In this document: piece after piece, positions 1 to 64,000 of the stretch
Numbering within the stretch: position 1 is the first letter of the stretch
Layout: each line of letters starts with the position of its first letter
NCBI RefSeq assembly: GCF_001429185.1
Contig: NZ_LMIW01000015.1
Span: 1-64,000 of the forward strand
Direction of reading: 5' to 3'
Source: Terrabacter sp. Root85
Lineage (GTDB): Bacteria > Actinomycetota > Actinomycetes > Actinomycetales > Dermatophilaceae
DNA length: 64,000 nucleotides
Notes under the pieces: generated by a model
Seen by the model: the letters and a program-made list of their open reading frames with translations, nothing else
The model's database searches: none
What the model was told of the DNA's origin: nothing
Position numbers and translations under genes: made by a program

Positions 1-285
1 CCCTGGCCCACCGGACCCACCAGCGTCGGCAACCTCCACGCCAAACACCGCCTCCACCACAACCTCAAGACCGACGACATCTGGACCTCCACCCCGACCC
101 CCGACGACGGCCTCACCTGGACCACCCTCACCGGCCGCACCTACACCACCCACCCCAAGAACTGGCGCGACGGCCTAGCCCCACCGGCAGGACGGGGCAG
201 CCCCACCACGTCAACCGATCACCCACCGTCGCAGGGCGATTCAGGACATCGCCACCTCGGCGCGCACGACCCACCACCCTTCTGA
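1..285 (+). CDS. DUF222 / HNH endonuclease family protein, C-terminal end (5' partial)
   Basis: Frame 1 is open from the first base to a TGA at 283-285, giving 94 residues of C-terminus. The motif GPTSVGNLHAKHR followed by a WTTLTGRTYTTHP segment is the tail that follows the HNH core in DUF222 (13E12-type) proteins, which occur in many copies in actinobacteria. In such proteins the HNH motif binds metal and could cut DNA; most have no assigned role. The histidines of GNLHAKHRLHH probably belong to the end of the HNH fold. The last 30 residues are low-complexity and Pro/Ser/His-rich. The start, the DUF222 part and most of the HNH core lie outside the window, so activity cannot be judged. The call rests on recognition of this conserved C-terminal pattern. 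Confidence 0.7.
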   Translation, partial: PWPTGPTSVGNLHAKHRLHHNLKTDDIWTSTPTPDDGLTWTTLTGRTYTTHPKNWRDGLAPPAGRGSPTTSTDHPPSQGDSGHRHLGAHDPPPF

Positions 286-328
286 GTGGGCCGCGCCGCG
301 TCAGGAACGCAGGGTCAGGAAGGCAGGG

Positions 329-694
329 TCAGGAATGCTGGGTCGCGACATGGTCACGCGCCCGCGTGAGCCAGACGTGGCGTTCAGCGGACGGCATGCC
401 TGCGGGGAGGCTGCGGTACGCCTTCATCCGCCGGCTGCCCATCGTCAGGACCTCGGAGCCGGGCAGGGTCTCGAGCTCGGCCCGAGCACCCGGGTCGAGC
501 TTCACCCCGATGACGTCGTCCAGCGCGACGGCGAAGACGTGCCCGTCGACAAGCGCGGCAAGGGTGCCGAACATCGGGCGCAGCTCGACCCCGGAATCGT
601 CACCGAGGAGCGCGCGCAGCTCCGAGCGAGTGGCCGACTCGGCATCGCCGGCATCGCCGGCATCGCCGGAGTGCCTGAAGTCGCTGGAGGCCAC
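329..694 (-). CDS. TfoX/Sxy N-terminal domain protein (paralogue A)
   Basis: A 121-residue protein with the TfoX N-terminal fold: the signature VELRPMFGTLAALVDGHVF and the following GVKLDP match the RPMFGG...VGLKV core of TfoX/Sxy proteins. TfoX controls competence in gamma-proteobacteria; short actinobacterial relatives with only this domain have no known job. The GTG start at 694 lies 4 nt after the stop of the upstream paralogue, so the pair is probably translationally coupled. Residues 10-18 are a GDA-type tripeptide run made by a 9-bp tandem repeat (about 645-672), which can change length by slippage. The C-terminal TfoX domain is absent. Confidence 0.75.
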   Translation of the reverse strand: MASSDFRHSGDAGDAGDAESATRSELRALLGDDSGVELRPMFGTLAALVDGHVFAVALDDVIGVKLDPGARAELETLPGSEVLTMGSRRMKAYRSLPAGMPSAERHVWLTRARDHVATQHS

Positions 695-698
695 CGGG

Positions 699-1043
699 CT
701 ACTTCTTCGGCTTCTTGACCTTGGGCGGGAGCGTCGCGACGTGGTCGCGGGCGCGGTCGACCCATGCGGTCAGGGCAACGTCGTCGAGGCCAGGCGGCAG
801 CGAGAGGTAGCCGCCCATGGGACGCCCGGCCGGACCGAACGGTCCGCTGCCCGGCAGCGCCCTCAGCTCCTCGAGCCCGGCCGGATCGAGCTTGACCCCG
901 ACGTCCTCGCCGAAGAGCCCGGCGAACATGTTGCCGTTGACGAAGGCCCCGAGGCTGCCGAACATCGGCTTGACCTCGACACCGGGCCCTTCGCTGACGA
1001 GACCGCGGAAGAGGGCCTTGGCCTCGTCGCTGTGCTTCGGCAT
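699..1043 (-). CDS. TfoX/Sxy N-terminal domain protein (paralogue B)
   Basis: A 114-residue TfoX-N protein, clearly a paralogue of the gene directly downstream: both contain a V-x-V/L-K/R-PMFG core, a G-V-K-L-D-P element and the ending W-x-x-R-ARDHVAT. ATG 1043 (MPKHSD) is chosen because a GGGAG lies 8 nt upstream; ATGs at 1049 and 1058 are also in frame but badly spaced. The C-terminus is a basic tail (KVKKPKK) that the partner lacks. It is first in a two-gene unit. Function is unknown; no competence genes are visible nearby, so the TfoX name should not be read as a competence role. Confidence 0.75.
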   Translation of the reverse strand: MPKHSDEAKALFRGLVSEGPGVEVKPMFGSLGAFVNGNMFAGLFGEDVGVKLDPAGLEELRALPGSGPFGPAGRPMGGYLSLPPGLDDVALTAWVDRARDHVATLPPKVKKPKK

Positions 1044-1184
1044 GTCCATGGCTCCCATGACACCACCACCGGGGCCGCGCCGCCGCTGCTTCGGGGAGTG
1101 AGATGCGCTGACAGCGGGCGCGTAGAGTTCAGGAGTGGTCGCGGCAGGAGCCTGACCACCACCCCCTCAGAGGAGCGTCTCACC

Positions 1185-1250
1185 GTGCGTGACACGCCAG
1201 GGCACGCCACGGAGTCCAGCCCGGCAAGGCTGGCCTCCGATGACGGATGA
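1185..1250 (+). CDS. possible 21-residue leader ORF before the GAF-ANTAR pair
   Basis: GTG 1185 sits 9 nt after a GAGGAG, the best ribosome-binding site in this region. The reading frame runs 21 codons (MRDTPGHATESS...) and stops at 1248-1250, overlapping the ATG at 1240 of the GAF-ANTAR gene. This geometry would allow termination-reinitiation coupling. Alternatively the same Shine-Dalgarno serves GTG 1189, in frame with the GAF-ANTAR gene but 13 nt away, and the short frame is accidental. The peptide resembles nothing I know. Confidence 0.3.
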   Translation: MRDTPGHATESSPARLASDDG

Positions 1251-1971
1251 GTACGTCGGTCCCGACCCCCGCCACCGCGCCGCCATGCTCGCGGCCCTGA
1301 CGCGGGGCATCGCGCGCGACGTCGACCGCCTCCCCCTGCCGGCCCGCCTGTGCAACGCCTTCGTCGACGTCTTCGGCGGCGCCGGCGCCGCGATCACGCT
1401 GGGCTACCACCAGCCCGACCGCCTGACGCTCTGCGCGACCGACCCCACGGCCGCGCGGCTCGACGGACTCCAGGAGGTCCTGGGCGAGGGCCCCGGGTGG
1501 GACGCCTTCACCTCGCGCCGTGTCGTGACCGCCGACCTGCGACAGCCCACGCCGTGGGAGCACTTCTCGGCGACGGCGCGTCAGGAGCTGGGCGAGCTCT
1601 GGGTCTGTGCCGCACCGATGCGACCCGACGACCGCTCCCTCGGTGTCGTCATCGTCTACGACGAGTCGCCCGAGGCCGTGGCGGGAGACCCCGTCGTGGC
1701 CCAGTTCCTCGCCGACGCCGTGGGTGCCGCCCTGCTCGGCCACAACGCACTGCTCACCGACGACGTCGGGCCGTGGGTCGTCCGCCAGCAGGTGCACCAG
1801 GCCGTCGGGATGGTCGTCGCGCAGCTGGGGGTCAAACCGGTGGACGCCATGGCGGTCATCCGGGCCCACGCCTACGCGCAGGACACGACCGTAGAGGCGA
1901 TCGCAGCGCTCGTGCTCGACCGTACTCTCGACTTCACCGACACGGGCCCGACGACCAAGGACCCCGCATGA
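1240..1971 (+). CDS. GAF and ANTAR domain protein (first of pair)
   Basis: A 243-residue cytoplasmic regulator. Residues about 20-160 form a GAF sensor domain with the EGPGWDAF element usual in actinobacterial GAF-ANTAR proteins. Residues about 180-232 (VHQAVGMVVAQLGV...) form an ANTAR domain, a three-helix RNA-binding module that pairs with two-hexaloop RNAs to cause antitermination. ATG 1240 is preferred on domain grounds; GTG 1189 would add 17 residues. It overlaps the next GAF-ANTAR gene by 4 nt (ATGA), so the two are made together and may heterodimerise. No His-kinase or receiver domain is nearby, so the signal is probably a small ligand bound to GAF. Target RNAs are unknown. Confidence 0.85.
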   Translation: MTDEYVGPDPRHRAAMLAALTRGIARDVDRLPLPARLCNAFVDVFGGAGAAITLGYHQPDRLTLCATDPTAARLDGLQEVLGEGPGWDAFTSRRVVTADLRQPTPWEHFSATARQELGELWVCAAPMRPDDRSLGVVIVYDESPEAVAGDPVVAQFLADAVGAALLGHNALLTDDVGPWVVRQQVHQAVGMVVAQLGVKPVDAMAVIRAHAYAQDTTVEAIAALVLDRTLDFTDTGPTTKDPA

Positions 1972-2678
1972 ACCCGAAATCGACCAGCCAGGTCCTCGCC
2001 GAGGCCACGGCCGCCATGGTCGACAGCCACGACGTCACCGACCTGCTGACGCGCCTGCTGCGCGACGGCTCGTCCTCCCTCGGCGTCGATGCGATGGGTC
2101 TCATCGTGCAGGCGCCGGACGACTCCCTCGAGCTGCTCGTGTCGACGTCGCACGGGGTGGCCGAGCTCGAGGCCCTGCAGGTGGGTCAGGACGAGGGCCC
2201 GTGCGTCGAGTGCCATCGGTCGGCCGCTCCGGTCGTCGCCCTCGGAGCGAGCGTCATCCAGCTGCGCTGGCCGATCGCGGGTGAGGCGATCGTGCGGGCC
2301 GGCTTCGCCGCGGTGCACGCCTTCCCCCTCCTGTGGCACGGCCGCGCCCTCGGCGCCCTCAACGTCTTCACCCGCAGCGATGCCGCGCTCGACGACGCGC
2401 AACGCGTGATGGCCCAGGCGTTCACCGACATGTCGACGATCGTCATCCTGCAGAGCCAGTCGGTCGACCAGCACCGGATCACCGAGTCGCTGCGCGAAGC
2501 CCTCCTCGGGCGGGTCGTCATCGAGCAGGCCAAGGGGGCCCTCGCACACCTGGAGGGGATCGACATGGCGACGGCCTATGAGCTGCTCATCACCGAGGCG
2601 GAGCAGCGTGGCGCGCCCGTCACCCAGGTGGCCGGCGACGTGCTCAGCCGGGCGCAGCGACAGCGGACCGGTCGCTGA
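1968..2678 (+). CDS. GAF and ANTAR domain protein (second of pair)
   Basis: A 236-residue protein with the same plan as its upstream neighbour. The GAF domain spans about residues 8-165 and has a QDEGPCVECHRS motif with two cysteines (C-x-x-C); in related proteins this loop is EGPC. The ANTAR domain (about 170-230) contains LGRVVIEQAKGALAHLEGID followed by the helical EAEQRGAPVTQVA region, closer to the ANTAR consensus than the partner. The start overlaps the preceding stop (ATGA). The last 35 bp overlap the convergent MFS gene. Likely an RNA-binding antiterminator; the CxxC could make it redox- or metal-responsive, which is only inference. Confidence 0.85.
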   Translation: MNPKSTSQVLAEATAAMVDSHDVTDLLTRLLRDGSSSLGVDAMGLIVQAPDDSLELLVSTSHGVAELEALQVGQDEGPCVECHRSAAPVVALGASVIQLRWPIAGEAIVRAGFAAVHAFPLLWHGRALGALNVFTRSDAALDDAQRVMAQAFTDMSTIVILQSQSVDQHRITESLREALLGRVVIEQAKGALAHLEGIDMATAYELLITEAEQRGAPVTQVAGDVLSRAQRQRTGR

Positions 2679-4098
2679 CCGGTCGCACGACGGCCAGGAA
2701 CACCGCTGCGACGAGGGCCGTGACACCGCAGATCGCCCACACCGTGAGGTAGCCGGACAGTGACGCGTGGGCGGTCGCCTCCGCGTCGACGGTGCCCGTC
2801 GAGGCGAGCGCGATCGCGAAGACGCTCGAGGCGAACGCTCCGCCGATCGTCTTGGTCGTGTTCGTCATCCCCGTCGTCAGGCCGGTGTGGGTCGGTGGCG
2901 CCTGCGCGGCCGCGGCCGTGGGCAGCCCCGCGACGAGCGCTCCGGACCCGAGTCCCGCGATGACCATGTTCGTCATCGTCTGGGCGAGGGTGTCGTGGAA
3001 GGGCAGGAACAGCAGGTAGCCGACCGCGACGAGGACCGCCGCCACGACCATGGCCACCCGCGTCCCCGTCCGGTGCGCGAGCAGGTGGAGCATCAGGGCC
3101 CCGACGGCGAGCGACAGGACGTAGCCGCCGATGATGATCGACACCTTGCCCGCCGAGGCACCGAGGCCGTAGCCGGTGACGGCCGGGTCGGTGCGCGCGA
3201 AGGTCGACAGCGGGATCTGCGCGCCGAGCACCGAGACGCCGAAGAGGAAGGCCGTCGCCTGGACGGGCCACTGGCCACGCGCCCCGAGGATGCGCAGGTC
3301 CACGAGCGGCTCCGGGTGGGCGAGCTCGGCCCGTGCGAACGGCACGAAGGCGGCAGCGCCGAGCAGGACGAGCACCCACGGCCACGGGCTCCCCGGCCCG
3401 AGGACGCGCAGCATGACGAGGCCACCCATGACGAGGCCGAGGGCGAGGGTGATGAGCCAGAAGCCGCGCCAGTCGACGGTGCCGTGGGCGAGCACGGGAG
3501 ACTCCTCGACGCCGAACCAGATCGCGACGAGAGCCAGGGTCACGACGACGGCCGGCAGCGCGAGCAGGGCGGTCATGCCGAGCGACTCGGCGAGGGCGCC
3601 ACTCGTCAGGGCGCCGGCGATGACCCCGAGCTCGAGCCCGGCCACGAGCAGTCCCGCGGCACCGCGGACGCGCCGCTCGGAGCCGCCGGTCCGGCGGTGG
3701 ATGATCGCGACCTCCATCGGGAGCCACACGACGTAGAAGCCCTGGATCGCCCACGCCACGAGGAAGAGACCGAAGGTCGGCGCGAAGGCGACGCCCCACG
3801 AGGCCACCGCCGTGACGACCGTCGAGAGCAGGAGCACCTTGCGGTGCCCGATGAGGTCGCCGAGCCGCGCGAGGAGCGGCACGACGAGCGCCGACACGAT
3901 GAGCTGGGCGGCCTCGAACCAGTTGACGTCGGCGTCCTTGATCGACAGGTGCCGCGCGATGTCGGTGAAGATCGGGGTGTAGTAGCCCTGCAGCACGCCG
4001 CTCGCGAGCTCGACGCAGATGAGGAAGCCGACGACCTTGGTGATCGGGCTGCGGGCCACGGCCCGGGCGGCGTCGGAGACGGCCGTGCTGTCTGACAT
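2644..4098 (-). CDS. MFS transporter, DHA2-like
   Basis: A 484-residue integral membrane protein with about 14 hydrophobic segments. The motif-A equivalent is ARLGDLIGHRKVLL after helix 2, typical of drug:H+ antiporters of the DHA2 class. It should export an amphipathic compound in exchange for protons; substrate unknown. ATG 4098 is used; the frame opens further with a TTG at 4119. The ATG is 31 bp downstream of the M20 peptidase stop on the same strand, so the two may form one transcript. The 3' end overlaps the convergent GAF-ANTAR gene by 35 bp. Confidence 0.85.
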   Translation of the reverse strand: MSDSTAVSDAARAVARSPITKVVGFLICVELASGVLQGYYTPIFTDIARHLSIKDADVNWFEAAQLIVSALVVPLLARLGDLIGHRKVLLLSTVVTAVASWGVAFAPTFGLFLVAWAIQGFYVVWLPMEVAIIHRRTGGSERRVRGAAGLLVAGLELGVIAGALTSGALAESLGMTALLALPAVVVTLALVAIWFGVEESPVLAHGTVDWRGFWLITLALGLVMGGLVMLRVLGPGSPWPWVLVLLGAAAFVPFARAELAHPEPLVDLRILGARGQWPVQATAFLFGVSVLGAQIPLSTFARTDPAVTGYGLGASAGKVSIIIGGYVLSLAVGALMLHLLAHRTGTRVAMVVAAVLVAVGYLLFLPFHDTLAQTMTNMVIAGLGSGALVAGLPTAAAAQAPPTHTGLTTGMTNTTKTIGGAFASSVFAIALASTGTVDAEATAHASLSGYLTVWAICGVTALVAAVFLAVVRPVSDRSAVAAPG

Positions 4099-4129
4099 AC
4101 GGATCTCGTTCTCTCTCAAGCTGACTCGA

Positions 4130-5455
4130 CTAGAGCTGTTCGATGAGGCGGCGGTACCACGCGATGCCGTCGTGGAGGTCCGCGACGCCGATGCGCTCGT
4201 CGACGCCGTGGATCGAGGAGCGCTGCGCGTCGGTCATCCGGAACGGCGTGAAGCGGTAGACGCGCGGCCAGACGCGGTGGAAGTGGCGTGAGTCCGTGGC
4301 CGCGAGCATGACGTACGGCACCGCCACCGTCCCGGGGAACACCTCCCCCACCGTCGACTCGAGGAGGGCGTATGCCGTGTCGTCCGTCGGCGACACCGGG
4401 CTCGGCTCGTCGCCGCTGACCAGCGTCACCTCGACGTGGGGGTCCTTGACCGTGCGGCGGATCCGCTCGATGGCGCCGTCGACGGTCTCGCCCACCATGA
4501 CCCGCATGTTGACGTGGGCCCGGGCGGTCGCGGCTATGACGTTCGCGCCCGGCGAGCCGGAGAGCTGGGTCACGGCGACGGTCGTCCGGGTCAGCGCCGC
4601 GGTCTCGTGCCCCAGCCGCGGGAGGACCCGGGAGAGCACCGGCCGCAGCAGGCGCGCCCGACCGAAGACCGCGGCATACGGCATACGCGCATGGGCGCCG
4701 GCGCGCTCGAGCATGTCGACGGTGGCGTCGGGCAGGTGGCTCGGGAAGGGCTTCCGCTCGAGGCGCAGGATCGCGCGGGCCAGCCGGCTCGTCGCGCCCA
4801 TCCGACGCGGCGCGGAGGCGTGGCCCCCGTCGCCCCGCGCGATGAGATCGACGTCGACCGTGCCCTTCTCGGAGACGCCGATGACGGCCATGGGCGCGTC
4901 GACCCCCGGGAGCGCGCCCTGCACGATGGCGCCGCCCTCGTCGATGACGAACCACGGCTCGACCCCTCGCCCGCGCAGGATCGCGACGGCGTCCTTGGCG
5001 GCGCGCCCCGACACCTCCTCGTTGCAGCCGAACGAGAGCCACACGTCCCGGCCCGGGGTCACCCCTTCGGTGATGAGCTCCTCGATCGACTGACAGGTCG
5101 CGACGAGCGACCCCTTGCAGTCGAGCGCCCCACGGCCCCAGACGTGCCCGTCGGCGACCTCTGCCGCAAACGGTGGGTGCGTCCACACCGACGCGTCGTC
5201 GACGGGGACGACGTCGAGGTGCGCCATGAGCACGACCGGAGGCTCCCGCGTACGGCCCGGCCAGCGCACGAGCAGGGCGTCGCCGCAGATGCGCTCGACC
5301 TCGCACGCGGCGTGCAGCCGCGGGAAGCGCTCGCGCAGCTCGGCGAGGAGCGCCTCGAACACGGCACGGTCCTCGCGCGCCGGGTCCCAGTCGGAGACCG
5401 TCGGGATGCGGATCAGCGCCCGCAGCGCCTCGACGGCAGCGTCGTCCCCGTTCAT
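4130..5455 (-). CDS. M20/M25/M40 family metallopeptidase (PM20D1/Cps1-like)
   Basis: A 441-residue cytoplasmic dinuclear zinc hydrolase. MAHLDVVP at residues 77-84 supplies H79 and D81, GRGALDCKG at 107-115 supplies the bridging D112, and CNEEVSG at 144-150 supplies the catalytic and ligand Glu pair. A dimerisation lid (about 200-320, starting VIGVSEKGTVDVDL) follows, and an HG near the end gives the last ligand. Likely substrates are N-acyl amino acids or small peptides, as in PM20D1/carboxypeptidase-S relatives. There is no signal peptide. A TACGCT -10-like box lies 7 nt before the ATG, suggesting a leaderless message. It is divergent from the LLM-hemerythrin gene and upstream of the MFS gene. 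Confidence 0.9.
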   Translation of the reverse strand: MNGDDAAVEALRALIRIPTVSDWDPAREDRAVFEALLAELRERFPRLHAACEVERICGDALLVRWPGRTREPPVVLMAHLDVVPVDDASVWTHPPFAAEVADGHVWGRGALDCKGSLVATCQSIEELITEGVTPGRDVWLSFGCNEEVSGRAAKDAVAILRGRGVEPWFVIDEGGAIVQGALPGVDAPMAVIGVSEKGTVDVDLIARGDGGHASAPRRMGATSRLARAILRLERKPFPSHLPDATVDMLERAGAHARMPYAAVFGRARLLRPVLSRVLPRLGHETAALTRTTVAVTQLSGSPGANVIAATARAHVNMRVMVGETVDGAIERIRRTVKDPHVEVTLVSGDEPSPVSPTDDTAYALLESTVGEVFPGTVAVPYVMLAATDSRHFHRVWPRVYRFTPFRMTDAQRSSIHGVDERIGVADLHDGIAWYRRLIEQL

Positions 5456-5482
5456 GGCCCGGAGCGTATGCCACCCTGACCC

Positions 5483-7078
5483 ATGGACTACCTGCACGAC
5501 CTCCACTTCGGGGTGTTCGCGAGCCCCGACGCGTCCCGGGTGCACGAGACGCTCGAGCTGGCGCAGCTGGCCGACGTCGTGGGCCTCGACCTCTTCACGG
5601 TGCAGGACCACCCCTACAACGCCAAGCACCTCGACACCTCCACCCTGCTCACGGCGGTCGCGGCGCGCACGAGCTCGATCCGCGTCGCGGCCAACGTCGC
5701 CAACCTGCCGCTCCGGCCTCCGGTCGGGCTCGCCAAGCACATCGCGACCCTCGACGTCATCAGCGGCGGCCGTGCCGAGCTCGGTCTCGGCACCGGCGCC
5801 TTCTGGGACGCGATCGTCGCGGCCGGCGGCGAGCGCCGCACACCCGGGGAGGCCGTCGACGCGCTCGTCGAGGCGATCCGGATCATCCGCGGCGTCTGGG
5901 GCCAGGACCCCGACCAGCCGGGCGCGCGGTCGGTCACCCTGCCTGGCGAGCACTACTCGGTGAGGGGGATGCACGCCGGCCCCTTCCCGGTGCACCCGGT
6001 CGAGATCTGGCTCGGTGCCTACAAGCCGCGCATGCTGCGGGTCACCGCCGGCCTCGCCGACGGATGGCTGCCGAGCATGGGCTACGCCGACCCCGAGGCC
6101 CTCCCGGGGATGAACGCCGTCATCGACGAGGCCGCCGACCGGGCCGGTCGCGGCCCGCAGGCGATCCGCCGGATGTACAACGTCTTCGGCTCGTTCGGCA
6201 CGGGCGGTGGTTTCCTCCGGGGCACGGCCGACGACTGGGCCGAGCAGCTGGCGGCTCTCGCCCTTGCTGACGGCATGAGCACGTTCGTCCTCGGCACAGA
6301 CGACCCCGACGTCGTGCGGCGGTATGCCGTCGAGGTCGCCCCAGCCGTGCGTGACCTCGTCGACGCCGAACGTGCCCGCCGCGCCGCCGGCGCCGGCGTC
6401 GGTGGGGTCGGTGCGGCCGAGCCCTCGGCCCCGCCAGCCTCCGCGACCCCGATCGACGGCGCCCCACTCACGGTCCGCGCGACACCGGACGACGGGGTCC
6501 GGCTCAGCCCCACGTTCCCCTGGCGGGAGGACGACCGTCCCGTGACCGCCAAGCCCGAGCACGCGGCATACTCCGCCGCCGAGCAGGCCGTCCCGCAGCA
6601 CCTCGTCGACGTGCACGACCACCTGCGGGGCGAGCTGGCCCAGCTGCGCGACATCGTCGGCCAGGTGCGCCGCGGCGCGATATCGACCGGGGCCGCACGG
6701 TCGGTCATCAACACGATGGCGATGCGGCAGAACAACTGGACTCTCGGCGCCTACTGCGAGACGTACTGCCGCCTCGTCACCGGACACCACACCCTCGAGG
6801 ACCGGAGCATCTTCGTGCACCTGCGCGGCGCCGAGCCCGATCTCGGCCCGGTCATCGACCGGCTCGAGGAGGAGCACCACGTCATCTCGGACGTGCTCGA
6901 GCAGGTCGACGACGCCCTCGTCGGGCTCGTCGGGAGCGAGTCCTACGGCCGGGCCGGCCAGGACGCGCTGGACGAGATCCAGCGCGCCCTAGACCTGCTC
7001 ACCGACACGCTCCTGTCACACCTCGCCTACGAGGAGCGCGAGCTGCTCCACCCGCTGGCCCGCCACGGGTTCGGCTGA
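5483..7078 (+). CDS. LLM-class flavin-dependent oxidoreductase fused to a hemerythrin-like domain
   Basis: 531 residues. Positions 1 to about 285 are a luciferase-like TIM barrel (FGVFASPD..., LGLGTGAFWDAI, EIWLGAYKPRML), which binds FMN or F420 and oxidises or reduces small organics. A Pro/Ala-rich linker (about 290-360) leads to a helical C-terminal domain with His and Glu spaced as in hemerythrin HHE proteins (VDVHDHL, VTGHHTLED, EEHHVISD, SHLAYEEREL), suited to a di-iron site that binds O2 or NO. The usual LLM length is 300-350, so this is a true fusion rather than an annotation join. It may couple flavin chemistry to oxygen or nitric oxide sensing. Divergent from the M20 peptidase by 27 bp; convergent with the DJ-1 gene. 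Confidence 0.88.
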   Translation: MDYLHDLHFGVFASPDASRVHETLELAQLADVVGLDLFTVQDHPYNAKHLDTSTLLTAVAARTSSIRVAANVANLPLRPPVGLAKHIATLDVISGGRAELGLGTGAFWDAIVAAGGERRTPGEAVDALVEAIRIIRGVWGQDPDQPGARSVTLPGEHYSVRGMHAGPFPVHPVEIWLGAYKPRMLRVTAGLADGWLPSMGYADPEALPGMNAVIDEAADRAGRGPQAIRRMYNVFGSFGTGGGFLRGTADDWAEQLAALALADGMSTFVLGTDDPDVVRRYAVEVAPAVRDLVDAERARRAAGAGVGGVGAAEPSAPPASATPIDGAPLTVRATPDDGVRLSPTFPWREDDRPVTAKPEHAAYSAAEQAVPQHLVDVHDHLRGELAQLRDIVGQVRRGAISTGAARSVINTMAMRQNNWTLGAYCETYCRLVTGHHTLEDRSIFVHLRGAEPDLGPVIDRLEEEHHVISDVLEQVDDALVGLVGSESYGRAGQDALDEIQRALDLLTDTLLSHLAYEERELLHPLARHGFG

Positions 7079-7094
7079 GCCCCAGGCTGGGCCC
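7079..7094. terminator. short weak hairpin between convergent genes
   Basis: Only 16 bp separate the LLM-hemerythrin stop from the DJ-1 stop. A small GCCCAG-like/CTGGGC stem around 7080-7092 could help transcription end, but there is no T-run and the stem is short. Confidence 0.3.
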
Positions 7095-7655
7095 TCAGGC
7101 GGAGGGTGCGGCCGTGGCGGCAGCCGAGCCGTGCTCGAGCACCTCGACGACGGCGCCGCAGAAGTCGGGCAGGTCGTCGGGGTTGCGGCTCGTGATGAGG
7201 TTGCCGTCGACGACGAGGGACTCGTCGGTCCACTCGCCACCGGCGTTGCGGATGTCGGTCTGCAGGCTCGGCCAGGACGTGAGGCGGCGGCCCTTGACGA
7301 CGTCGGCCTCGATGAGGGTCCACGGCGCGTGGCAGATCGCGGCGACGGGACGGCCGGACGCGACGAAGTCGCGCACGAGCGCCACGGCGTCGGCGTGCGT
7401 GCGCAGGTTGTCGGGGTTGGCGACCCCGCCGGGCAGCACAAGGGCGTCGAAGTCCTCGACCGTCGCGTCGGCGACCGTGACGTCGACGGCCTTGGTGTCC
7501 GCCTTGTCGAGGTGGTTGAACATCTGCACCTCACCGGCCTCGGGGCTGACGACGACGGCCTCGTGCCCGGCGTCGGTCACGGCCTTCCACGGCTCGGTCA
7601 GCTCGACCTGCTCGATGCCCTCGCTCGCGACGAGGAATGCGACTCGCTTGGCCAT
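7095..7655 (-). CDS. DJ-1/PfpI family protein (type 1 glutamine amidotransferase-like)
   Basis: A 186-residue single-domain protein with the PfpI fold. The nucleophile elbow AAICHAPW places the reactive cysteine at residue 108 followed by His 109, as in PfpI/YhbO stress proteins. The start at 7655 has an ideal AAAGGAGG six nt upstream. Relatives act as proteases, chaperones or, by debated reports, deglycases of methylglyoxal-modified molecules. The C-terminal 15 residues are an Ala/Ser/Thr-rich extension beyond the usual family length of about 170. Single gene, convergent with the LLM-hemerythrin gene and divergent from the metallo-hydrolase gene. Confidence 0.9.
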   Translation of the reverse strand: MAKRVAFLVASEGIEQVELTEPWKAVTDAGHEAVVVSPEAGEVQMFNHLDKADTKAVDVTVADATVEDFDALVLPGGVANPDNLRTHADAVALVRDFVASGRPVAAICHAPWTLIEADVVKGRRLTSWPSLQTDIRNAGGEWTDESLVVDGNLITSRNPDDLPDFCGAVVEVLEHGSAAATAAPSA

Positions 7656-7779
7656 GTGGCCCTCCTTTGCTCTGGGTGGCGTCGACCGCCACCCTCGGCT
7701 CCTACCCGCAGAGCGGCTGCCTCTCACCCGACGTTCGACAGCCCGGGCGCGCGGCACCGGTCGCCGTTAGGGTCGGCCC

Positions 7780-8499
7780 ATGGCCAAGGACCTCGTGGTT
7801 CCCCTCGCGCCGAACGTCTGGCGCATCCCGCTCGTGCGCGACCTCGTCAACGGTTTCATCCTGCGCGACGACGACGGCCAGGTGACGCTCGTCGACATGG
7901 GCCTGTCGAGCTCGGGGCCCAAGGTCATCGCGGCCCTGGGCGCCATCGGGGCGGCCCCCGCCGACGTCACCCGCCTGCTGCTGACCCACGCCCACCCCGA
8001 CCACGCGGGCGGGGCGGCGCACGTGGCCCGCGAGACGGGACGCGGCTTCACGATCCACCACGACGACGCGGCATACGCCGTCGAGGGGTCCTCGCCGCCG
8101 CGTGACCGCACCTTCCTGCTCGGTCGCCTCTTCGACCGCTTCTCCCGGCCCGGCCGCGACTTCGAGCCGCTCACCGTCGAGCGAGAGATGACCGACGGTG
8201 AGGTGCTCCCCATCGCCGGCGGCCTCCGGGTCGTGCACACTCCCGGGCACTCCCCCGGGCACGTGCCGCTGCTCCACGAGGAGTCGCGCACGCTCATCAC
8301 GGGCGACGCGATCTTCAACGTCATGGGCCTGCGCTGGCCCGTCAAGTCCTTCTGCACCGACTTCCGCATGACCCAGCAGACCGCTCACCTGCTCGGCGAG
8401 CTCGACTACGACGTCGCTGCGTTCACGCACGGCACCGAGCTGCGCGACCGGCCGCGCGAGGCCATCCGCACCTTCCTCGGGAGGCACCGCCCGTCCTGA
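7780..8499 (+). CDS. MBL-fold metallo-hydrolase
   Basis: A 239-residue metallo-beta-lactamase fold enzyme. HAHPDH at residues 70-75 is the zinc ligand signature; the third His lies in HTPGHSPGH near residue 150, the bridging Asp in ITGDAIF and the last His in FTHGTEL. Soluble and without signal peptide; substrate not predictable (glyoxalase II, lactonase and thioesterase relatives share these motifs). A TAGGGT box at 7768-7773 lies 6 nt before the ATG and no Shine-Dalgarno is visible, so translation is probably leaderless. Confidence 0.9.
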   Translation: MAKDLVVPLAPNVWRIPLVRDLVNGFILRDDDGQVTLVDMGLSSSGPKVIAALGAIGAAPADVTRLLLTHAHPDHAGGAAHVARETGRGFTIHHDDAAYAVEGSSPPRDRTFLLGRLFDRFSRPGRDFEPLTVEREMTDGEVLPIAGGLRVVHTPGHSPGHVPLLHEESRTLITGDAIFNVMGLRWPVKSFCTDFRMTQQTAHLLGELDYDVAAFTHGTELRDRPREAIRTFLGRHRPS

Positions 8500-8523
8500 C
8501 GCGACGGGCCACGATCCACAGAG

Positions 8524-8543
8524 CTGTCCACAACTGTGGACAG
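8524..8543. repeat. 8-bp perfect inverted repeat with DnaA-box-like sequence
   Basis: CTGTCCAC-AACT-GTGGACAG is a perfect dyad 25 bp after the metallo-hydrolase stop and 43 bp before the F420-type oxidoreductase start. Each arm resembles a DnaA box (TTGTCCACA in high-GC actinobacteria) with one mismatch. It could be a terminator stem, an operator or a DnaA-titrating site; no T-run follows. Confidence 0.45.
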
Positions 8544-8585
8544 ACCTTGTACACGCAGTGCCTCGAGAATGGGTAGGTCCCCTGC

Positions 8586-9572
8586 GTGACGAACTTCGGA
8601 TACACCCTGATGACCGAGCAGAGCGGCCCCAAGGACCTCGTCCGCTGGGCGGTGCGCGCCGAGGAGGTCGGCTTCGACCTCGCGGTCTCGAGCGACCACT
8701 ACTCCCCCTGGCTCACGGAGCAGGGGCACGCGCCGTACGCGTGGTCGGTGCTCGGCGCCGTGGCGCAGGCCACCGAGCGCCTCGAGCTCATGACCTACGT
8801 GACGTGCCCGACGATGCGCTACCACCCGGCCGTCGTCGCGCAGAAGTCGGCGACGATGCAGCTGCTCTCCGACGGCCGCTTCACGCTGGGCCTCGGCAGC
8901 GGCGAGAGCCTGAACGAGCACGTCGTCGGCGAGGGCTGGCCCGGCGTCGTGACCCGCCAGGAGATGCTCGTCGAGGCCATCGAGATCATCCGCCAGCTGC
9001 ACTCCGGCGAGCTCGTGACCCACCACGGCGAGTACTTCGACGTCGACTCGGCGCGCATCTGGGACCTGCCGGACATCCTCGTCCCGGTGGCCGTGGCCGT
9101 CAGCGGCGACGCGTCGATCGAGCGGCTCGCCCCGCTCGCCGACCACATGATCGCGGTGCAGCCTGAGGCGGAGCTCGTCGAGACGTGGAACCGCACCGAC
9201 GGCGCCGAGCGCATCGGCTCCGGCGCCCGCGCCATCGGCCAGATCCCGATCAGCTGGGACCCCGACCGCGACGCGGCGGTGGCCCGGGCCCACGAGCAGT
9301 TCCGCTGGTTCGGCGGCGGCTGGTCGGTCAACGCCGACCTGCCCACCCCGGCCGGCTTCGCCGGTGCCACACAGTTCGTGCGCCCCGAGGACGTCGCGGC
9401 CTCGATCCCGTGCGGGCCCGACCTCGACGCGATCGTCGAGGCCGTGCGCCCCTACTGGGAGGCGGGCTTCACCGACATCGCCCTGGTCCAGATCGGCGGG
9501 GACGCCCAGGCGCGCTTCCTCGACGAGGCCGCCGGGCCGCTGCTCGAGAAGCTGCGGGCCGCCGCCGGCTGA
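8586..9572 (+). CDS. LLM-class F420-dependent oxidoreductase (FGD-like subfamily)
   Basis: A 328-residue TIM-barrel protein of the subgroup close to F420-dependent glucose-6-phosphate dehydrogenase: early SSDHYSPW, the CPTMRYHP and LGLGSGESLNEHV motifs and a C-terminal IALVQIGGDAQ. Such enzymes move hydride between F420 and an alcohol or other small molecule. The exact substrate cannot be read from the sequence; it may be a paralogue rather than FGD itself. GTG 8586 is used. The gene ends inside the first copy of a 19-bp tandem repeat shared with the convergent DUF4395 gene. Confidence 0.85.
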   Translation: MTNFGYTLMTEQSGPKDLVRWAVRAEEVGFDLAVSSDHYSPWLTEQGHAPYAWSVLGAVAQATERLELMTYVTCPTMRYHPAVVAQKSATMQLLSDGRFTLGLGSGESLNEHVVGEGWPGVVTRQEMLVEAIEIIRQLHSGELVTHHGEYFDVDSARIWDLPDILVPVAVAVSGDASIERLAPLADHMIAVQPEAELVETWNRTDGAERIGSGARAIGQIPISWDPDRDAAVARAHEQFRWFGGGWSVNADLPTPAGFAGATQFVRPEDVAASIPCGPDLDAIVEAVRPYWEAGFTDIALVQIGGDAQARFLDEAAGPLLEKLRAAAG

Positions 9573-9644
9573 CGGTCAGGCCGCCGACTGAGGGTCAGAC
9601 CGCCTGCTGAGGGTCAGGCCGCCGGCTGGCGGTCAGGCCGCCTG
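9569..9644. repeat. 19-bp tandem repeat, four copies, across two convergent stop codons
   Basis: Four units of the form CTGAGGGTCAGGCCGCCGG occupy 9569-9587, 9588-9606, 9607-9625 and 9626-9644 with 1-4 differences each. The first unit contains the TGA of the F420-type oxidoreductase and the last contains the reverse-strand TGA of the DUF4395 gene. Units 1-3 carry TGA on the plus strand and all units carry a stop on the minus strand. Confidence 0.9.
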
Positions 9645-10169
9645 CTGGCCCGCGCGCTCGGCGACGAGGCGCTCACGACGCTTCGTGATGTCGGCGCACT
9701 CGAGGCAGACCTCCTCGGGGATGACGCCGAGGCGCATCAGGCCCGAGAAGAGGATGCAGCCGACGCAGATGCCGAGGATCGACTCGAGCGCCGGGAAGAG
9801 CACCATGATGGCGCCGATGACGACGACGGCGACGATGACCCCCGTGGAGCCGGTGACGAGGGAGATGACCCAGAGCGCGGTCGCGGCGACCGTCATGACC
9901 GCACCGATGGCCGCCGCGAACCGCTTGGGCGGACCAGCCGTCGGTCGCTTCGGCGCGGAGACGGCGGGTCGGATCCACCGCTGCACGAGCCGGGCGATCG
10001 GGCTGACCCGGGGTCCGAGCGTGGCCCGCAGGCTGAAGTCCACGGCGAGGCCGGCGTAGAGCCACCACTGCTGGGTCGCGAGGGCGACGACGCCGATGAC
10101 GAGCACGACGGCGGCGATGAGCCGGACCGTGATCTCGTCGACGACGGCGGGGAAGCGCGAGGAACTCAT
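9633..10169 (-). CDS. DUF4395 family membrane protein
   Basis: A 178-residue membrane protein with four hydrophobic segments (about 15-35, 40-58, 90-112, 115-150). It carries the DUF4395 hallmarks FPAVVDEITVRL near the N-terminus and LESILGICVGC later; the C-terminal GICVGC and CLEC cysteine pairs are conserved in many members and could form disulfides or bind metal. In other actinobacteria DUF4395 genes often sit beside thioredoxin or rhodanese genes, suggesting redox work; here the neighbours are an MFS exporter and an oxidoreductase. A CATAAT box at 10176-10181 lies 6 nt from the ATG, suggesting a leaderless transcript separate from the upstream MFS gene. Confidence 0.85.
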   Translation of the reverse strand: MSSSRFPAVVDEITVRLIAAVVLVIGVVALATQQWWLYAGLAVDFSLRATLGPRVSPIARLVQRWIRPAVSAPKRPTAGPPKRFAAAIGAVMTVAATALWVISLVTGSTGVIVAVVVIGAIMVLFPALESILGICVGCILFSGLMRLGVIPEEVCLECADITKRRERLVAERAGQQAA

Positions 10170-10175
10170 CCCTGC

Positions 10176-10206
10176 ATTATGCACTACATAAGACGAGGTT
10201 ATGCAA
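10176..10206 (-). promoter_or_regulatory. AT-rich promoter candidate for the DUF4395 gene
   Basis: On the minus strand a TTGCAT near 10206 is followed 19 nt later by CATAAT (extended TG-CATAAT) at 10176-10181, then 6 nt to the ATG. This is one of the most AT-rich stretches in the region. The 19-nt spacer is longer than ideal, so the -35 assignment is uncertain. Confidence 0.45.
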
Positions 10207-10216
10207 CCCTGGGCGA

Positions 10217-11737
10217 TCAGCGCGGGCGCAGCACCCGCAGGGCGATGACCGCGCAGGCCACGAAGAGGGCGGCGCCCACGCCGGACACGACGGCGAGGCT
10301 GGCCGTGAACGCCTCCTGGGCCGCGGTGACGAGGCCGCGGGCGGCCTCGGCCGACAGGGTCGTCGCCGTGCGGACGGCGCCGGCGAGGGAGTCGAGCGCG
10401 GCGGCGGCGCTCCCGCCGTGCGCGGCGGCATACGGCGCCAGCTGGTCGCGGTAGACGAACGTCGCGAGGGAGCCCAGCCCGGCGATGCCCACGGCGATCC
10501 CGAACTCACCCGACGTCTCGGACATCGAGGCGACCGATCCGGCGCGCTCCGGCGGCGCCGACTGCATCATGACGCCCATCGTCAACGTCGACGGGAGCAT
10601 GATCCCGAAGGAGGTCAGGCACATGCCGAAGACGAGCAGGCCGAGGCCCTGGGCCGGGCCGACCTGCGTGTAGAGCGCGAGACCCGCGGCGCAGACGAGC
10701 AGGCCGGTGGCCATGGTGCGCGCCGTGCCGAGCCGGTGGGCGATCCGCGCCGACGAGGACGCACCGACGAGCAGGGCGATGTTGGCCGGGAGCATCGTGA
10801 GGCCGGCGCCCAGCGGGTCGAGGCCCGCGACGAGCTGCAGCCACTGCGAGCTGAGGAACGACACACCGGCCATGACCACGCCACCGACGAGCATCACCGC
10901 GAGCGCCGTCGAGAAGGCGCGGCTGCGGAAGAGCGTCAGGTCGACGAGCGGGTTGGCGATGCGCCGCTGACGACGGACGAACACGAGGCCGAGGGCGCAC
11001 CCGACCGACATCGTCAGGAGGGCCGTCGTCGTGTCGCCGCCGCGGGCGATCTCCTTGAAGCCGTAGATGACCGGCAGGATCGCGGCGAGCGACAGGACCG
11101 AGCTGACCACGTCGACCGGGGCGCCGGCGTGCCGGTCGGACTCCGGCAGGACGCGACGGCCGACGACGACGAGCAGCAGCATGAACGGGACGCCGAGCAG
11201 GAACGCCGAGCCCCACCAGAAGTGCTGGAGCAGGACACCGCCGACGAGCGGACCCACGGCCATGCCACCCATGAAGCACGAGTACCAGACGCCGATCGCC
11301 GTCATCATCGCCTTCTCGTCGGTGAAGATCGTCCGGATCAGGCCCATCGTCGACGGCATGAGCGTGGCGCCGGCGATGCCGAGCATCGCGCGCCAGAAGA
11401 TCAGCTGACCGGGGCTCGACGCGTAGGCGGCCGCCGCGCTCGCGACGCCGAAGGCCACCGCGCCGATGAGCAGGAGGCGCTTGCGCCCGATGCGGTCACC
11501 GACCGCGCCCATCGTCACGAGGAAGCCGGCGAGGACGAAGGAGTAGATGTCGAGCATCCACAGCTGCTGGGTCGTCGTGGCGCCGAGGTCGGCGGACAGC
11601 TCGGGCAGCGCGAGGTAGAGGACGCTGACGTCGAGCGAGAGGAGCAGGGCCGTCAGGGCCAGGACCCCGAGGGCGACCCACTGCCGGCGGGTCGGCCGCG
11701 AGGTGGACAGGGTCTGGGGCCGCGAAGTCGTCGTCAT
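10217..11737 (-). CDS. MFS transporter, DHA2/QacA-SmvA type drug efflux
   Basis: A 506-residue protein with about 14 transmembrane segments. After a short Thr/Ser/Arg N-terminus, helix 1 has LLSLDVSVLYLALP, the D-V/I-T/S-x-V-x-x-A-L-P pattern (motif D1) of the QacA/SmvA/EmrB group; motif A is GDRIGRKRLL. Substrates of relatives are lipophilic cations and antiseptics; natural substrate unknown. A GAGGG lies just upstream of ATG 11737. A long loop (about 420-460) rich in Ala precedes the last helix. No regulator gene is adjacent, which is unusual for this class. Confidence 0.88.
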   Translation of the reverse strand: MTTTSRPQTLSTSRPTRRQWVALGVLALTALLLSLDVSVLYLALPELSADLGATTTQQLWMLDIYSFVLAGFLVTMGAVGDRIGRKRLLLIGAVAFGVASAAAAYASSPGQLIFWRAMLGIAGATLMPSTMGLIRTIFTDEKAMMTAIGVWYSCFMGGMAVGPLVGGVLLQHFWWGSAFLLGVPFMLLLVVVGRRVLPESDRHAGAPVDVVSSVLSLAAILPVIYGFKEIARGGDTTTALLTMSVGCALGLVFVRRQRRIANPLVDLTLFRSRAFSTALAVMLVGGVVMAGVSFLSSQWLQLVAGLDPLGAGLTMLPANIALLVGASSSARIAHRLGTARTMATGLLVCAAGLALYTQVGPAQGLGLLVFGMCLTSFGIMLPSTLTMGVMMQSAPPERAGSVASMSETSGEFGIAVGIAGLGSLATFVYRDQLAPYAAAHGGSAAAALDSLAGAVRTATTLSAEAARGLVTAAQEAFTASLAVVSGVGAALFVACAVIALRVLRPR

Positions 11738-11817
11738 GCCCTCACGTCGAACGGGCCCGCGCCGTCTCGACACGGCCGCGCGAAATCGGTGTCGGCCGGG
11801 CGGCATACGCTGGCGAC

Positions 11818-12615
11818 ATGGCTCTACACATCGGTGCGCACGTCGACCAGGAGGACCCGATCGCGGAGGCGAAGGCGCGCGGGGCGTCACTCTCGCAGCT
11901 CTTCCTCGGAGACCCGCAGAGCTACAAGGGCCCCGTGATCCGGTATGCCGGTGGCGCGGCAGCGCTCAAGGCCGACGCCGAGGCCGCGGGCATCGACCTC
12001 TACGTCCACGCGCCCTATCCGATCAACGTCGCCAGCCTCAACAACCGCATCCGCATCCCAGGCCGCAAGCTGCTCCAGCAGCACCTGACCGCCGCGGCCG
12101 AGATCGGCGCCAAGGGCGTCATCGTGCACGGGGGCCACCTCGGCGCCGACGAGGACGCCGCCACGGGCTTCGACAACTGGCGCAAGTGCGTCGACGGCCT
12201 CGACCTGCCGGTGCCGCTCCTCATCGAGAACACCGCGGGCGGCGACAACGCCATGGCCCGCCGGCTCGAGGCCATCGCCCGGCTCTGGGACGCCATCGGC
12301 TCGGCGTCCGGCAGCGACCAGGTCGGCTTCTGCCTCGACACCTGCCACGCCCACGCCGGCGGCAACGACCTCGGCACCGTCGTCGACGAGGTGCGCGCCA
12401 TCACCGGGCGCATCGACCTCGTCCACGCCAACGACTCGCGCGACGAGTTCGACTCGGGCGCCGACCGCCACACGAACTTCGGCTCCGGGCACATCGCCGG
12501 CGAGGCTCTCGCTGGCGTCATCCGCGCGGCAGGGGCGCCCGTCGTGTGCGAAACACCGGGCGGACTCGAGGGCCAGACGGCCGATATCGCGTGGCTGAGG
12601 TCACAGGTCGACTGA
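11818..12615 (+). CDS. nfo: deoxyribonuclease IV (AP endonuclease, EndoIV family)
   Basis: A 265-residue TIM-barrel enzyme that cuts DNA 5' to abasic sites in base-excision repair using three zinc ions. Family signatures are all present: HAPYPIN, VHGGH, LLIENTAGG, CLDTCHAHAGG, VHANDSRDEFDSG and DRHTNFGSGHI, the last two forming the metal-binding EndoIV signature 3. Slightly shorter than E. coli Nfo (285). A TACGCT -10-like box at 11806-11811, itself part of a GGCATACGCT decamer, lies 6 nt from the ATG with no Shine-Dalgarno, so the message is probably leaderless. Confidence 0.95.
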   Translation: MALHIGAHVDQEDPIAEAKARGASLSQLFLGDPQSYKGPVIRYAGGAAALKADAEAAGIDLYVHAPYPINVASLNNRIRIPGRKLLQQHLTAAAEIGAKGVIVHGGHLGADEDAATGFDNWRKCVDGLDLPVPLLIENTAGGDNAMARRLEAIARLWDAIGSASGSDQVGFCLDTCHAHAGGNDLGTVVDEVRAITGRIDLVHANDSRDEFDSGADRHTNFGSGHIAGEALAGVIRAAGAPVVCETPGGLEGQTADIAWLRSQVD

Positions 12616-12690
12616 TTCCGTCGTTTCCCAGCCCGGTCTCAGGAATTCCTGACCGTCTCTTTACCCAACGGACTCGCGCGGGCCCCTAGG

Positions 12691-13521
12691 TTACTCAGGG
12701 GTTGCGAACGGGTCGCCGACGATGCCGGCTCCTCGCCTCCGCACGCTTGCGCCGCGTCCCGCCATCCCCTCCTCGGTGGCGGGCCGCGGCGCTCGTGCGT
12801 TCGCCATCCGGTCCGCTAGGAGCACGGCGACCCTCAGCTGCTCCGGGGTGGGCCGCACGACGTGGGTCGACGCGGTCACCCGGAAGTGACCGACGACGTC
12901 GGTGCCGCGACGGACGACGACCGCCGTGTAACCGTCGGTGGGCAGCCCGGTGCGCTCGACAGGGAGCCGTCGTCCTCCCGTCGTCACCTGGCCGTCAGCC
13001 CCGATGACGGCGTCGTTCCAGCGGGGGTGACCCGTGTCCCACGTGCAGCGGTCGGCACCGAGCACCGTGGTGATCGCGGTCGCGATGGCTGCGGACCGGG
13101 CCTGCTCGGTCGTGTCGGGCGGCAGGTCGAGCAGCTGGGTCAAGCCGGAGATGTAGCCGTCCCGGCGCTGGGCGGCGGCCTGCTGGCGACGCCCCCACAG
13201 CGCGATCTCGGTGACGGCTAGGCCCACGACGACGAGCGCCAGGGCGAGCTCGAGGTCGTCCCGGTGGTGGATCGAGAGCGAGTAGAACGGCTCCGTGAGG
13301 AAGAAGTCGAAGGCACCGGCGGCCGCGAGCGCCGCGGCGACACCGGCGACCCGGTCGCCCGTGGCGGCGGCCGCGACGACCGTGAGGACGAGCACCATGG
13401 CGGCGGTGCTCTGGTTCATCCCGTCGCGGAACAGGCCGAGGGCGGCACCCACGACGATCGGCAGGAGCAGGGCCGCCCCTCGCGTCGGCGCGCGGTGCTC
13501 GGCGAGCCAGTCAGTGGTCAT
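12691..13521 (-). CDS. DUF4118 (KdpD-type) membrane protein
   Basis: A 276-residue protein with four hydrophobic segments in the first 120 residues ending FYSLSIHHRDDLELALALVVVG, the DUF4118 four-helix module found in KdpD sensors. The C-terminal 150 residues are soluble and GAF-like in layout but have no kinase H, N or G boxes, so it is not a histidine kinase. Frequent in actinobacteria as a stand-alone protein; function unknown. ATG 13521 is chosen because it directly precedes the membrane module; the frame opens upstream without a good start signal. Confidence 0.75.
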   Translation of the reverse strand: MTTDWLAEHRAPTRGAALLLPIVVGAALGLFRDGMNQSTAAMVLVLTVVAAAATGDRVAGVAAALAAAGAFDFFLTEPFYSLSIHHRDDLELALALVVVGLAVTEIALWGRRQQAAAQRRDGYISGLTQLLDLPPDTTEQARSAAIATAITTVLGADRCTWDTGHPRWNDAVIGADGQVTTGGRRLPVERTGLPTDGYTAVVVRRGTDVVGHFRVTASTHVVRPTPEQLRVAVLLADRMANARAPRPATEEGMAGRGASVRRRGAGIVGDPFATPE

Positions 13522-13651
13522 GACTCCACGCAACACCCGCCGCTCCGGGCGAGAGGCCCGGCACCGGGCGTCCTGACGCGATCTTGACGCCATCCTGACG
13601 ACGCGGGAGTACAAAGGGTGAGGACGACGACCCCGAGCCAGGAGGATCCCC

Positions 13652-14056
13652 GTGAGCGGGACCGGAAGCACCGACGACCCATGGGTCCTGCGCACCCCGC
13701 CGGGCACCTCGGAGTACACGATGCACCGCGCCGACGACACTGAGCCGCCGCAGCTCGTCTGCCAGGTGGGCTCGACGCGACTGACCTACGACGCTCGGGT
13801 CGTCGACGACCTCCACGCGTGGCTGAGGGAGCAGGGTGACTGGGTCCCGCTCGGGGCCGCCGACGAGCAGAAGCCGGCCAAGGAAGGCACGGTGGAGGCC
13901 TGGGCGCGGTCGGAGACCAACCCGGTCGGTGGCTGGTACGGCCTGCGCAAGGGCTACCGAGGGCGCGTCGGCATGTACCTGCCTCCCCTGCTCGAGGAAC
14001 TCGGTCTCGCCGAGGTGGAGCACCAGCCGCGCAACAACCGGATGCGCGCATGCTGA
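13652..14056 (+). CDS. conserved actinobacterial protein of about 130 residues
   Basis: 134 residues, soluble, starting GTG with AGGAGG 6-8 nt upstream. Strongly patterned blocks (DDPWVLRTPPGTSEY, GDWVPLGAADEQK, NPVGGWYGLRKGYRGRFG-like) are ones I recognise from a widespread actinobacterial family without known function (possibly DUF6855; the number is from memory). It contains a WLREQGDW helix-turn segment and many Trp/Tyr. The 3' end overlaps the DUF3224 gene by 7 bp, so the two are co-translated. Intergenic DNA upstream has a TTGACG and a TACAAA 20 nt apart, a loose promoter match. Confidence 0.6.
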   Translation: MSGTGSTDDPWVLRTPPGTSEYTMHRADDTEPPQLVCQVGSTRLTYDARVVDDLHAWLREQGDWVPLGAADEQKPAKEGTVEAWARSETNPVGGWYGLRKGYRGRVGMYLPPLLEELGLAEVEHQPRNNRMRAC

Positions 14057-14451
14057 GCAGCTCGACCTTCACGACGTCCGACTTCGACGTCACCGACTAC
14101 GTCCCGGACGTGACGACGGCCCTGCCCACCGGGCACCTGCGGATGCGCAAGACGTATGCCGGTGACGTCGAGGGGCGCAGCGTCACGCAGTTCACGTCGG
14201 CCTTCGACCAGACCTCCGGTGTCGGCACGTACGTCGCCCTCGAGTCCTTCGAGGGCACGGTCGCCGGGCGCCACGGCGCCTTCAACTTCGTGCACGCGGC
14301 CTCGACCAGCGGCGCGGACCGCGCGAACGAGTACGGCCTCATCGTCCCCGGAAGCGGGACCGAGGAGCTCGCCGACATCGAGGGCTCGGTGCGCCTCACG
14401 GTCGACTCCGACGGCACCCACCGGATGGACTTCGACCACAACCTCGGGTGA
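14050..14451 (+). CDS. DUF3224 domain protein
   Basis: A 133-residue beta-rich protein: alternating strands, the block MRKTYAGDVEGRS, then GTYVALESFEGTVAGRHGAFNFVHA, matching DUF3224 (small beta-barrels related to allene-oxide-cyclase-like folds). No enzymatic activity is established. ATG 14050 overlaps the preceding gene's last codons by 7 nt, indicating coupling. Followed by a strong bidirectional terminator. Confidence 0.85.
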   Translation: MLSSSTFTTSDFDVTDYVPDVTTALPTGHLRMRKTYAGDVEGRSVTQFTSAFDQTSGVGTYVALESFEGTVAGRHGAFNFVHAASTSGADRANEYGLIVPGSGTEELADIEGSVRLTVDSDGTHRMDFDHNLG

Positions 14452-14455
14452 GGAC

Positions 14456-14502
14456 GCAGCAGAGCGGCGCGGGGAGGCGTGTTCCCCGCGCCGCTCTGCT
14501 GC
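14456..14502. terminator. strong bidirectional terminator hairpin
   Basis: A perfect 20-bp stem (14456-14475 with 14483-14502, arms beginning GCAGCAGAGCGG) and a 7-nt loop lies between the convergent DUF3224 and GH92 genes. There is no T-run, which is common for GC-rich actinobacterial terminators. Confidence 0.85.
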
Positions 14503-14514
14503 GGTGCCTCCGGG

Positions 14515-17500
14515 CTAGCCGACCGTGACGGTGAGCGAGCTCAGCACGTCGGACCGGGAGTCCGAGACGAGGACCCGCACCGTGTAGGTGCCGGCGGCGG
14601 CCCACGTGTGGCCGCCCGTGACGGTGGCCGTGCCGTCGGCCGCCGTCGTCACCGTCGCGTCCTCGGTCACGGTGCCGTCGCCCCACTGGACCCGGGCCGT
14701 GTAGCCGGTGTCCGCGGGGACGCCGCCCGACGCAGTGCCCAGCGTGACGTCGGTGTCGGCGCCGGTCGCCGCGGTGGCGTCGGAAGCGGCCGCGACGGTG
14801 AGGGCCGAGCCGTTGTCGGCGACGGCGAACACGTGGATCCGTCCGGCCGTCGTCGGGTCGCCGGTCTGCGTCGCCAGGGTCACCGACTCGACCGTCTTGC
14901 CGGCCGGCACCGTGAGCGGCGCGGTGGCGAACAGCTTGGCGCGGCAGCCGTCGGTGCCCGTGCCGTTGAGGCGGTAGGCCATCTCGATGGCCACGGTGTT
15001 GCCGAACTGCGCGGATCCGCACCAGTCGCCGTACTGCACCGGGTAGCTCGTCGTCGAGCCGTCGGTGAAGCGCACCGTGGCGGTCGTGTCCTGGTTGCGC
15101 TGCGTGCCCGTGCCGATGAGCGACAGCTTCGTCGCCCCGGGGGCCAGCGTCACGGGCAGGGTCTGACCCGCACCCGTCGCGTTGTCCTTCTCGCCGACCG
15201 GGATGCCCGGCATCGAGAACCGGAGGTCGGTCCCCGGCACCGTGAGCAGCTTGCCGGGCACGCCACCTGCGGCAGCGAGAGCTGCACGGGACAGGCCCGC
15301 GTCCTTGCCGTCGCAGTGGACGACGTCGCCGACGTTGCCGAAGCACACGGAGTCGAACCCGGCGGCATACGCCGGCGTGGACGCCTGGTGCACGGTCACG
15401 GCGCCGAGGGCGGAGCCGCTGTCGTTCGCCGTCGCGACGGTGACCTTCGGCTGGTACGGCCCGGGCTTGGCCCACGTGTGGGTGCCACGGACGGTGTACG
15501 AGCCGAGGTCGCCGGGCTCGATGGTGCCCGCCGAGCTCGTGCCGTCACCCCAGGCGATGGTCGCCGTGGCCGAGTCGGCCGGGTAGGTGCCCTGGCCGAC
15601 GCCACCCGAGAAGGTGGCGACGGTGCCCGACCAGGAGGTGTCCTCCGAGACCTCGAACGGCTCGACCGCCGAGACCTTGAGCCCGGTGTTCTGGGCCTTG
15701 GAGCCGTCGGTGAGCAGCTCGAGCTCGGAGAGGTTCGCTGCCGCACCACCCGCGGTCGCCGTGACGACGAGGCGGTAGGTCGTGAACGTCCCCGTGTGCG
15801 CGATCTCGAACGGACGCGTCTGCACCCGCCACGGGAAGACCTGCGCCGTCCGCGTGTCGAGCGTCTGCCAGGTCGCGCCGTCGTCCTTGCTGCCCTCGAG
15901 GCGCCACGCCGACGGGTCGCCGGCCTTGGGACCCGAGGTGACGGTGTACCAGGTGGCGCGCTGGCCGACGCCGGAGAGGGCGAAGGTCACCGACGGCGTA
16001 CCCGTGGTGAAGGCCACCGACGTCCGCGACGTGTTGTCGAAGAGCGCCTTGGCGTCGGCACCCGACGCGAGGTCGGTCGCCGTCGCGGTGCCGCGGCCGG
16101 GACCGGTCGCGTCCTTGAGCGGCGTCGGCGCCTCGGTGCCCTGCGTCAGCGACGGCGGGGCGTCCTGGGCACGGGAGCCGAAGTCGGACGGCTTGGCACC
16201 CATCGCGAAGTCGACCGTGGTCGGGCCGGTGAGCTCGTCCTGGCTGATCGAGACGCTCTTGTGCTTCTTGCCGTCGACGGTGACGCCCTGCACGTAGATG
16301 TTGTGCTCGGAGTTGCCGGGCGCGTTGACGACGAGGTCGCCCTGCGTGCGCTTGACCGTCACCTGGTCGAACTTCGGCGAGCCGATGGCCCAGTTGGCCG
16401 AGCCGACCTGCAGCGGGTAGATGCCGAGCGAGGAGAGGACGTACCAAGCCGACATCTCGCCGTTGTCCTCGTCGCCCGGGTAGCCCTGGCCGATCTCGCC
16501 GCCGACGTAGAGGCGGCGCATGATCTCGCGGACCTTCTCGGCCGTCTTCCACTGCTGGCCGGTCCAGTCGTACATGTAGGCGATGTGGTGGCTCACCTGG
16601 TTGCTCTGGCCGAGCTGGCCCATGCGGACGTCGCGAGCCTCGAGCATCTCGTGGATGACGCCGCCGTAGCCGCCGGGCTTCGTCGCCGTCTCCGGCGTCG
16701 CGAAGAACGTGTCGAGCTTCTTGGCGAGCGCGTCACGGCCGCCGTAGAGGTTCGCGAGGCCGATGCCGTCGAAGGGCGCGTGGAAGGCGAAGTTCCAGGC
16801 GTTCGTCTCGGTGTAGTCGCCGCCCCAGTCCTCGGGGTCGAAGCTCGACGGGAAGGTGCCGTCGGCGCCGCGGCCCTGGAAGAAGCCGACCTTCGGGTTG
16901 AAGAGGTTGCCGTAGTGCGTCGCCCGCTCGAGGAAGTACGTCGACTCCTCGGCGAGCTGGGCGCGGCGCGACGTCGGCGTGGCCGGGTCCTTGGCGAGCT
17001 TGGCCGCCATGGTGCCGATGCCGAAGTCGTTGACGAGGCCCTCGAGACCCCACGAGACGCTCTCGCCCGTGTCGGTGCTCGTGTAGCCGAGGAAGGTGGA
17101 CGTGTCGAGACCCTTTCGACCGACCGCGCTCGACGTCGGCAGGACCGTCGCGTTCTTGACGGCGGCGTCGTAGGCCGCGAGCGGGTCGGGCAGCTTGACG
17201 CCCTTGGCGTACGCGTCGGCGAACGCCACGTCCGAGCTCGTGCCGGTCATGAGGTCGGCGTAGCCCGGCGAGCTCCACCGCGCGACCCAGCCGCCGTCGC
17301 GGTACTGCTGCACGAAGCCGTCGGCGATCTCGGCCGCCACCTCCGGGTAGAGCAGGCTGTAGGCCGGCCACACGGTGCGGTAGGTGTCCCAGAAGCCGTT
17401 GTTGACGTAGATCTTGCCGTCCTTGACGGCGGCGTTCGTCGTCGTCGCCGTGGCCGAACCGCTCTTGGCCGCAACGGGGCTCGCGTACTGGTAGCGCGGG

Positions 17501-19635
17501 GCCGCAGCCGCGCCGGTGTTCTCGAACTGGCTGTTGGGGTAGAGGTTGAGCCGGTAGAGGTTGGAGTAGAGCGTCGTCCGCTCGCTGTCGTTGGCGCCCT
17601 TGACGCTGACGACGCCGAGTCGGGCGTTCCAAGCCGTCTTGGCCGCGGCACGCACCGCGTCGAAGTCGCGGGCCGCGAGCTCGAGGGAGTGGTTCTTCTT
17701 CGCCTGGTCGAGCGAGATGAACGACGTCGAGAGCTTGAGGACGACCTGCTTGTTCGTGCTCGTGTCGAAGGAGGCGTAGCGGGTGCCCGCGTGACCACCC
17801 GGAGCCGTGCCCACCGCCGTGGCAGGCCGGTCGAAGGTGCCGTAGACGAACATCCGGCTCCGGCCCGCGGACAGGCCGCTGCCGTTGTCGACCCAGCCCG
17901 TCATGGTGCCGGTCGCCGCGTCGACGGTGAAGGTGCCGTTGTCGTCGATGGTGTCGACGACGAGGCTGCCCTTGCTCGCCGAGGCGGGGAAGGTGAACCG
18001 GTAGACGCCGCCGTGGTCGGCCGGGGCCGTCTCGGCGGTGAGGCCGCCGGCGAGGGCCACCTTGTAGTAGTCGGGGTGGGCCACCTCGGTCGCGTGGTCG
18101 AAGGCGAGGCCACGGGCGGAGGCGCTGCCCGTCGGGGTACCCGTCGCGATGGACGGCATGACCGACATCTGGTTGCGGTCACCCATCCACGGGCTCGGCT
18201 CGTGCGAGACCGCCAGGCCCTGCAGGACAGGGAGGTTCGCCGCGTTGTTGGCCGACTGGTAGTAGTACTCCCACGACTGCGAGTTGGCGCTCGTCACCGG
18301 GGTGAAGAAGGTGAAGCCGTTGGGCACCGCGCTGATCGGCAGGTTGTTGCCGCGCGAGAACCCGCCCGACGCGTTGGTGCCGCGCCGCACGTCGACGTAG
18401 TTCGTCAGGTCCGAGCCGTCGATGGCCGCCGGGTCGGCCTGGACCGCGACGTCGTCGATCCAGCCACCGAAGCGGGTGTCCTTCGTGGCGCCTCCGACGT
18501 TGTCGTAGCCGACGAGGACGCGGTCGATCGTCTTGCCCGCGGCGACCTTGCCGACGTCGAGCGAGACGGCGTTCCACTGGTTGGCGTAGAGGATCTTGCC
18601 CTTGCCCTGGCCGCTCGGGCTGCCCGCGACACCGTGCTGGTCGTCGGCGCCGAGGTCGGACAGGTAGGTGCCGTCGGTGAAGCGGACGTCAAGGGCGGCA
18701 TACGTGGACGGGTACTCGAGGTCGCCCGAGATCATGTCGGGGAAGATCTTGTAGCTCAGCTGGGTCCTCGACGTGACCGGCAGGTCGACGTCGAAGAGCC
18801 GGTTCCACGCGTAGCCGCGGCCGTCGGCGGTGTGGCCACCGGAGTAGCGCAGCGCCTTGACACCGGTCCAGCCGACGAGCGGCTTGATGTTGAAGCCCGA
18901 GATGGGGCCCGAGCCGACGATCGTCTTCATCGGCGTCGCCGGGCCCGAGCCCGTGCTGCCGTCGGAGAGGTCCCAGTCGGCGAGCTGGACCGTGCCCCCG
19001 GAGTGGATCGCCGTGACGTTGAGCCGGTAGTACGCGTACGTCCCCGCCGTCGTGACGTCGAACGTGCGCGTGGCGAAGCGTCCCGAGAAGTCGATGCCCG
19101 TGCGGCGGTCGAGGTCGGTCCACGTCGTGCCGTCGGCCGACCCTTGGAGCGTGAAGTCCTTGGGGTCCCGCTCCGGGGAGTCGTTGGCCGACGTCAGCGA
19201 GTAGCGGACGGCCTTGGCCGGCGTGCCGAGCTGGTAGCGCACCCAGCCGCTCGAGGCGAAGGCGAGCCACTTGCTGTCGGGGTTGGCGTCGGCGAGGTTG
19301 GCCGCGACCTCGCCCGGGGTGTTCTCCGCGCTCGCGGTGACGCCGACGACCGAGCCGAGGAGGCTGCCGTTGGCGCTCGCCGTGCCGGAGACGTTCTGCT
19401 GCCGCGGGCCGGCGGGACCGGACTCGACGGTCGAGAGCGCCGGTTGCGCCTGGCCGGTCTCGAACGAGGTCGAGAAGTCACCCGCGCCCGCGACGGCGGT
19501 GGGTGCTGAGAGCGGCGCCGCGGCAGGGCTGCCGACGGCGTTCGCTGAAGCAGGACCGGCGACCGCACCCGCGGTCGACGTGGCCAGGACTGCCAGGGCG
19601 ATGACGCCTCTGTGGATCCCGGATCTCATGGGCAT
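14515..19635 (-). CDS. secreted GH92 family glycosyl hydrolase (alpha-mannosidase) with multiple accessory modules
   Basis: 1706 residues. Order: Sec signal peptide 1-32; F5/8-type C (discoidin) about 82-228; beta-sandwich about 245-402; GH92 N-terminal beta domain from about 405 (YVDVRRGTNASGGFSRG); GH92 (alpha/alpha)6 barrel to about 1130, with the hallmark GYPGDEDNGEMSAWYV near 1050-1065 carrying catalytic Glu/Asp and Ca-binding residues; second F5/8-C about 1180-1308; PKD about 1318-1405; NPCBM-like sandwich about 1420-1605; PKD about 1612-1705. GH92 enzymes are calcium-dependent exo-alpha-mannosidases on N-glycans or yeast mannan. No sortase signal, so probably released or bound by its modules. 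GGAGG spaced 6 nt supports ATG 19635. Divergent from the LacI regulator, with manA next, giving a mannan-use unit. Confidence 0.93.
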   Translation of the reverse strand: MPMRSGIHRGVIALAVLATSTAGAVAGPASANAVGSPAAAPLSAPTAVAGAGDFSTSFETGQAQPALSTVESGPAGPRQQNVSGTASANGSLLGSVVGVTASAENTPGEVAANLADANPDSKWLAFASSGWVRYQLGTPAKAVRYSLTSANDSPERDPKDFTLQGSADGTTWTDLDRRTGIDFSGRFATRTFDVTTAGTYAYYRLNVTAIHSGGTVQLADWDLSDGSTGSGPATPMKTIVGSGPISGFNIKPLVGWTGVKALRYSGGHTADGRGYAWNRLFDVDLPVTSRTQLSYKIFPDMISGDLEYPSTYAALDVRFTDGTYLSDLGADDQHGVAGSPSGQGKGKILYANQWNAVSLDVGKVAAGKTIDRVLVGYDNVGGATKDTRFGGWIDDVAVQADPAAIDGSDLTNYVDVRRGTNASGGFSRGNNLPISAVPNGFTFFTPVTSANSQSWEYYYQSANNAANLPVLQGLAVSHEPSPWMGDRNQMSVMPSIATGTPTGSASARGLAFDHATEVAHPDYYKVALAGGLTAETAPADHGGVYRFTFPASASKGSLVVDTIDDNGTFTVDAATGTMTGWVDNGSGLSAGRSRMFVYGTFDRPATAVGTAPGGHAGTRYASFDTSTNKQVVLKLSTSFISLDQAKKNHSLELAARDFDAVRAAAKTAWNARLGVVSVKGANDSERTTLYSNLYRLNLYPNSQFENTGAAAAPRYQYASPVAAKSGSATATTTNAAVKDGKIYVNNGFWDTYRTVWPAYSLLYPEVAAEIADGFVQQYRDGGWVARWSSPGYADLMTGTSSDVAFADAYAKGVKLPDPLAAYDAAVKNATVLPTSSAVGRKGLDTSTFLGYTSTDTGESVSWGLEGLVNDFGIGTMAAKLAKDPATPTSRRAQLAEESTYFLERATHYGNLFNPKVGFFQGRGADGTFPSSFDPEDWGGDYTETNAWNFAFHAPFDGIGLANLYGGRDALAKKLDTFFATPETATKPGGYGGVIHEMLEARDVRMGQLGQSNQVSHHIAYMYDWTGQQWKTAEKVREIMRRLYVGGEIGQGYPGDEDNGEMSAWYVLSSLGIYPLQVGSANWAIGSPKFDQVTVKRTQGDLVVNAPGNSEHNIYVQGVTVDGKKHKSVSISQDELTGPTTVDFAMGAKPSDFGSRAQDAPPSLTQGTEAPTPLKDATGPGRGTATATDLASGADAKALFDNTSRTSVAFTTGTPSVTFALSGVGQRATWYTVTSGPKAGDPSAWRLEGSKDDGATWQTLDTRTAQVFPWRVQTRPFEIAHTGTFTTYRLVVTATAGGAAANLSELELLTDGSKAQNTGLKVSAVEPFEVSEDTSWSGTVATFSGGVGQGTYPADSATATIAWGDGTSSAGTIEPGDLGSYTVRGTHTWAKPGPYQPKVTVATANDSGSALGAVTVHQASTPAYAAGFDSVCFGNVGDVVHCDGKDAGLSRAALAAAGGVPGKLLTVPGTDLRFSMPGIPVGEKDNATGAGQTLPVTLAPGATKLSLIGTGTQRNQDTTATVRFTDGSTTSYPVQYGDWCGSAQFGNTVAIEMAYRLNGTGTDGCRAKLFATAPLTVPAGKTVESVTLATQTGDPTTAGRIHVFAVADNGSALTVAAASDATAATGADTDVTLGTASGGVPADTGYTARVQWGDGTVTEDATVTTAADGTATVTGGHTWAAAGTYTVRVLVSDSRSDVLSSLTVTVG

Positions 19636-19761
19636 GGGTTCCTCCGTGCTCGTCGTTGAGCCGTGCTGAATGTCAGGTCGGGGCCGGCGACCCCGAGCCG
19701 CCTCCGACCCGGCCGAGACTCGCCGTACCCGACAAAGGCCGTCAACAGCCCGAACCGATCT

Positions 19762-19776
19762 TGTCCGGTCAGGACA
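19762..19776. promoter_or_regulatory. inverted repeat in the GH92/LacI divergent region
   Basis: TGTCC-GGTCA-GGACA, flanked by GATC on both sides, lies midway between the divergent GH92 and LacI genes. It is a possible second regulator site but lacks the central CG of LacI-family operators. Confidence 0.35.
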
Positions 19777-19833
19777 TCGGATCGGACAGAACGTCACGGG
19801 CCCGGCCCTCAACGAGACCCTGGCGTTGCCATT

Positions 19834-19843
19834 CGAGCGCTCG
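19834..19843. promoter_or_regulatory. LacI-family operator candidate (CGAGCGCTCG)
   Basis: A perfect 10-bp palindrome with central CG and the GAGCGCTC core typical of LacI-family operators, 17 bp upstream of the LacI start and about 200 bp upstream of the GH92 start. The position suits autorepression of the regulator and manA. Confidence 0.6.
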
Positions 19844-19860
19844 CTGACCAGACTGCGGGC

Positions 19861-20892
19861 ATGACAGCGTTGTCTGACCACCGGACAGCCACCCGCCCGA
19901 CCATGGCCGACGTCGCCGCCGAGGCGCACGTCTCGGTCAAGACCGTCTCGCGCGTGGTCAACCACGAGCCGGGCGTGCGTCCTGACACGGCCGAGCGGGT
20001 GCGGGCCGTCATCGAGCGACTCGGTTTCCGGCGCCACGACGGCGCCCGCCTCATGCGCCAGGGCCGCACCTTCACCATCGCCCTCGTCGTCGAGGACCTC
20101 GCCAACCCCTTCTACTCGCAGGTCGGCGCGGCCGTCGAGCGCGAGGCGCGCATCCGCCAGCACCAGCTCATCACCGCATCGGCCGAGGGCTCGCCCTCGC
20201 GAGAGCGCGCCGTCATCGAGGCGCTCGTGAACCGCCGCGTCGACGGCATCGTCGTCGTCCCGGCCGACGAGAGCGCGTCCTCGGACGCCGTGCTCGAGGC
20301 GAGCCACACGCCGATCGTCTACATGGATCGTCCCGTCCGGGGCACCCCGCGCGACACGATCCTCAGTGACAACCACGGCGGCATCCGCAGCGCCGTCGAG
20401 CACCTCGTCGCGCACGGCCACCGCAACATCGCCTTCTACGGCGACGACCCGGCGTTCTGGACCGCCCGGCAGCGCCGCGACGCCTTCGTCACGACGCAGC
20501 AGAGCCTCGGACTGCCCACGACCCCACGCGTCTCGATGGGTCCGCACAGTCCGGCCTCCGTACACGAGTCGCTGAGCCAGTGGACGACGGGCCCGGAGCC
20601 GATCACCGCGGTCATCACCGGCAACAACCGCATCACCCTCGCCGCCCTCCTCGCCCTGCGCGAGCTGCGGCTCCCGCTGTCGCTCGTCGGCTACGACGAC
20701 TTCGAGCTCGCCGCCCTCATCGACCCCCCGGTCACCGTCGTGCACCAGGACCCGGCGGCCATGGGACAGAAGGCTGCCCAGCAGCTCTTCGCCCGCCTGC
20801 TCGGCGACGAGTCGCAGGCCCAGACCGTCGTCATGCCGACGCGGCTCATCGTCCGCGCCTCGGGCGTCCGCCGCGGGACCCCCATCCGATGA
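19861..20892 (+). CDS. LacI family transcriptional regulator of the mannose unit
   Basis: 343 residues. The N-terminal HTH (about 15-60; TMADVAAEAHVSVKTVSRVVN) is canonical, followed by the hinge helix (RRHDGARLMRQG) and a periplasmic-binding-protein sensor domain (LVVEDLANPFYSQVGAAVE... to the end). It should repress the divergent GH92 gene and manA until a mannose-derived ligand binds. ATG 19861 is used; ATG 19903 (MADVAAEA) would remove 14 residues and also keep the HTH. The stop overlaps the ManA start by 4 nt. Confidence 0.9.
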   Translation: MTALSDHRTATRPTMADVAAEAHVSVKTVSRVVNHEPGVRPDTAERVRAVIERLGFRRHDGARLMRQGRTFTIALVVEDLANPFYSQVGAAVEREARIRQHQLITASAEGSPSRERAVIEALVNRRVDGIVVVPADESASSDAVLEASHTPIVYMDRPVRGTPRDTILSDNHGGIRSAVEHLVAHGHRNIAFYGDDPAFWTARQRRDAFVTTQQSLGLPTTPRVSMGPHSPASVHESLSQWTTGPEPITAVITGNNRITLAALLALRELRLPLSLVGYDDFELAALIDPPVTVVHQDPAAMGQKAAQQLFARLLGDESQAQTVVMPTRLIVRASGVRRGTPIR

Positions 20893-21953
20893 CCGAACCG
20901 AGGAGCGCCAGCACCGTGTCACAGACCACCGTGTCCGACCCGACCCGCCTGCCGCCCAACACGCCCCACCGGTTCTACCGGGGCGGCGAGCGCATCCTCG
21001 CCTTCCGCGGCCTCGAGGTGCCGGGGGGCTTCGACGACCACCGCCCCGAGGACTGGCTCGCGTCGACGACGCGTCTCTTCGCCGAGGGCGGTGGCGGGCT
21101 CACGGTGCTCACCGACGGGACGCCCCTGCCCGACGCCCTGGCGGCCGACCCCGACCACTGGCTCGGGGCCGATCACGTGACCCGCCACGGCATCGAGCCG
21201 GGGCTGCTGACGAAGCTGCTCGACGCCGGTGAGCGCCTGCCCGTCCACTCCCACCCCGACCGCGCCTTCGCCGCGGCCCACCTCGACTGCGACCACGGCA
21301 AGACGGAGGCCTGGATCGTCCTCGACGCGGAGCCGGGTGCCTGCGTCTGGCTGGGCTTCCGCGACGAGCTGCCTCCCGACGAGCTGGCCGAGCTCGTCGA
21401 GGCCCAGGACGATCGTCTCCTCGCCGCGCTCAACCGGATCGAGGTGTCGCCGGGTGACGCCCTGCTCGTGCCCGGCGGCCAGCCGCATGCAATCGGTGAG
21501 GGCGTGTTCGTCCTCGAGCTCCAGGAGCCGACCGACCTCTCGGTCATGCTCGAGCACCGGCGCTTCGGGCTCGAGGAGGCGCACGCCTTCCTCGGGCTCA
21601 CGGTCCCGCGGGCGCTCGAGAGCGTCGACCGCGGGCCCCTGACCACCGACGGACTCGCCTCACTGCGGCGCCGCTGGGTCGACGTGACGGGTGCGGGCCA
21701 CGCGCTGCCCGAGCAGGCGGCGGAGTTCTTCCGGGCCGAGGTGCTGAGCGCGACGCCGGACACCCCGGCCGGCGGCGACGCGGCGTTCGCCGTCGTCGTC
21801 GTGGTCGAGGGCCGTGGCCGCCTGACGACGGGAACGGACGCGCCCCGCACCACCGAGGTGGCACGGGGCGACGTGCTGCTCCTGCCGTACGGGGCCGGGG
21901 CCGTGCGCCTCGAGGGCGACGTCACCGTCATCCGCTGCATGCCGGCCGTCTGA
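20889..21953 (+). CDS. manA: class I mannose-6-phosphate isomerase-like protein
   Basis: A 354-residue bicupin. LPVHSHPDRAFA (about 118-129) gives zinc-ligand histidines and KTEAWIVLDAE (about 139-149) the zinc-ligand Glu; a later PGGQPHAIGEG adds the last His, as in type I PMIs that interconvert mannose-6-P and fructose-6-P. ATG 20889 overlaps the LacI stop (ATGA); GTG 20916 behind an AGGAG is an alternative start. Its place behind the mannosidase regulator fits the step after mannose uptake and phosphorylation; no transporter or kinase gene is in the cluster, so uptake must be encoded elsewhere. Confidence 0.85.
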   Translation: MTEPRSASTVSQTTVSDPTRLPPNTPHRFYRGGERILAFRGLEVPGGFDDHRPEDWLASTTRLFAEGGGGLTVLTDGTPLPDALAADPDHWLGADHVTRHGIEPGLLTKLLDAGERLPVHSHPDRAFAAAHLDCDHGKTEAWIVLDAEPGACVWLGFRDELPPDELAELVEAQDDRLLAALNRIEVSPGDALLVPGGQPHAIGEGVFVLELQEPTDLSVMLEHRRFGLEEAHAFLGLTVPRALESVDRGPLTTDGLASLRRRWVDVTGAGHALPEQAAEFFRAEVLSATPDTPAGGDAAFAVVVVVEGRGRLTTGTDAPRTTEVARGDVLLLPYGAGAVRLEGDVTVIRCMPAV

Positions 21954-21968
21954 ACCGACGGCGGAGCC

Positions 21969-21988
21969 GGCGGGAGATCGCTCCCGCC
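21969..21988. terminator. terminator between convergent manA and ABC permease
   Basis: Perfect 8-bp stem GGCGGGAG / CTCCCGCC with an ATCG tetraloop in the 36-bp gap between the two stop codons. Confidence 0.75.
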
Positions 21989-21989
21989 C

Positions 21990-22844
21990 TCAGTCGGTCG
22001 TGCGGCGGATGAAGGCACGCACCGCCAGCGGGGCGACGACAGCGGTGATCGCGACCGACCAGATCACCGTCGTGAGGACCGGATGGTGGAGGGGCAGGGC
22101 GGCGCCGGGCAGCGCCTCGGGCCCGTTGCCCCACAGCTCACGCATCGCCTGGACGAGTGAGCTGATCGGGTTCCACTCGGCGATGGTGCGCAGCCAGCCG
22201 GCCATGCCCACGGTCGGGGCGAAGGTGTTGGCCAGGAACGTGATCGGGAAGATCGTCGTGAACATCAGGCCGTTGACGGCCTCGGGCGAGCGCATCGACG
22301 AGCCGACGAGGATGCCCACCCAGATCATGGCGAAACCGAAGAGCAGGAGCAGCGCGAAGGCGAGCAGCGCCTTGCCGACGCCGTTGTGGATGCGCCAGCC
22401 GATCGCGAGGCCCGTGAGCGACATGACGAAGATGCCGATGCTCGAGTGGATGATGCTGTAGATGCTGCGTCCGACGAGGACCGAGCCCCTCGAGATCGGG
22501 AGCGAGCGGAACCGGTCGATGATGCCCTTGCCGAGGTCCATGTTGAGGCCGATCGCCACGATGAACGCCGAGAAGGCCATGGTCTGGGCCATGATCCCCG
22601 GCATCAGCCACTCCCGGTAGTTGAAGCCGGGGATGACGATCGAGCCTCCGAAGACGAAGGCGAAGAGCAGCACGAACATCACCGGCTGGATCGTGACGTC
22701 GGTGAGCATCTCGGGCTGTCGCTTGATGTGCTTGAGGCTGCGCCACACCATCGTCGTGACCTGACGGACGAAGCCCGGCGGCTGGAAGTCGTGGGGCTCG
22801 ACGTGGGCCACCCGCGTGGCGTCCTTGACGGCGGAGTCGGTCAT
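21990..22844 (-). CDS. ABC-2 type transporter permease, DrrB-like
   Basis: A 284-residue protein with six hydrophobic segments and the ABC-2 membrane signature around EWNPISSLVQAMRELW, usual in daunorubicin-resistance-type permeases. The N-terminal coupling segment VWRSLKHIKRQPEML matches DrrB relatives. It forms the membrane part of an exporter with the ATPase encoded just upstream (4-nt ATGA overlap). Exports an unknown hydrophobic compound; no biosynthetic cluster is near, so drug self-resistance is not implied. Confidence 0.88.
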   Translation of the reverse strand: MTDSAVKDATRVAHVEPHDFQPPGFVRQVTTMVWRSLKHIKRQPEMLTDVTIQPVMFVLLFAFVFGGSIVIPGFNYREWLMPGIMAQTMAFSAFIVAIGLNMDLGKGIIDRFRSLPISRGSVLVGRSIYSIIHSSIGIFVMSLTGLAIGWRIHNGVGKALLAFALLLLFGFAMIWVGILVGSSMRSPEAVNGLMFTTIFPITFLANTFAPTVGMAGWLRTIAEWNPISSLVQAMRELWGNGPEALPGAALPLHHPVLTTVIWSVAITAVVAPLAVRAFIRRTTD

Positions 22845-23881
22845 CGCTGCTCCTCGATCTGCGTGCTGGGCTCGGTGGAGGACTCGGCGCCGTCGCCGGA
22901 GGGCGGCTCGGCGCGGTGGCCGGTGAGGCTGAGGAAGACGTCGTCGAGGCTGGGCCGTTGCAGGCCCAGGTCGTCGAGGACGATCTCGCTGCGCTCGAAC
23001 ACCGTCGCGACGCGCGTCATGTCGGACAGCCCGTCGGCCGGGGCGGTCAGCTGGCGGGCCGCCACGTCGACGTGCACCTCGGGGACGTGGGCGGCGAGCA
23101 GCGCGCGTGCTGGCTCGAGCTGGTCGGCGTGGGACACGGTGAGGACGATGGCGGCCTTGCCCGACTGGTCCTTGAGCTCGAGCGGCGTGCCCTGGGCGAT
23201 GATGCGGCCGTGGTTGATGACGATGATGCGGTCGGCCAGCTGGTCGGCCTCCTCGAGGTACTGCGTCGTGAGGAGCAGCGTCGTGCCGTCGCGCACGAGG
23301 CCACGGAGCACGTCCCACAGCTCGACGCGGCTGCGCGGGTCGAGACCCGTGGTCGGCTCGTCGAGGAAGAGGACGGGCGGCGTGGCGATGAGGCTGACCG
23401 CGAGGTCGAGCCGGCGTCGCATGCCGCCGCTGTAGTCCTTGACCACCTTGTTGCCGGCGTCGGTGAGCGAGAAGCGCTCGAGCAGCTCGGAGGACAGGCG
23501 GCGCACCTCACCCCCCGGCAGGCCGTAGAGCGAGCCCATCATCCGGAGGTTCTCGCGGCCGGTGAGCAGCTCGTCGACCGTGGCGGCCTGGCCCGTGAGA
23601 CCCATGCTGCGGCGGACCAGCTCGGGATCACGGACGACGTCGTGGCCGGCGACGCGGGCCGAGCCGCTCGTCGGGCGGCTCAGGGTCGTCATCATCCGGA
23701 CGGTGGTGGTCTTGCCGGCACCGTTGGGGCCGAGCAGACCGAGGACCGTGCCCTGGGGCACGGAGAAGCTGACGTCGTCGACGGCGGTCATGTCGCCGAA
23801 GCGTTTGACGAGGTGCTCGGCCTCGATGGCCGGACCTGTGGACCGGTCGCGCACGGCGCGCGCGTCGGTGGTGATGGTCAT
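22841..23881 (-). CDS. ABC transporter ATP-binding protein, DrrA-like
   Basis: 346 residues. Walker A GPNGAGKTT (about 54-62), the signature YSGGMRRRLD (about 150), Walker B VLFLDEPTTGLDP and the H-loop are all intact. The C-terminal 100 residues match the DrrA-type extension (DUF4162-like). Energises the permease encoded downstream. ATG 23881 is used (GGGGAG upstream). The divergent intergenic region with the PopR/ClgR-like gene contains a GTTGC-N5-GCAAC inverted repeat at 23928-23942 that might be an operator for this unit. Confidence 0.92.
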   Translation of the reverse strand: MTITTDARAVRDRSTGPAIEAEHLVKRFGDMTAVDDVSFSVPQGTVLGLLGPNGAGKTTTVRMMTTLSRPTSGSARVAGHDVVRDPELVRRSMGLTGQAATVDELLTGRENLRMMGSLYGLPGGEVRRLSSELLERFSLTDAGNKVVKDYSGGMRRRLDLAVSLIATPPVLFLDEPTTGLDPRSRVELWDVLRGLVRDGTTLLLTTQYLEEADQLADRIIVINHGRIIAQGTPLELKDQSGKAAIVLTVSHADQLEPARALLAAHVPEVHVDVAARQLTAPADGLSDMTRVATVFERSEIVLDDLGLQRPSLDDVFLSLTGHRAEPPSGDGAESSTEPSTQIEEQR

Positions 23882-23927
23882 GTGAAGGCTCCCCGGGTGA
23901 GTCGTGCCGGTGGGATGAGAGGTGTGA

Positions 23928-23942
23928 GTTGCGGCGTGCAAC
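23928..23942. promoter_or_regulatory. inverted repeat upstream of the ABC exporter
   Basis: GTTGC-GGCGT-GCAAC, 47 bp upstream of the ATPase start. Possible operator; the binding regulator is unknown. Confidence 0.35.
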
Positions 23943-24009
23943 GACCTTAGGCGTCACCACCGACAAGCCTCATCGACGAAGTGAACGCCGTCAACATGTT
24001 TGGGGAGTT

Positions 24010-24020
24010 CGCCCACGGCG
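24010..24020. promoter_or_regulatory. ClgR-type box before the PopR/ClgR-like gene
   Basis: CGCCCACGGCG preceded by TT and followed by TA fits the remembered ClgR consensus CGCYNANRGCG at every fixed position. It lies 81 bp upstream of the regulator start and suggests autoregulation. Confidence 0.65.
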
Positions 24021-24101
24021 TACGCCGTCGGCCGCCACAGTCGGCACGATCCGAGTGCTCGCGTGCGACGCTGGACGGACGCACCGAGATCGGAGACCGC
24101 C

Positions 24102-24479
24102 ATGACCCAGCTCGCCCCGCGCCCCCAGACCACCTTCCGGACGCCGCTGCTGCGCGAGGTCTACGGACGGCTCCTGCGCGGCCTGCGCACCCGTCAGGGA
24201 CGCACCCTCGCCGAGGTCGCCGCGCGCGCCGGCATCTCGGTCGCCTACCTCTCCGAGGTGGAGCGGGGGCTCAAGGAGCCGTCGTCCGAGGTGCTCGAGG
24301 CGGTCTGCGTCGCCCTCGGCTCCAGCATCACCGGCCTCGTCGGCGCTGCCCACCGCGAGCTGCGCGACCTCACCTCCGAGGGCACCGGAGGTCGCGTCCT
24401 CGACCTCACCTCGCGCGTCGGGACGAGCATCGCGACCCCCTCGGACGCAGCGACGGGCCCGGTGCTGCTCGTCGCCTGA
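24102..24479 (+). CDS. XRE-family regulator of the ClgR/PopR type
   Basis: 125 residues with a Cro/CI-type HTH at about 20-75 ([24 protein letters not shown], then [16 protein letters not shown]), which closely follows ClgR and PopR, activators of clp genes in Streptomyces and Corynebacterium. The C-terminus ends in LLVA; hydrophobic C-termini ending in Ala are used by ClpP-type proteases to degrade ClgR and PopR, giving feedback. A ClgR-type box precedes the gene, and the same box plus a PopR-type box precede the clpP pair 5 kb away. ATG 24102 has GGAG upstream. Whether it is ClgR or PopR cannot be settled from this window. Confidence 0.8.
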
Positions 24480-24497
24480 GCGGCACCGGGCCCGTCG
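24451..24497. terminator. terminator overlapping the end of the regulator gene
   Basis: A 15-bp perfect stem (24451-24465 with 24483-24497, CGACGGGCCCGGTGC) whose left arm encodes part of the regulator's C-terminus, with a 17-nt loop containing the stop codon. It separates the regulator from the convergent peptidoglycan hydrolase gene. Confidence 0.75.
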
Positions 24498-24512
24498 TCG
24501 ACGGGAGCCGGA

Positions 24513-25466
24513 TCAGTCGATGAGGCTGCCCCACGTGTTGTTGCCCACGACCCCGTCGACGACCAGACCGGTCTTGGTCTGGTAGGCGCGCACCGCCGAG
24601 TACGTTCCCGGGCCGAACGACCCGTCCACGGTCAACGAGTAGCCGGCGTCGACGAGCTCACGCTGCAGGCCCTTGACGGCCTCCCCGCTCGCGCCCTGGC
24701 GCAGCACGGGCAGCAGCGAGTACCACGTGTTGTTGCCGACGACGCCGTCGACGGACAGCCCGTGCGCGGACTGGTAGCTGCGCACGGCGGAATCCGTTGC
24801 GGGGCCGAAGGACCCGTCGGCGGTGACGCTGCGGCCCGACGCCCTGAGCATGTACTGCAGCGTGCGCACGGCCGCCCCGCTGCTGCCGCTGCGCAGCACC
24901 GGCAGGCTCGTCTCCGTCGTGCCGCCGCCCGTGCCACCGCTGCCGTACTTCGACAGCACGTCGTTGGCGTACGCGATGCGCTGGGTCGTCGCGCACGTGC
25001 CGCAGCGCTCGAACTTCTGCATGAAGACGGTCGTGGCCGTGCTGACCGACGTCGCCGCCCTGAGGTCGGCGAGACCGTAGGAGGAGAACGTCGACAGCTC
25101 GTACCACGTGAAGTCGAGCTGGGCCGCGAGCGCGTAGCGGCTGCGCCCGCTGAGGCCGGCGTACCAGACCATGTTGTCGCGGGAGTCGGTGTCCCAGCGC
25201 CCGCCCTCGCTCCACTGGGCGATGCCCATGCCGGGGCCACCCGGCTGGTTGGCGTAGGGGTTGATCGGGCTGCCCGACTCCTGGATGAGGTTGCCGACGA
25301 TGCCGGCGGACTGGCGTTCGGTCAGGCCCTTGGACACGAAGTAGTCGAAGGCGATCTCGTCGTTCGAGGCGGCCAGGGCGCTCGGCGCCGCGACGACGCC
25401 GAGCACGGCGACCGCTGCCGCGGCGAGGAGCCCCGCGAGGCCCCTGCGGGTGGTGCTGGTCTTCAT
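24513..25466 (-). CDS. secreted phage-tail-lysozyme-like protein with two peptidoglycan-binding domains
   Basis: 317 residues. Sec signal peptide 1-34 (cut near ALAAS); then a domain matching phage tail lysozyme (AFDYFVSKGLTERQSAGIVGNLIQESG, GMGIAQWSEGGRWD) at about 36-180, where the Glu of QESG is the probable catalytic acid; a Gly/Thr linker; then two PG_binding_1 repeats (about 195-255 and 260-317), each with the ADGSFGPATD and VDGVVGNNTW pattern. Predicted to cleave peptidoglycan outside the membrane. RBS GGAGG 6 nt upstream. It lies 13 bp after the amidase gene, last of a three-gene wall-hydrolase unit. Confidence 0.87.
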   Translation of the reverse strand: MKTSTTRRGLAGLLAAAAVAVLGVVAAPSALAASNDEIAFDYFVSKGLTERQSAGIVGNLIQESGSPINPYANQPGGPGMGIAQWSEGGRWDTDSRDNMVWYAGLSGRSRYALAAQLDFTWYELSTFSSYGLADLRAATSVSTATTVFMQKFERCGTCATTQRIAYANDVLSKYGSGGTGGGTTETSLPVLRSGSSGAAVRTLQYMLRASGRSVTADGSFGPATDSAVRSYQSAHGLSVDGVVGNNTWYSLLPVLRQGASGEAVKGLQRELVDAGYSLTVDGSFGPGTYSAVRAYQTKTGLVVDGVVGNNTWGSLID

Positions 25467-25479
25467 CTGATCCTCCGAT

Positions 25480-26580
25480 CTACGCGAGCAGCCTGCTCCA
25501 CGTGTTGGAGCCCACGACCGCATCGGCGTCGAGGGCGTGGGCGGTCTGGAAGGACTTCACGGCCGAGACGGTGCCCGGGCCGAACGCGCCGTCGACCGTG
25601 ACGGCATACCCCTGCGCGGTGAGCGCGGTCTGGACCCCGCGCACCGCGTCGGAGGTCTGGTCCTGGCTGCACGTGACCGCCAGGGGCGCCTCCCACGTCG
25701 CGCGGCCGATGACGCCGTCGGCGGTCAGGCCCTCGGACTGCTGGAAGGACACGACCACCGCCCTGGTGCCCGAGCCGAAGGCGCCGTCGACCGTGACGGC
25801 GCGGCCCGAGTGGCGCAGCAGGTACTGCGCGGTCGTGACCCGGAACCCGCTGTTGCCCTGCTGCAGCGTCGGCCACGTGCGTGTCGGCGCCGGCGGCGGG
25901 TTGCTCGTGCCGAGCCGGGCCGCCACCTCGGAACGCAGCTGGGGGAGCTTGGCGTAGAAGGCGTCTCCCGGGCACTCGGTGTCGAGGAAGTCGCGGTGCC
26001 CGTAGATGTCCTCCGGCCCCAGGCCGTACGCCTGGCACAGGTAGGCGCAGAGCGTGACGAGCGCGTTCCACTGTGCCGCCGTCGGCAGGGCCGTCGTGTA
26101 GGTGCCCTCGTTCTCGATGCCGATCGACGTCGGGTTCTGCCCCGTGCAGTGGGCGCCGAGGGGGAAGACGGTGCTCGACCCCGACCCCAGCCCCTCGATC
26201 GACCGGTGGCGACCCTCCATGGCGTAGCCGCCGCGGCTGATCGTGAACTGCTGCCCCGAGTCGATCCAGCCCCGGGCGAAGTGCCACTGCTGGATGTTGC
26301 GGGCGAGGGAGTATGCCGCCGACTGGGAGTAGTCGGTCGTGTTCGCCGAGGCCGTGTGGTGGACGAGGATCTTCTGCGGTGGCCCGGTCATGCTCACCGT
26401 GCCCGTCGCCGGCTGGGCGCCCCACGTCGCGCACGACGCGATCGTCGGGCGGGCGACGGCCGTGACGGCCGCGTTCGAGGGAGCCGCCTTGGCGACCCCG
26501 AGGGCTCCCGCCGCGCCGACGCCGAGCGCGCCGACGAGGAGGGAGCGACGACCCAGGGCGGGAGCGGGGTTCACCGTCAC
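25480..26580 (-). CDS. secreted N-acetylmuramoyl-L-alanine amidase (PGRP/amidase_2) with two peptidoglycan-binding domains
   Basis: 366 residues. A twin-arginine signal (GRRSLLVGALGVGAAGALG) suggests Tat export. The amidase domain (about 45-220) has zinc ligands in ILVHHTAS and YGHRDFLDTECPG (His and Cys), and SIGIENEGTY with a probable catalytic Glu. Two PG_binding_1 domains follow (about 235-295 and 300-366). It cuts the bond between MurNAc and L-Ala in peptidoglycan. GTG 26580 overlaps the stop of the M15 gene (GTGA); GTG 26574 is an alternative. Middle gene of the wall-hydrolase unit. Confidence 0.9.
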   Translation of the reverse strand: MTVNPAPALGRRSLLVGALGVGAAGALGVAKAAPSNAAVTAVARPTIASCATWGAQPATGTVSMTGPPQKILVHHTASANTTDYSQSAAYSLARNIQQWHFARGWIDSGQQFTISRGGYAMEGRHRSIEGLGSGSSTVFPLGAHCTGQNPTSIGIENEGTYTTALPTAAQWNALVTLCAYLCQAYGLGPEDIYGHRDFLDTECPGDAFYAKLPQLRSEVAARLGTSNPPPAPTRTWPTLQQGNSGFRVTTAQYLLRHSGRAVTVDGAFGSGTRAVVVSFQQSEGLTADGVIGRATWEAPLAVTCSQDQTSDAVRGVQTALTAQGYAVTVDGAFGPGTVSAVKSFQTAHALDADAVVGSNTWSRLLA

Positions 26581-27326
26581 CAGCCCGCGCACGCGTCGGC
26601 GTCCCAGGCGATGCTCGTCCGGATGTCGACGTGGGCGTGGTCGTCGTGCGCCGGGTAGCCCGGTCCGAAGATGCCACCGAAGCCGGCGTAGCGCGCCTGC
26701 TTGGCGATGCTGCAGATCGAGGTCGCGCTGTCGCCGGGGACGAGGTCGAGGGCGCCGCCGCTCAGGTGCACGCTGTTGCTCGCGCCGCCGACGGAGGCGT
26801 TGCACGCCGAGTCGCGGTAGCCCGATGTCACCTTGAGTGGGTGGTCGCCGAGCTGGTGGCGCAGCGCCTCGGCCCGCCACAGGGCGCGCTTCATGTTCTC
26901 CTTGTTGGCCGCTGTGCCGGTGAACCCCCGGCCGCAGTTGTCGCTCGCCTCGGCGTAGGTGAAGTGGAGCGGCGTGCAGTCCGGGTCCTGCAGGGCGTAG
27001 ATCTTCGAGAAGGTCGCGGGGCCGGCGATGCCGTCCGCGGTGAGGCCGTATGCCTTCTGGAAGTTGGCGACGGCCGTCTTGGTCTGTGCCCCGAAGGAGC
27101 CGTCGATGCCCATGACCTGGCCGCGCGGCACCCAGCCGGCGACGCGGATCTGCAGCTGCGTGACGTCGGCTCCCGAGGTGCCGGAGCTGAGGGTGCGGGG
27201 CCACGAGTAGCACTCGTCGGCATGGGCGGCCGGGGCCGTGGCGGTCACCGTGGCCGTCGCGACGCCGAGGCCTCCGAGAGCGAGGGCGACGGCGGCGATG
27301 ACATGGGTCAGTCGGTTCCTGCGCAT
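26577..27326 (-). CDS. secreted zinc D-Ala-D-Ala carboxypeptidase-like M15 peptidase with N-terminal peptidoglycan-binding domain
   Basis: 249 residues. Sec signal 1-36 (cut near AHA-DE); PG_binding_1 about 42-105 (GIDGSFGAQTKTAVANFQ); then an M15 domain with SVHLSGGALDL (H-x6-D zinc ligands) and DHAHVD near the end (final His ligand), as in the Streptomyces albus G carboxypeptidase. It trims stem peptides of peptidoglycan. Several cysteines suggest disulfides. AAAGGGA lies upstream of ATG 27326. First gene of the three-gene unit; its stop overlaps the amidase GTG. Confidence 0.9.
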   Translation of the reverse strand: MRRNRLTHVIAAVALALGGLGVATATVTATAPAAHADECYSWPRTLSSGTSGADVTQLQIRVAGWVPRGQVMGIDGSFGAQTKTAVANFQKAYGLTADGIAGPATFSKIYALQDPDCTPLHFTYAEASDNCGRGFTGTAANKENMKRALWRAEALRHQLGDHPLKVTSGYRDSACNASVGGASNSVHLSGGALDLVPGDSATSICSIAKQARYAGFGGIFGPGYPAHDDHAHVDIRTSIAWDADACAGW

Positions 27327-27434
27327 GCGATGTCCCTTTCGTGAGTTGCCTGTTCCTGCACGTCGAGACTGGCGGAGGCGCGCGGCAGGCGCGCGCCGAG
27401 AGCATGGGGAGCACTCCCCATCGCGCCGGACCAT

Positions 27435-27772
27435 GCCCCTCGACGTCGCCCCTCGACGTCGCCCTCAACCTCGTCGCCGGACTCGTCGGCCTCGATCGCC
27501 CTGCGCGAGCGCGACGGATCAGCGAGCGTCTCGGCGGCACCCGACGCGCGGGGTCGCGATGGCCGCAGTCGACCTCGGCGTCATGCTGCGCGACACCGGC
27601 GAGCTCGCTGAGGCACGCACCCATCTCGAGCGGAGCGTCGCCATCTTCCACGACATCGCCGACCGGGCCGGGCTGACCGAGGCCCTGGAGGAGCCTGGGT
27701 CGCCGCGCGGAGGCCGAGCAGCACTGGCACGCGGCGCTGCGGATCCACGTGCGGCGTGGTGAGCGGCGTCGC
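27435..27772 (+). pseudogene. frameshifted fragment of a TPR-containing protein
   Basis: Three consecutive frames give one plausible protein: ALNLVAGLVGLDRPAR...ISERLG, then AAVDLGVMLRDTGELAEARTHLERSVAIFHDIADRAGL, then LGRRAEAEQHWHAALRIHVRRG. The middle and last parts are tetratricopeptide repeats as at the C-terminus of AfsR- or LuxR-type ATPase regulators. A 13-bp tandem duplication at 27435-27447/27448-27460 is a likely frame-breaking event, and a second shift falls near 27690. No start, promoter or full domain remains. Confidence 0.65.
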
Positions 27773-27774
27773 CG

Positions 27775-28070
27775 GCGCTCGCGACGTACTCGCCGGCAAT
27801 CCACACGATGCTGCCGTCGACCGCGGCGGCGCCGTAGTCACCCCACCGGGTGCGCGGCGGGTTGCCCTCCTGGGCCTTGTAGCTCGTGAACCCGTCGTCA
27901 GTGGCCTGGCCCGCCGCGGCGACGGAGATGGGCCCGGTGCCCACGAGGGCGTCGATGGCGGCATACCCGGCGCTCAGTACGTCGTCGCGTCGGTGTAGCT
28001 GAACGCCATGACCCCACGACCGCTCGGCGTGGCGCCGACGGCCGGGTAGGTCAGGTCGGCGCCGGGTCAC
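27775..28070 (-). pseudogene. frameshifted remnant of a secreted protein
   Basis: On the minus strand one frame reads PGADLTYPAVGATPSGRGV then FSYTDATTY and stops; the next frame continues AGYAAIDALVGTGPISVAAAGQ and later RTRWGDYGAAAVDGSIVWIAGEY. Together they look like the C-terminal part of a secreted actinobacterial protein with a GDYGAA-V-DG pattern (sialidase or beta-propeller-like, not identified further). The frame break is near 27975. No intact start or end is visible. Confidence 0.55.
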
Positions 28071-28137
28071 TCGGCCTTGCACCCAGCACTCTGGCACCCA
28101 CCCGCTGCGCCTGTCCACGAAGATCGCCCGGTCCACC

Positions 28138-28749
28138 TCATCCCCCGACGGGCACCACCTCCGTGGCCCGCTCGATGACGTGGTCGACGATGCCGAACTC
28201 CACGGCCTGCTGGGCCGTCAGCACCTTGTCCCGGTCGGTGTCGAGGCGGAGCTGGTCGACCGACCGGCCGGTGTGGTGGCTCAGCACCTCCTCGACCTGC
28301 GCGCGCACCCGCAGGAGCTCGTCGGCCTGCAGCGCGAGGTCGCTCACCGTCCCCTGTCCGCCCGCGGACGGCTGGTGCAGCAGGACCCTCGAGTGACGCA
28401 GGGCGAAGCGGCGTCCCGGCTCCCCCGCCGCCAGGAGCACCGCGGCGGCGGAGGCCGCCTGCCCGAGGCAGTACGTCGCGACCGGGGCCTGGACGAGCTG
28501 CATCGTGTCGTAGACGGCCATGAGCGCCGTGAACGAGCCGCCCGGGCTGTTGACGTAGAGCGACACCTCCCGGTCGGGAGCGACGTAGGAGAGGTGGAGC
28601 AGCTGGGCCATGACGACGTTGGCGACGCCGTCGTCGATCTCGGTGCCGACGAAGATGATCCGTTCCTGGAGCAGCCGGCTGTAGATGTCGAAGCTGCGCT
28701 CCCCCGCCGGGGTGCGCTCGATGACGTACGGGATCGTGTAGCTGCTCAC
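28138..28749 (-). CDS. clpP: ATP-dependent Clp protease proteolytic subunit, ClpP4-like
   Basis: A 203-residue Clp[10 protein letters not shown] is the oxyanion strand, the catalytic Ser lies in [11 protein letters not shown], His in [10 protein letters not shown] and Asp in TDRDKVL. The usual AASMGA around the serine is changed to AASAAA. GTG 28749 overlaps the stop of the upstream clpP (GTGA). The pair is not followed by clpX, unlike the housekeeping clpP1P2 locus, so it most likely corresponds to the accessory clpP3P4 operon of Streptomyces. It should form hetero-oligomeric chambers with its partner and work with ClpX or ClpC. Downstream lie only pseudogene remnants. Confidence 0.9.
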
Positions 28750-29354
28750 CGCAGTCCCACCTTCCGCTCGGCACCGCCGGGGCGGACGTCCGCGAGGGAG
28801 CTGACGACATGGTCGACGATGCCGTATGCCGCCGCCTCCTCCGCACTGAACCAGCGGTCGCGCTCGCTGTCGCGGGTGATCTGCTCGACGGTCTGTCCCG
28901 TGTGCTCGGCCTGCAGCTCGTTGACCCGGCGCTTGACCGCCTTGAGGTTGGCGGCCTGGACCTCGACGTCGGCGGCCGTCCCCTGGATGCCCGCGGACGG
29001 CTGGTGCATCATGATCCGCGCGTTGGGCAGGGCGAAGCGCTTGCCGGGCGTGCCCGCGCCGAGGATGAACTGGCCCATCGAGGCCGCGAACCCCACTGCG
29101 AGAGTGGAGACGTCGTTGGGGATGAGCCGCATCGTGTCGTAGATGGCCAGGCCCGCGGTGACGGAGCCGCCGGGACTGTTGACGTAGAGGCTGATGTCGG
29201 CGCGCGGGTCGCGGGCCGAGAGCAGGAGCAGCTGGGCCGTGATCCGGTTGGCGATCGGGTCGTCGACCTCGGCCCCGAGGACGATGATCCGCTGGTGGAG
29301 CAGCTGCATCGACAGCTGGTCGTCCAGCGGCGAGGGCGTGAGTGGTTCGGTCAT
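28746..29354 (-). CDS. clpP: ATP-dependent Clp protease proteolytic subunit, ClpP3-like
   Basis: A 202-residue ClpP with canonical motifs: [13 protein letters not shown], catalytic Ser in [11 protein letters not shown], His in [14 protein letters not shown], Asp in [11 protein letters not shown]. Short N-terminus, no long propeptide. GGGAG lies a few nt before ATG 29354; a CACGCT box 6 nt upstream could be a weak leaderless -10. Upstream are a perfect TCTGCC-N3-GGCAGA (PopR-type) and a CGC-N5-GCG (ClgR-type) box, about 49 and 64 bp from the start, well placed for activation. First gene of a two-gene operon. Confidence 0.92.
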
Positions 29355-29395
29355 GCTCCCAGCGTGGCCCGGCCGCCCTCCCATGGGAGTCCCGC

Positions 29396-29410
29396 TCTGC
29401 CACGGGCAGA
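29396..29410. promoter_or_regulatory. PopR-type box TCTGCC-ACG-GGCAGA before clpP
   Basis: A perfect TCTGCC-N3-GGCAGA palindrome. This is the sequence I recall as the PopR recognition site of the Streptomyces clpP3clpP4 operon. Its centre is 49 bp upstream of the clpP start. Confidence 0.7.
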
Positions 29411-29412
29411 TT

Positions 29413-29423
29413 CGCCGACAGCG
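29413..29423. promoter_or_regulatory. ClgR-type box CGCCGACAGCG before clpP
   Basis: Matches CGCYNANRGCG at all fixed positions and is flanked by TT and TA as in the box before the ClgR/PopR-like gene at 24010-24020. It directly abuts the PopR-type box and a GGCATACGCT decamer on the minus strand. Confidence 0.65.
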
Positions 29424-29482
29424 TATGCCGCCCTGCCGATATCCGTTGGCGCGCGCCGTCCCCGGGCACCACGATGGGCGGC

Positions 29483-30031
29483 ATGGCCGGAAAGACGTAT
29501 CCCGACATGTGGGTCGACCCCGAGGACGACCCGCGGTCGCAGGAGTCACTCCTCGGGGACGAGCGCACGACCCTGCTCGACTACCTCGTGAACTACCGCC
29601 TCACGCTGGAGCTGAAGTGCTCCGATCTGACGGCCGAGCAGCTCGCGACTCGCTCGGTGCCGCCGTCGACGATGTCGCTGCTCGGACTCGTGCGCCACCT
29701 CGCCCAGGTCGAGCAGACGTGGTGGCGGCGCGTCATGGCCGGGGAGGACACGCCCTACCTCTATCGCCGGGCCGACGACCGCGACGCCGACTTCACCGGT
29801 GCCGTCGGCGAGGACGCCGTCGTCGCGGAGGCCTGGGCTCGCTGGCGCGAGGAGACGGCCAACGGCGACGCCTTCGTGGCCGACGCGGAGTCGCTCGACC
29901 TCGTCAGCCTCGACCCGACGAACCCGATCAACCTGCGCGAGGTCCTCGTCCACCTCATCGAGGAGTACGCCCGTCACTGCGGTCACGCGGACCTGCTCCG
30001 CGAGTGCGTCGACGGCGCCACCGGCCAGTGA
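29483..30031 (+). CDS. DinB superfamily protein (DUF664)
   Basis: A 182-residue four-helix bundle protein of the DUF664 branch: [44 protein letters not shown] and the C-terminal [23 protein letters not shown]. The three histidines ([23 protein letters not shown]) form the expected metal site. Family members act as metal-dependent thiol transferases (bacillithiol/mycothiol S-transferase relatives). ATG 29474 is an alternative start 3 codons earlier; neither has a clear Shine-Dalgarno. A second DUF664 gene lies at 57871-58413. Confidence 0.85.
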
Positions 30032-30056
30032 CGCGCTAGATGACATGATCTGACGC

Positions 30057-31703
30057 ATGGATGCCGACGTCGTCGTCGTAGGAGCCGGCTTGGCCGGACT
30101 CGTCGCCACCGCCGAGCTCGCCGACCGCGGCAAGAGGGTCGTGCTCGTCGACCAGGAGGGCGAGCAGTCGCTGGGCGGTCAGGCCTTCTGGAGCTTCGGC
30201 GGGCTCTTCCTCGTCGACAGCCCCGAGCAGCGGCGGATGGGGATCAAGGACAGCCTCGAGCTCGCGACGCAGGACTGGCTGGGTTCGGCCCAGTTCGACC
30301 GGGACGAGGACTTCTGGCCGCGCAAGTGGGCGGAGGCATACCTCCACTTCGCCGCCGGCGAGAAGCGCTCGTGGCTCCATGAGCAGGGCCACCGGCTCTT
30401 CCCCGTCGTCGGCTGGGCCGAGCGCGGTGACGGCCGGGCCGACGGCCACGGCAACTCCGTGCCGCGCTTCCACATCACGTGGGGCACCGGCCCGGGTCTC
30501 GTCGAGCCGTTCGAGCGACGGGTCCGGGCAGCCGTGGCGAGCGGGCGGGTCTCCTTCGCCTTCCGTCACCGCGTCGACGAGCTCGTCGAGACGGCTGGCA
30601 CGGTCACCGGCGTACGCGGTCGCCTCCTCGCGCCCGACGGCGTCGACCGGGGTCGGCCGAGCAGCCGCGAGGAGGTCGGCGACTTCGAGATCACGGCCCA
30701 GGCCGTCATCGTGACGAGCGGCGGCATCGGCGGCGACCACGACCTCGTGCGCCGCGCCTGGCCCGAGCGGCTCGGCTCGCCGCCGGCCCGGATGGTGGCC
30801 GGCGTCCCCGCGCACGTCGACGGCCGGATGCTCGGCATCACGCAGTCCGCCGGCGGCAACATCATCAACCCCGACCGGATGTGGCACTACACCGAGGGCC
30901 TGCGCAACTGGGACCCCGTGTGGGACAACCACGGCATCCGCATCCTGCCCGGTCCCTCGTCGCTGTGGCTCGACGCCCGCGGACGGCGCTTCCCGGCGCC
31001 CTACTTCCCCGGCTTCGACACCCTCGGCACCCTGGGCCACATCATGCGCAGCGGGCACGACTACTCGTGGTTCGTGCTGACCCAGCGCATCATCGAGAAG
31101 GAGTTCGCCCTCTCCGGATCGGAGCAGAACCCCGACCTCACGGGCAAGGACGTCAAGCAGGTCCTCGGGCGAGCCCGCAAGGGTGCACCTGCCCCCGTCG
31201 AGGCGTTCAAGCGGAACGGCGAGGACTTCGTCGTGGCCGACACGCTCGACGAGCTCGTCCGAGGCATGAACGCCCTCACCGGCGACGACCTCATCGACGT
31301 CGAGTCACTGCGGCGCACGATCGTCGCGCGTGACAACGAGATGGACAACGACTTCACCAAGGACGCCCAGGTCACCGCGATCCGCGGGGCGCGGAACTAT
31401 CGCGGCGACAGGCTGATCCGCGTCGCGACACCGCACAAGCTGCTCGACCCGAAGGCGGGTCCACTCATCGCGGTGCGTCTCAACATCCTGACCCGCAAGA
31501 CGCTCGGTGGACTCGAGACCGACCTCGCCGGCCGGGTGCTCCGCGCCGGCGGCGAGCCGCTGGCCGGGGTGTATGCCGCGGGCGAGGTGAGCGGCTTCGG
31601 CGGCGGGGGCATGCACGGCTACAACTCCCTCGAGGGGACCTTCCTCGGCGGCTGCCTCTTCAGCGGCCGCACCGCCGGTCGGTCGGTGGCCGCCGCACTC
31701 TGA
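30057..31703 (+). CDS. FAD-binding dehydrogenase (KstD / fumarate-reductase flavoprotein family)
   Basis: 548 residues. The N-terminal VVVVGAGLAGLVATAELA is the FAD dinucleotide-binding motif with ELADRGKRVVLVDQE completing the Rossmann beta-alpha-beta. A C-terminal GVYAAGEVSGFGGGGMHGYNSLEG closes the FAD site. It belongs to the actinobacterial group near 3-ketosteroid delta1-dehydrogenases (KstD2-like) and fumarate-reductase flavoproteins; no steroid genes are nearby, so substrate is open. The last 85 bp overlap the convergent MFS gene. Confidence 0.85.
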   Translation: MDADVVVVGAGLAGLVATAELADRGKRVVLVDQEGEQSLGGQAFWSFGGLFLVDSPEQRRMGIKDSLELATQDWLGSAQFDRDEDFWPRKWAEAYLHFAAGEKRSWLHEQGHRLFPVVGWAERGDGRADGHGNSVPRFHITWGTGPGLVEPFERRVRAAVASGRVSFAFRHRVDELVETAGTVTGVRGRLLAPDGVDRGRPSSREEVGDFEITAQAVIVTSGGIGGDHDLVRRAWPERLGSPPARMVAGVPAHVDGRMLGITQSAGGNIINPDRMWHYTEGLRNWDPVWDNHGIRILPGPSSLWLDARGRRFPAPYFPGFDTLGTLGHIMRSGHDYSWFVLTQRIIEKEFALSGSEQNPDLTGKDVKQVLGRARKGAPAPVEAFKRNGEDFVVADTLDELVRGMNALTGDDLIDVESLRRTIVARDNEMDNDFTKDAQVTAIRGARNYRGDRLIRVATPHKLLDPKAGPLIAVRLNILTRKTLGGLETDLAGRVLRAGGEPLAGVYAAGEVSGFGGGGMHGYNSLEGTFLGGCLFSGRTAGRSVAAAL

Positions 31704-32845
31704 CCGAGCGGCCCGCTCGCGGCGAGGAGGACGACGAGTCCCAGCGTCGCGAAGGCCGCACCCACCCAGAGCGGGGACGTCCAGCCGAGGCCGGCACTGA
31801 TGGCGAGGCCGGAGACCCAGACGCCGAGGAAGTTGCCGACGTTGAACGCGGCGATGTTGGCGGAGGACGCGAGCGTCGACGACCGTGTCGCGTGGGTGAG
31901 GACCCGCATCTGCAGTCCCGGCACCGTCGCGAAGCCGAAGAAGCCCATCGCGAGCAGCATCGCCGCCGAGCCGAGCATGCTGCTCGACAGCAGCGCGAAC
32001 GCGACGAGCGACACCGCGAGGGCGAGCGTCAGCACGACCAGCGTGCGGGTCAGGGTGCGGTCGGCCCAGCGACCACCGAGCAGGTTGCCCGCGAAGAGGC
32101 CGACACCGAAGAGGACGAGCAGCCACGGCACCGCCGACTCGTCGAAGCCGGTCACCCTGGTCAGCAGCGGCTCGACGTACATGAAGGCGCCGAACATGCC
32201 GCCGAAGACGAGGACGGTCATGGCGAGCGAGAACCACACCTGGCGGTTCCGGAACGCCTCGAGCTCGGAGCGCAGTGAGGTCTGCCGTCCGTCGGACGCG
32301 CCGGTGTCCGGCACGAGCAGCGCGATGCCGGCGGCCGCGACGACCCCGACGAGGGCGATGAGGGCGAAGGTCGCCCGCCAGCCCCACTGCTGCCCGACGA
32401 ACGTCCCGAGCGGCACCCCGAGGACGTTGGCGAGGGTGAGCCCACCGAACATGACGGAGATGGCTCCGGCGCGACGGTCGGCCGGGACGAGCGACGCCGC
32501 GAGGACCGACCCGATGCCGAAGAAGGCGCCGTGCGCGAGCGCCGCGACGACGCGACCGGCGAGCAGCATCCCGTAGCCCGTGGCGACGGCCGAGAGGGCG
32601 TTGCCGACGACGAAGAGCACCATGAGGGCGAGCAGGGCGCGCTTGGGCCGCCAGGCACCGAGGACCGGCGTCAGGCCGAGGGCACCGACGACGACCGCGA
32701 GGGCATAGCCGCTGATGAGGTAGCCGGCGATGGGGATGCTCACCCCCATGTCGGTGGCGACCGTGCTGATGAGGCCGGCGATGACGAACTCCGTCAGGCC
32801 GATGCCGAAACCTCCGAGGGCGAGGGCGATGAGACCGAGTGGCAT
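31619..32845 (-). CDS. MFS transporter, DHA1 (AraJ/Cmx-like)
   Basis: A 408-residue, 12-helix transporter. Helix 1 reads LGGFGIGLTEFVIAGL and helices 4-5 are followed by LGVPLGTFVGQQWGWRATF, the motif-C region of DHA1 exporters such as AraJ and chloramphenicol exporters. Divergent from a MarR regulator with a long inverted repeat between them, so expression is probably derepressed by a transported compound. The C-terminal 28 residues (Pro/Arg/Lys-rich) are encoded antisense to the conserved end of the KstD-like gene, which suggests late extension after loss of a stop. Confidence 0.87.
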   Translation of the reverse strand: MPLGLIALALGGFGIGLTEFVIAGLISTVATDMGVSIPIAGYLISGYALAVVVGALGLTPVLGAWRPKRALLALMVLFVVGNALSAVATGYGMLLAGRVVAALAHGAFFGIGSVLAASLVPADRRAGAISVMFGGLTLANVLGVPLGTFVGQQWGWRATFALIALVGVVAAAGIALLVPDTGASDGRQTSLRSELEAFRNRQVWFSLAMTVLVFGGMFGAFMYVEPLLTRVTGFDESAVPWLLVLFGVGLFAGNLLGGRWADRTLTRTLVVLTLALAVSLVAFALLSSSMLGSAAMLLAMGFFGFATVPGLQMRVLTHATRSSTLASSANIAAFNVGNFLGVWVSGLAISAGLGWTSPLWVGAAFATLGLVVLLAASGPLGQSAAATDRPAVRPLKRQPPRKVPSREL

Positions 32846-32906
32846 GGGTTTCCGTGTCCTTCCGAACAGGATGCGGGGCCGAACCGGGCCTCCATACCCT
32901 CGCCGG

Positions 32907-32961
32907 TATGCCGCGTGTGCAACTACTTGACCGCGGCGACGTTAGTTGCACACGCGGCATA
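32907..32961. promoter_or_regulatory. MarR operator candidate: 19-bp inverted repeat with 17-bp spacer
   Basis: TATGCCGCGTGTGCAACTA at 32907-32925 is exactly complementary to 32943-32961. A third, imperfect half-site (TTGCAAACGCGCGATAT, 32962-32978) follows in direct orientation and runs into the TATGAT -10 of marR. The array sits between the MFS and MarR starts. Confidence 0.8.
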
Positions 32962-32975
32962 TTGCAAACGCGCGA

Positions 32976-32981
32976 TATGAT
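32976..32981 (+). promoter_or_regulatory. -10 box TATGAT of the marR gene
   Basis: TATGAT ends 7 nt before ATG 32989 with no Shine-Dalgarno, predicting a leaderless marR transcript; it overlaps the third operator half-site. Confidence 0.55.
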
Positions 32982-32988
32982 GGTGCGC

Positions 32989-33471
32989 ATGGGTATCGAG
33001 GACTCCGCCGTCGAGGTGCGCGCCTCCGGGTGGCGCACCCTCGCCGCACTGCACGGCCACATCGACGGCGCCCTCGAGCGCGAGCTCGTGCGCCGGCACG
33101 AGCTGTCCGTCGTCGAGTTCACCGTGCTCGACGCCCTCTCGCGCCAGGACGGCTGGCACATGCGGATGAGCCAGCTCGCCCGCGCCGCCGCCCTGTCGTC
33201 GTCGGCGACGACCCGTCTCGTCAACCGGCTCGAGGACCGCGGCCTGCTGACCCGGGTGCTCTGCGCCGACGACCGGCGCGGCATCTACACCGAGCTCACC
33301 GAGGCCGGCTGGGCGCTCTACCGCGAGGCCGCGCCGACGCACGACGCGGTGCTCGAGGAGTCGCTCCAGAGCGCAGGCGAGCTGCCCGAGCTCGCGCCAC
33401 TCGTCGAGTTCCTGCATTCGCCCTCGGGCCGGCGCGGTGGCTCACGCCGCGCCCAGCCCGCCCGGGTCTGA
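32989..33471 (+). CDS. MarR family transcriptional regulator
   Basis: 160 residues with a winged HTH: LSVVEFTVLDALSRQDGWHMRMSQLARAAALSSSATTRLVNRLEDRGLLTR, wing CADDRRGIYTELTEAG. It is divergent from the MFS exporter, so it is likely its ligand-responsive repressor. ATG 32989 is favoured by the TATGAT box 7 nt upstream; ATGs at 32977 and 32980 are in frame but fall inside that box. The C-terminal tail (GRRGGSRRAQ) is basic. Confidence 0.9.
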   Translation: MGIEDSAVEVRASGWRTLAALHGHIDGALERELVRRHELSVVEFTVLDALSRQDGWHMRMSQLARAAALSSSATTRLVNRLEDRGLLTRVLCADDRRGIYTELTEAGWALYREAAPTHDAVLEESLQSAGELPELAPLVEFLHSPSGRRGGSRRAQPARV

Positions 33472-33478
33472 ACCGAGC

Positions 33479-34294
33479 TCAGTCGGTCTGGGGCCGCTCG
33501 CGCTCTTGGTCCGCGTCGTCGCCCGCGTCGTCGCCCGCGTCGTCGTCCGCGCCGTGGTCCGGACGGTCCGTCGCGGCATACCTCGGGACGTAGCGCTGCC
33601 CGAGCAGGCGACGCCACGCCGGCGGGCCGGACGCCACCGAGCGCACGAGCAGCCGGTGGGCCAGCGGTGCCAGCGCCCACGTGCCGAACCAGACGACGAG
33701 CACCCCGACCGCGAGGCCGGCGACGACGTCGTGCCAGTAGTGCGCGCCGGTGAGGACGCGCGAGGCCCCGACCGCCAGGGCGAGCGGGACGACGAGCCGC
33801 CACCACACCGGCGCCATGACGACCACGGCGGTGGCGAGGGCGCCGGCGATCGTCGCATGGTTGCTCGGCCACGACCAGTCGCCGGCGGCGGGGCAGGACG
33901 CGACGGTCCGCACCGAGAGCGTCCGGCACGGCCGCTCCTCGTGCACGAACCCCTTGACGACCTCGCTCAGGACGTAGGCCGCCACCGTCGACACCGCGGC
34001 CACCACCGCGACCGCGAGGTGCTCGAGCCCTCGTGAGCGGGCCCGCCACATGAGCACGACGGCGACACCGGCGAGGACGACGATCCCGAGCTCGGCGACC
34101 ACCTCGAAGACACCACCGACGACCGACGGCAGGGCCACCGCCCCGGATGCCGTCGCACGGTAGGCGGCGTCGCGCACGACGAAGAGCAGTGCGACGACGA
34201 CCACGACGACCGCGACCGTCGACAGGACCCCGGTGGCCGGCTCGCCGCCGAACCGCCGCCGGACGTCCATCGCGCTGTCATCTCGAGAAGGCAT
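33479..34294 (-). CDS. PAP2 family phosphatase, membrane-bound
   Basis: 271 residues with five or six hydrophobic segments. PAP2 motifs: KGFVHEERPC (K-x6-RP), WSWPSNHATI (PSGH-like with Asn for Gly) and RVLTGAHYWHDVVAG (SR-x5-H-x3-D with T-G-A-HYWHD). Likely dephosphorylates a lipid phosphate such as phosphatidic acid or undecaprenyl pyrophosphate at the outer membrane face. The C-terminal 40 residues are a low-complexity acidic tail (DDAGDDAG) made by a 12-bp tandem repeat at about 33505-33545. A TACGGT box 7 nt before ATG 34294 suggests leaderless translation. Confidence 0.87.
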   Translation of the reverse strand: MPSRDDSAMDVRRRFGGEPATGVLSTVAVVVVVVALLFVVRDAAYRATASGAVALPSVVGGVFEVVAELGIVVLAGVAVVLMWRARSRGLEHLAVAVVAAVSTVAAYVLSEVVKGFVHEERPCRTLSVRTVASCPAAGDWSWPSNHATIAGALATAVVVMAPVWWRLVVPLALAVGASRVLTGAHYWHDVVAGLAVGVLVVWFGTWALAPLAHRLLVRSVASGPPAWRRLLGQRYVPRYAATDRPDHGADDDAGDDAGDDADQERERPQTD

Positions 34295-34334
34295 GCGGAC
34301 GACCGTAGGCGACGAAGATGAGAGCGACCGACGC

Positions 34335-35417
34335 TCAGAGCCGACCGCGCACCGGGGTGCGCTCGACCGGGTCGCCACCGTCGGGCATGACCATCTCGGC
34401 CCGGACGCCGAGCAACCGCACCTCACGCCCGGGGTCGAGCGACGCGGTGAGGGCGACGGCGGCCGCGACGACGTCGGCGCGGTCGCTCGTCGGCGCCGGC
34501 AGCTTGCGGGCCTTGGTCTGCGTGAAGAACGGGGCGTAGCGCACCTTGAGCGTGACCCGGAAGACCGGGCGCCCCTCCTTGACGGTGTCGTCGAAGACCA
34601 GGGAGGCGAGGTCACGCACGGCGTCGCGCACCTCGTCGGGGGTCGTGAGGTTGCTCTGGTAGGTGGTCTCGCGGCTGTGCCCGCGGGCGATCCACGGGGA
34701 GTCGTCGACGACGGCGGACCCGATGCCGCGGCCCAGCTGGGAGTACCAGACGCCCATGCGCGGACCGAACTCGCCGACGAGGACGGCCTCGTCGGCATCG
34801 GCCAGCTCGCGGACGGTGTGGATGCCGTGACCGGACAGGCGCTTGGACACCTTGGACCCGACGCCCCACAGGTCGATCGTGGGTCGGTCGCCCATGACCT
34901 CGAACCACGTCTCGCGGGTCAGCCGGAAGACGCCGCGGGGCTTGCCGAAGCCGGTCGCGATCTTGGCCCTGACCTTGTTGTCACCGATGCCGACCGAGCA
35001 GTGCAGTGACGTCGCGTCGAGCACGGCGGCACGCACCCGCTCGGCGAAACCCTCCGGGTCTTCGGTCTCGACCCCGAGGAACGCCTCGTCCCACCCGAGC
35101 ACCTCGACGACGACGCCGAGGCCGCGCAGCGCGTCCATCACGTGCTCGGACGCCTCGGTGTAGGCCGGGGCGTCGACGGGCAGGATCACCGCGTCGGGCA
35201 CCTTGCGTGCAGCGAGGCGCAGCGGCATACCGGACCCGACACCGAACTCACGGGCCTCGTAGCTCGCCGTGGACACGACGGCCCGCTCGGTGGGGTCGCC
35301 GCGACCCCCGACGATGACCGGCCGCCCGGCGAGCTCGGGCCGGCGCAGCACCTCGACCGCCGCGATGAACTGGTCGAGGTCGACGTGCAGCACCCAGTGG
35401 GTGGGGCCCGTGCTCAT
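34335..35417 (-). CDS. dinB: Y-family DNA polymerase IV, DinB2-like
   Basis: 360 residues. HVDLDQFIAAVE (11-22) supplies the first catalytic Asp and WDEAFLG (about 107-113) the catalytic Asp-Glu; finger, thumb (TIDLWGVGSKVSKRL HhH) and little-finger domains follow. Compared with E. coli Pol IV HVDMDCFFAAVE, the steric-gate Phe13 position is Ile18 here. Mycobacterium smegmatis DinB2 has Leu at this place and readily inserts ribonucleotides. WDEAFLG instead of S-x-DEAFLD is also DinB2-like. It probably performs translesion or ribonucleotide-tolerant synthesis. No beta-clamp motif is evident in the short C-terminus. Confidence 0.9.
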   Translation of the reverse strand: MSTGPTHWVLHVDLDQFIAAVEVLRRPELAGRPVIVGGRGDPTERAVVSTASYEAREFGVGSGMPLRLAARKVPDAVILPVDAPAYTEASEHVMDALRGLGVVVEVLGWDEAFLGVETEDPEGFAERVRAAVLDATSLHCSVGIGDNKVRAKIATGFGKPRGVFRLTRETWFEVMGDRPTIDLWGVGSKVSKRLSGHGIHTVRELADADEAVLVGEFGPRMGVWYSQLGRGIGSAVVDDSPWIARGHSRETTYQSNLTTPDEVRDAVRDLASLVFDDTVKEGRPVFRVTLKVRYAPFFTQTKARKLPAPTSDRADVVAAAVALTASLDPGREVRLLGVRAEMVMPDGGDPVERTPVRGRL

Positions 35418-35451
35418 CCCGCCATTGTGCCCGGAGGGTGTGACGGTGCGG

Positions 35452-35856
35452 TCAGCTGCGCGGCGAGCGGTCGCGCCGGTCCGGACGGTGGGAGCGGTCG
35501 CCCACGGGCTTGCCGCCCCGGAAGGTGTAGACAGCCGGCCCGTCTGACGAGCTCTGGTCCGGCTCGAAGGCGTCGGGCACGGCACCCGCCGACTCGCCCT
35601 GCGTGCGCCCGAGCTCGTCCTGCGGCTCGTCCACGAAGCGGGGCTCGGGCCCGGCTGCGGCGTCCTGCTCACGCGCCGCCAGCATGACACCGTGGAAGAG
35701 CATGGCGGCCGCGAGGGCGGTCAGGGCGAAGGCCGACACGGCGAGCGCCAACCCGGTGTGCGCGCCACCGATCGAGGAACGGAGCAGGTGCAGGCCGCCG
35801 GCGACCGCCCCCACGACCGCGGCGCCGACGAACCAGATGATCGTGGCCCGGGTCAT
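35452..35856 (-). CDS. small membrane protein, function unknown
   Basis: 134 residues, two transmembrane helices (about 6-26 and 38-62) and a long hydrophilic, probably cytoplasmic C-terminus rich in Asp, Glu, Arg and Ser ending RDRSPRS. The C-terminal PAVYTFRGGKPVGDR segment resembles tails of small Micrococcales membrane proteins, but I cannot name a family. ATG 35856 is the first start before helix 1. An ATACCCC-CT-GGGGCAC element lies about 90 bp upstream (35941-35956). Confidence 0.55.
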   Translation of the reverse strand: MTRATIIWFVGAAVVGAVAGGLHLLRSSIGGAHTGLALAVSAFALTALAAAMLFHGVMLAAREQDAAAGPEPRFVDEPQDELGRTQGESAGAVPDAFEPDQSSSDGPAVYTFRGGKPVGDRSHRPDRRDRSPRS

Positions 35857-35973
35857 TGAATTCCCCACGAGGTCACTGTGGCACAGGTCCGAGGCGCTCG
35901 AGAGCACCTCGATCGCGTCCGGGGACCGTGGCGCGAGGGCATACCCCCTGGGGCACGTCCCGGCGTCGACCGG

Positions 35974-37305
35974 TCAGCGGACCGGGAGGGCCGCGACGTC
36001 CCGGAGCGTGGCCGTGTGGGCACGCGTCCCGGGGGTCGTCGAGAAGCCGGTGACCGACGTCGTCGCCGCACCCGACCCGCCGATGCCGGCATCGGAGAGC
36101 TTGGGCTGCGGATTGGCGTTCGCCGTGCCGTCCGACGCCTTGCCGTTGGTGTTCTTGGCGCCGTTGTCCTTGCCGCCGTTGTTCTTCGACCCCGTGTTCT
36201 TCGACCCCTTGTTCTTGGCGTCCTTGGCCGTCGTGTCCTTGGAGGCCTTCGACATCTTGGGGTCCTTCGGGCTCTTCGGGGCCTTGTCGCTCTTGCCGCT
36301 CTTGCCGTCGGCGGGCGCGACCGCCGACGGGCTCAGCGCGTCGGGCTTGAGGGTGAGAGCCTCGCCACCGGTCGACGAGCCCGACGCCAGGGCCGACGCG
36401 TCGGCCCGAGGCGTGGCAGCGGGGGTGACGTCGGAGACCGGGACGACCGGCTCGTCCGACTCAGCCGACTCGGCCGACTCGGCCGGCTCAGCGGGAACGG
36501 TGGGCAACCCAGGCGTCGGCCCGGCCGCAGCAGCGGCGGACTCGGTCGAGCGGATGGCACGCGGGGTCGGCGCCGTGGACGCGACCGACGTCGCGGACGG
36601 CGTCCGGGGAACGGCGGCATCCGCCGCGTGGGTGTCGGTGACGCGGTCGGAGCTGACCGGCACGGGCGCGCTCGGCAGGACCTCGACACCGGGGCGACGG
36701 TCGTGCGTCGCGACCGAACCCAGGATGAGGGCGGTGACGGCCGCTCCGAGGAGCAGCCCGGCGCCACGCTGGCCACCGACCCGCGACAGCGAAAGGTGGC
36801 CACGAACGAGCGCCGCGCTCGCCGCGAGCAGGGTCGAGACGCCGATGACGATGAGGCCGCCGGTCAGGCCGCCGACGAGGCAGCTGAAGAGGACGAGGGC
36901 ACCGAGGACCGCGAAGCCCGCGACCGCGCCCTCCGGGACCCGTCGCGCCGGACGGTCGGCGAGCAGGTCGACCCGCTCGTGGTCGACGAGGGCGCTCGGG
37001 CGGGTCGGCAGCGTGAACGAGGCATCCTCGAGAACCGCCAAATAGGGCATTTCGGACTTCACGTCCACAGTGTCGTCGATCCGGGGCCTCGTGTGCGAGT
37101 TCGACTCGTCATCGATCGGTCCGGAGTCGACAGTTCCGGCGCGTCCCGGACGTGCGGTCGAGCCGGCGGCGGCCCAGAGCTGCCACCCGCGGGGCGGCAC
37201 GGGCCAGGACGGGTCGGGGAGCCAGCGCTCGTGGTCGCCGTCGGAGAGCGGCCGCGTGCCGTGGCGCAACGGATCGCCGTGCGTGGGCGTCATGCTCGTC
37301 GTCAC
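35974..37305 (-). CDS. membrane protein with truncated DUF2510-like N-terminus and Lys/Ser-rich tail
   Basis: 443 residues. Residues about 20-45 (WLPDPSWPVPPRGWQLW) resemble the short DUF2510 Trp-Pro-Asp motif of actinobacterial membrane proteins. Three hydrophobic helices follow (about 125-150, 155-172, 185-205). The remaining 230 residues are low complexity: Ala/Glu/Ser repeats (AESAESAES, from a 9-bp tandem repeat near 36460-36490) then a Lys/Asn/Asp/Gly-rich stretch (KNKGSKNTGSKNNGG). Probably an envelope protein with a disordered extracellular region. GTG 37305 is used (GGAG 11 nt upstream); GTG 37314 and ATG 37293 are alternatives. Function unknown. Confidence 0.6.
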   Translation of the reverse strand: MTTSMTPTHGDPLRHGTRPLSDGDHERWLPDPSWPVPPRGWQLWAAAGSTARPGRAGTVDSGPIDDESNSHTRPRIDDTVDVKSEMPYLAVLEDASFTLPTRPSALVDHERVDLLADRPARRVPEGAVAGFAVLGALVLFSCLVGGLTGGLIVIGVSTLLAASAALVRGHLSLSRVGGQRGAGLLLGAAVTALILGSVATHDRRPGVEVLPSAPVPVSSDRVTDTHAADAAVPRTPSATSVASTAPTPRAIRSTESAAAAAGPTPGLPTVPAEPAESAESAESDEPVVPVSDVTPAATPRADASALASGSSTGGEALTLKPDALSPSAVAPADGKSGKSDKAPKSPKDPKMSKASKDTTAKDAKNKGSKNTGSKNNGGKDNGAKNTNGKASDGTANANPQPKLSDAGIGGSGAATTSVTGFSTTPGTRAHTATLRDVAALPVR

Positions 37306-37419
37306 CAGACTCACTACTCCTGCGATTCGCGGGGCCCGTTCGGGGGGCCTACGCGAGAACAGTACGTCGTAAAGTCACGTTTTGTACCGCAAATAGTAAA
37401 AGACGGGCAAAGTTCTCCT
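37306..37419. other. AT-rich intergenic stretch
   Basis: Between the DUF2510-like gene and the penicillin acylase stop. The part 37350-37425 is far poorer in GC than its surroundings, with TTTACTATTTGCGG and AACGTGACTTTACG on the minus strand, and probably holds the promoter of the downstream minus-strand gene. I could not place a convincing -35/-10 pair. Confidence 0.4.
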
Positions 37420-39606
37420 TTACCCAGTGCCGCCAGTGCCCCCAGTGCCCGTCGCCGGCCGAACCGGATGCAGCGCGCCGGCGAGCCACGCCGGCGTCTG
37501 GTCGGCGAAGTGCGGGTCGCGGGCGTCTCCGCTCGCGCCGAAGGGCACGACCCAGCGGCTCGCCTCGCGGTCGGCGAGGTCCCAGACGTAGCGCGCCACC
37601 GGTCCGCCGTAGCAGTGGTCCGTCACCCCGGGCGCGCTCGCCGCCGCGAGGACGCAGCCCTTGTCGCCACCGACGGGGTCGCGCGGGACGTGGGGCGCAC
37701 GCCCGGTCGCGTCGAGCGCGTGGACCGGGTCGAGCCAGTGTCGCTCGCCCCACGTCGTCAGCGAGTCACGGTGCGCCGCGACGTGTTCGAGCGCCACGCG
37801 TACGCCCTCGCCCACCTCGATGCCGTGGGCCGGACCGAGGTGCGCCATCGAGTGCCAGCCCACCCCGATCTGCGTCACGACGTCGGTCCACGCGGCGAAG
37901 ATGCGGGAGTGGCCGCTCGGCTCGTGCAGCGCGGAGAGGACCGGGTGCTCGGAGAACCACCGCACGAGCGCCGTGCGCCAGGCGGCGAAGAGCGCGGCAC
38001 CGCGGCTACCGGTGTCGCTGTGCCCGTCCCAGGCGAGCAGCTCGGACCGCACGGCGGCGGCGGCCCCCGTGACCTCGGCCGCCGCGACGAGCTCGCGCAT
38101 GAGGTCGGCCTGTCCGTTGCGGGTGTCGACGTGGATCGCCGCGCAGTCGTCGACGGTCAGCTGCTCCCCCGACTCGACGAGCTCGCGGATGCGACCGGCC
38201 CGGAAGGGCGTGGCGTACTCCACCCCGAGCCCGCCGCCGCTGGCCCGGTCGTTGGCGCTGACCATGACGTCGTCGACGTCGCTGCCGGGCCCCCGCCGGT
38301 AGCCGTGCCAGACGTGCCGGGGGTCCCACGCCGGGACGGGCAGCACCGCCCCGATCTCGTCGCGCTCGGGCACGCGACCGACGACGAGGTGACGGACGCG
38401 ACCCGTGTCGTCGGCGACGAGCGCACTGTTGACCGGCTCGACCCAGCGCGACAGGGCCTCCTCGACGTCGGCGACCGTCCGCGCCCGAAGGAGGGGCAGG
38501 AGGGCGCCGAAGCCGAGGTCCTCCTCGACGTGGGTCGGCGTGCGCAGGCTGTGGGGGGCCGGGTGGGCCCGGCGCGGCTGGACGCTCTCGTCGGTCCACT
38601 GCGGCGGCGCCTCGGCCTCGGCGACGAGCCGCTCGATCTCGGCCTCGAGGCCGGTGACGACCGGCCCGCGCGAGGTGACGACGACGGGCACGGTCACGTC
38701 AGCCTCGCCGCGCACCCTCAGCGTCTCGGTCGAGGCGCGCACCGGCTCCCACCCGTCGATGCCGCGCGCCTTGAGCAGCGGCGATCCGTCGGGCCCGTGG
38801 CCGACGTGAGCGAGGGACTCGAGCGTCAGGTCCTGGTAGTCGGCCATGGCGTTCGTGATGCCCCACGCGACGGTGCCCGTGTGGGCGAAGTGCTGCACGC
38901 CGGGCACCCCCGGGAAGGTGAAGCCGACGACGTCGAACTCGGGGCAGGCCAGGCCGACCTGCTGGTAGCAGCCGGGCAGCTCGATCGTGCGGTGCGGGTC
39001 ACCCGCGACGAGGGGCAGCCCGCTCGCCGTGCGCTCCCCGCCGATGACCCACGCGTTGCTCCCCGAGGCCTCGGCCCGCTCGACCCCCTCGGCGTGGAAC
39101 AGGGCGAGGGCCTCGGCGCCGAGGCGGTCGGTGACGTGCGCGTTGAAGAGCTTGGCCGGGAAGGTCCCGAAGAGCAGGTGGATGCCCCAGAAGATGCCGA
39201 GCGGCGTCCACGGCTCCCACGGACGCGGCGCAGCGGCATACGACTGGAGCCCGAGCAGCGCGACCTCGGGCGTGCCCGCGAGCCCCTCGGCGAGGGTCTC
39301 GTTGACGCCGTCCACGTAGGCCGTCAGCCACGTCCGCGTCTCGCGGTCGAGCCGCTCGAAGCAGCGCCGCACCGTCGGCTCGAGCAGCACCTGCCGGGCG
39401 AACCGGTCCCAGGGCAGCCCGTGGGCGCCGACGTACTCGGCCGTCCGTCCTTCCATCCGCCAGCGGTGGTGCTCGATCTGCCACGCGCGGTCGAGGGCGG
39501 TGATGCGCCCCTGGAGGCGGGCCAGCTCCATCACGTCGCCGGCGCGCAGGTGCGGGACACCCAGGGCGTCACGTCGCACCTCGGCGGACATCGGAGCGCG
39601 GGGCAC
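37420..39606 (-). CDS. penicillin acylase family protein (Ntn hydrolase)
   Basis: 728 residues. Self-processing precursor of the penicillin amidase family: alpha chain with RITALDRAWQIEHHRW, a spacer, and the GSNAWV site whose Ser becomes the N-terminal nucleophile of the beta chain, followed by PLVAGDPHR. Members hydrolyse amide bonds in beta-lactams, N-acyl-homoserine lactones or lipopeptides. There is no signal peptide, so it appears cytoplasmic, which is unusual. GTG 39606 is chosen because AAGGAGA lies 7 nt upstream; ATG 39633 would read through that site. The C-terminus ends in a TGGTGG tripeptide repeat from 9-bp DNA repeats. Confidence 0.88.
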   Translation of the reverse strand: MPRAPMSAEVRRDALGVPHLRAGDVMELARLQGRITALDRAWQIEHHRWRMEGRTAEYVGAHGLPWDRFARQVLLEPTVRRCFERLDRETRTWLTAYVDGVNETLAEGLAGTPEVALLGLQSYAAAPRPWEPWTPLGIFWGIHLLFGTFPAKLFNAHVTDRLGAEALALFHAEGVERAEASGSNAWVIGGERTASGLPLVAGDPHRTIELPGCYQQVGLACPEFDVVGFTFPGVPGVQHFAHTGTVAWGITNAMADYQDLTLESLAHVGHGPDGSPLLKARGIDGWEPVRASTETLRVRGEADVTVPVVVTSRGPVVTGLEAEIERLVAEAEAPPQWTDESVQPRRAHPAPHSLRTPTHVEEDLGFGALLPLLRARTVADVEEALSRWVEPVNSALVADDTGRVRHLVVGRVPERDEIGAVLPVPAWDPRHVWHGYRRGPGSDVDDVMVSANDRASGGGLGVEYATPFRAGRIRELVESGEQLTVDDCAAIHVDTRNGQADLMRELVAAAEVTGAAAAVRSELLAWDGHSDTGSRGAALFAAWRTALVRWFSEHPVLSALHEPSGHSRIFAAWTDVVTQIGVGWHSMAHLGPAHGIEVGEGVRVALEHVAAHRDSLTTWGERHWLDPVHALDATGRAPHVPRDPVGGDKGCVLAAASAPGVTDHCYGGPVARYVWDLADREASRWVVPFGASGDARDPHFADQTPAWLAGALHPVRPATGTGGTGGTG

Positions 39607-39660
39607 GGCGGATCTCCTTCGATCTGCGGGCATGTCGGACGGGAGGGCGGTGGGTCCCGG

Positions 39661-40107
39661 TCAGTCGTGGCGCGAGAACTTGTTCTCGATCTCGCGGAGG
39701 AAGGCGTCGGAGATCCGGCGGTACTTCTGGAGGGTCAGCGTGATGGGGGCACCGACCTCCAGGCCGAGGACGCTGCGCGCCGGGTCGAGCCGGATCTGCG
39801 GGTCGGCCATCACGGTGCCGCCGTTCTCCATGAGCGAGCGCACGAGCACCCGCACCTCGTTGAGCGCGTTGCCGTCCTCGCCCTCGACGCCGCGCAGGCG
39901 GTGGACGAAGTAGCCGTCGAGGACGATGAGCATGTTGTTGAAGTACTCGTACTCGAGCGACTCGAGCGCGCCCTCGAGGTGGGAGACGTCGGCGTCACCG
40001 TGGTCGCGTGCGGCCTGCGCCACCTCGTGGAACATCACGACCTGGGTCTCGACCCGCGACCGGCAGGCGTCGATGTAGTCCTGCTCGTAGTCCTTCACTC
40101 CCAGCAT
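39661..40107 (-). CDS. conserved actinobacterial protein, function unknown
   Basis: 148 residues, all-helical by pattern, with conserved-looking blocks VKDYEQDYIDACRSRV, YFNNMLIVLDGYFVHRLR, EGEDGNALNEVRVL and PARSVLGLEVGAPI. I recognise this arrangement from uncharacterised proteins of many actinobacteria but know no function. A TAGGCT box 6 nt from ATG 40107 and no Shine-Dalgarno suggest a leaderless message. Divergent from the DUF2237 gene by 40 bp, and possibly co-transcribed with the penicillin acylase gene downstream. Confidence 0.7.
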   Translation of the reverse strand: MLGVKDYEQDYIDACRSRVETQVVMFHEVAQAARDHGDADVSHLEGALESLEYEYFNNMLIVLDGYFVHRLRGVEGEDGNALNEVRVLVRSLMENGGTVMADPQIRLDPARSVLGLEVGAPITLTLQKYRRISDAFLREIENKFSRHD

Positions 40108-40147
40108 GGGGCCAGCCTAGCGAGCAGCGCGCCACTAGGTTTGGGTC

Positions 40148-40543
40148 ATGGCAGCGCGGGAACGGAACGTGCTCGGCGGCGAGCTCGAGGCCTGCGGCAC
40201 CGACCCGGTGACCGGCTTCTACCGCGACGGCTACTGCATGACCGGGCCCGAGGACCGGGGCAGCCACACCGTCTGCGTCGTCGTCACGACCGAGTTCCTC
40301 GAGCACCAGCGCAGCGTCGGCAACGACCTCGTGACCCCCCGTCCTGAGTGGCGCTTCCCCGGGCTGACGCCGGGCGACCGGTGGTGCGTCGTGGCGAGCC
40401 GCTGGCTCGAGGCCCACCAGGACGGGGCCGCCGCGCCGGTCTTCCTCGCCGCCACGCACGAGCGCGCGCTCGAGATCGTGCCGCTCCAGCTGCTCCAGTC
40501 GTATGCCGCCGACATCCCGGACGACCCCAGCTCGCTGCTCTGA
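40148..40543 (+). CDS. DUF2237 family protein
   Basis: 131 residues. The whole length matches DUF2237: RNVLGGELEACGTDPVTGFYRDGYC, then TGPEDRGSHTVCVVVT, GNDLVTP, FPGLTPGDRWCVVASRW and ATHERAL. Three or four conserved cysteines hint at a metal or redox site. Widespread in bacteria, unknown function. TAGGTT at 40136-40141, 6 nt from the ATG, fits a leaderless start. Confidence 0.9.
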   Translation: MAARERNVLGGELEACGTDPVTGFYRDGYCMTGPEDRGSHTVCVVVTTEFLEHQRSVGNDLVTPRPEWRFPGLTPGDRWCVVASRWLEAHQDGAAAPVFLAATHERALEIVPLQLLQSYAADIPDDPSSLL

Positions 40544-40561
40544 CGGCGCGTTTCACCGATC

Positions 40562-40579
40562 CGCGAACACGGGTTCGCG
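40562..40579. terminator. hairpin CGCGAAC-ACGG-GTTCGCG
   Basis: A 7-bp perfect stem with a 4-nt loop 19 bp after the DUF2237 stop and about 100 bp before the quinone-reductase-like gene. Could be a terminator or an operator. Confidence 0.4.
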
Positions 40580-40677
40580 CCCGGCGTAGCGTCGAGGTGG
40601 CTCGACTCGAGCACGGCGGGGGATGCCCGGCCGAGGCCGCACCCTCCACTGCCGTCGCGTCCGCCAGGAGACCCGCC

Positions 40678-41634
40678 ATGCGCGCCATCGTCCTCCACGA
40701 GTTCCACGCCACCCCGACCGTCGAGGAGATCGACGTTCCCGATCCCGGCGAGGGTGAGGTGAGGGTGCGGGTGCGGGCGGCCGCGGTCAACGGCTTCGAC
40801 CTCGGTGTGGTCCACGGCTTCTTCACGGGCTACTTCGAGCACCGCTTCCCGCTCGTCCTCGGCAAGGACTTCGCCGGCACCGTCGACGCGGTCGGTCCCG
40901 GTGTCGAGGGCTACGCCACCGGCGACCGGGTCTTCGGCGTCGTGACGAAGGACTTCCTCGGCGACGGCTCGTTCGCCGAGTACGTCACGGTGCCGACGGC
41001 GATCGGCGTCGCGCCCCTGCCCGACGGCGTCGACTTCGCCCACGGAGCGGCGCTGGGGCTCGCCGGCGCCGCGGCCCTCGCGTGCATCGAGGCGGCCCAC
41101 CCGGCGCCGGGCCGCACGATCCTCGTCACCGGCGCGACGGGCGGCGTCGGCAACCAGGTCGTCCAGCTCGCCTCGCAGGCCGGCGCCCACGTCATCGCGA
41201 CGGGGTCCACGGAGGCGGAGCAGCAGCTCGTCCGGCGGCTCGGGGCGAGCGAGGTCATCGACTACCGCGAGGACGTCACGGCGGGTCTGCGGGCCACGCA
41301 CCCCGAGGGCGTCGACGTCGTCATCCACCTCGCCGGGGACGCGTCCGCCCTCGTGCCCACGCTCCGTCAGGGCGGCACCCTCGTGTCGACCCTCGTCTTC
41401 TCGACGGAGGGCTTCCCCGAGGTGCCCGACGTCTTCGTCCCCATCGCCGCGAACCCGACGCCGGAGCTGCTCGGCCGGCTCGCCGCGAACCAGGTCGACG
41501 GCTTGACGTCGGTGACGATCCAGCGCGCCTACTCGCTCACGGACACGCCCTCCGCCCTGGCCGACTTCGCGAACGGCACGCTCGGCAAGCTCGTCGTCGA
41601 CCTCGACGGTGACGGGGTGCCCGACGGCCCGTGA
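40678..41634 (+). CDS. zinc-independent MDR alcohol dehydrogenase / quinone oxidoreductase
   Basis: 318 residues of the medium-chain reductase family: GroES-like N-terminus (VLGKDFAGTVDAVGPGVEGYATGDRVFG), then the NADPH Rossmann motif VTGATGGVGNQVVQLA, lacking the zinc-ligand Cys and His sets of classical ADHs. Likely reduces quinones or enones with NADPH. AGGAG lies 7 nt from ATG 40678. It is followed 10 bp later by a hypothetical gene and a pentapeptide-repeat gene, possibly one transcript. Confidence 0.88.
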   Translation: MRAIVLHEFHATPTVEEIDVPDPGEGEVRVRVRAAAVNGFDLGVVHGFFTGYFEHRFPLVLGKDFAGTVDAVGPGVEGYATGDRVFGVVTKDFLGDGSFAEYVTVPTAIGVAPLPDGVDFAHGAALGLAGAAALACIEAAHPAPGRTILVTGATGGVGNQVVQLASQAGAHVIATGSTEAEQQLVRRLGASEVIDYREDVTAGLRATHPEGVDVVIHLAGDASALVPTLRQGGTLVSTLVFSTEGFPEVPDVFVPIAANPTPELLGRLAANQVDGLTSVTIQRAYSLTDTPSALADFANGTLGKLVVDLDGDGVPDGP

Positions 41635-41644
41635 TACTGGCGGG

Positions 41645-42127
41645 ATGAGCGATCCCCACGTGCTCGAACCGGGCACCGCGCCGACGCCGTTCACCGCCGA
41701 CGAGATCCGCGCGGGGTGTCCCGACGGACGCACGATCACCCTCCTCGTGGAGCCCGCCGAGGGACCGTCGTGGCAGCGCGTCAACCGGTTCGTCGCCCCG
41801 GACGAGGACGGAGCGACCATGCAGCGTTGGCGGATCGGGACCGACGGCCGGCGCGACGGGGAGATCGAGGAGGGGCGCACGACGTGGCTCCAGCTCCAGG
41901 GCCACGCGTCCTTCCCCGTGTCCGCGGTGACGGTCACGCCCGACACGGTGGAGCTCCCGCTCGGCACCGTCGACGCGCTGCGCTACGCCGTCGACGACGG
42001 CGCCGGCGGCGGCGTCGCGACCTTCTGGTTCGCGCCGGGGTTTCCCGGGATGCCGGTGCGCTACGAGACCCCGGCCGAGGGCGGCGGGACGGACCGCACG
42101 ACGATGGTCAGCGACGAGCTGCCGTGA
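41645..42127 (+). CDS. hypothetical soluble protein
   Basis: 160 residues, acidic, predicted mostly beta strand, no membrane segment or known motif. Features: PDGRTITLLVEPAEGPSWQRVNRF, Trp-rich, and FWFAPGFPGMPVRYETP near the end. The start lies 10 bp after the MDR reductase stop and its stop overlaps the next start by 4 nt (GTGA), so it is probably expressed with both neighbours. I do not recognise a family. Confidence 0.6.
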   Translation: MSDPHVLEPGTAPTPFTADEIRAGCPDGRTITLLVEPAEGPSWQRVNRFVAPDEDGATMQRWRIGTDGRRDGEIEEGRTTWLQLQGHASFPVSAVTVTPDTVELPLGTVDALRYAVDDGAGGGVATFWFAPGFPGMPVRYETPAEGGGTDRTTMVSDELP

Positions 42128-42912
42128 GCACCCCTTCCCACGGGGCGCCGGCGCTCGAGGCCGACTGCTCGCGGTGCTTCGGCCTGTGCTGCGTCGCGCT
42201 CCCCTTCGCCCGGTCGGCCGACTTCCCCGTCGACAAGGCCGGCGGTGAGCCCTGCCGCAACCTCCTCGCCGACCACCGGTGCGGCATCCACGACCGGCTC
42301 CTGGAGGGCGGGTGGCGCGGGTGCGTGACGTTCGACTGCTTCGGCGCAGGCCAGCAGGTCTCGCAGGTGACCTTCGGCGGCGTCTCGTGGCGCGAGGCCC
42401 CCGAGACCGCCCCGACGATGTATGCCGTCCTGCCCGTCATGCGACAGCTGCACGAGATGCTCGCCCACCTCGGTGACGCCCTCGCGCTCGAGCCGGACGA
42501 GGCGACGCGGACCGGCCTCGCCGCGTCCGCCGAGGAGGTCAGGACCTCGACGGCCGCCTCTCCGGACGAGCTGCTCGCGGTGGACCTCGTCGCCGTGCGG
42601 TCCCGGGTCGGTGGCCTGCTGCGGGCCGCCAGCGCGACGGCACGCGCACGGCGGAGGCGGCGTGACGGCATACGCCCTCCTCCCCGGCGGATGCGGGCCG
42701 GGGCCGACCTCGTCGCCGCCGACCTCCGCGGCCGTGACCTGCGCACGGCCGACCTCCGGGGCGCGCTGCTCATCGCGGCGGACCTGCGCGACGCCGACCT
42801 GCGGTGGGCCGACCTGCTCGGTGCGGACCTGCGCGACGCCGACCTGCGCGGGGCACGGCTCGACGGCGCGCTCTTCCTCACGCGCCCGCAGCTCGCGGCG
42901 GCGCGCACCTGA
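42124..42912 (+). CDS. Cys-cluster protein with C-terminal pentapeptide repeats
   Basis: 262 residues. N-terminal 75 residues carry a dense cysteine set: CSRCFGLCC (15-23 region), then single Cys in EPCRN, HRCGIH, RGCVTF and FDCFG, resembling YkgJ-type CxxCxxCC metal or Fe-S proteins. A helical, partly Arg-rich middle follows. From about 195 to 250 there are about ten A-D-L-R/x-type pentapeptide repeats (DLRGRDLRTADLRGAL...), forming a quadrilateral beta-helix. Related multi-domain proteins exist in actinobacteria; function unknown. GTG 42124 is coupled to the preceding gene. Confidence 0.8.
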   Translation: MSTPSHGAPALEADCSRCFGLCCVALPFARSADFPVDKAGGEPCRNLLADHRCGIHDRLLEGGWRGCVTFDCFGAGQQVSQVTFGGVSWREAPETAPTMYAVLPVMRQLHEMLAHLGDALALEPDEATRTGLAASAEEVRTSTAASPDELLAVDLVAVRSRVGGLLRAASATARARRRRRDGIRPPPRRMRAGADLVAADLRGRDLRTADLRGALLIAADLRDADLRWADLLGADLRDADLRGARLDGALFLTRPQLAAART

Positions 42913-42996
42913 CGGACGATTCGCGCATTCGGTCCCACGGCGGCGGCCCAACGATGACAATCGACCCACTGTCCACGTCGAGCACAGGAGCCGGTC

Positions 42997-43635
42997 GTGC
43001 GCCGAGCCAAGGTCGCCGCAGCCCTGGCGCTGTCGGCTGCCCTCGCCCTCGCCGGGTGCTCGTCCGGCAAGCCCGAGATCGACCTCAGCCAGGTGGCCGG
43101 CTCCACGGGCACGCCGGTGCCGACCGAGACGGTGACGGTGACGGAGATCGACACCCGGACCGTGACCGCGACGACGACGGTCGTGACGACGGCGACGGTC
43201 GTGGCCACCCCGACGGTCACCGTCACGGCGCTCCCGCGACCGAGCCTGACGACGAGCACCGTCTTCAACCGGCCCGCTGCGCTGGCTGACTACTCGAACC
43301 TCGTCGTCGACGTGCGGCTGCTCGACCGGATGTCGCTGTCCGGCAACGCCGCCGCGCTCCAGCTCGACCTCATGGCCCAGCACCTCGAGCGGCTCGGCGC
43401 GAACGGACCGCCGCCGGGGCTGGACGCGCCCAGCTACTACGGCCGACTGGCGTCGCTCGGACTCTTCGCCCGGGCCGCGTCCGACGAGGCGACGGCGGGC
43501 TCGCCGGTGGCCCAGAGCCGATACGCCGTCATCCGTCAGGAGACCGGCATCCTGCTCTCGCTCGTCAACGGTGCGCTGGCGACGACCTTCACCCTGCCGA
43601 CGCCCGCGCCCCGACCGACGACAACGACTCCGTGA
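42997..43635 (+). CDS. putative lipoprotein
   Basis: 212 residues. GTG start with AGGAG 7 nt upstream; signal peptide with lipobox LAGC (Cys 21), then a Thr/Val-rich stalk (TVTVTEIDTRTVTA... to about 80) and a small helical domain (YSNLVVDVRLLDRMSL...) with a Pro/Thr tail. Anchored to the outer face of the membrane; function unknown. The 3' end overlaps the convergent phosphotransferase gene by 47 bp, and the Pro/Thr tail is encoded in that overlap. Confidence 0.8.
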   Translation: MRRAKVAAALALSAALALAGCSSGKPEIDLSQVAGSTGTPVPTETVTVTEIDTRTVTATTTVVTTATVVATPTVTVTALPRPSLTTSTVFNRPAALADYSNLVVDVRLLDRMSLSGNAAALQLDLMAQHLERLGANGPPPGLDAPSYYGRLASLGLFARAASDEATAGSPVAQSRYAVIRQETGILLSLVNGALATTFTLPTPAPRPTTTTP

Positions 43636-44587
43636 AGCCGCCCCAGGCGATCTCCCCGTCGGCGTCGTCCGCGTGGGGCCGACCGAACCAGGCGGCATAG
43701 AGCGCGACCTCGGTGAGGTCCCACCGCAGCGCCTGAGCGCGGAGGTCGTCGGTCGTGACGGTCCGACCGGTCAGCGCGGCGTAGTCGGCGAGCACCTCGT
43801 CGGCGAGGACGCCCTCGGCGCCCGCGACGTGCCAGAGGTCGCGGGCCGCGGGCGCGAGCAGGGCGGTGTCCCAGTCGACGACGTGGAGACCGTCGGCGTC
43901 GGAGAGGACGTTGCGCCAGTGCGGCTCTCCGTGGGTGATGACCCAGGAGTCGCGCTCGGCGTGGTCCCGGACGGCCCGCTCGTCCCAGACGACGAGGGCT
44001 TGCCGCACCGCCTCCGCGTGCTGGGCCAGGGCGTCCCGGGCGCGGGCTCCGTAGGGGCCGGCGCCCGGAGGCAGGTCGGCCGCGAGAGCCCGGTCGAGGA
44101 GCGCTCGACCGGGCAGCGTCAGGTCGTCGGTGCCGGCGACGCCGACGGCACGAGGAGTGGCCGCGTGCAGCCGCGCGAGCACGTCGGTCACGGCGTGCCG
44201 GTCGGCCGTCGTCTGCTCGGACGGCGACGGCAGGCGCGGCGCATCGAGCCACGGGGTCATCGACACCCACCGGTGCCGGCCGAGCTCGAAGGGGACCGCC
44301 CCGTCGCGCGCCGGGACGGGAGCGACGACGAAGTCCAGCCCGGAGTCGGCGAGGGCCCGGGCGGTCCGGAACGCCGAGCTGAGGGCGGCGCCGCGCTCGA
44401 CGTCGGCCCGGGCGCCGGAGTAGTCGTCGAGCGTCACGAACCAGCGGCCGTCCTCGTGCGCGTCGACCCGCCAGTGGTGGCTGCCGAAACCGACTGGCAC
44501 ATAGGTGATCTCACGGACTTCGAGGACCCACATCTCGCGCAGGGCCGCGGCGAGCAGGTCGGTCGAGAAGTCCGCGGGCGGCGTCAT
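43589..44587 (-). CDS. APH family phosphotransferase
   Basis: 332 residues of the aminoglycoside-phosphotransferase/choline-kinase-like fold. The catalytic loop VITHGEPHWRNVLS (the usual H-G-D-x-x-x-x-N has Glu for Asp) and the metal motif VVDWDTALLAPAARDLWH are clear. Glu in place of the catalytic Asp also occurs in some actinobacterial paralogues and may alter activity. The natural substrate is unknown; resistance is not implied. ATG 44587 or GTG 44590; an 11-bp duplication (44580-44601) lies over the start, so an out-of-frame GTG sits at the position expected from the TAGCGT box at 44609-44614. Confidence 0.8.
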   Translation of the reverse strand: MTPPADFSTDLLAAALREMWVLEVREITYVPVGFGSHHWRVDAHEDGRWFVTLDDYSGARADVERGAALSSAFRTARALADSGLDFVVAPVPARDGAVPFELGRHRWVSMTPWLDAPRLPSPSEQTTADRHAVTDVLARLHAATPRAVGVAGTDDLTLPGRALLDRALAADLPPGAGPYGARARDALAQHAEAVRQALVVWDERAVRDHAERDSWVITHGEPHWRNVLSDADGLHVVDWDTALLAPAARDLWHVAGAEGVLADEVLADYAALTGRTVTTDDLRAQALRWDLTEVALYAAWFGRPHADDADGEIAWGGFTESLSSVGARASAG

Positions 44588-44601
44588 CACGGCGTCATCA
44601 C
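44580..44601. repeat. 11-bp tandem duplication over a start codon
   Basis: GGCGTCATCAC occurs twice in tandem (44580-44590, 44591-44601), duplicating the GTGATGACGCC start region of the phosphotransferase gene and shifting the upstream copy out of frame. Confidence 0.85.
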
Positions 44602-44611
44602 GGACTCGACG

Positions 44612-45592
44612 CTAGCGGGGCGGTCGCGGCTCCGCATGGATCCGGCGGCTCAGCCTCGAGTGCGACCGCGGTGCCGGCACCCGCGACCACACGGCTTTCT
44701 GGAGCGCGAGGGTGAGCCAGCCGGCGAGCGCCATCCCGACGATGTTGACGACGAGCTGGAGGCCGCTGCCGCGCACCTCGCCCCACGCCCCGAAGGCGAG
44801 CCCGAGCGCGACGTTGCCGGCGGCCGGGATCGTCGTCACCGAGATGAACACGCCACTGAGGCCACCGAGCTTGGCCGACGTCAGCGACAGCACGCCGGCC
44901 GCAGCCGCGAGGACCGCGACGATGAACGACCACTTGTCGGGCGAGTAGATGAAGTCGGTGGCCGGTCGGTCGCCGGAGATGTCGTCGAGGGTGATCCACC
45001 CGAGGGCCCGGCCGGCGAGACCGGCGAGGCACGTGACGGCGATGGCCACGACGAAGCCGACGACGAGCGCGCGGGCCGCGACCGCGAGCAGGAGCGGGCG
45101 TCGCCGCACGAGCGCGACGCCGAGGGCTGCGATCGCCCCGAACTCGGGACCGAGCACCATCGCCCCGATGACGAGGATCTGCGAGTCGAGGACGATCGCG
45201 ATGCCGGCGATGAGGGTGGCGAGCGACATGAAGGACAGGAAGGTCCAGTTCAGCTCGCTGTCGTCGTAGGAACGCTGGGCGACCTGGGCCCAGACGACGG
45301 CGTCGGCGCTGCTCCCGGGCGTCTCCTCGTCGGCCTCGAAGCCGGCGCGCGAGACCCACGTCGTGACCGGCTCGATCTGGAGGGTCCCTCCCTCGTGGAC
45401 CCCGAGGTCCCGGAGCCGGTCGACGAGGACGTTGGCCCCCTCCCGGGCGACGTCGGCGTGCACGACGTCGCCCACCGGGCGCACCGCCGCGCCGCGCAGG
45501 ACGGACAGCGTGCTCACGGCGCTCGAGTCGGCGAGCACGGCGGTGACCTGCTCGGTCAGCTCGCTCGGGACGGTGACCGTCAGTCTCAACAT
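44612..45592 (-). CDS. DUF389 family membrane protein
   Basis: 326 residues. A soluble N-terminal domain of about 115 residues ([16 protein letters not shown]...) precedes six hydrophobic segments with the DUF389 pattern [13 protein letters not shown]-like and [23 protein letters not shown]. Function unknown; DUF389 proteins are conserved in prokaryotes. The last 30 residues are basic and cytoplasmic. ATG 45592 is used; divergent from the ArsR operon by 87 bp. Confidence 0.88.
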
Positions 45593-45613
45593 GTCGGACA
45601 GTCTGCCGCCAGG

Positions 45614-45619
45614 TTGACG
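45614..45619 (+). promoter_or_regulatory. -35-like TTGACG of the ArsR operon
   Basis: TTGACG followed 18 nt later by GACAGT, then the ArsR operator candidate. The -10 is weak, so this is tentative. Confidence 0.4.
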
Positions 45620-45645
45620 CCGGAGGGCAGATGGCACGACAGTGA

Positions 45646-45667
45646 CATCTGATCATCCATTCAGATG
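45646..45667. promoter_or_regulatory. ArsR/SmtB-type operator
   Basis: Perfect inverted repeat CATCTGA-N8-TCAGATG, 12 bp before ATG 45680 of the ArsR gene, in the size class of SmtB/CzrA operators. Confidence 0.75.
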
Positions 45668-45679
45668 AGAGGGACGACC

Positions 45680-46063
45680 ATGAGCACCGTCACTGGACTC
45701 GACGGCTGCGCCGCCCCGTGCGTGCACCCCGAGAAGGTCGCCCTGGCCACCGACAACGCCCCGGGCGTCGAGGAGCTCGCGCGCGTCACGAGCGTCTTCA
45801 AGCTGCTCGGCGACCCGACCCGGGCCCGGATGCTCTACGCCCTCCTCGAGGCCGGCGAGCTCTGCGTCTGCGACCTCGCGGCCGCGACCGGCACCGCCGA
45901 GACCACGGTCTCGCAGGCCCTCCGGCTGCTCCGCGCCTCGGCCGTCGTCACCGGTCGGCGCGAGGGTCGCAACATCTACTACCGGCTCTCCGACGCCCAC
46001 GTCCGCCTGCTCCTCGACGTGACGCGCGAGCACGCCCTCCACGACGGCGAGCGCCACCGGTGA
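45680..46063 (+). CDS. ArsR/SmtB family metal-responsive repressor
   Basis: 127 residues, winged HTH (LLGDPTRARMLYALLEAGELCVCDLAAATGTAETTVSQALRLLRASAVV). The ELCVCDLA box in helix 3 with an N-terminal GCAAPC gives a C-x4-C plus C-x-C set like the alpha-3N site of CadC/CmtR-type sensors for Cd, Pb or Zn. It should repress itself and the two CDF efflux genes until metal binds. ATG 45680 with GAGAGGG upstream is preferred to ATG 45665, which lies inside the operator. The stop overlaps the next start (GTGA). Confidence 0.9.
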   Translation: MSTVTGLDGCAAPCVHPEKVALATDNAPGVEELARVTSVFKLLGDPTRARMLYALLEAGELCVCDLAAATGTAETTVSQALRLLRASAVVTGRREGRNIYYRLSDAHVRLLLDVTREHALHDGERHR

Positions 46064-46989
46064 GCCACGGGCACGGGCACGGGCACGGGCCGGCCCAGGG
46101 CGCCGCCGCGGTCCACGCCGGGGGGCGCCACCGGTGGCGACTCGCCGTCGCCTTCGGCCTCGTCGCGGCCTTCTTCTGCGTCGAGCTCGCGGCCGGTCTC
46201 GCGTCCGGCTCCCTCGCCCTCCTCTCCGACGCCGGCCACATGGCCGCCGACGTCGTGACCCTTGGCGCCGCGCTCGTCGCCACGCGCATCGCGACGCGCG
46301 CCGACACGACCGGTCGACGCACGTTCGGCTCCTACCGTGCCGAGGTGTTCGCGTCGGGGCTCGCCGTGCTGCTCATGCTCGGGGTCTCCGTCTACATCGC
46401 CGTCGAGGCGCTCGGGCGCATCGGCTCGAGCCCCGAGATCGCCTCGGGCACCATGCTCGTCGTCGGTGCGATCGGCCTCCTCGTCAACGTCGTCGCCCTC
46501 CTCCTGCTGCGCGGGGGCGCCGGGGAGAGCCTCAACGTCCGGGGCGCCTACCTCGAGGTCGTCGCCGACACCGTCGGCTCGGTCGGCGTCATCGCGGCTG
46601 CGATCCTCGTCGGGGCGACCGGGAGCGCGTGGTGGGACACCGCCGTCGCGCTCGCCATCGCCGTCTTCGTGGCGGTGCGTGCCGTCGGGCTCGGCCGCGA
46701 GGTCGTGGCCGTGCTCGGCCAGCACGCCCCGACGGGCCTCGAGCCCACCGACCTGCTGGCCGCGCTGGGCGAGGTGCCGGGCGTCACCGAGGTCCACGAC
46801 CTCCACGTCTGGACGCTGACCTCCGGCATGGACGTCGCGACCGCGCACCTCGTGACGACCCGTGCCGATGCGGCGCCCGAGGTGCTCGAGGCCGCGAGCG
46901 CCATGCTGCGCGACCGCTTCCACGTCGCCCACGCGACGCTCCAGGTCGAGACGACCGACCGGTCCGAGTGCCGAGGGGCCGACTGGTGA
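46060..46989 (+). CDS. cation diffusion facilitator (CDF) family metal efflux protein
   Basis: 309 residues with six transmembrane helices. The N-terminal His-Gly repeat (SHGHGHGHG, from 6-bp DNA repeats) is a metal buffer. LLSDAGHMAADV in helix 2 (H-x3-D) and LEVVADTVGSVGV in helix 5 form the transport site; the C-terminal cytoplasmic domain has EVHDLHVWTLTSG. Exports Zn, Cd or Co by proton exchange. Made together with its repressor (GTGA overlap) and the following small CDF-like protein. Confidence 0.92.
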   Translation: MSHGHGHGHGPAQGAAAVHAGGRHRWRLAVAFGLVAAFFCVELAAGLASGSLALLSDAGHMAADVVTLGAALVATRIATRADTTGRRTFGSYRAEVFASGLAVLLMLGVSVYIAVEALGRIGSSPEIASGTMLVVGAIGLLVNVVALLLLRGGAGESLNVRGAYLEVVADTVGSVGVIAAAILVGATGSAWWDTAVALAIAVFVAVRAVGLGREVVAVLGQHAPTGLEPTDLLAALGEVPGVTEVHDLHVWTLTSGMDVATAHLVTTRADAAPEVLEAASAMLRDRFHVAHATLQVETTDRSECRGADW

Positions 46990-47618
46990 GCACCCCGTCC
47001 CGGCCCGTCTTCTCGCTCCTGCCGCCGTCACGGCGGGCCGCGCTCGTGCGCCGGGCCCGGCTGCTGGCCGCGGCCTCGGTCGCCTACAACGTCGCCGAGG
47101 CGGTCGTCGCCATCACCTCCGGGCGCGTGGCCGACTCGACCGCGCTCGTCGGCTTCGGGCTCGACTCGACGGTCGAGGTGATGAGCGGGCTCGTCATCCT
47201 CTGGCAGTTCGGACACCCCGTGCCGGAGGAGCGCGAGCACCTGGCCCGCCGCCTCATCGCCGTCTCCTTCTTCGCCCTGGCCGCCTACGTCACCGTCGAG
47301 TCGGTGCGCGCCGTCGTGGCTCGCGAGCAGCCCGACACCTCGGTCGTCGGCATCGCGCTCGCCGCCCTGTCGCTCGCGGTCATGCCGCTGCTCTCGCGGT
47401 GGCAGCGGCGCACGGGCCGCGAGCTCGGGTCCGGAGCGGTCGTCGCCGACGGCACCCAGACGCTGCTCTGCACCTACCTCTCGGGCGTGCTCCTCGTCGG
47501 CCTCCTCGCCAACGCCCTCCTCGGCTGGTGGTGGCTCGACCCCGTCGCGGCGCTCGTCATCGCGGCCGTGGCGGTCCGCGAGGGTCGCTCGAACTGGCGA
47601 GGCGACGCCTGCTGCTGA
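46986..47618 (+). CDS. small CDF-like cation transporter
   Basis: 210 residues, six hydrophobic segments, no C-terminal cytoplasmic domain. VADSTALVGFGLDSTVEVMSGLV supplies the helix-2 D/E site and DGTQTLLCTYLSG the helix-5 site with Cys instead of the usual Asp, suggesting different metal selectivity. Ends in WRGDACC, a C-terminal Cys pair common in this subfamily. GTG 46986 overlaps the CDF stop. It may move a softer metal or assist the larger CDF protein. Confidence 0.85.
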   Translation: MSTPSRPVFSLLPPSRRAALVRRARLLAAASVAYNVAEAVVAITSGRVADSTALVGFGLDSTVEVMSGLVILWQFGHPVPEEREHLARRLIAVSFFALAAYVTVESVRAVVAREQPDTSVVGIALAALSLAVMPLLSRWQRRTGRELGSGAVVADGTQTLLCTYLSGVLLVGLLANALLGWWWLDPVAALVIAAVAVREGRSNWRGDACC

Positions 47619-47641
47619 CTCGAGGAACCACGGCATGAGTC

Positions 47642-47670
47642 TTGACGGCGGGTCTGGCGACCGACAGTGT
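47642..47670 (+). promoter_or_regulatory. sigma-A-like promoter of the MFS gene
   Basis: TTGACG (47642-47647), 17-bp spacer, CAGTGT (47665-47670), then 8 nt to GTG 47679, suggesting a nearly leaderless transcript. Confidence 0.5.
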
Positions 47671-47678
47671 GACCCACC

Positions 47679-48869
47679 GTGACACTTCGGGCCGAGTCCT
47701 CTTCCCTGCTGCGGGCACGCCTCGCCGCCGGCACCGCCTTCTTCGTCCAGGGCCTGCTCTTCATCTCGCTCACCACGCGCCTGCCGCAGGTCCAGGAGAA
47801 GTGGTCGCTCGACGAGCTCGCCGTCAGCGGCCTGCTCCTCATGGTCGTGCTCCTCGCGGGCGTCGGCTCGGTCGTCGCCGAGCTCGTCGCCGCACGCTCG
47901 TCGAGCGCCATGGTCGTCCGCGTGGGGCTCGTCGTGGCCACGGCCGGCTTCGCGGTGCTGCTCGTCGCACCGGCCTTCGGGGTCTTCGTCGTCGGGCTCG
48001 CGACCTACGGGCTCGCGCTCGGCCTCGTCGACGCGTCGTCGAACATGCAGGCCGTCACCGTCGAGCACCTCTACCGCCGACCGATCCTGCCCTCCTTCCA
48101 CGCCTTCTGGACCGCCGGCGGCATCCTCGGCACGCTCGTCACGCTGGCGACGTCGGGCGTCGACCTCGGCCCGGCCCTGCTCCCGCTGCTCGTCTTCCCC
48201 GTCGCGGCGCTGGCCGCGCCGTACGTCCGTCGCGACCGCCTCGCCGAGACCGACGCCACCGTCGACGTGCCGTGGCGGCGGATCGCCCTCCTCGGCGTCG
48301 CGATGGTCCTCTTCTACATGGTCGACACGGCCGCGACGACGTGGGGACCGGTCTACCTCGACGGCACGCTCGACGCCCCGACGGGGCTCACCGCGCTCGC
48401 CACGCTCCCCTACCTCGTCGCGACGCTCCTGGCCCGCACCGTCGGCGACCGTCTCGTCGACCGCCACGGCGCCGTGTGGCTGCTCCGGATCAGCGGCGTC
48501 GTCGCCGCCCTGGCGCTCGCCGTCATCGTCTTCGCGCCGACGTGGGTGGTCGCCGTCGTCGGCTTCACGATCCTCGGCGGCGCCGTCGCGACCATCGCGC
48601 CCCTCAGCTTCTCGGCGGCGGGTGCCATCGCCGCCGGCGACGCCGACTCCGCCGGCGAGCGCATCGACAAGACCGACCAGGTCGTCGCCCGCTTCAACCA
48701 GTTCAACTACGTCGGAGCGCTGCTCGGTGCCGTGCTGACCGGAGCCGTGGGCTCGGACAACCTGCGCCTCGGCTTCGCCGTGCCGATGGTCCTGATCCTC
48801 GGGATCATCCCGCTCGCGACGCAGTTCGCGATCATCCGCCGACGGGGCGTCCCGGCCGGCTCGAGCTGA
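47679..48869 (+). CDS. MFS transporter (YbjJ-like)
   Basis: 396 residues, 12 hydrophobic segments. RLAAGTAFFVQGLLFISLTTRLPQV at the N-terminus and FHAFWTAGGILG in helix 4-5 match the YbjJ/sugar-porter-related MFS group found in actinobacteria. Substrate unknown. Cytoplasmic loop motif is weak (RTVGDRLVDRHG). The 3' end overlaps the convergent MocR gene by 38 bp. Confidence 0.82.
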   Translation: MTLRAESSSLLRARLAAGTAFFVQGLLFISLTTRLPQVQEKWSLDELAVSGLLLMVVLLAGVGSVVAELVAARSSSAMVVRVGLVVATAGFAVLLVAPAFGVFVVGLATYGLALGLVDASSNMQAVTVEHLYRRPILPSFHAFWTAGGILGTLVTLATSGVDLGPALLPLLVFPVAALAAPYVRRDRLAETDATVDVPWRRIALLGVAMVLFYMVDTAATTWGPVYLDGTLDAPTGLTALATLPYLVATLLARTVGDRLVDRHGAVWLLRISGVVAALALAVIVFAPTWVVAVVGFTILGGAVATIAPLSFSAAGAIAAGDADSAGERIDKTDQVVARFNQFNYVGALLGAVLTGAVGSDNLRLGFAVPMVLILGIIPLATQFAIIRRRGVPAGSS

Positions 48870-50304
48870 GGACACCACGCAGCGCGGTGAGCGCCGGGCC
48901 GATGCCCGTCAGGGGTATGCCGCCGACCCCGAAGGCGAACCCGTGGCGGGCCGGCTGCTCGAGGTGCCGCACCGACAGCGGCTCGACGAACACCCCCACG
49001 GCCAGGGCGGCCACGGCGATCGCCACGTCGTCGAGGTCCGGGTCGCGCAGCAGGGCGCACAGGTGCAGGCCCGCCGCCGACGGGACGACCTCGAGCCAGT
49101 CGCCGAGGCCGTCGGGGCTCGTGAGCACCTCGAGCAGCGCCTCCCGCCGGGCGCGGTAGACCTTCGTCGCGCGCTTGACGTGGGCAGCGTGGTGCCCCTC
49201 GGCGAGGAAGTCCGCGAGCGCCCCCTGGGTCACGACGTCGCCGTCCCAGACGGTGACGCGCTTGGCCTCGCGCAGGGCGGGCGTCAGCGTCGCCGGGGCG
49301 ATCGCGTAGCCGACGCGGAGCCCCGGGAGCAGCGACTTGGAGAACGACCCGACGTAGACGACCCGCCCGTCGCGGTCGAGGCTCTGCAGCGGCTCGAGGG
49401 GCCGGTCGGCGAAGCGGAACTCGCTGTCGTAGTCGTCCTCGACGATGACCGCTCCGTGCCGGACGGCCCACTCCAGCAGGGCGATCCGCCGGGCACGTGA
49501 CATCGCGACCCCGGTCGGGTGCTGGTGCGACGGCGTGACGTAGACGAGTCGGGCCGCGTCCGGAAGGGCGTCGACGACGATCCCCTCACCGTCGACCGGG
49601 ACGCCTCGGACGACGGCGCGATGGGTCGCGAAGAGGCGGGCCGCGGCGCTGTAGCCCGGGTCCTCGACGGCCACGACGTCGCCGGGCTCGACGAGCACCC
49701 GCGCGACGAGGTCGAGCGCCTGCTGCGCCCCCGCAGTGGTCACCACGTCGGCGCCGGACGCGACGACCGACCGGGACACGCCGGCATACCTCGCGATCTC
49801 GGCCTCGAGACGGCTCCCGCCACGGTTCGCGCCGGGGTCGTCGTAGGTGCCGGCGGACAGGCGGCCCCGGCGCAGCGTGCCGCTGACGAGACGTCGCCAC
49901 GTCGCGAGGGGGAAGAGCGAGTCGTCGGGCACCCCGACGGAGAAGTCGTGGAGCGCGCCCCGCGGACCGGACGCAGGCCGCACGTCCGGCTCGGTCGCCC
50001 AGAGCGACGTGGCGGTGACGGCTCCCGCCCGGGCCCGTCGCCCGGTCATCCGAGCGGGCGGCACGCACCCGGTCGCGACGAAGGTCCCGGCCCCGCGACG
50101 GCTCTCGAGCAGCTCCTCGGCGAGGAGCCGGTCGTAGGCCGCCGTCACCGTGCCCCGCGAGACGCTGAGGCTCGCCGCGAGGTCACGGGAGGCCGGCACC
50201 CGGTCGCCCCCGCTGAGGCGGCCGTCGAGGACCGCGGCGCGCAGCTGGGCGTAGATCTGGGCGGTGAGGTCGCCCGACCCGGTGAGGCTGAGGTGCAGGT
50301 CCAT
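48832..50304 (-). CDS. MocR-type regulator (GntR HTH plus PLP aminotransferase-like domain)
   Basis: 490 residues. GntR winged HTH at 10-75 ([40 protein letters not shown]), linker, then a fold-type-I aminotransferase domain from about 125 with [16 protein letters not shown] holding the PLP lysine and [10 protein letters not shown] the PLP-ring Asp/Tyr region. MocR proteins sense PLP or amino acids (GabR, PdxR, TauR). It is divergent from an APC amino-acid permease, with repeats between them, so an amine or amino acid is the likely effector. No pdxS/pdxT genes are adjacent. Confidence 0.9.
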
Positions 50305-50310
50305 GCCACC

Positions 50311-50380
50311 AGTCTGGATTGGCCCAAACAGTCTGGCAAGAAGTGGCGCTTCTGACCGGTCCACTTGGGCGGGAGTCTGG
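50311..50380. promoter_or_regulatory. MocR regulatory region: AAGTGG/CCACTT dyad and three AGTCTGG repeats
   Basis: AGTCTGG occurs in direct orientation at 50311-50317, 50330-50336 and 50374-50380. Between them AAGTGG (50341-50346) and CCACTT (50361-50366) form an inverted repeat with a 14-bp spacer. All lie in the 80-bp divergent region of the MocR and permease genes. Confidence 0.6.
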
Positions 50381-50384
50381 AGCC

Positions 50385-51677
50385 ATGGCGACGACCGCAC
50401 GCATCCCCGGGGCCACCTCGACCCCCGGCCACTCCACGACCGGGGGCACGCTCACCGTCGCACAGGGGGCTGCCCTGTCGGTGGGCGCCGTGCTCGGCAC
50501 CGGCGTCATCACGCTGCCCGCCCTCGCCGCCGAGGTCGCCGGCCCCGCCTCGCTGCTCGCGTGGGCGGCGCTCGTGCTCCTCTCGGTGCCGCTCGCGAGC
50601 ACGTTCGCCGCACTGGGCGCCCGGCACCCGGACGGCGGTGGCGTGTCGACGTACGTCCGTCGGGCCTTCGGGGACCGCGCGGCGGGCGCGGTCGGCTGGT
50701 GCTTCTACTTCGCCGTGCCCGTCGGGGCCCCACCCGCCTCGATGATGGCCGGCGGCTACGTCGCCGACGTCGTGGGCGGCGGACGCACGACGACCGTCGT
50801 CGTCGCGGCGGCCCTCATCCTCGGCACCGGACTGATGAACCTCGCCGGCCTGCGCTTCTCGGGCCGCGTGCAGCTCGGCCTGGCGACCGTGCTCGCCCTG
50901 CTCATGACCGCGACGATGGCCGTCGCCCTGCCGCACGGGAGCACGGCGTCGCTGACCCCCTTCGCCCCGAACGGGTGGGCCGCCGTCGCCACCGCGGCTG
51001 CCGTGCTCGTCTGGGGCTTCGCGGGGTGGGAGGCCGTCGCCTCGCTCGCCGGGGACTACCGCGACCCGCGCCGCGACGTGCCGCGCGCGACGGGGATCGC
51101 CGTCGCGGTCGTCGGGGTGCTCTACCTCGGGCTCGCGACGACGAGCGTCCTCGTGCTGGGACCGGCGACGGGCCACAGCCAGGCGCCGCTCTCGGACCTC
51201 ATGGCCATCGCCCTCGGCGAGCAGGCCCGCGTCGTGACCGCCGTCGTGGCGGTGCTGCTGACGGTCGGGGCGATGAACGCCTACTACGCCGGCGGCTCGC
51301 GGCTGGGCGCGGCGCTGGCCCGCGACGGGGCGCTGCCGCGATGGGTGGCGCGGGGCGGCGAGGCCGGACAGGTCCCACGCCGCAGCATCGCCCTCGTCAC
51401 GGCCGGCTCGATGCTCTCGCTCGTCCTCGCGGTCGCGCTCGACCTCGGCCTCACCCCGCTCATGCTGCTCGCGACGGGCTGCTTCACGCTCGTCTACGTG
51501 CTCGGCACGGCCTCCGCCCTGCGCCTGCTGCCCCGCGGCACCCGCGGCTGGTGGACCGCGCTCGTCGCGCACGTGTCCGTCGTCGTCTTGCTCGTCGTCA
51601 ACGGCGTCCATGCGTTGTGGGCCCTCGGGCTCGTCGTCCTCTCCCTCTCCTACCAGTCCCGGTCGCGCCGCCGGTAG
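50385..51677 (+). CDS. APC family amino-acid permease
   Basis: 430 residues, 12 predicted helices. [28 protein letters not shown] is the helix-1 unwound Gly-rich binding segment of APC permeases (YjeH-like); [24 protein letters not shown] in helix 6 is also typical. Transports an amino acid or amine, probably the compound sensed by the divergent MocR regulator. ATG 50385; GGAG a few nt upstream. Confidence 0.87.
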
Positions 51678-51712
51678 GGCGCTCCCAGCGCCGACCCCTA
51701 GACTTCGCCGCC

Positions 51713-53665
51713 GTGATCACACAGCGCGCGGAGCGCACACCCCTGATGCGGTGGTTCCTCGACGCCGAGGAGGCCGACCCGGGCGGCTACTACGAGCGCG
51801 AGCGCGAGGCGACCGAGCAGCAGCACGTGCAGCCGTGGTGGCGCGTCATGTGCCTGACGGGTGTCGACTACTTCTCGACGCTGGGCTACCAGCCCGGCAT
51901 CGCGGCCCTCGCGGCCGGCGCGCTGTCGCCCGTCGCGACGCTCGTCCTCGTGCTCATCACGCTCTTCGGTGCCCTCCCGATGTACCGCCGCGTCGCGGCC
52001 GAGAGCCCGCACGGCGACGGCAGTCTCTCGATGCTCGAGCGGCTGCTGTCCTACTGGCCGAGCAAGATCCTCGTGCTGTGCCTCATCGGCTTCGTCGCGA
52101 CCGGCTTCATCATCACGATCACCCTGTCGGCGGCGGACGCGAGCGCCCACCTCATCGAGAACCCGTACCTCAAGAGCACCCTGACCGGCCACCAGGTCGG
52201 TGTGACGCTGACGCTGCTCGTCTTCCTCGCCGGCATCTTCCTCAAGGGCTTCAAGGAGGCCATCGGGATCGCCGTCGTCCTCGTCGTGGCCTACCTCGGC
52301 CTCAGCTTCGTCGTGCTCGTGCGCGGCGTCGTCGAGATCGGCGACCACCCGACGGCGTTCAGCGACTGGATCACGGCGATGACCTCGGCCCACTCGGCCC
52401 CGTTCGGGATCATCGGCGCGTCCCTGCTCGTCTTCCCGGCCCTGGCGCTCGGGCTCTCCGGCTTCGAGACGGGCGTCGTCGTCATGCCCCTCGTCAAGGG
52501 CGACCCGACCGACACGCCGGAGAAGCCGGAGGGCCGCATCCGCAACGCGCGCAAGCTGCTGACGACCGCCGCGCTCATCATGAGCGTCCTGCTCATCGGC
52601 TCCTCGCTCGTCACGACCCTGCTCATCCCGGCCGAGGCGTTCCAGCCGGGAGGGCCCGCCAACGGCCGCGCCCTGGCCTATCTCGCCCACGACCTGCTCG
52701 GTGAGGGCTTCGGCACGATCTACGACATCTCGACGATCGGCATCCTGTGGTTCGCCGGCGCCTCAGCCATGGCGGGCCTGCTCAACATCGTCCCGCGCTA
52801 CCTGCCGCGCTACGGCATGGCGCCGGACTGGGCCCGCTCGACGCGGCCGCTCGTGCTCGTCCTGTCGTTCATCGCCGCCGTCGTGACGCTGGCCTTCGGG
52901 GCCAACGTCGACGAGCAGGCGGGGGCGTATGCCACCGGCGTGCTCGCGCTCATGACGTCCGCCGCGATCGCCGTGTTCCTCACCGAGCTACGGCGCGGCC
53001 ACCGCGCGGCAGCCGCCTTCTTCGCCGTCGTCAGCGCGATCTTCGTCTACACGATCACGATCACGATCGAGCAGCGCCCCGAGGGTCTCGTCATCGCCCT
53101 GATCTTCATCGCCCTCATCGTCGTCATCAGCGTCTGGTCGCGCATCGTGCGCTCGACCGAGCTGCGCGTGCAGCGGGTCGTCTACGACGACAGCGCGCGG
53201 GCGATCCTCGACGACGCCGCGCTCGGCCCCCAGCCGCTGCGTTTCATCGCCAACAAGATCAACGCCGGGGACCGCGACGAGTACCGCGCGAAGTCCCTCG
53301 ACGTCCGCATGCACAACCACCTCAACGCCCGGCAGGGCGCGATCTTCCTCGAGGTGGAGATCAGCGACGCGAGCGACTTCGCGACGACCGTGCACGTCGG
53401 GTCCGCCGTCGTCGGCGGCCACTACATCCTGCGCGCGACCGGCCCGTCGGTGCCCAACGTCCTCGCTGCGGTCCTGCTCGACGTCCGCGACCGCGTCAGC
53501 AAGCCGCCCCACATCTACTTCGAGTGGAGCGAGAAGGCGCCGGGGCAGAACGTGCTGCGCTTCCTGCTCGCCGGCGAGGGCGACATCCCGCCCCTGACGC
53601 ACGAGATCATCCGGCGGGCCGAGCCCGACGCCGACCGTCGTCCGCAGGTGCACGTCGGCGGCTGA
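51713..53665 (+). CDS. APC superfamily amino-acid transporter with long cytoplasmic C-terminus
   Basis: 650 residues, about 12 helices (residues 45-500) followed by about 150 soluble residues ([24 protein letters not shown]... to the end). [22 protein letters not shown] and [16 protein letters not shown] mark an actinobacterial APC group of about 650 residues. Substrate unknown; the soluble tail may be regulatory. GTG 51713 is used; a TAGACT box 8 nt upstream and no Shine-Dalgarno suggest leaderless translation. Confidence 0.83.
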
Positions 53666-53683
53666 GCCGGCCGGACGGCATAC

Positions 53684-54217
53684 TCAGGCGCGGTTGGCCC
53701 AGCGCTCCGGGGTGGTGCGGTAGACGCGCGACTCGTCCGCGTACCACTTCTCCATGACCCCGAGGTCGTCGAGGCCGAGGCGGCGGCACACGGCCTGCGA
53801 GGGCCCGTTCGTCGTGTGGGTCAGGGCATAGACCTCGGGCAAGCCGCCGTCGAAACCGTGTTGGATCACCGCAGTCGCCGCCTCCGTCGCGTAGCCGTGG
53901 CCCCACGAGTCGGGGTGCAGGTGCCAGCCCACCTCGACCTCGCCGTCGTCGGCGTCCGGCAGGGTCAGCAGGATGACGGAGCCGGCGACGACCCCGGTCT
54001 CACGGACCTCGACGGCCCAGAAGCCGAGCGGCGGCGCCTCGCTGCGCTCGAGGTAGCGGTCGATGCGGGCGTGCGCCTCGTCGAGGTCCTTCATGAGGAC
54101 CGGCTCGCCGTCGCCGAGCCACTTCACGACCTCGATGCGGCTCTGGATGTCGAGCAGCCGCTCGGCCTCGTCGTGCGACCAGGGACGGATGGTGAGGCGG
54201 GCGGTCTCGAGGTGCAT
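53684..54217 (-). CDS. GNAT family N-acetyltransferase (RimJ/RimL-like)
   Basis: 177 residues. ETARLTIRPWSHDEAERL at the N-terminus, then VGWHLHPDSWGHGYATEAATAVIQHGF (acetyl-CoA binding motif A, normally Q/R-x-x-G-x-G/A) and TNGPSQAVCRRLGL (motif B). Acetylates an amine on a small molecule or protein N-terminus. ATG 54217 directly precedes the domain. Its promoter region holds the palindromic repeats. Confidence 0.88.
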   Translation of the reverse strand: MHLETARLTIRPWSHDEAERLLDIQSRIEVVKWLGDGEPVLMKDLDEAHARIDRYLERSEAPPLGFWAVEVRETGVVAGSVILLTLPDADDGEVEVGWHLHPDSWGHGYATEAATAVIQHGFDGGLPEVYALTHTTNGPSQAVCRRLGLDDLGVMEKWYADESRVYRTTPERWANRA

Positions 54218-54302
54218 GGGCGACACGCTCGCACCTACCCGCCCCGCCCGTCCACGCCATTCCCCCGCCCGGTCCGAGTCGACGCTTCCACGGCCTCCGT
54301 GG

Positions 54303-54437
54303 GTGCCCCCTGTGCATTGGGTCATCCCGTGACTCAGCCGAGTCAGGCAACGGGATGAGTCACCTGGCGACCCAACGCACAGGGCACGCGCCTCCCCGCC
54401 GCCCGGGGTGAGTCACCGGGCGACTCAACGCACAGCC
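54303..54437. repeat. three copies of a palindromic intergenic repeat (one inverted), nested hairpins
   Basis: Core GTGAGTCACC-GGCGAC-CAACGCACAG occurs at about 54352-54386 and 54405-54435 in direct orientation and at about 54303-54338 inverted. The first two can pair into a long imperfect hairpin; inside it CATCCCGT/ACGGGATG and TGACTC-AGCC-GAGTCA form nested perfect stems. The 347 bp between GNAT and the XRE-Rel gene hold these repeats and no other gene. Confidence 0.85.
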
Positions 54438-54564
54438 TCCGCGACGGCACCCGGGCCCTCTGCCCTCATGGCTGTCGTCCACACCCCCCGGGCCCGCCGA
54501 CCGCTCGTCCACCGGCCCGATTCCGGCGCCGACGGCGCGGGCCTGGGAGAGGGACCGTGGACCG

Positions 54565-56073
54565 ATGACCGTCCCCCTCGGCCACGGCCCCGATGCGTTC
54601 GGCAACGCGCTGCGGCACGTGCGCCGGACCTACCTGCTGAGTCAGCGCGCCCTCGCGGAGCGGCTCGACGTCCCGCACAGCCGCATCTCCCGGCTCGAGA
54701 GCGGCCACCACAGCATCACGCTCGAGTCCGCGATCTCGCTCTACCGCGCACTCGGCTTCGGCGTCGGCCTGACTCACCTGTTCCCGTGTCCGCAGAGTGA
54801 CGACGTGAGGCCGCGATGCCACGACTGGGAGGACGACGGCGCGGTCGGGCTCGTCGACGCGGCCAGGCGCGCGTTCCCGGCACATGGGGCCGTGTGGACG
54901 CAGGCGCCGACGTGGTGGGGTGTGCGGCACGGGTGGGGCGCCTCGGAGCGCGAGGACCTCTGGTGGTTCCACGACTACCGGTCGCCGCCGGTCCTGCGAG
55001 CACGGCAGGATGGCGGCATGTCCGACAGCGATGGAGCAGGCGCGACCGACGGGGCGAGCACCCCGCCCACCGAGCCCGTCGAGCCCCCCGAGACCAGCGA
55101 GGTGGCGCAGGCGTACGCCGCGGTCCGCCCCGAGGTCGAGGCCGCGACGGCGCTCTTCGTCGAGATGGTCACCGGCCTCCTCGACGAGGCGGGCATCAAC
55201 TACCTCAGCGTGAGCGGCCGCACGAAGTCCGTGGCGTCCTTCGCCGCCAAGGCCGAGCGACGCCGTGACGGCGAGCTGCTCTTCCCCGACCCGCTCGCCG
55301 ACATCACCGACCAGATCGGCGTGCGCGTCATCACCTACGTCCACGACGACGTCGCCGCCGTGGCCGAGCTGCTGGCCGAGGAGCTCGCCGTCCTCGACGA
55401 CCGCGACATGGGCCTCGAGACCGCACGATCGGGACGCTTCGGCTACGCGAGCCGGCACCTGCTCGTGGCCGTCGACGCGAGCCGCACCGTCCCGACGGCC
55501 TACGAGGCGCTCCGCCGACGCAGCGCGTCCGTGCAGATCCGGACGGTGCTCCAGCACGCGTGGGCCGAGTTCGAGCACGACATCCGCTACAAGGGCACCG
55601 TCCCCGAGGAGCACGCGCACGACCTCGACCGCCGCTTCACCCTGGCCGCCGGGCTCATCGAGCTCGCCGACCGCGAGTTCTCGGCCATCCGCGACCGGCT
55701 CCAGATGGCCCTGCCGGCGAGTCCGCCCGACGCGGTCGCGCAGGACTCCCGCATCAGCACGCAGGACCTCGCGAAGTTCCTCGCCGCGAAGTACGCCGAC
55801 GCCGGCTGGTCGCGCACCGACCACTACACGTGGGTGTCGGGCCTGCTGCTCGAGCTCGGCATCACGTCGGTCGACGCCCTTGCCGAGGTCATCGCCCCCG
55901 TCGACGGCACCGCCCTCATCGAGCGGATGGGCTACAAGTACCCGCCCGGCGCGGTGCGCCGACTCGACGACGCGCTGCTCGCGACCTTCGGCACGCGCTA
56001 CCTCGACCTCGAGGGCAACGCCCACCGCCGGGCCTCGCTCGAGGGCCGCCTCGAGCGTCTCGGGGGGAGCTGA
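54565..56073 (+). CDS. XRE helix-turn-helix plus RelA/SpoT synthetase domain, one continuous ORF
   Basis: 502 residues without a stop. Residues 10-68 form an XRE HTH (RRTYLLSQRALAERLDVPHSRISRLESG). A Trp-rich region (70-150) with less biased codons follows. From about 175 it is a (p)ppGpp synthetase-like domain: GRTKSVASFAAKAERR, ITDQIGVRV, FGYASRHLLV and VQIRTVLQHAWAEFEHDIRYK, plus a 130-residue helical C-terminus. The catalytic Glu usual two residues before the Gln of this last motif is Ser here. ATG 55018 (MSDSDG) behind an AGGA would yield the Rel part alone (351 residues), matching relatives, so it may be an ordinary synthetase gene joined to an XRE gene by stop loss. Confidence 0.75.
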   Translation: MTVPLGHGPDAFGNALRHVRRTYLLSQRALAERLDVPHSRISRLESGHHSITLESAISLYRALGFGVGLTHLFPCPQSDDVRPRCHDWEDDGAVGLVDAARRAFPAHGAVWTQAPTWWGVRHGWGASEREDLWWFHDYRSPPVLRARQDGGMSDSDGAGATDGASTPPTEPVEPPETSEVAQAYAAVRPEVEAATALFVEMVTGLLDEAGINYLSVSGRTKSVASFAAKAERRRDGELLFPDPLADITDQIGVRVITYVHDDVAAVAELLAEELAVLDDRDMGLETARSGRFGYASRHLLVAVDASRTVPTAYEALRRRSASVQIRTVLQHAWAEFEHDIRYKGTVPEEHAHDLDRRFTLAAGLIELADREFSAIRDRLQMALPASPPDAVAQDSRISTQDLAKFLAAKYADAGWSRTDHYTWVSGLLLELGITSVDALAEVIAPVDGTALIERMGYKYPPGAVRRLDDALLATFGTRYLDLEGNAHRRASLEGRLERLGGS

Positions 56074-56103
56074 CCGAACCGGCCCGAGATTCTCGGGACC
56101 GCG

Positions 56104-56130
56104 TGTCGATTCCCATCCGGCGAGTTCGTC
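56104..56130 (+). promoter_or_regulatory. ECF42-type promoter candidate
   Basis: TGTCGA at 56104-56109, 17-bp spacer, CGTC at 56127-56130, upstream of the DGPF-ECF gene pair. From memory ECF42 promoters have TGTCGA at -35 and a CG-rich -10; I am less sure of the -10. Confidence 0.5.
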
Positions 56131-56201
56131 AGGATGATGTGGCGAGAGTCGCCACCCGCGCAGATCTCACGGCTGCGCGCCTGTTCGAGAAGGAGCCGGC
56201 C

Positions 56202-56630
56202 ATGGCCGACACATACGTCTACCTGATCCACGAGGGCGACTGGGACTCCGACGCCTACCTCGGTGGCGAGCCCACGACCGACGCCGGCCCCGCCGGCAAG
56301 GACCCCAGCGCCGCTGCGGCGTCCGACATGGACGCGTCGTTCCCCGAGCACAAGGCCTTCCAGCAGGCCGTCGCCGACCTCGGGGCCCGCATCATGGGTG
56401 GCGCCGCCCTGCAGAACTCCCGCTACGGCGGCACGGTGACTCCCGGCTCCGGAAACCGCGCCGTCGAGGACGCGGTCTACACCGACGGGCCCTTCACGGA
56501 CACCTCGGAGGTCATCACGGGCTTCTACCTCGTCGAGACCGACGACGAGGACACGGCCCGCCGGATCGCCGCCCTCGTGCCGACCACCAGTCGGATCGAG
56601 TGGCGCAAGGTCTTCCCGACGGGGATGTGA
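56202..56630 (+). CDS. YCII/DGPF domain protein
   Basis: A 142-residue YCII-related protein with the DGPFTDTSEVITGFYLVE signature and a C-terminal IEWRKVFPTGM, typical of DGPF proteins that precede ECF42 sigma genes. ATG 56202 has AAGGAG 7 nt upstream. The stop is directly followed by the sigma GTG, so they are co-translated. Residues 1-20 and 40-60 differ from short YCII enzymes and may bind the sigma factor; no anti-sigma activity has been shown for DGPF proteins. Confidence 0.85.
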   Translation: MADTYVYLIHEGDWDSDAYLGGEPTTDAGPAGKDPSAAAASDMDASFPEHKAFQQAVADLGARIMGGAALQNSRYGGTVTPGSGNRAVEDAVYTDGPFTDTSEVITGFYLVETDDEDTARRIAALVPTTSRIEWRKVFPTGM

Positions 56631-57884
56631 GTGCCGCTCGGGACGGGTGAGTTCGAGGAGGCGTGGCCGCGCATCGTGCGCGCCCTCGCCTCCTTCACCG
56701 GGAGCCTCGACGACGCCGAGGAGTATGCCGCCGAGGCCGTCGCACGAGCCGCCGCGCACGAGCGCGCCGGCGGGGCGCCGATCGAGTCGTATGCCGCGTG
56801 GTGCACCTCGGTGGCCCGGCGCGCCTGGCTCGACGACGCTCGACGGCGGACGACGCTGCGCCGGCTCGCCCCCGAGCTCGCCCGTCCCGAGGCGGACCAC
56901 GCCGCCATGGATGCCGACGACCTGTCCCTGCACGGACGCGAGGGGCTCGACGACCGCCTCGCCCTGCTCTTCGTCGCGTGCGACGAGGCCATCTCGCCCG
57001 CGTCCCGCATGGTCCTGGCCCTGCGCGTCGTGTGCGGCCTGACGATCCCGGAGATCGCGGGCCACCTCGGCGTGCAGGACACCGCGGCCGCAGCCCGGCT
57101 CACGCGCGCCAAGCGGGCCCTCGCCGAAGCCCGGGGCACCTTCCACGTGCCGGACGCCACCGAGCGCGGTCGGCGGCTCCCTGTCGTCATCGCCTGCGTC
57201 TCAGGCATGTTCACGGTCGCGCACCGGACGGTCCTCGACCCTGCCGATGCCTTGGCCGACACCGGGCGCCAGGCGCTGTCCATCGCCGACGCCCTCGTCG
57301 CGGCCTACCCCGACGACACCGAGGTGCGCGGGCTGCGAGCCGTCATCCGGCTCGGCCTGGCCCGTCGGCCCGGCCGCGTCGACGACACCGGGACAGGGCT
57401 CGCGCTCGACGAGGTCGACCGCAGCCGGTGGGACGGCGCCCTGCTCCGGGCCGGGCTCGCCGACGCGACGGTCGCCGCGGCAGGAGACGGTCGCTTCGCC
57501 ATCGAGGCGGCGATCGCCGGACTGCACTCGAGCGCGCCGTCGTTCGAGCGCACCGACTGGAGGCGCATCGTCCAGCTCTACGGCGCGCTCGAGCACCGGT
57601 GGCCCTCCCCTTCCGTCCGGGTCGCTCGACTCGTCGCCACGGCCCAGGGCATCCTCGCCGCCGACCCCGGTGGGTCCGTCGCCGAGGTGGAGGCCGAGCT
57701 GGCCGCGATCGAGGCCGGCTCACCGGCCTACGCCAGCCGCGACGCGAGCCTCGCCCTCGCCGACCTCGAGTGGCGCACGGGGCGACGCGAGCACGCGGCG
57801 CAGCGCTACCGCGACCTCGCCGAGGTCATGCCGGCGGAGCCGCTCCGTCGCTTCTGCCTCCGGCGGGCCGTCACTCCCCGGTGA
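56631..57884 (+). CDS. ECF sigma factor, ECF42-like, with C-terminal extension
   Basis: 417 residues, far longer than a standard ECF (about 180). Sigma-2 about 10-75 (EEYAAEAVARAAAHER... AAWCTSVARRAWLDDARRR), sigma-4 about 105-155 (RVVCGLTIPEIAGHLGVQDTAAAARLTRAKRALAEAR), then a DUF6596-like segment and TPR-like helices to the end (LAAIEAGSPAYASRDASLALADLEWRTG). The ECF42 group has this layout and sits beside DGPF genes, as here. No transmembrane anti-sigma is present, so control is probably by the C-terminus. The TGTCGA promoter suggests autoregulation. GTG directly follows the DGPF stop. Confidence 0.87.
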   Translation: MPLGTGEFEEAWPRIVRALASFTGSLDDAEEYAAEAVARAAAHERAGGAPIESYAAWCTSVARRAWLDDARRRTTLRRLAPELARPEADHAAMDADDLSLHGREGLDDRLALLFVACDEAISPASRMVLALRVVCGLTIPEIAGHLGVQDTAAAARLTRAKRALAEARGTFHVPDATERGRRLPVVIACVSGMFTVAHRTVLDPADALADTGRQALSIADALVAAYPDDTEVRGLRAVIRLGLARRPGRVDDTGTGLALDEVDRSRWDGALLRAGLADATVAAAGDGRFAIEAAIAGLHSSAPSFERTDWRRIVQLYGALEHRWPSPSVRVARLVATAQGILAADPGGSVAEVEAELAAIEAGSPAYASRDASLALADLEWRTGRREHAAQRYRDLAEVMPAEPLRRFCLRRAVTPR

Positions 57885-58413
57885 CGCCGTCGACCGCCTC
57901 GCGGAAGAAGTCCGCGTGGCCGTTGTGGCGGGCGTACTCCTCGATCATGTGCAGCAGGATCCAGCGGAGGCTGAACGTCTGGTTCTCCTTGCGCGACAGC
58001 GTCGCCGAGCGGAACTCGAGCCCACCCGCGGCGAGCGCCGCGTCGATGTCGCGCCGGGCCTGCTCGACCGACTCGTCCATGATCCGGCGCAGCTCCTCGG
58101 GGCTGTCGTCGCGCGCCGACGTCATCTCCCAGTCGCGGTCGGCGTCCCAGTCCGCGCTCGCCCACGGCTCGGGCATCGGACGTCCGTGCAGCACCTCGCC
58201 GAACCAGCTCGCCTCGTTGAGCGCGACGTGCTTGAGCAGGGCCCCGAGCGTCAGGGTGGACGGCGCGAGGGGCTGGGCGAGCTGCTCGGCCGTGAGGCCC
58301 TCGGTCTTCAGACGGAGGGTGTCGCGGTGGTAGTCGAGGAAGGCCACGAGGGTGGTGGCCTCGTCGGCCGCGAGGGGCGGGTCGGTGCGGTCGGTCCGAG
58401 CAGGTGTCGTCAT
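57871..58413 (-). CDS. DinB superfamily protein (DUF664), second copy
   Basis: 180 residues, paralogous to the DinB/DUF664 gene at 29483-30031: LTLGALLKHVALNEASWF, WILLHMIEEYARHNGHADFFREAVDG carry the three metal-site histidines (KHVAL, HMIEEYARH, GHADF). Probably a metal-dependent thiol S-transferase or related detoxification enzyme. The stop overlaps the sigma gene by 14 bp. A TAGCGT box 6 nt from ATG 58413 suggests a leaderless message. Confidence 0.87.
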   Translation of the reverse strand: MTTPARTDRTDPPLAADEATTLVAFLDYHRDTLRLKTEGLTAEQLAQPLAPSTLTLGALLKHVALNEASWFGEVLHGRPMPEPWASADWDADRDWEMTSARDDSPEELRRIMDESVEQARRDIDAALAAGGLEFRSATLSRKENQTFSLRWILLHMIEEYARHNGHADFFREAVDGVTGE

Positions 58414-58483
58414 CCCCCGACGCTAGTGTCCGAGCCTCGAAAACCGCCTGCCCTTTGTCGGCCGCCGGGAGCACACTGGTCCG

Positions 58484-59110
58484 GTGCCGTCATCGAGCCA
58501 GTGGGTCGCGTTCCTCGTCGCGTCGATCCTCTTCATCCAGGTCCCGGGCCCCAGCCTGCTCTTCACCATCGGTCGCGCCCTGACCGTCGGGCGGCGCGAG
58601 GCGCTGCTCTCGGTCGTCGGCAACGCCGTCGGCGTCACGGCGCAGGCCGTCTTCGTCGCCGTCGGCCTCGGCGCGGTCGTCGCCGCGAGCATCACCGCGT
58701 ACACCGTCATCAAGGTCGCGGGCGCCGCCTACGTCATCTACCTCGGCGTCCAGGCCATCCGCCACCGCCACGACGCCCGGGAGGCCATGGAGGCGCACGT
58801 GTCGGCGAAGCGCGGACACGCGCTGCGCATCGGTGCCGTCGTCGGCCTCACCAACCCGAAGACGATCCTCTTCTTCGTCGCCTTCCTCCCGCAGTTCGTC
58901 AACACCGGCGCGGGCCACGTGGGCGTCCAGATGGCCGTGCTCGGCGGGGTCTTCGGTCTCATGGCCATCTGCAGCGACAGCATGTGGGCGCTGCTCGCCG
59001 CGCGGGCCCGGGAGTGGTTCGCCCGCAAGCCCGCCCGGCTCGACACGCTCGGCGCCACCGGCGGGGTCATGATGGTCGGGCTCGGCGCCGCGATGCTCGC
59101 TCGCGAGTAG
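58484..59110 (+). CDS. LysE/RhtB family amino-acid exporter
   Basis: 208 residues, five or six hydrophobic helices. FLVASILFIQVPGPSLLFTIGRALTVGRREALLSVVGNAVG is the LysE-family helix-1 pattern (P-G-P-x-x-x). NPKTILFFVAFLPQFV in helix 4 confirms it. Exports an amino acid or derivative. GTG 58484 is used; no Shine-Dalgarno is clear. Confidence 0.9.
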   Translation: MPSSSQWVAFLVASILFIQVPGPSLLFTIGRALTVGRREALLSVVGNAVGVTAQAVFVAVGLGAVVAASITAYTVIKVAGAAYVIYLGVQAIRHRHDAREAMEAHVSAKRGHALRIGAVVGLTNPKTILFFVAFLPQFVNTGAGHVGVQMAVLGGVFGLMAICSDSMWALLAARAREWFARKPARLDTLGATGGVMMVGLGAAMLARE

Positions 59111-59153
59111 TCGCGCATCCCGAGCGCACCCGATCCGGATCTGTTTGACTGAC

Positions 59154-60608
59154 ATGGTGGCAACCCCTCAGGTCACGTCTCCTGCGGATCGGCACGACCC
59201 CCTCCAGCGGGTCCGCGAGCACGAGCGTGCACTCGAACAGGTGGGGAGGGCGTATGCCGCCCTGCCGCCCGACCGGCCCGTCCGGCTCGCGAAGCGCACG
59301 TCCAACCTCTTCCGCGACCGCAGCGCCACCGACTCCCCCGGGCTGGACCTCTCGGCCATGACCGGCGTCGTCGAGGTCCGCCCCGGCGTCGACGGCGGTC
59401 CGGCGACCGCGCTCGTCGGGGGTCTGACGACGTACGAGCAGCTCGTCGACGAGCTCCTGCCACACGGCTTCGTGCCACTCGTCGTGCCGCAGCTGCGCAC
59501 CATCACGATCGGCGGGGCCGTCACGGGTCTCGGCATCGAGGCGGCGTCGTTCCGCAACGGCCTGCCGCACGAGTCGGTGCACGCGATGCGGATCCTCACC
59601 GGGGACGGCGCGGTCGTGACGGCGACGCCCGACGGCGACCACGCCGACCTCTTCCACACCTTCCCCAACTCCTACGGCTCGCTCGGCTACGCGCTCGACC
59701 TCGTCATCGAGCTCGAGCCCGCCCGGCCGTACGTCGCCCTGCGGCACGTGCGGTTCGACTCGGTGCGCGCACTCACCGACGCGGTCGACGTCGTGCTGTC
59801 GTCCCAGACGTGGGACGGCGACCGGGTCGACTTCGTCGACGGCGTCGTCTTCGGCGCCACCGAGGCCTACCTCTGCCTCGGACGCTGGACCGACCACCTC
59901 GAGGGCCAGGCCCGGCCGAGCGACTACACGGGCGAGCACGTCTTCTACCGCTCGATCCAGCAGCGGCGCACCGACGTGCTGACCGCCCACGACTACCTCT
60001 GGCGCTGGGACACCGACTGGTTCTGGTGCAGCCGGGCCTTCGGCGCCCAGGTCCCGGCGATCCGCCGGCTCTGGCCGCGGCACCTGCTGCGCAGCGACGT
60101 CTACTGGCGGATCGTCGCCTTCGAGAACCGGCACCGCGTCATGGGCCGGCTCGACCGGCTGCGCGGACTGCCCGACCGCGAGCGCGTCGTGCAGGACGTC
60201 GAGATCCCGCTCGCGCGCACGGCCGAGTTCGTCGACTGGTTCCTGCGCGAGGTGCCGATCGAACCGGTCTGGCTGTGCCCGATCCAGCTGCGCCCGGCTC
60301 CGGGCACGGCCCCCGACGAGACGCCGTGGCCGCTCTACCCGATGCGCCGGGACGAGCGCTACGTCAACGTCGGCTTCTGGTCGACGGTCGCCATCGAGCC
60401 GGGCGCGGCCGACGGCGACGTCAACCGCCGCATCGAGGCCGAGGTGACCCGGCTCGGCGGCCACAAGTCGCTCTACTCCGACGCGTACTACGACGAGGGG
60501 ACCTTCGCCGCCCTCTACGGCGGCACGGCATACGCCCCCGTCAAGCGCAGGTACGACCCGGGGGGACGGTTCCCGACGCTCTACGAGAAGGCGGTGCAGG
60601 CTCGATGA
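59154..60608 (+). CDS. tmsA: FAD-binding oxidoreductase, TmsA-like (10-methyl fatty acid synthesis)
   Basis: 484 residues. PCMH-type FAD domain (about 35-200) with VPQLRTITIGGAVTGLGIEAASFRNG, the DIMINUTO/DWARF1-like subgroup. It is immediately followed (4-nt overlap) by a cyclopropane-synthase-like methyltransferase; in actinobacteria this pair makes 10-methyl branched fatty acids: TmsB methylates oleoyl chains and TmsA reduces the 10-methylene product. ATG 59154 is used rather than TTG 59145. A TmsC gene is not present in the cluster. Confidence 0.83.
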   Translation: MVATPQVTSPADRHDPLQRVREHERALEQVGRAYAALPPDRPVRLAKRTSNLFRDRSATDSPGLDLSAMTGVVEVRPGVDGGPATALVGGLTTYEQLVDELLPHGFVPLVVPQLRTITIGGAVTGLGIEAASFRNGLPHESVHAMRILTGDGAVVTATPDGDHADLFHTFPNSYGSLGYALDLVIELEPARPYVALRHVRFDSVRALTDAVDVVLSSQTWDGDRVDFVDGVVFGATEAYLCLGRWTDHLEGQARPSDYTGEHVFYRSIQQRRTDVLTAHDYLWRWDTDWFWCSRAFGAQVPAIRRLWPRHLLRSDVYWRIVAFENRHRVMGRLDRLRGLPDRERVVQDVEIPLARTAEFVDWFLREVPIEPVWLCPIQLRPAPGTAPDETPWPLYPMRRDERYVNVGFWSTVAIEPGAADGDVNRRIEAEVTRLGGHKSLYSDAYYDEGTFAALYGGTAYAPVKRRYDPGGRFPTLYEKAVQAR

Positions 60609-61885
60609 CCTTGACAGTGGGACAGGCATTCGACCAGGTGTTCGGCCCCGGGGCCCCGGTGCGGGTCGTCGCGTGGGACGGCTCGGAGGGCGGCAGCCCC
60701 GACGGGCTCGTGCTGCGCCTGACCAACCCCGACGCGCTCAACCACCTCCTGACCGCGCCCGGCGAGCTCGGCCTCGCCCGCGCGTACCTGCTCGGTGACC
60801 TCGTCATCGACGGGATCGACGAGGCCGACCCCTACGACGTGCTGCGCGTCGTCGGCGACGGGCTCACCCCGCGCCGCCCCTCGCGGCACGAGGCGACGGA
60901 GCTGGCGCGCTTCGTCGCCCACCACCGGCCGCACGCCCCGACCCTGCCGCCGGAGGAGACGCCGGGGCAGCTGCGTCGGCTGGCACACGGGTTGCGGCAC
61001 GCCCGGACACGCGACGCCGAAGCCATCAGCCACCACTACGACGTGTCGAACGCCTTCTACGAGAAGGTCCTCGGCCCCTCGATGACCTACACCTGCGCGT
61101 GCTTCCCCACCGACGAGGCCTCGCTCGAGGACGCCCAGGCGTACAAGTACGACCTCGTCGCCCGGAAGCTCGGCCTGCGGCCGGGCATGCGCCTGCTCGA
61201 CGTCGGGTGCGGCTGGGGCGGCATGGTGCGCCACGCGGTGCGGCACTACGGCGTCACGGCGCTCGGGGTGACGCTCTCGCGCGAGCAGGCGACGTGGGCG
61301 CAGGCCGCGATCGAGGCCGAGGGCCTGGCCGATCGGGCCGAGGTCCGGCACGGCGACTACCGGGACGTCTCCGAGCGCGGCTTCGACGCGATCAGCTCGA
61401 TCGGGCTGACCGAGCACATCGGGGTCGGCAACTACCCCGCCTACTTCCGCTTCCTGCGCGAGCGGCTGCGGGACGAGGGCCGCCTGCTCAACCACTGCAT
61501 CACCCGCCCCGACAACCAGCACCCGGGACTGCCGCCCCGCGGCTTCATCAACCGCTACGTCTTCCCCGACGGCGAACTGACCGGCAGCGGCGACATCGTG
61601 CGGGTCATGGAGGACGAGGGCTTCGAGGTGCGCCACCACGAGAACCTCCGCGAGCACTACGCCCGCACGTGCGCGGCGTGGAACGCCAACCTCGCCAAGA
61701 GCTGGGAGGACTGCGTCGAGATCGCCGGTCTCGGCACCGCTCGGGTCTGGGGCCTCTACCTCGCGGGGTCGCGGCTGGCCTTCGAACGCAACGAGATCCA
61801 GCTGCACCAGGTGCTGGCCTCGCGCACGAGCACGGAGGGGGTGTCGGGCTTCACGCTGCGGCCGCGGTTCGAGCCCAGCGCCTGA
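60605..61885 (+). CDS. tmsB: SAM-dependent fatty-acid methyltransferase, TmsB-like (CFA synthase family)
   Basis: 426 residues. N-terminal CFAS domain (RLTNPDALNHLLTAPGELGLARAYLLGDL), then SHHYDVSNAFYEKVLGPSMTYTCACF and SAM motif I LLDVGCGWGG at about 197-206; the SSIGLTEHIGVGNYPAYF stretch matches the CFAS active-site region (E-H-I-G). The conserved active-site residues appear intact. With the upstream FAD protein it should introduce the 10-methyl branch in membrane lipids (10-methylstearic/tuberculostearic acid). ATG 60605 overlaps the tmsA stop. Confidence 0.87.
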   Translation: MTLTVGQAFDQVFGPGAPVRVVAWDGSEGGSPDGLVLRLTNPDALNHLLTAPGELGLARAYLLGDLVIDGIDEADPYDVLRVVGDGLTPRRPSRHEATELARFVAHHRPHAPTLPPEETPGQLRRLAHGLRHARTRDAEAISHHYDVSNAFYEKVLGPSMTYTCACFPTDEASLEDAQAYKYDLVARKLGLRPGMRLLDVGCGWGGMVRHAVRHYGVTALGVTLSREQATWAQAAIEAEGLADRAEVRHGDYRDVSERGFDAISSIGLTEHIGVGNYPAYFRFLRERLRDEGRLLNHCITRPDNQHPGLPPRGFINRYVFPDGELTGSGDIVRVMEDEGFEVRHHENLREHYARTCAAWNANLAKSWEDCVEIAGLGTARVWGLYLAGSRLAFERNEIQLHQVLASRTSTEGVSGFTLRPRFEPSA

Positions 61886-61893
61886 CCGAGGGC

Positions 61894-62433
61894 CTAGCCC
61901 GAACCACCGAGGTCGACGTCGTAGGCCTCGTAGACGAGGTCGCCGCCCTTCTGGCGGTGGCGCACGAGCCGGCCGACGAGGACCGTCAGCTCCTCCCGGA
62001 AGACGGGCAGGTCGGCCATCGTGCCGCCGTGCTCGAGCACCGCGAGGTAGCCGTGCAGGGCCTCGCGCAGGTCGCGGTGCTCCTCGAGCAGCCGCTCGAC
62101 GCGGACCGAGAGCCGCGGCGCGCTGCGCCGGGCCCGGTCGTAGATGCCGCCCGGGCTCTCGGTCAGCGCGACGTGGTCGTCGAAGTCGTGCGCCAGCTCG
62201 GCGAGGGCCGCCCGCACCCGCTCGCGCCACATCCCGCCGCGGGCGATCGGCGCCTCGAGCGCGAGGTCGACGGCGGCGACGGAGTCACGCAGCTCGGACC
62301 GGTGTCGCCGCACTCGTTCGAGATGGACGGCGAGGTCGGCGGCGGTCTCGACCCGGCCACGATCGAACCCCTGCGCATCGAGCTGGCCCGCCGGGGCGAG
62401 GGGCGGGATGGCGGCATTCGGCTGGACGTTCAT
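61894..62433 (-). CDS. helical protein, possibly hemerythrin-like
   Basis: 179 residues, all-helical. Histidines at VHLERVRRHRSEL, ELAHDFDDHVAL, EEHRDL, LVRHRQKGGDLVYEAYDVDLGGSG are spaced roughly as in hemerythrin-type four-helix bundles, but the HxxxE/HxxxxD pattern is incomplete, so di-iron binding is uncertain. Only 8 bp separate its stop from tmsB. Divergent from the CoA-disulfide reductase. Function unknown. Confidence 0.6.
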   Translation of the reverse strand: MNVQPNAAIPPLAPAGQLDAQGFDRGRVETAADLAVHLERVRRHRSELRDSVAAVDLALEAPIARGGMWRERVRAALAELAHDFDDHVALTESPGGIYDRARRSAPRLSVRVERLLEEHRDLREALHGYLAVLEHGGTMADLPVFREELTVLVGRLVRHRQKGGDLVYEAYDVDLGGSG

Positions 62434-62511
62434 GGCGCGACCTCCGTGCCCTCCATGGTCGCGCCGCAGTGCCCGGTTCGTCCAGAGTCCAGCCGCCCAC
62501 GATTCGCTCGG

Positions 62512-62527
62512 ATACCCCCTGGGGTAT
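62512..62527. promoter_or_regulatory. CsoR/CstR-type operator ATACCCC-CT-GGGGTAT
   Basis: Perfect 7+2+7 dyad with the C-tract/G-tract form of CsoR-family operators. Its 3' end overlaps the TATTAT -10 (62525-62530), so binding would block transcription of the reductase gene. Confidence 0.75.
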
Positions 62528-62530
62528 TAT
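62525..62530 (+). promoter_or_regulatory. -10 box TATTAT, leaderless start
   Basis: TATTAT ends 6 nt before ATG 62537; no Shine-Dalgarno is present. Confidence 0.6.
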
Positions 62531-62536
62531 CAGGGC

Positions 62537-64000
62537 ATGGAACACATCATCATCGGCGGCGTCGCGGGCGGCATGAGTGCCGCCACGCGCCTGCGCCGGC
62601 TCGACGAGGACGCCCACATCACCGTCGTCGAGCGCAGCGGGCACGTGTCCTTCGCCAACTGCGGCCTGCCGTACCACGTCGGCGGCGTCATCGAGGACCG
62701 CGGGTCCCTGCTGCTCCAGACGCCGGCGTCCCTCGGGCGCCGCTTCGGGCTCGACGTACGCGTCGGCACCGAGGCCGTGCAGATCGACCGCGAGCGCCGG
62801 GTCGTCGTCGTGCGCGAGCTCGCCACCGACACCGTGTCCGGGCTGCCCTACGACCACGTGCTCCTCTCCCCCGGCGCGCGGCCGGTCCGGCCGCCGATCC
62901 CGGGCATCGAGCGCGCCCTCTCGCTGCGCGACATCGAGGACACCGACGCCCTCGTCGCGGCCAGCACTCCGGCCCGCACCGCCGCGATCATCGGCGGCGG
63001 ATTCATCGGGCTGGAGCTCGCCGAGAACCTCACCCGCCGCGGCATCGCCGTCACGGTCGTCGAAGCCGCCGACCAGGTCATGACGCCACTCGACCCCGAG
63101 ATGGTCGCCCCCGTCCACGACCACCTCCGCGCCTCCGGCGTGGTCCTGCGGCTCGGTGCATCCGTCACGGCCGTCGGACCCGACACGGTGACGCTCGCGA
63201 CCGGCGAGCACGTCCCCGCCGACCTCGTCGTCTCGGCCGTCGGCGTCCGGCCCGACACGCGCCTGGCCGACGACGCCGGACTCGAGACGGGCCGCCTCGG
63301 CGGCATCCTCGTCGACAGCAGGTTCCGCACGAGCGACCCGCGGATCCTCGCCGTCGGTGATGCCGTCGAGAAGCGCGACGCCCTCGACGGGGAGCAGGTC
63401 CTCGTGCCGCTCGCCAACACCGCGAACCGACAGGGCCGCATGGCTGCCGACGTCATGGCCGGCCTCCCGGCCCACGACCGGCCCGTGCTCGGCACCGCGA
63501 TCGTCGGCGTCTTCGGCCTGCAGGTCGCGACGACCGGCTGGAGCGAGAAGCGCCTCGTCGCCGCCGGGCGCCCGCACCGCGTCGTCCACACGCACCCGGC
63601 GTCGCACGCGACGTACTACCCCGGCGCCGAGGGTATGAGCCTCAAGCTCCTCGTCGACCGCGACACCGACGCGATCCTCGGCGCGCAGGGCGTCGGCCGC
63701 GAGGGCGTCGACAAGCGCATCGACGTCATCGCGACCGCCATGACCGGCGGTCTGACGGCGTCAGCCCTCGCCGACCTCGAGCTGGCCTACGCCCCTGCGT
63801 TCGCCTCGGCCAAGGACCCCGTCAACATGCTCGGCTACGTCGCCGACAACCTCCGCACGGGCGTCAGCCGCTCGGTCCAGTGGCACGAGCTGGCGGACGC
63901 CGTGGCGGACGGCGCGGTCCTCGTCGACGTGCGCACCCACGAGGAGCACGAGTCCGGGGCCATCCCGGGCGCGGTCCTCATCCCGGTCGACGAGCTCCGC
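62537..64000 (+). CDS. CoA-disulfide reductase / FAD-NAD(P) persulfide reductase with C-terminal rhodanese domain (3' partial)
   Basis: 488 residues to the window edge, no stop yet. N-terminal FAD motif EHIIIGGVAGGMSAATRLRRL; redox Cys42 in SFANCGLPYHVGG, the single-cysteine site of CoA-disulfide reductases; NAD motif AIIGGGFIGLELAENLTRRG about 150-170; dimerisation domain to about 445; then a rhodanese domain from about 455 (VLVDVRTHEEHESGAIPGAVLIPVDEL) whose catalytic Cys lies beyond the window. CoADR-Rhd proteins reduce CoA-persulfide or polysulfide. The CsoR/CstR-type operator suggests control by persulfide or copper sensing. The neighbouring sulfur genes are presumably downstream. Confidence 0.9.
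   Translation, partial: MEHIIIGGVAGGMSAATRLRRLDEDAHITVVERSGHVSFANCGLPYHVGGVIEDRGSLLLQTPASLGRRFGLDVRVGTEAVQIDRERRVVVVRELATDTVSGLPYDHVLLSPGARPVRPPIPGIERALSLRDIEDTDALVAASTPARTAAIIGGGFIGLELAENLTRRGIAVTVVEAADQVMTPLDPEMVAPVHDHLRASGVVLRLGASVTAVGPDTVTLATGEHVPADLVVSAVGVRPDTRLADDAGLETGRLGGILVDSRFRTSDPRILAVGDAVEKRDALDGEQVLVPLANTANRQGRMAADVMAGLPAHDRPVLGTAIVGVFGLQVATTGWSEKRLVAAGRPHRVVHTHPASHATYYPGAEGMSLKLLVDRDTDAILGAQGVGREGVDKRIDVIATAMTGGLTASALADLELAYAPAFASAKDPVNMLGYVADNLRTGVSRSVQWHELADAVADGAVLVDVRTHEEHESGAIPGAVLIPVDELR

Follow-up and report, generated by a model that had tools for sequence, protein, structure and literature searches.

We conclude that the analysed DNA, a stretch of 64,000 nucleotides from Terrabacter sp. 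Root85 (in the following termed the window), very probably contains a PopR-clpP3P4 backup-protease module of actinobacteria, that is, an accessory clpP3P4 operon without clpX whose transcription would be activated by the product of a nearby popR gene. This assessment includes the mechanism proposed below. Its basis is the sequence itself, the conservation of a tandem operator register, synteny, phylogeny, a second regulator paralogue and a clpP1P2 locus accompanied by a clpX-like ORF. From Streptomyces, such a PopR backup system is already known; by comparison of genomes its operator geometry is here traced beyond this genus.

Organization of the locus

The features of the locus are compiled in Table 1. 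The initial annotation had linked a PopR/ClgR-family gene to a clpP pair lacking clpX by means of matching boxes, and this linkage was supported. Within positions 18001 to 40000 of the window, a motif script did not detect any GP[TS]GxGK[TS] P-loop, in agreement with the absence of an adjacent clpX. Three wall hydrolases indeed reside between the regulator gene and the clpP pair, as evidenced by their Pfam domains. The pseudogene scar described at this site is plausible: about 300 bp match the nearest relative, G480, at 85%, and the flanking pieces lie farther apart in that genome.

Table 1. Features of the popR-clpP3P4 locus (positions in the window)
Feature	Position	Strand	Basis or remark
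popR promoter dyad AGTTCGCCCACGGCGTAC	24006..24023	+	15-bp dyad at 24008-24022
popR, 125-aa HTH activator gene, C-terminus LLVA	24102..24479	+	Pfam HTH_3/HTH_31; tree; convergent synteny
Wall hydrolase, Phage_lysozyme2 + PG-binding, inserted between popR and clpP4	24513..25466	-	Pfam
Wall hydrolase, Amidase_2 + PG-binding	25480..26577	-	Pfam; start codon uncertain
Wall hydrolase, Peptidase_M15_3 + PG-binding	26577..27326	-	Pfam
Gene-remnant (scar) region	27340..28140	.	299, 84 and 89 bp pieces match G480 (L180), 80-89%
clpP4, 203 aa, GTG start, 4-nt overlap with clpP3	28138..28749	-	Pfam CLP_protease; NCBIfam PRK00277/PRK12553 above cut-off
clpP3, 202 aa	28746..29354	-	Pfam, NCBIfam
Proximal dyad of tandem operator, TCTGCC-CGT-GGCAGA on clpP strand	29396..29410	-	41 bp before clpP3 ATG
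Distal dyad, TACGCT-GTC-GGCGAA on clpP strand (ClgR box of the initial annotation)	29411..29425	-	
Divergent mycothiol-S-transferase-like gene (MST/DinB)	29483..30031	+	Pfam PF04978 MST, E 1.3e-43

Four ClpP matches were obtained in the genome, two in the window and two on contig C13; hence, a second clpP pair exists besides clpP1P2. The clpP1P2 locus, which the initial annotation had proposed to look for elsewhere, was found on C13, where a clpX-like ORF follows approximately 2.3 kb past clpP2 (identified by motif only, namely a ClpX-type zinc finger and the above P-loop).

Affiliation of the regulator

Two observations suggest that the window regulator could be a ClgR orthologue and not PopR: its best NCBIfam model is ClgR (NF041677, 78 bits), and it is 51% identical over 68 residues to the ClgR of the same genome. 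However, the score lies below the model cut-off of 170 (as does that of the genome's own ClgR, 126.5 bits), and the tree places the gene differently. The 18 rows with the signature SLGY (ClgR) form one side of a branch (support 99/97) with the window gene outside, which instead falls within PopR clades of 13 rows (100/98) and 17 rows (100/100). The window regulator lacks the recognition-helix signature SLGY, which is common to the ClgR rows and whose columns were part of the tree alignment. Moreover, the second PopR/ClgR paralogue that the initial annotation had proposed to look for was detected behind pgsA and cinA, and this gene is the ClgR. An assignment of the window gene to ClgR was rejected and appears very improbable.

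Synteny points in the same direction. A PopR-family gene lies downstream on the opposite strand, i.e. convergent, at 77 of the 80 named clpP3 loci (best 80 of 571). In a sample of 119 genomes of the family, at least 33 possess clpP3 and a PopR-type gene within approximately 5 kb, all of them convergent (paired by eye). No PopR gene was found in the clpP3 flanks of L047 and L097, and the flank of L087 is truncated where its contig ends; conversely, clpP3 was not detected in G417, though PopR is present. G434 was rejected as an orphan PopR because the tree groups it with ClgR. The 77 named PopR-family proteins end with AA (68) or VA (9), the window protein with LLVA. Judged by synteny, tree and recognition-helix signature, the window regulator is PopR, a paralogue distinct from ClgR. 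The residue preceding Tyr in the recognition helix (P, A or Q) seemed to be linked to the half-site letters; this is suggestive only and is not claimed, because the rows are not independent.

The tandem operator upstream of clpP3

The boxes reported in the initial annotation were recovered upstream of clpP3 (TCTGCCACGGGCAGA, 29396-29410; CGCCGACAGCG, 29413-29423) and popR (CGCCCACGGCG, 24010-24020), and the PopR and ClgR motifs that it gave agree with those quoted in PMC9775585 and PMC2905415. Read on the clpP strand, the clpP3 boxes constitute TACGCT-N3-GGCGAA-TCTGCC-N3-GGCAGA, two abutting 15-bp dyads whose centres are 15 bp apart. The PopR operator upstream of S. lividans clpP3 is quoted as TCTGCC-3N-GGCGAATCTGCC-3N-GGCAGA (PMC9775585). 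The window agrees with this operator in register and in three of four half-sites, whereas its distal outer half reads TACGCT and not TCTGCC. Two activator boxes side by side, as proposed, were not supported in this form: the CGCCGACAGCG box is the distal dyad of one tandem operator, and its inner half GGCGAA already occurs in the quoted S. lividans PopR site, and both dyads hold one register in many genomes. A recognizable -10 element was not found in the 41 bp before clpP3; from this short distance, a very short leader of clpP3 would be predicted.

The 15-bp tandem register was present upstream of clpP3 at all 12 Terrabacter-clade loci, at 55 of 70 other named loci and at 12 of 27 further loci of the family, compared to 0.1-0.2 in order-1 Markov resamplings, which served as controls; the patterns for these counts, as for those of the popR promoter, of TTCGCY-type sites and of the looser single dyad mentioned below, were set after some sites had been seen. 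The named set is skewed to close relatives and Streptomyces, because it comprises the best 80 of 571 ClpP3-like stretches. At the remaining 15 of the 70 and 15 of the 27 loci, a strict tandem core with the 15-bp spacing is absent. Strict tandems at other spacings occur among the 70 (12 bp, n=5; 19 bp, n=6; 16 bp, n=2; 21 bp, n=1), and a looser single dyad was seen at 26 of the 27. An unbiased search for TCTGCCN3GGCAGATTCGCC with up to one mismatch gave matches in 19 of the 394 genomes that represent the class. A clpP gene lies just downstream in 14 of these 19, and at seven of the eight exact matches, while none was found in the other five. Among these five, L023 carries an exact tandem site preceding another gene, and L029 is situated near a contig end.

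Could the boxes be chance matches in GC-rich DNA? The frequencies as such would permit it. Within the window, CGCYNANRGCG occurs 15 times versus 11.5 (sd 3.5) expected, which is not above chance. For the tandem core GCYN3RGC-N6-GCYN3RGC a single match exists in the 64 kb, but 42 of 100 shuffles also contain one or more, and it is not significant alone. Exact TCTGCCN3GGCAGA exists at a single place of the 4.87-Mb genome; this rarity proves little, since at one mismatch the reversed-pattern control (48 matches) exceeds the pattern (11), and we rejected it as proof. A list of PopR targets drawn from the ten one-mismatch palindromes was dropped as well: each of the ten is covered, on one strand or the other, by an open frame of 80 codons or more, which says little in GC-rich DNA. 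Chance is nevertheless contradicted by the boxes keeping their position and register upstream of clpP3 in different genera and by the popR dyad, conserved in part of the loci, and was rejected as hardly credible. Hence it is conservation in one register across genomes, not rarity, through which the clpP3 boxes are credible.

The operator might also, or mainly, serve the divergent mycothiol-S-transferase-like gene, with which clpP3 shares the 128-bp intergenic region. This is unlikely, as the operator is likewise located before clpP3 in Streptomyces and in further relatives.

The popR promoter dyad and possible ClgR input

A dyad of the same type as those at clpP3 was present, within one mismatch, in the popR promoter of 55 of 78 loci versus approximately 1.7 expected. 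The box as in the window, 130 bp from the anchor codon, recurs at L039, L040, L043 and L180, and variants at L041, L042, L045 and L046. In the literature searched, we found no description of a dyad in popR's own promoter; the primary PopR/ClgR papers may describe popR autoregulation. The pattern TTCGCYN3RGCGWA matches the genome only at the popR promoter and at the distal clpP3 dyad (29411-29425), the two sites from which it was drawn up. Both dyads look ClgR-like in the Terrabacter clade, as at clpP1P2, and are candidate PopR and/or ClgR sites. Since the distal outer half is ClgR-like in this clade and a ClgR paralogue is encoded in the genome, ClgR input besides PopR is conceivable. Of the suggested control by both regulators this part persists; that of two unrelated sites does not.

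In such a dual control, ClgR would read the distal dyad and the popR box and PopR the proximal dyad, so that ClgR acts directly and via popR. We consider this possible though rather doubtful. In its favor, the distal dyad fits CGCYNANRGCG at nine of 12 Terrabacter-clade loci and at none of the 55 tandem sites of other named loci, and the popR box, as read, fully matches the ClgR consensus WNNWMGCYNNNRGCGWWS, which is that of Corynebacterium as quoted in PMC2905415. A separate ClgR gene exists, and TTCGCYN3RGCGYA occurs at five genome places, the clpP1P2, clpP3P4 and popR promoters and two sites inside coding frames; the rarity of such TTCGCY-type patterns, however, is partly circular, as they were drawn up after seeing sites. 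Consensus fit alone is weak evidence, because a looser ClgR consensus matches the genome 126 times (control 16) and was not usable for predicting a ClgR regulon. The distal dyad has ATTCGC and departs from the Corynebacterium consensus at two end positions, the core motif occurs at chance frequency in the window, and the clade's clpP1 boxes keep GTTCGC (15/15). Furthermore, the PopR site as quoted already includes the inner GGCGAA half. As PopR and ClgR share the dyad geometry and six of the 15 clpP1 boxes have a PopR-type outer half, a CGC-N5-GCG match should not be called a ClgR site without comparative support.

More speculatively, drift within the Terrabacter lineage may have given the PopR operator's distal half and the popR promoter a shared ClgR-type form, TTCGCC-N3-RGCGTA, which resembles the clpP1P2 box; ClgR would then drive clpP1P2, popR and clpP3P4 together, with PopR adding a push at clpP3P4. 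This would be a coherent feed-forward loop in which each activator is degraded by the very protease whose state it reports, and loss of ClpP1P2 would turn on main-core repair and the spare core at once.

Proposed mechanism and comparison with known systems

In the mechanism that we favor, PopR would bind the tandem dyads (29396-29425) and recruit RNA polymerase to clpP3P4. Ending with LVA, PopR is probably a substrate of ClpX and the housekeeping ClpP1P2; its level would therefore be low, and clpP3P4 would stay off, as long as ClpP1P2 works; upon failure of ClpP1P2, PopR could accumulate and turn on the spare core. The dyad before popR most likely allows PopR to boost its own synthesis, which would sharpen the switch. 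For a Terrabacter-like host, binding and autoregulation are inferred, and activation and degradation are extrapolated from Streptomyces, where PopR activates clpP3P4 and is degraded by ClpXP1P2 in a feedback loop (PMC9775585, PMC9765437, PMC12607617). The popR-promoter dyad directly predicts feedback or ClgR cross-talk.

The system with its operator was traced to Terrabacter, Humibacillus, Intrasporangium, Oerskovia, Cellulosimicrobium, Rhodococcoides and further members of the window's family. Such smaller-genome, non-mycelial hosts may be suited to asking for the purpose of a spare ClpP core.

The PopR-clpP3clpP4 module is known from S. lividans (Viala et al. 2000, 2002, as cited in PMC9775585, PMC9765437 and PMC12607617). 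The window resembles it in the bicistronic clpP3P4, the separate clpP1P2 and the tandem operator in the same register, and shares with the Streptomyces loci examined a nearby, convergent PopR-family activator gene with C-terminal AA/VA. Unlike in the S. lividans module, popR and clpP4 are separated by three wall hydrolase genes plus a gene remnant, and the distal outer half-site deviates as described. The operator ends 41 bp before the clpP3 ATG, compared to approximately 65-200 bp to the matched start at other named loci; the popR box is GTTCGCCCACGGCGTAC versus forms such as TTCACCCAGGGCAGA, and ClpP4 keeps the catalytic His lacking in the Streptomyces ClpP4 rows.

ClgR sites are quoted as GTTCGC-5N-GCG in S. 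lividans (PMC9775585) and TNCGCT-N3-GGCGNAA in Bifidobacterium (PMC9004370). The window resembles the ClgR regulon in that its HTH protein is related, its dyads have the same geometry and the popR box, as read, agrees with the Corynebacterium consensus. It differs in that its regulator gene lies outside the ClgR clade and the proximal dyad is PopR-type, while ClgR and the ClgR-type clpP1P2 box lie elsewhere in the genome.

Organization of the locus and identity of the regulator

The genome of the strain (G000; 4.87 Mb in 15 contigs) disclosed four ClpP matches, one pair in the window and the other on contig C13. Approximately 2.3 kb beyond the C13 pair lies an ORF carrying a ClpX-type zinc finger and a P-loop. 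The initial annotation had proposed to look elsewhere for a clpP1P2-clpX locus, for which the C13 region is a candidate, and for a second PopR/ClgR paralogue. The latter was found behind pgsA and cinA as the only other gene of this type; it ends with ASAA and is the strain's own ClgR. In a tree of 81 rows and 87 columns, with rough bootstrap values and the signature columns included, 18 SLGY rows, the own ClgR among them, formed one side of a branch (99/97), while the window gene (SVAY) grouped with Intrasporangiaceae rows in a PopR clade (13 rows, 100/98; 17 rows, 100/100). The earlier designation "PopR/ClgR-like" was right as to the family, and the tree narrows it to PopR, off the ClgR branch.

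Features of the popR-clpP3P4 region in window coordinates
Feature	Position	Strand	Remark
popR box	24010-24020		
popR	24102-24479	+	regulator gene
Wall hydrolases	24513-27326		between popR and clpP4
clpP4	28138-28749	-	
clpP3	28746-29354	-	
CTCCCATGGGAG palindrome	29376-29390		between operator and clpP3 start
Proximal dyad	29396-29410	-	read on clpP strand
Distal dyad	29411-29425	-	read on clpP strand; includes box 29413-29423
Mycothiol-S-transferase-like gene	29483-30031		divergent from clpP3, 128-bp gap

The clpP genes overlap by four bases, and ClpP3 shares 95% identity with its counterpart in Terrabacter sp. MAHUQ-38. Three secreted-type wall hydrolases (Pfam) and a remnant region separate popR from the clpP pair. 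The hydrolases differ across 11 close relatives, in which an M15 peptidase is present in five, a lysozyme2-type enzyme in four and a full-length amidase in two.

Among the 80 named clpP3 loci (the best 80 of 571), 77 possess a PopR-family gene that lies downstream of clpP3 and is encoded on the other strand, at a distance of 1.4-2.0 kb in 61 of them; it is absent at L047, L087 and L097, of which L087 ends at a contig end. Within the family sample of 119 genomes, at least 33 contain clpP3 and, no more than about 5 kb away, a PopR-type gene that is convergent in every case, as matched by eye among the matches listed. In the same matches both genes are present but apart in G428, G463 and G488, and G419 has clpP3 without PopR, its only match being ClgR-like. 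The order in the window is thus the standard arrangement, lengthened by inserts. Locus L211 (G417:C1:3029000-3035500) harbors a PopR gene that is about 80% identical to the window gene over the matched part; clpP3 was detected neither among the matches listed for this genome nor inside the 6.5-kb stretch.

The catalytic His of ClpP4 is replaced by Gly (RVLLGQP) in 64 of the best 80 loci, with few exceptions Streptomyces or near kin. It is kept (RVLLHQP) in 15, comprising nine Terrabacter-clade loci, Oerskovia, Cellulosimicrobium and Rhodococcoides, and also in the window. In L045 (Terrabacter aerolatus) an in-frame stop immediately precedes this motif, either a real lesion or a sequencing error.

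A tandem operator upstream of clpP3

All three boxes of the initial annotation were confirmed at their positions. Two of them had been interpreted as a PopR and a ClgR box side by side. The sites quoted for S. lividans are TCTGCC-3N-GGCGAATCTGCC-3N-GGCAGA for PopR and GTTCGC-5N-GCG for ClgR (PMC9775585). On the clpP strand the window reads TACGCT-GTC-GGCGAA-TCTGCC-CGT-GGCAGA. The supposed ClgR box is therefore the distal dyad of this PopR-type tandem operator, both boxes together corresponding to a single site.

The strict core at 15-bp spacing occurs upstream of clpP3 in all 12 Terrabacter-clade loci, in 55 of 70 other named loci (from the best 80 of 571) and in 12 of 27 additional family loci, whereas resampled sequence yields 0.1-0.2 loci. 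The remaining spacings between 11 and 21 bp gave 0-6 loci; in the 70 named loci these were 12 bp (five), 19 bp (six), 16 bp (two) and 21 bp (one). An independent pattern search recovered the composite operator within one mismatch in 19 of 394 genomes of the class, the reversed control giving at least one match (in G361). Fourteen of the 19 matches, including seven of the eight exact ones, have a clpP motif 235-370 nt downstream; five lack a downstream clpP, and L029, a match of this kind, lies near a contig end. At L023 (G339:C382:56771-56791) an exact tandem operator lacks a clpP gene for at least 1.5 kb and instead precedes, in the clpP direction, a gene that by eye resembles a metallo-beta-lactamase-fold hydrolase.

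The mycothiol-S-transferase-like gene could share the clpP3 operator. The CTCCCATGGGAG palindrome lacks conservation in L180, the nearest relative.

Taken alone, the box matches are weaker evidence than initially supposed. The exact PopR palindrome has a single genomic match, but allowing one mismatch gave 11 matches versus 48 for the reversed control. CGCYNANRGCG was found 15 times in the window versus 11.5 expected, which is not above chance. A single copy of the tandem core is present in the window, and 42 of 100 shuffles contain at least one.

A conserved dyad in front of popR

The third box, GTTCGCCCACGGCG, lies about 80 bp ahead of the popR ATG. It is identical at this position in L039, L040, L043 and L180 and varied in L041, L042, L045 and L046; L044 and L048 exhibit no close form. 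With the pattern TYYGCCNNNGGCRRA and at most one mismatch, a dyad was detected in 55 of 78 popR upstream regions (about 1.7 expected), and a looser dyad in 9 of 11 regions from the clade (0.2 expected) and in 17 of 27 from the rest of the family (1.1 expected). The dyad is conserved and possibly unreported, the literature searched, which left out the primary PopR papers, containing no mention of it. PopR autoregulation is its likeliest reading.

PopR or ClgR at the dyads

Nine of the 12 Terrabacter-clade loci have a distal clpP3 dyad that fits CGCYNANRGCG; none of the 55 tandem sites of other named loci does so, and 2 of the 12 from other family loci do. In the whole genome only the popR box and the distal dyad match TTCGCYN3RGCGWA, and TTCGCYN3RGCGYA has five matches, namely these two, the clpP1P2 promoter and two sites inside coding frames; this rarity is partly circular, as both patterns were derived from the sites themselves. 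The clpP1 boxes read T[GC][CT]GC[CT]CA[CG]GGCGAAC in all 15 genomes (own and 14 others). Since six of these 15 boxes have the PopR-type outer half TCTGC[CT], half-site letters by themselves cannot assign the regulator. By homology, PopR almost certainly binds the clpP3 tandem operator; a ClgR input at these dyads is possible.

Comparison with the Streptomyces system

As described for Streptomyces, ClpXP1P2 degrades PopR and ClgR, and failure of ClpP1P2 leads to expression of clpP3P4 (PMC9765437, PMC12607617). The window PopR ends with LVA, and its counterparts in 77 named relatives (from the best 80 of 571 loci) end with AA (68) or VA (9), termini compatible with this degradation model. In the strain, PopR would accordingly bind and activate clpP3P4 and be subject to degradation. 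The locus is well supported as a further member of the known PopR-clpP3P4 module, with a lineage-specific form of the operator.
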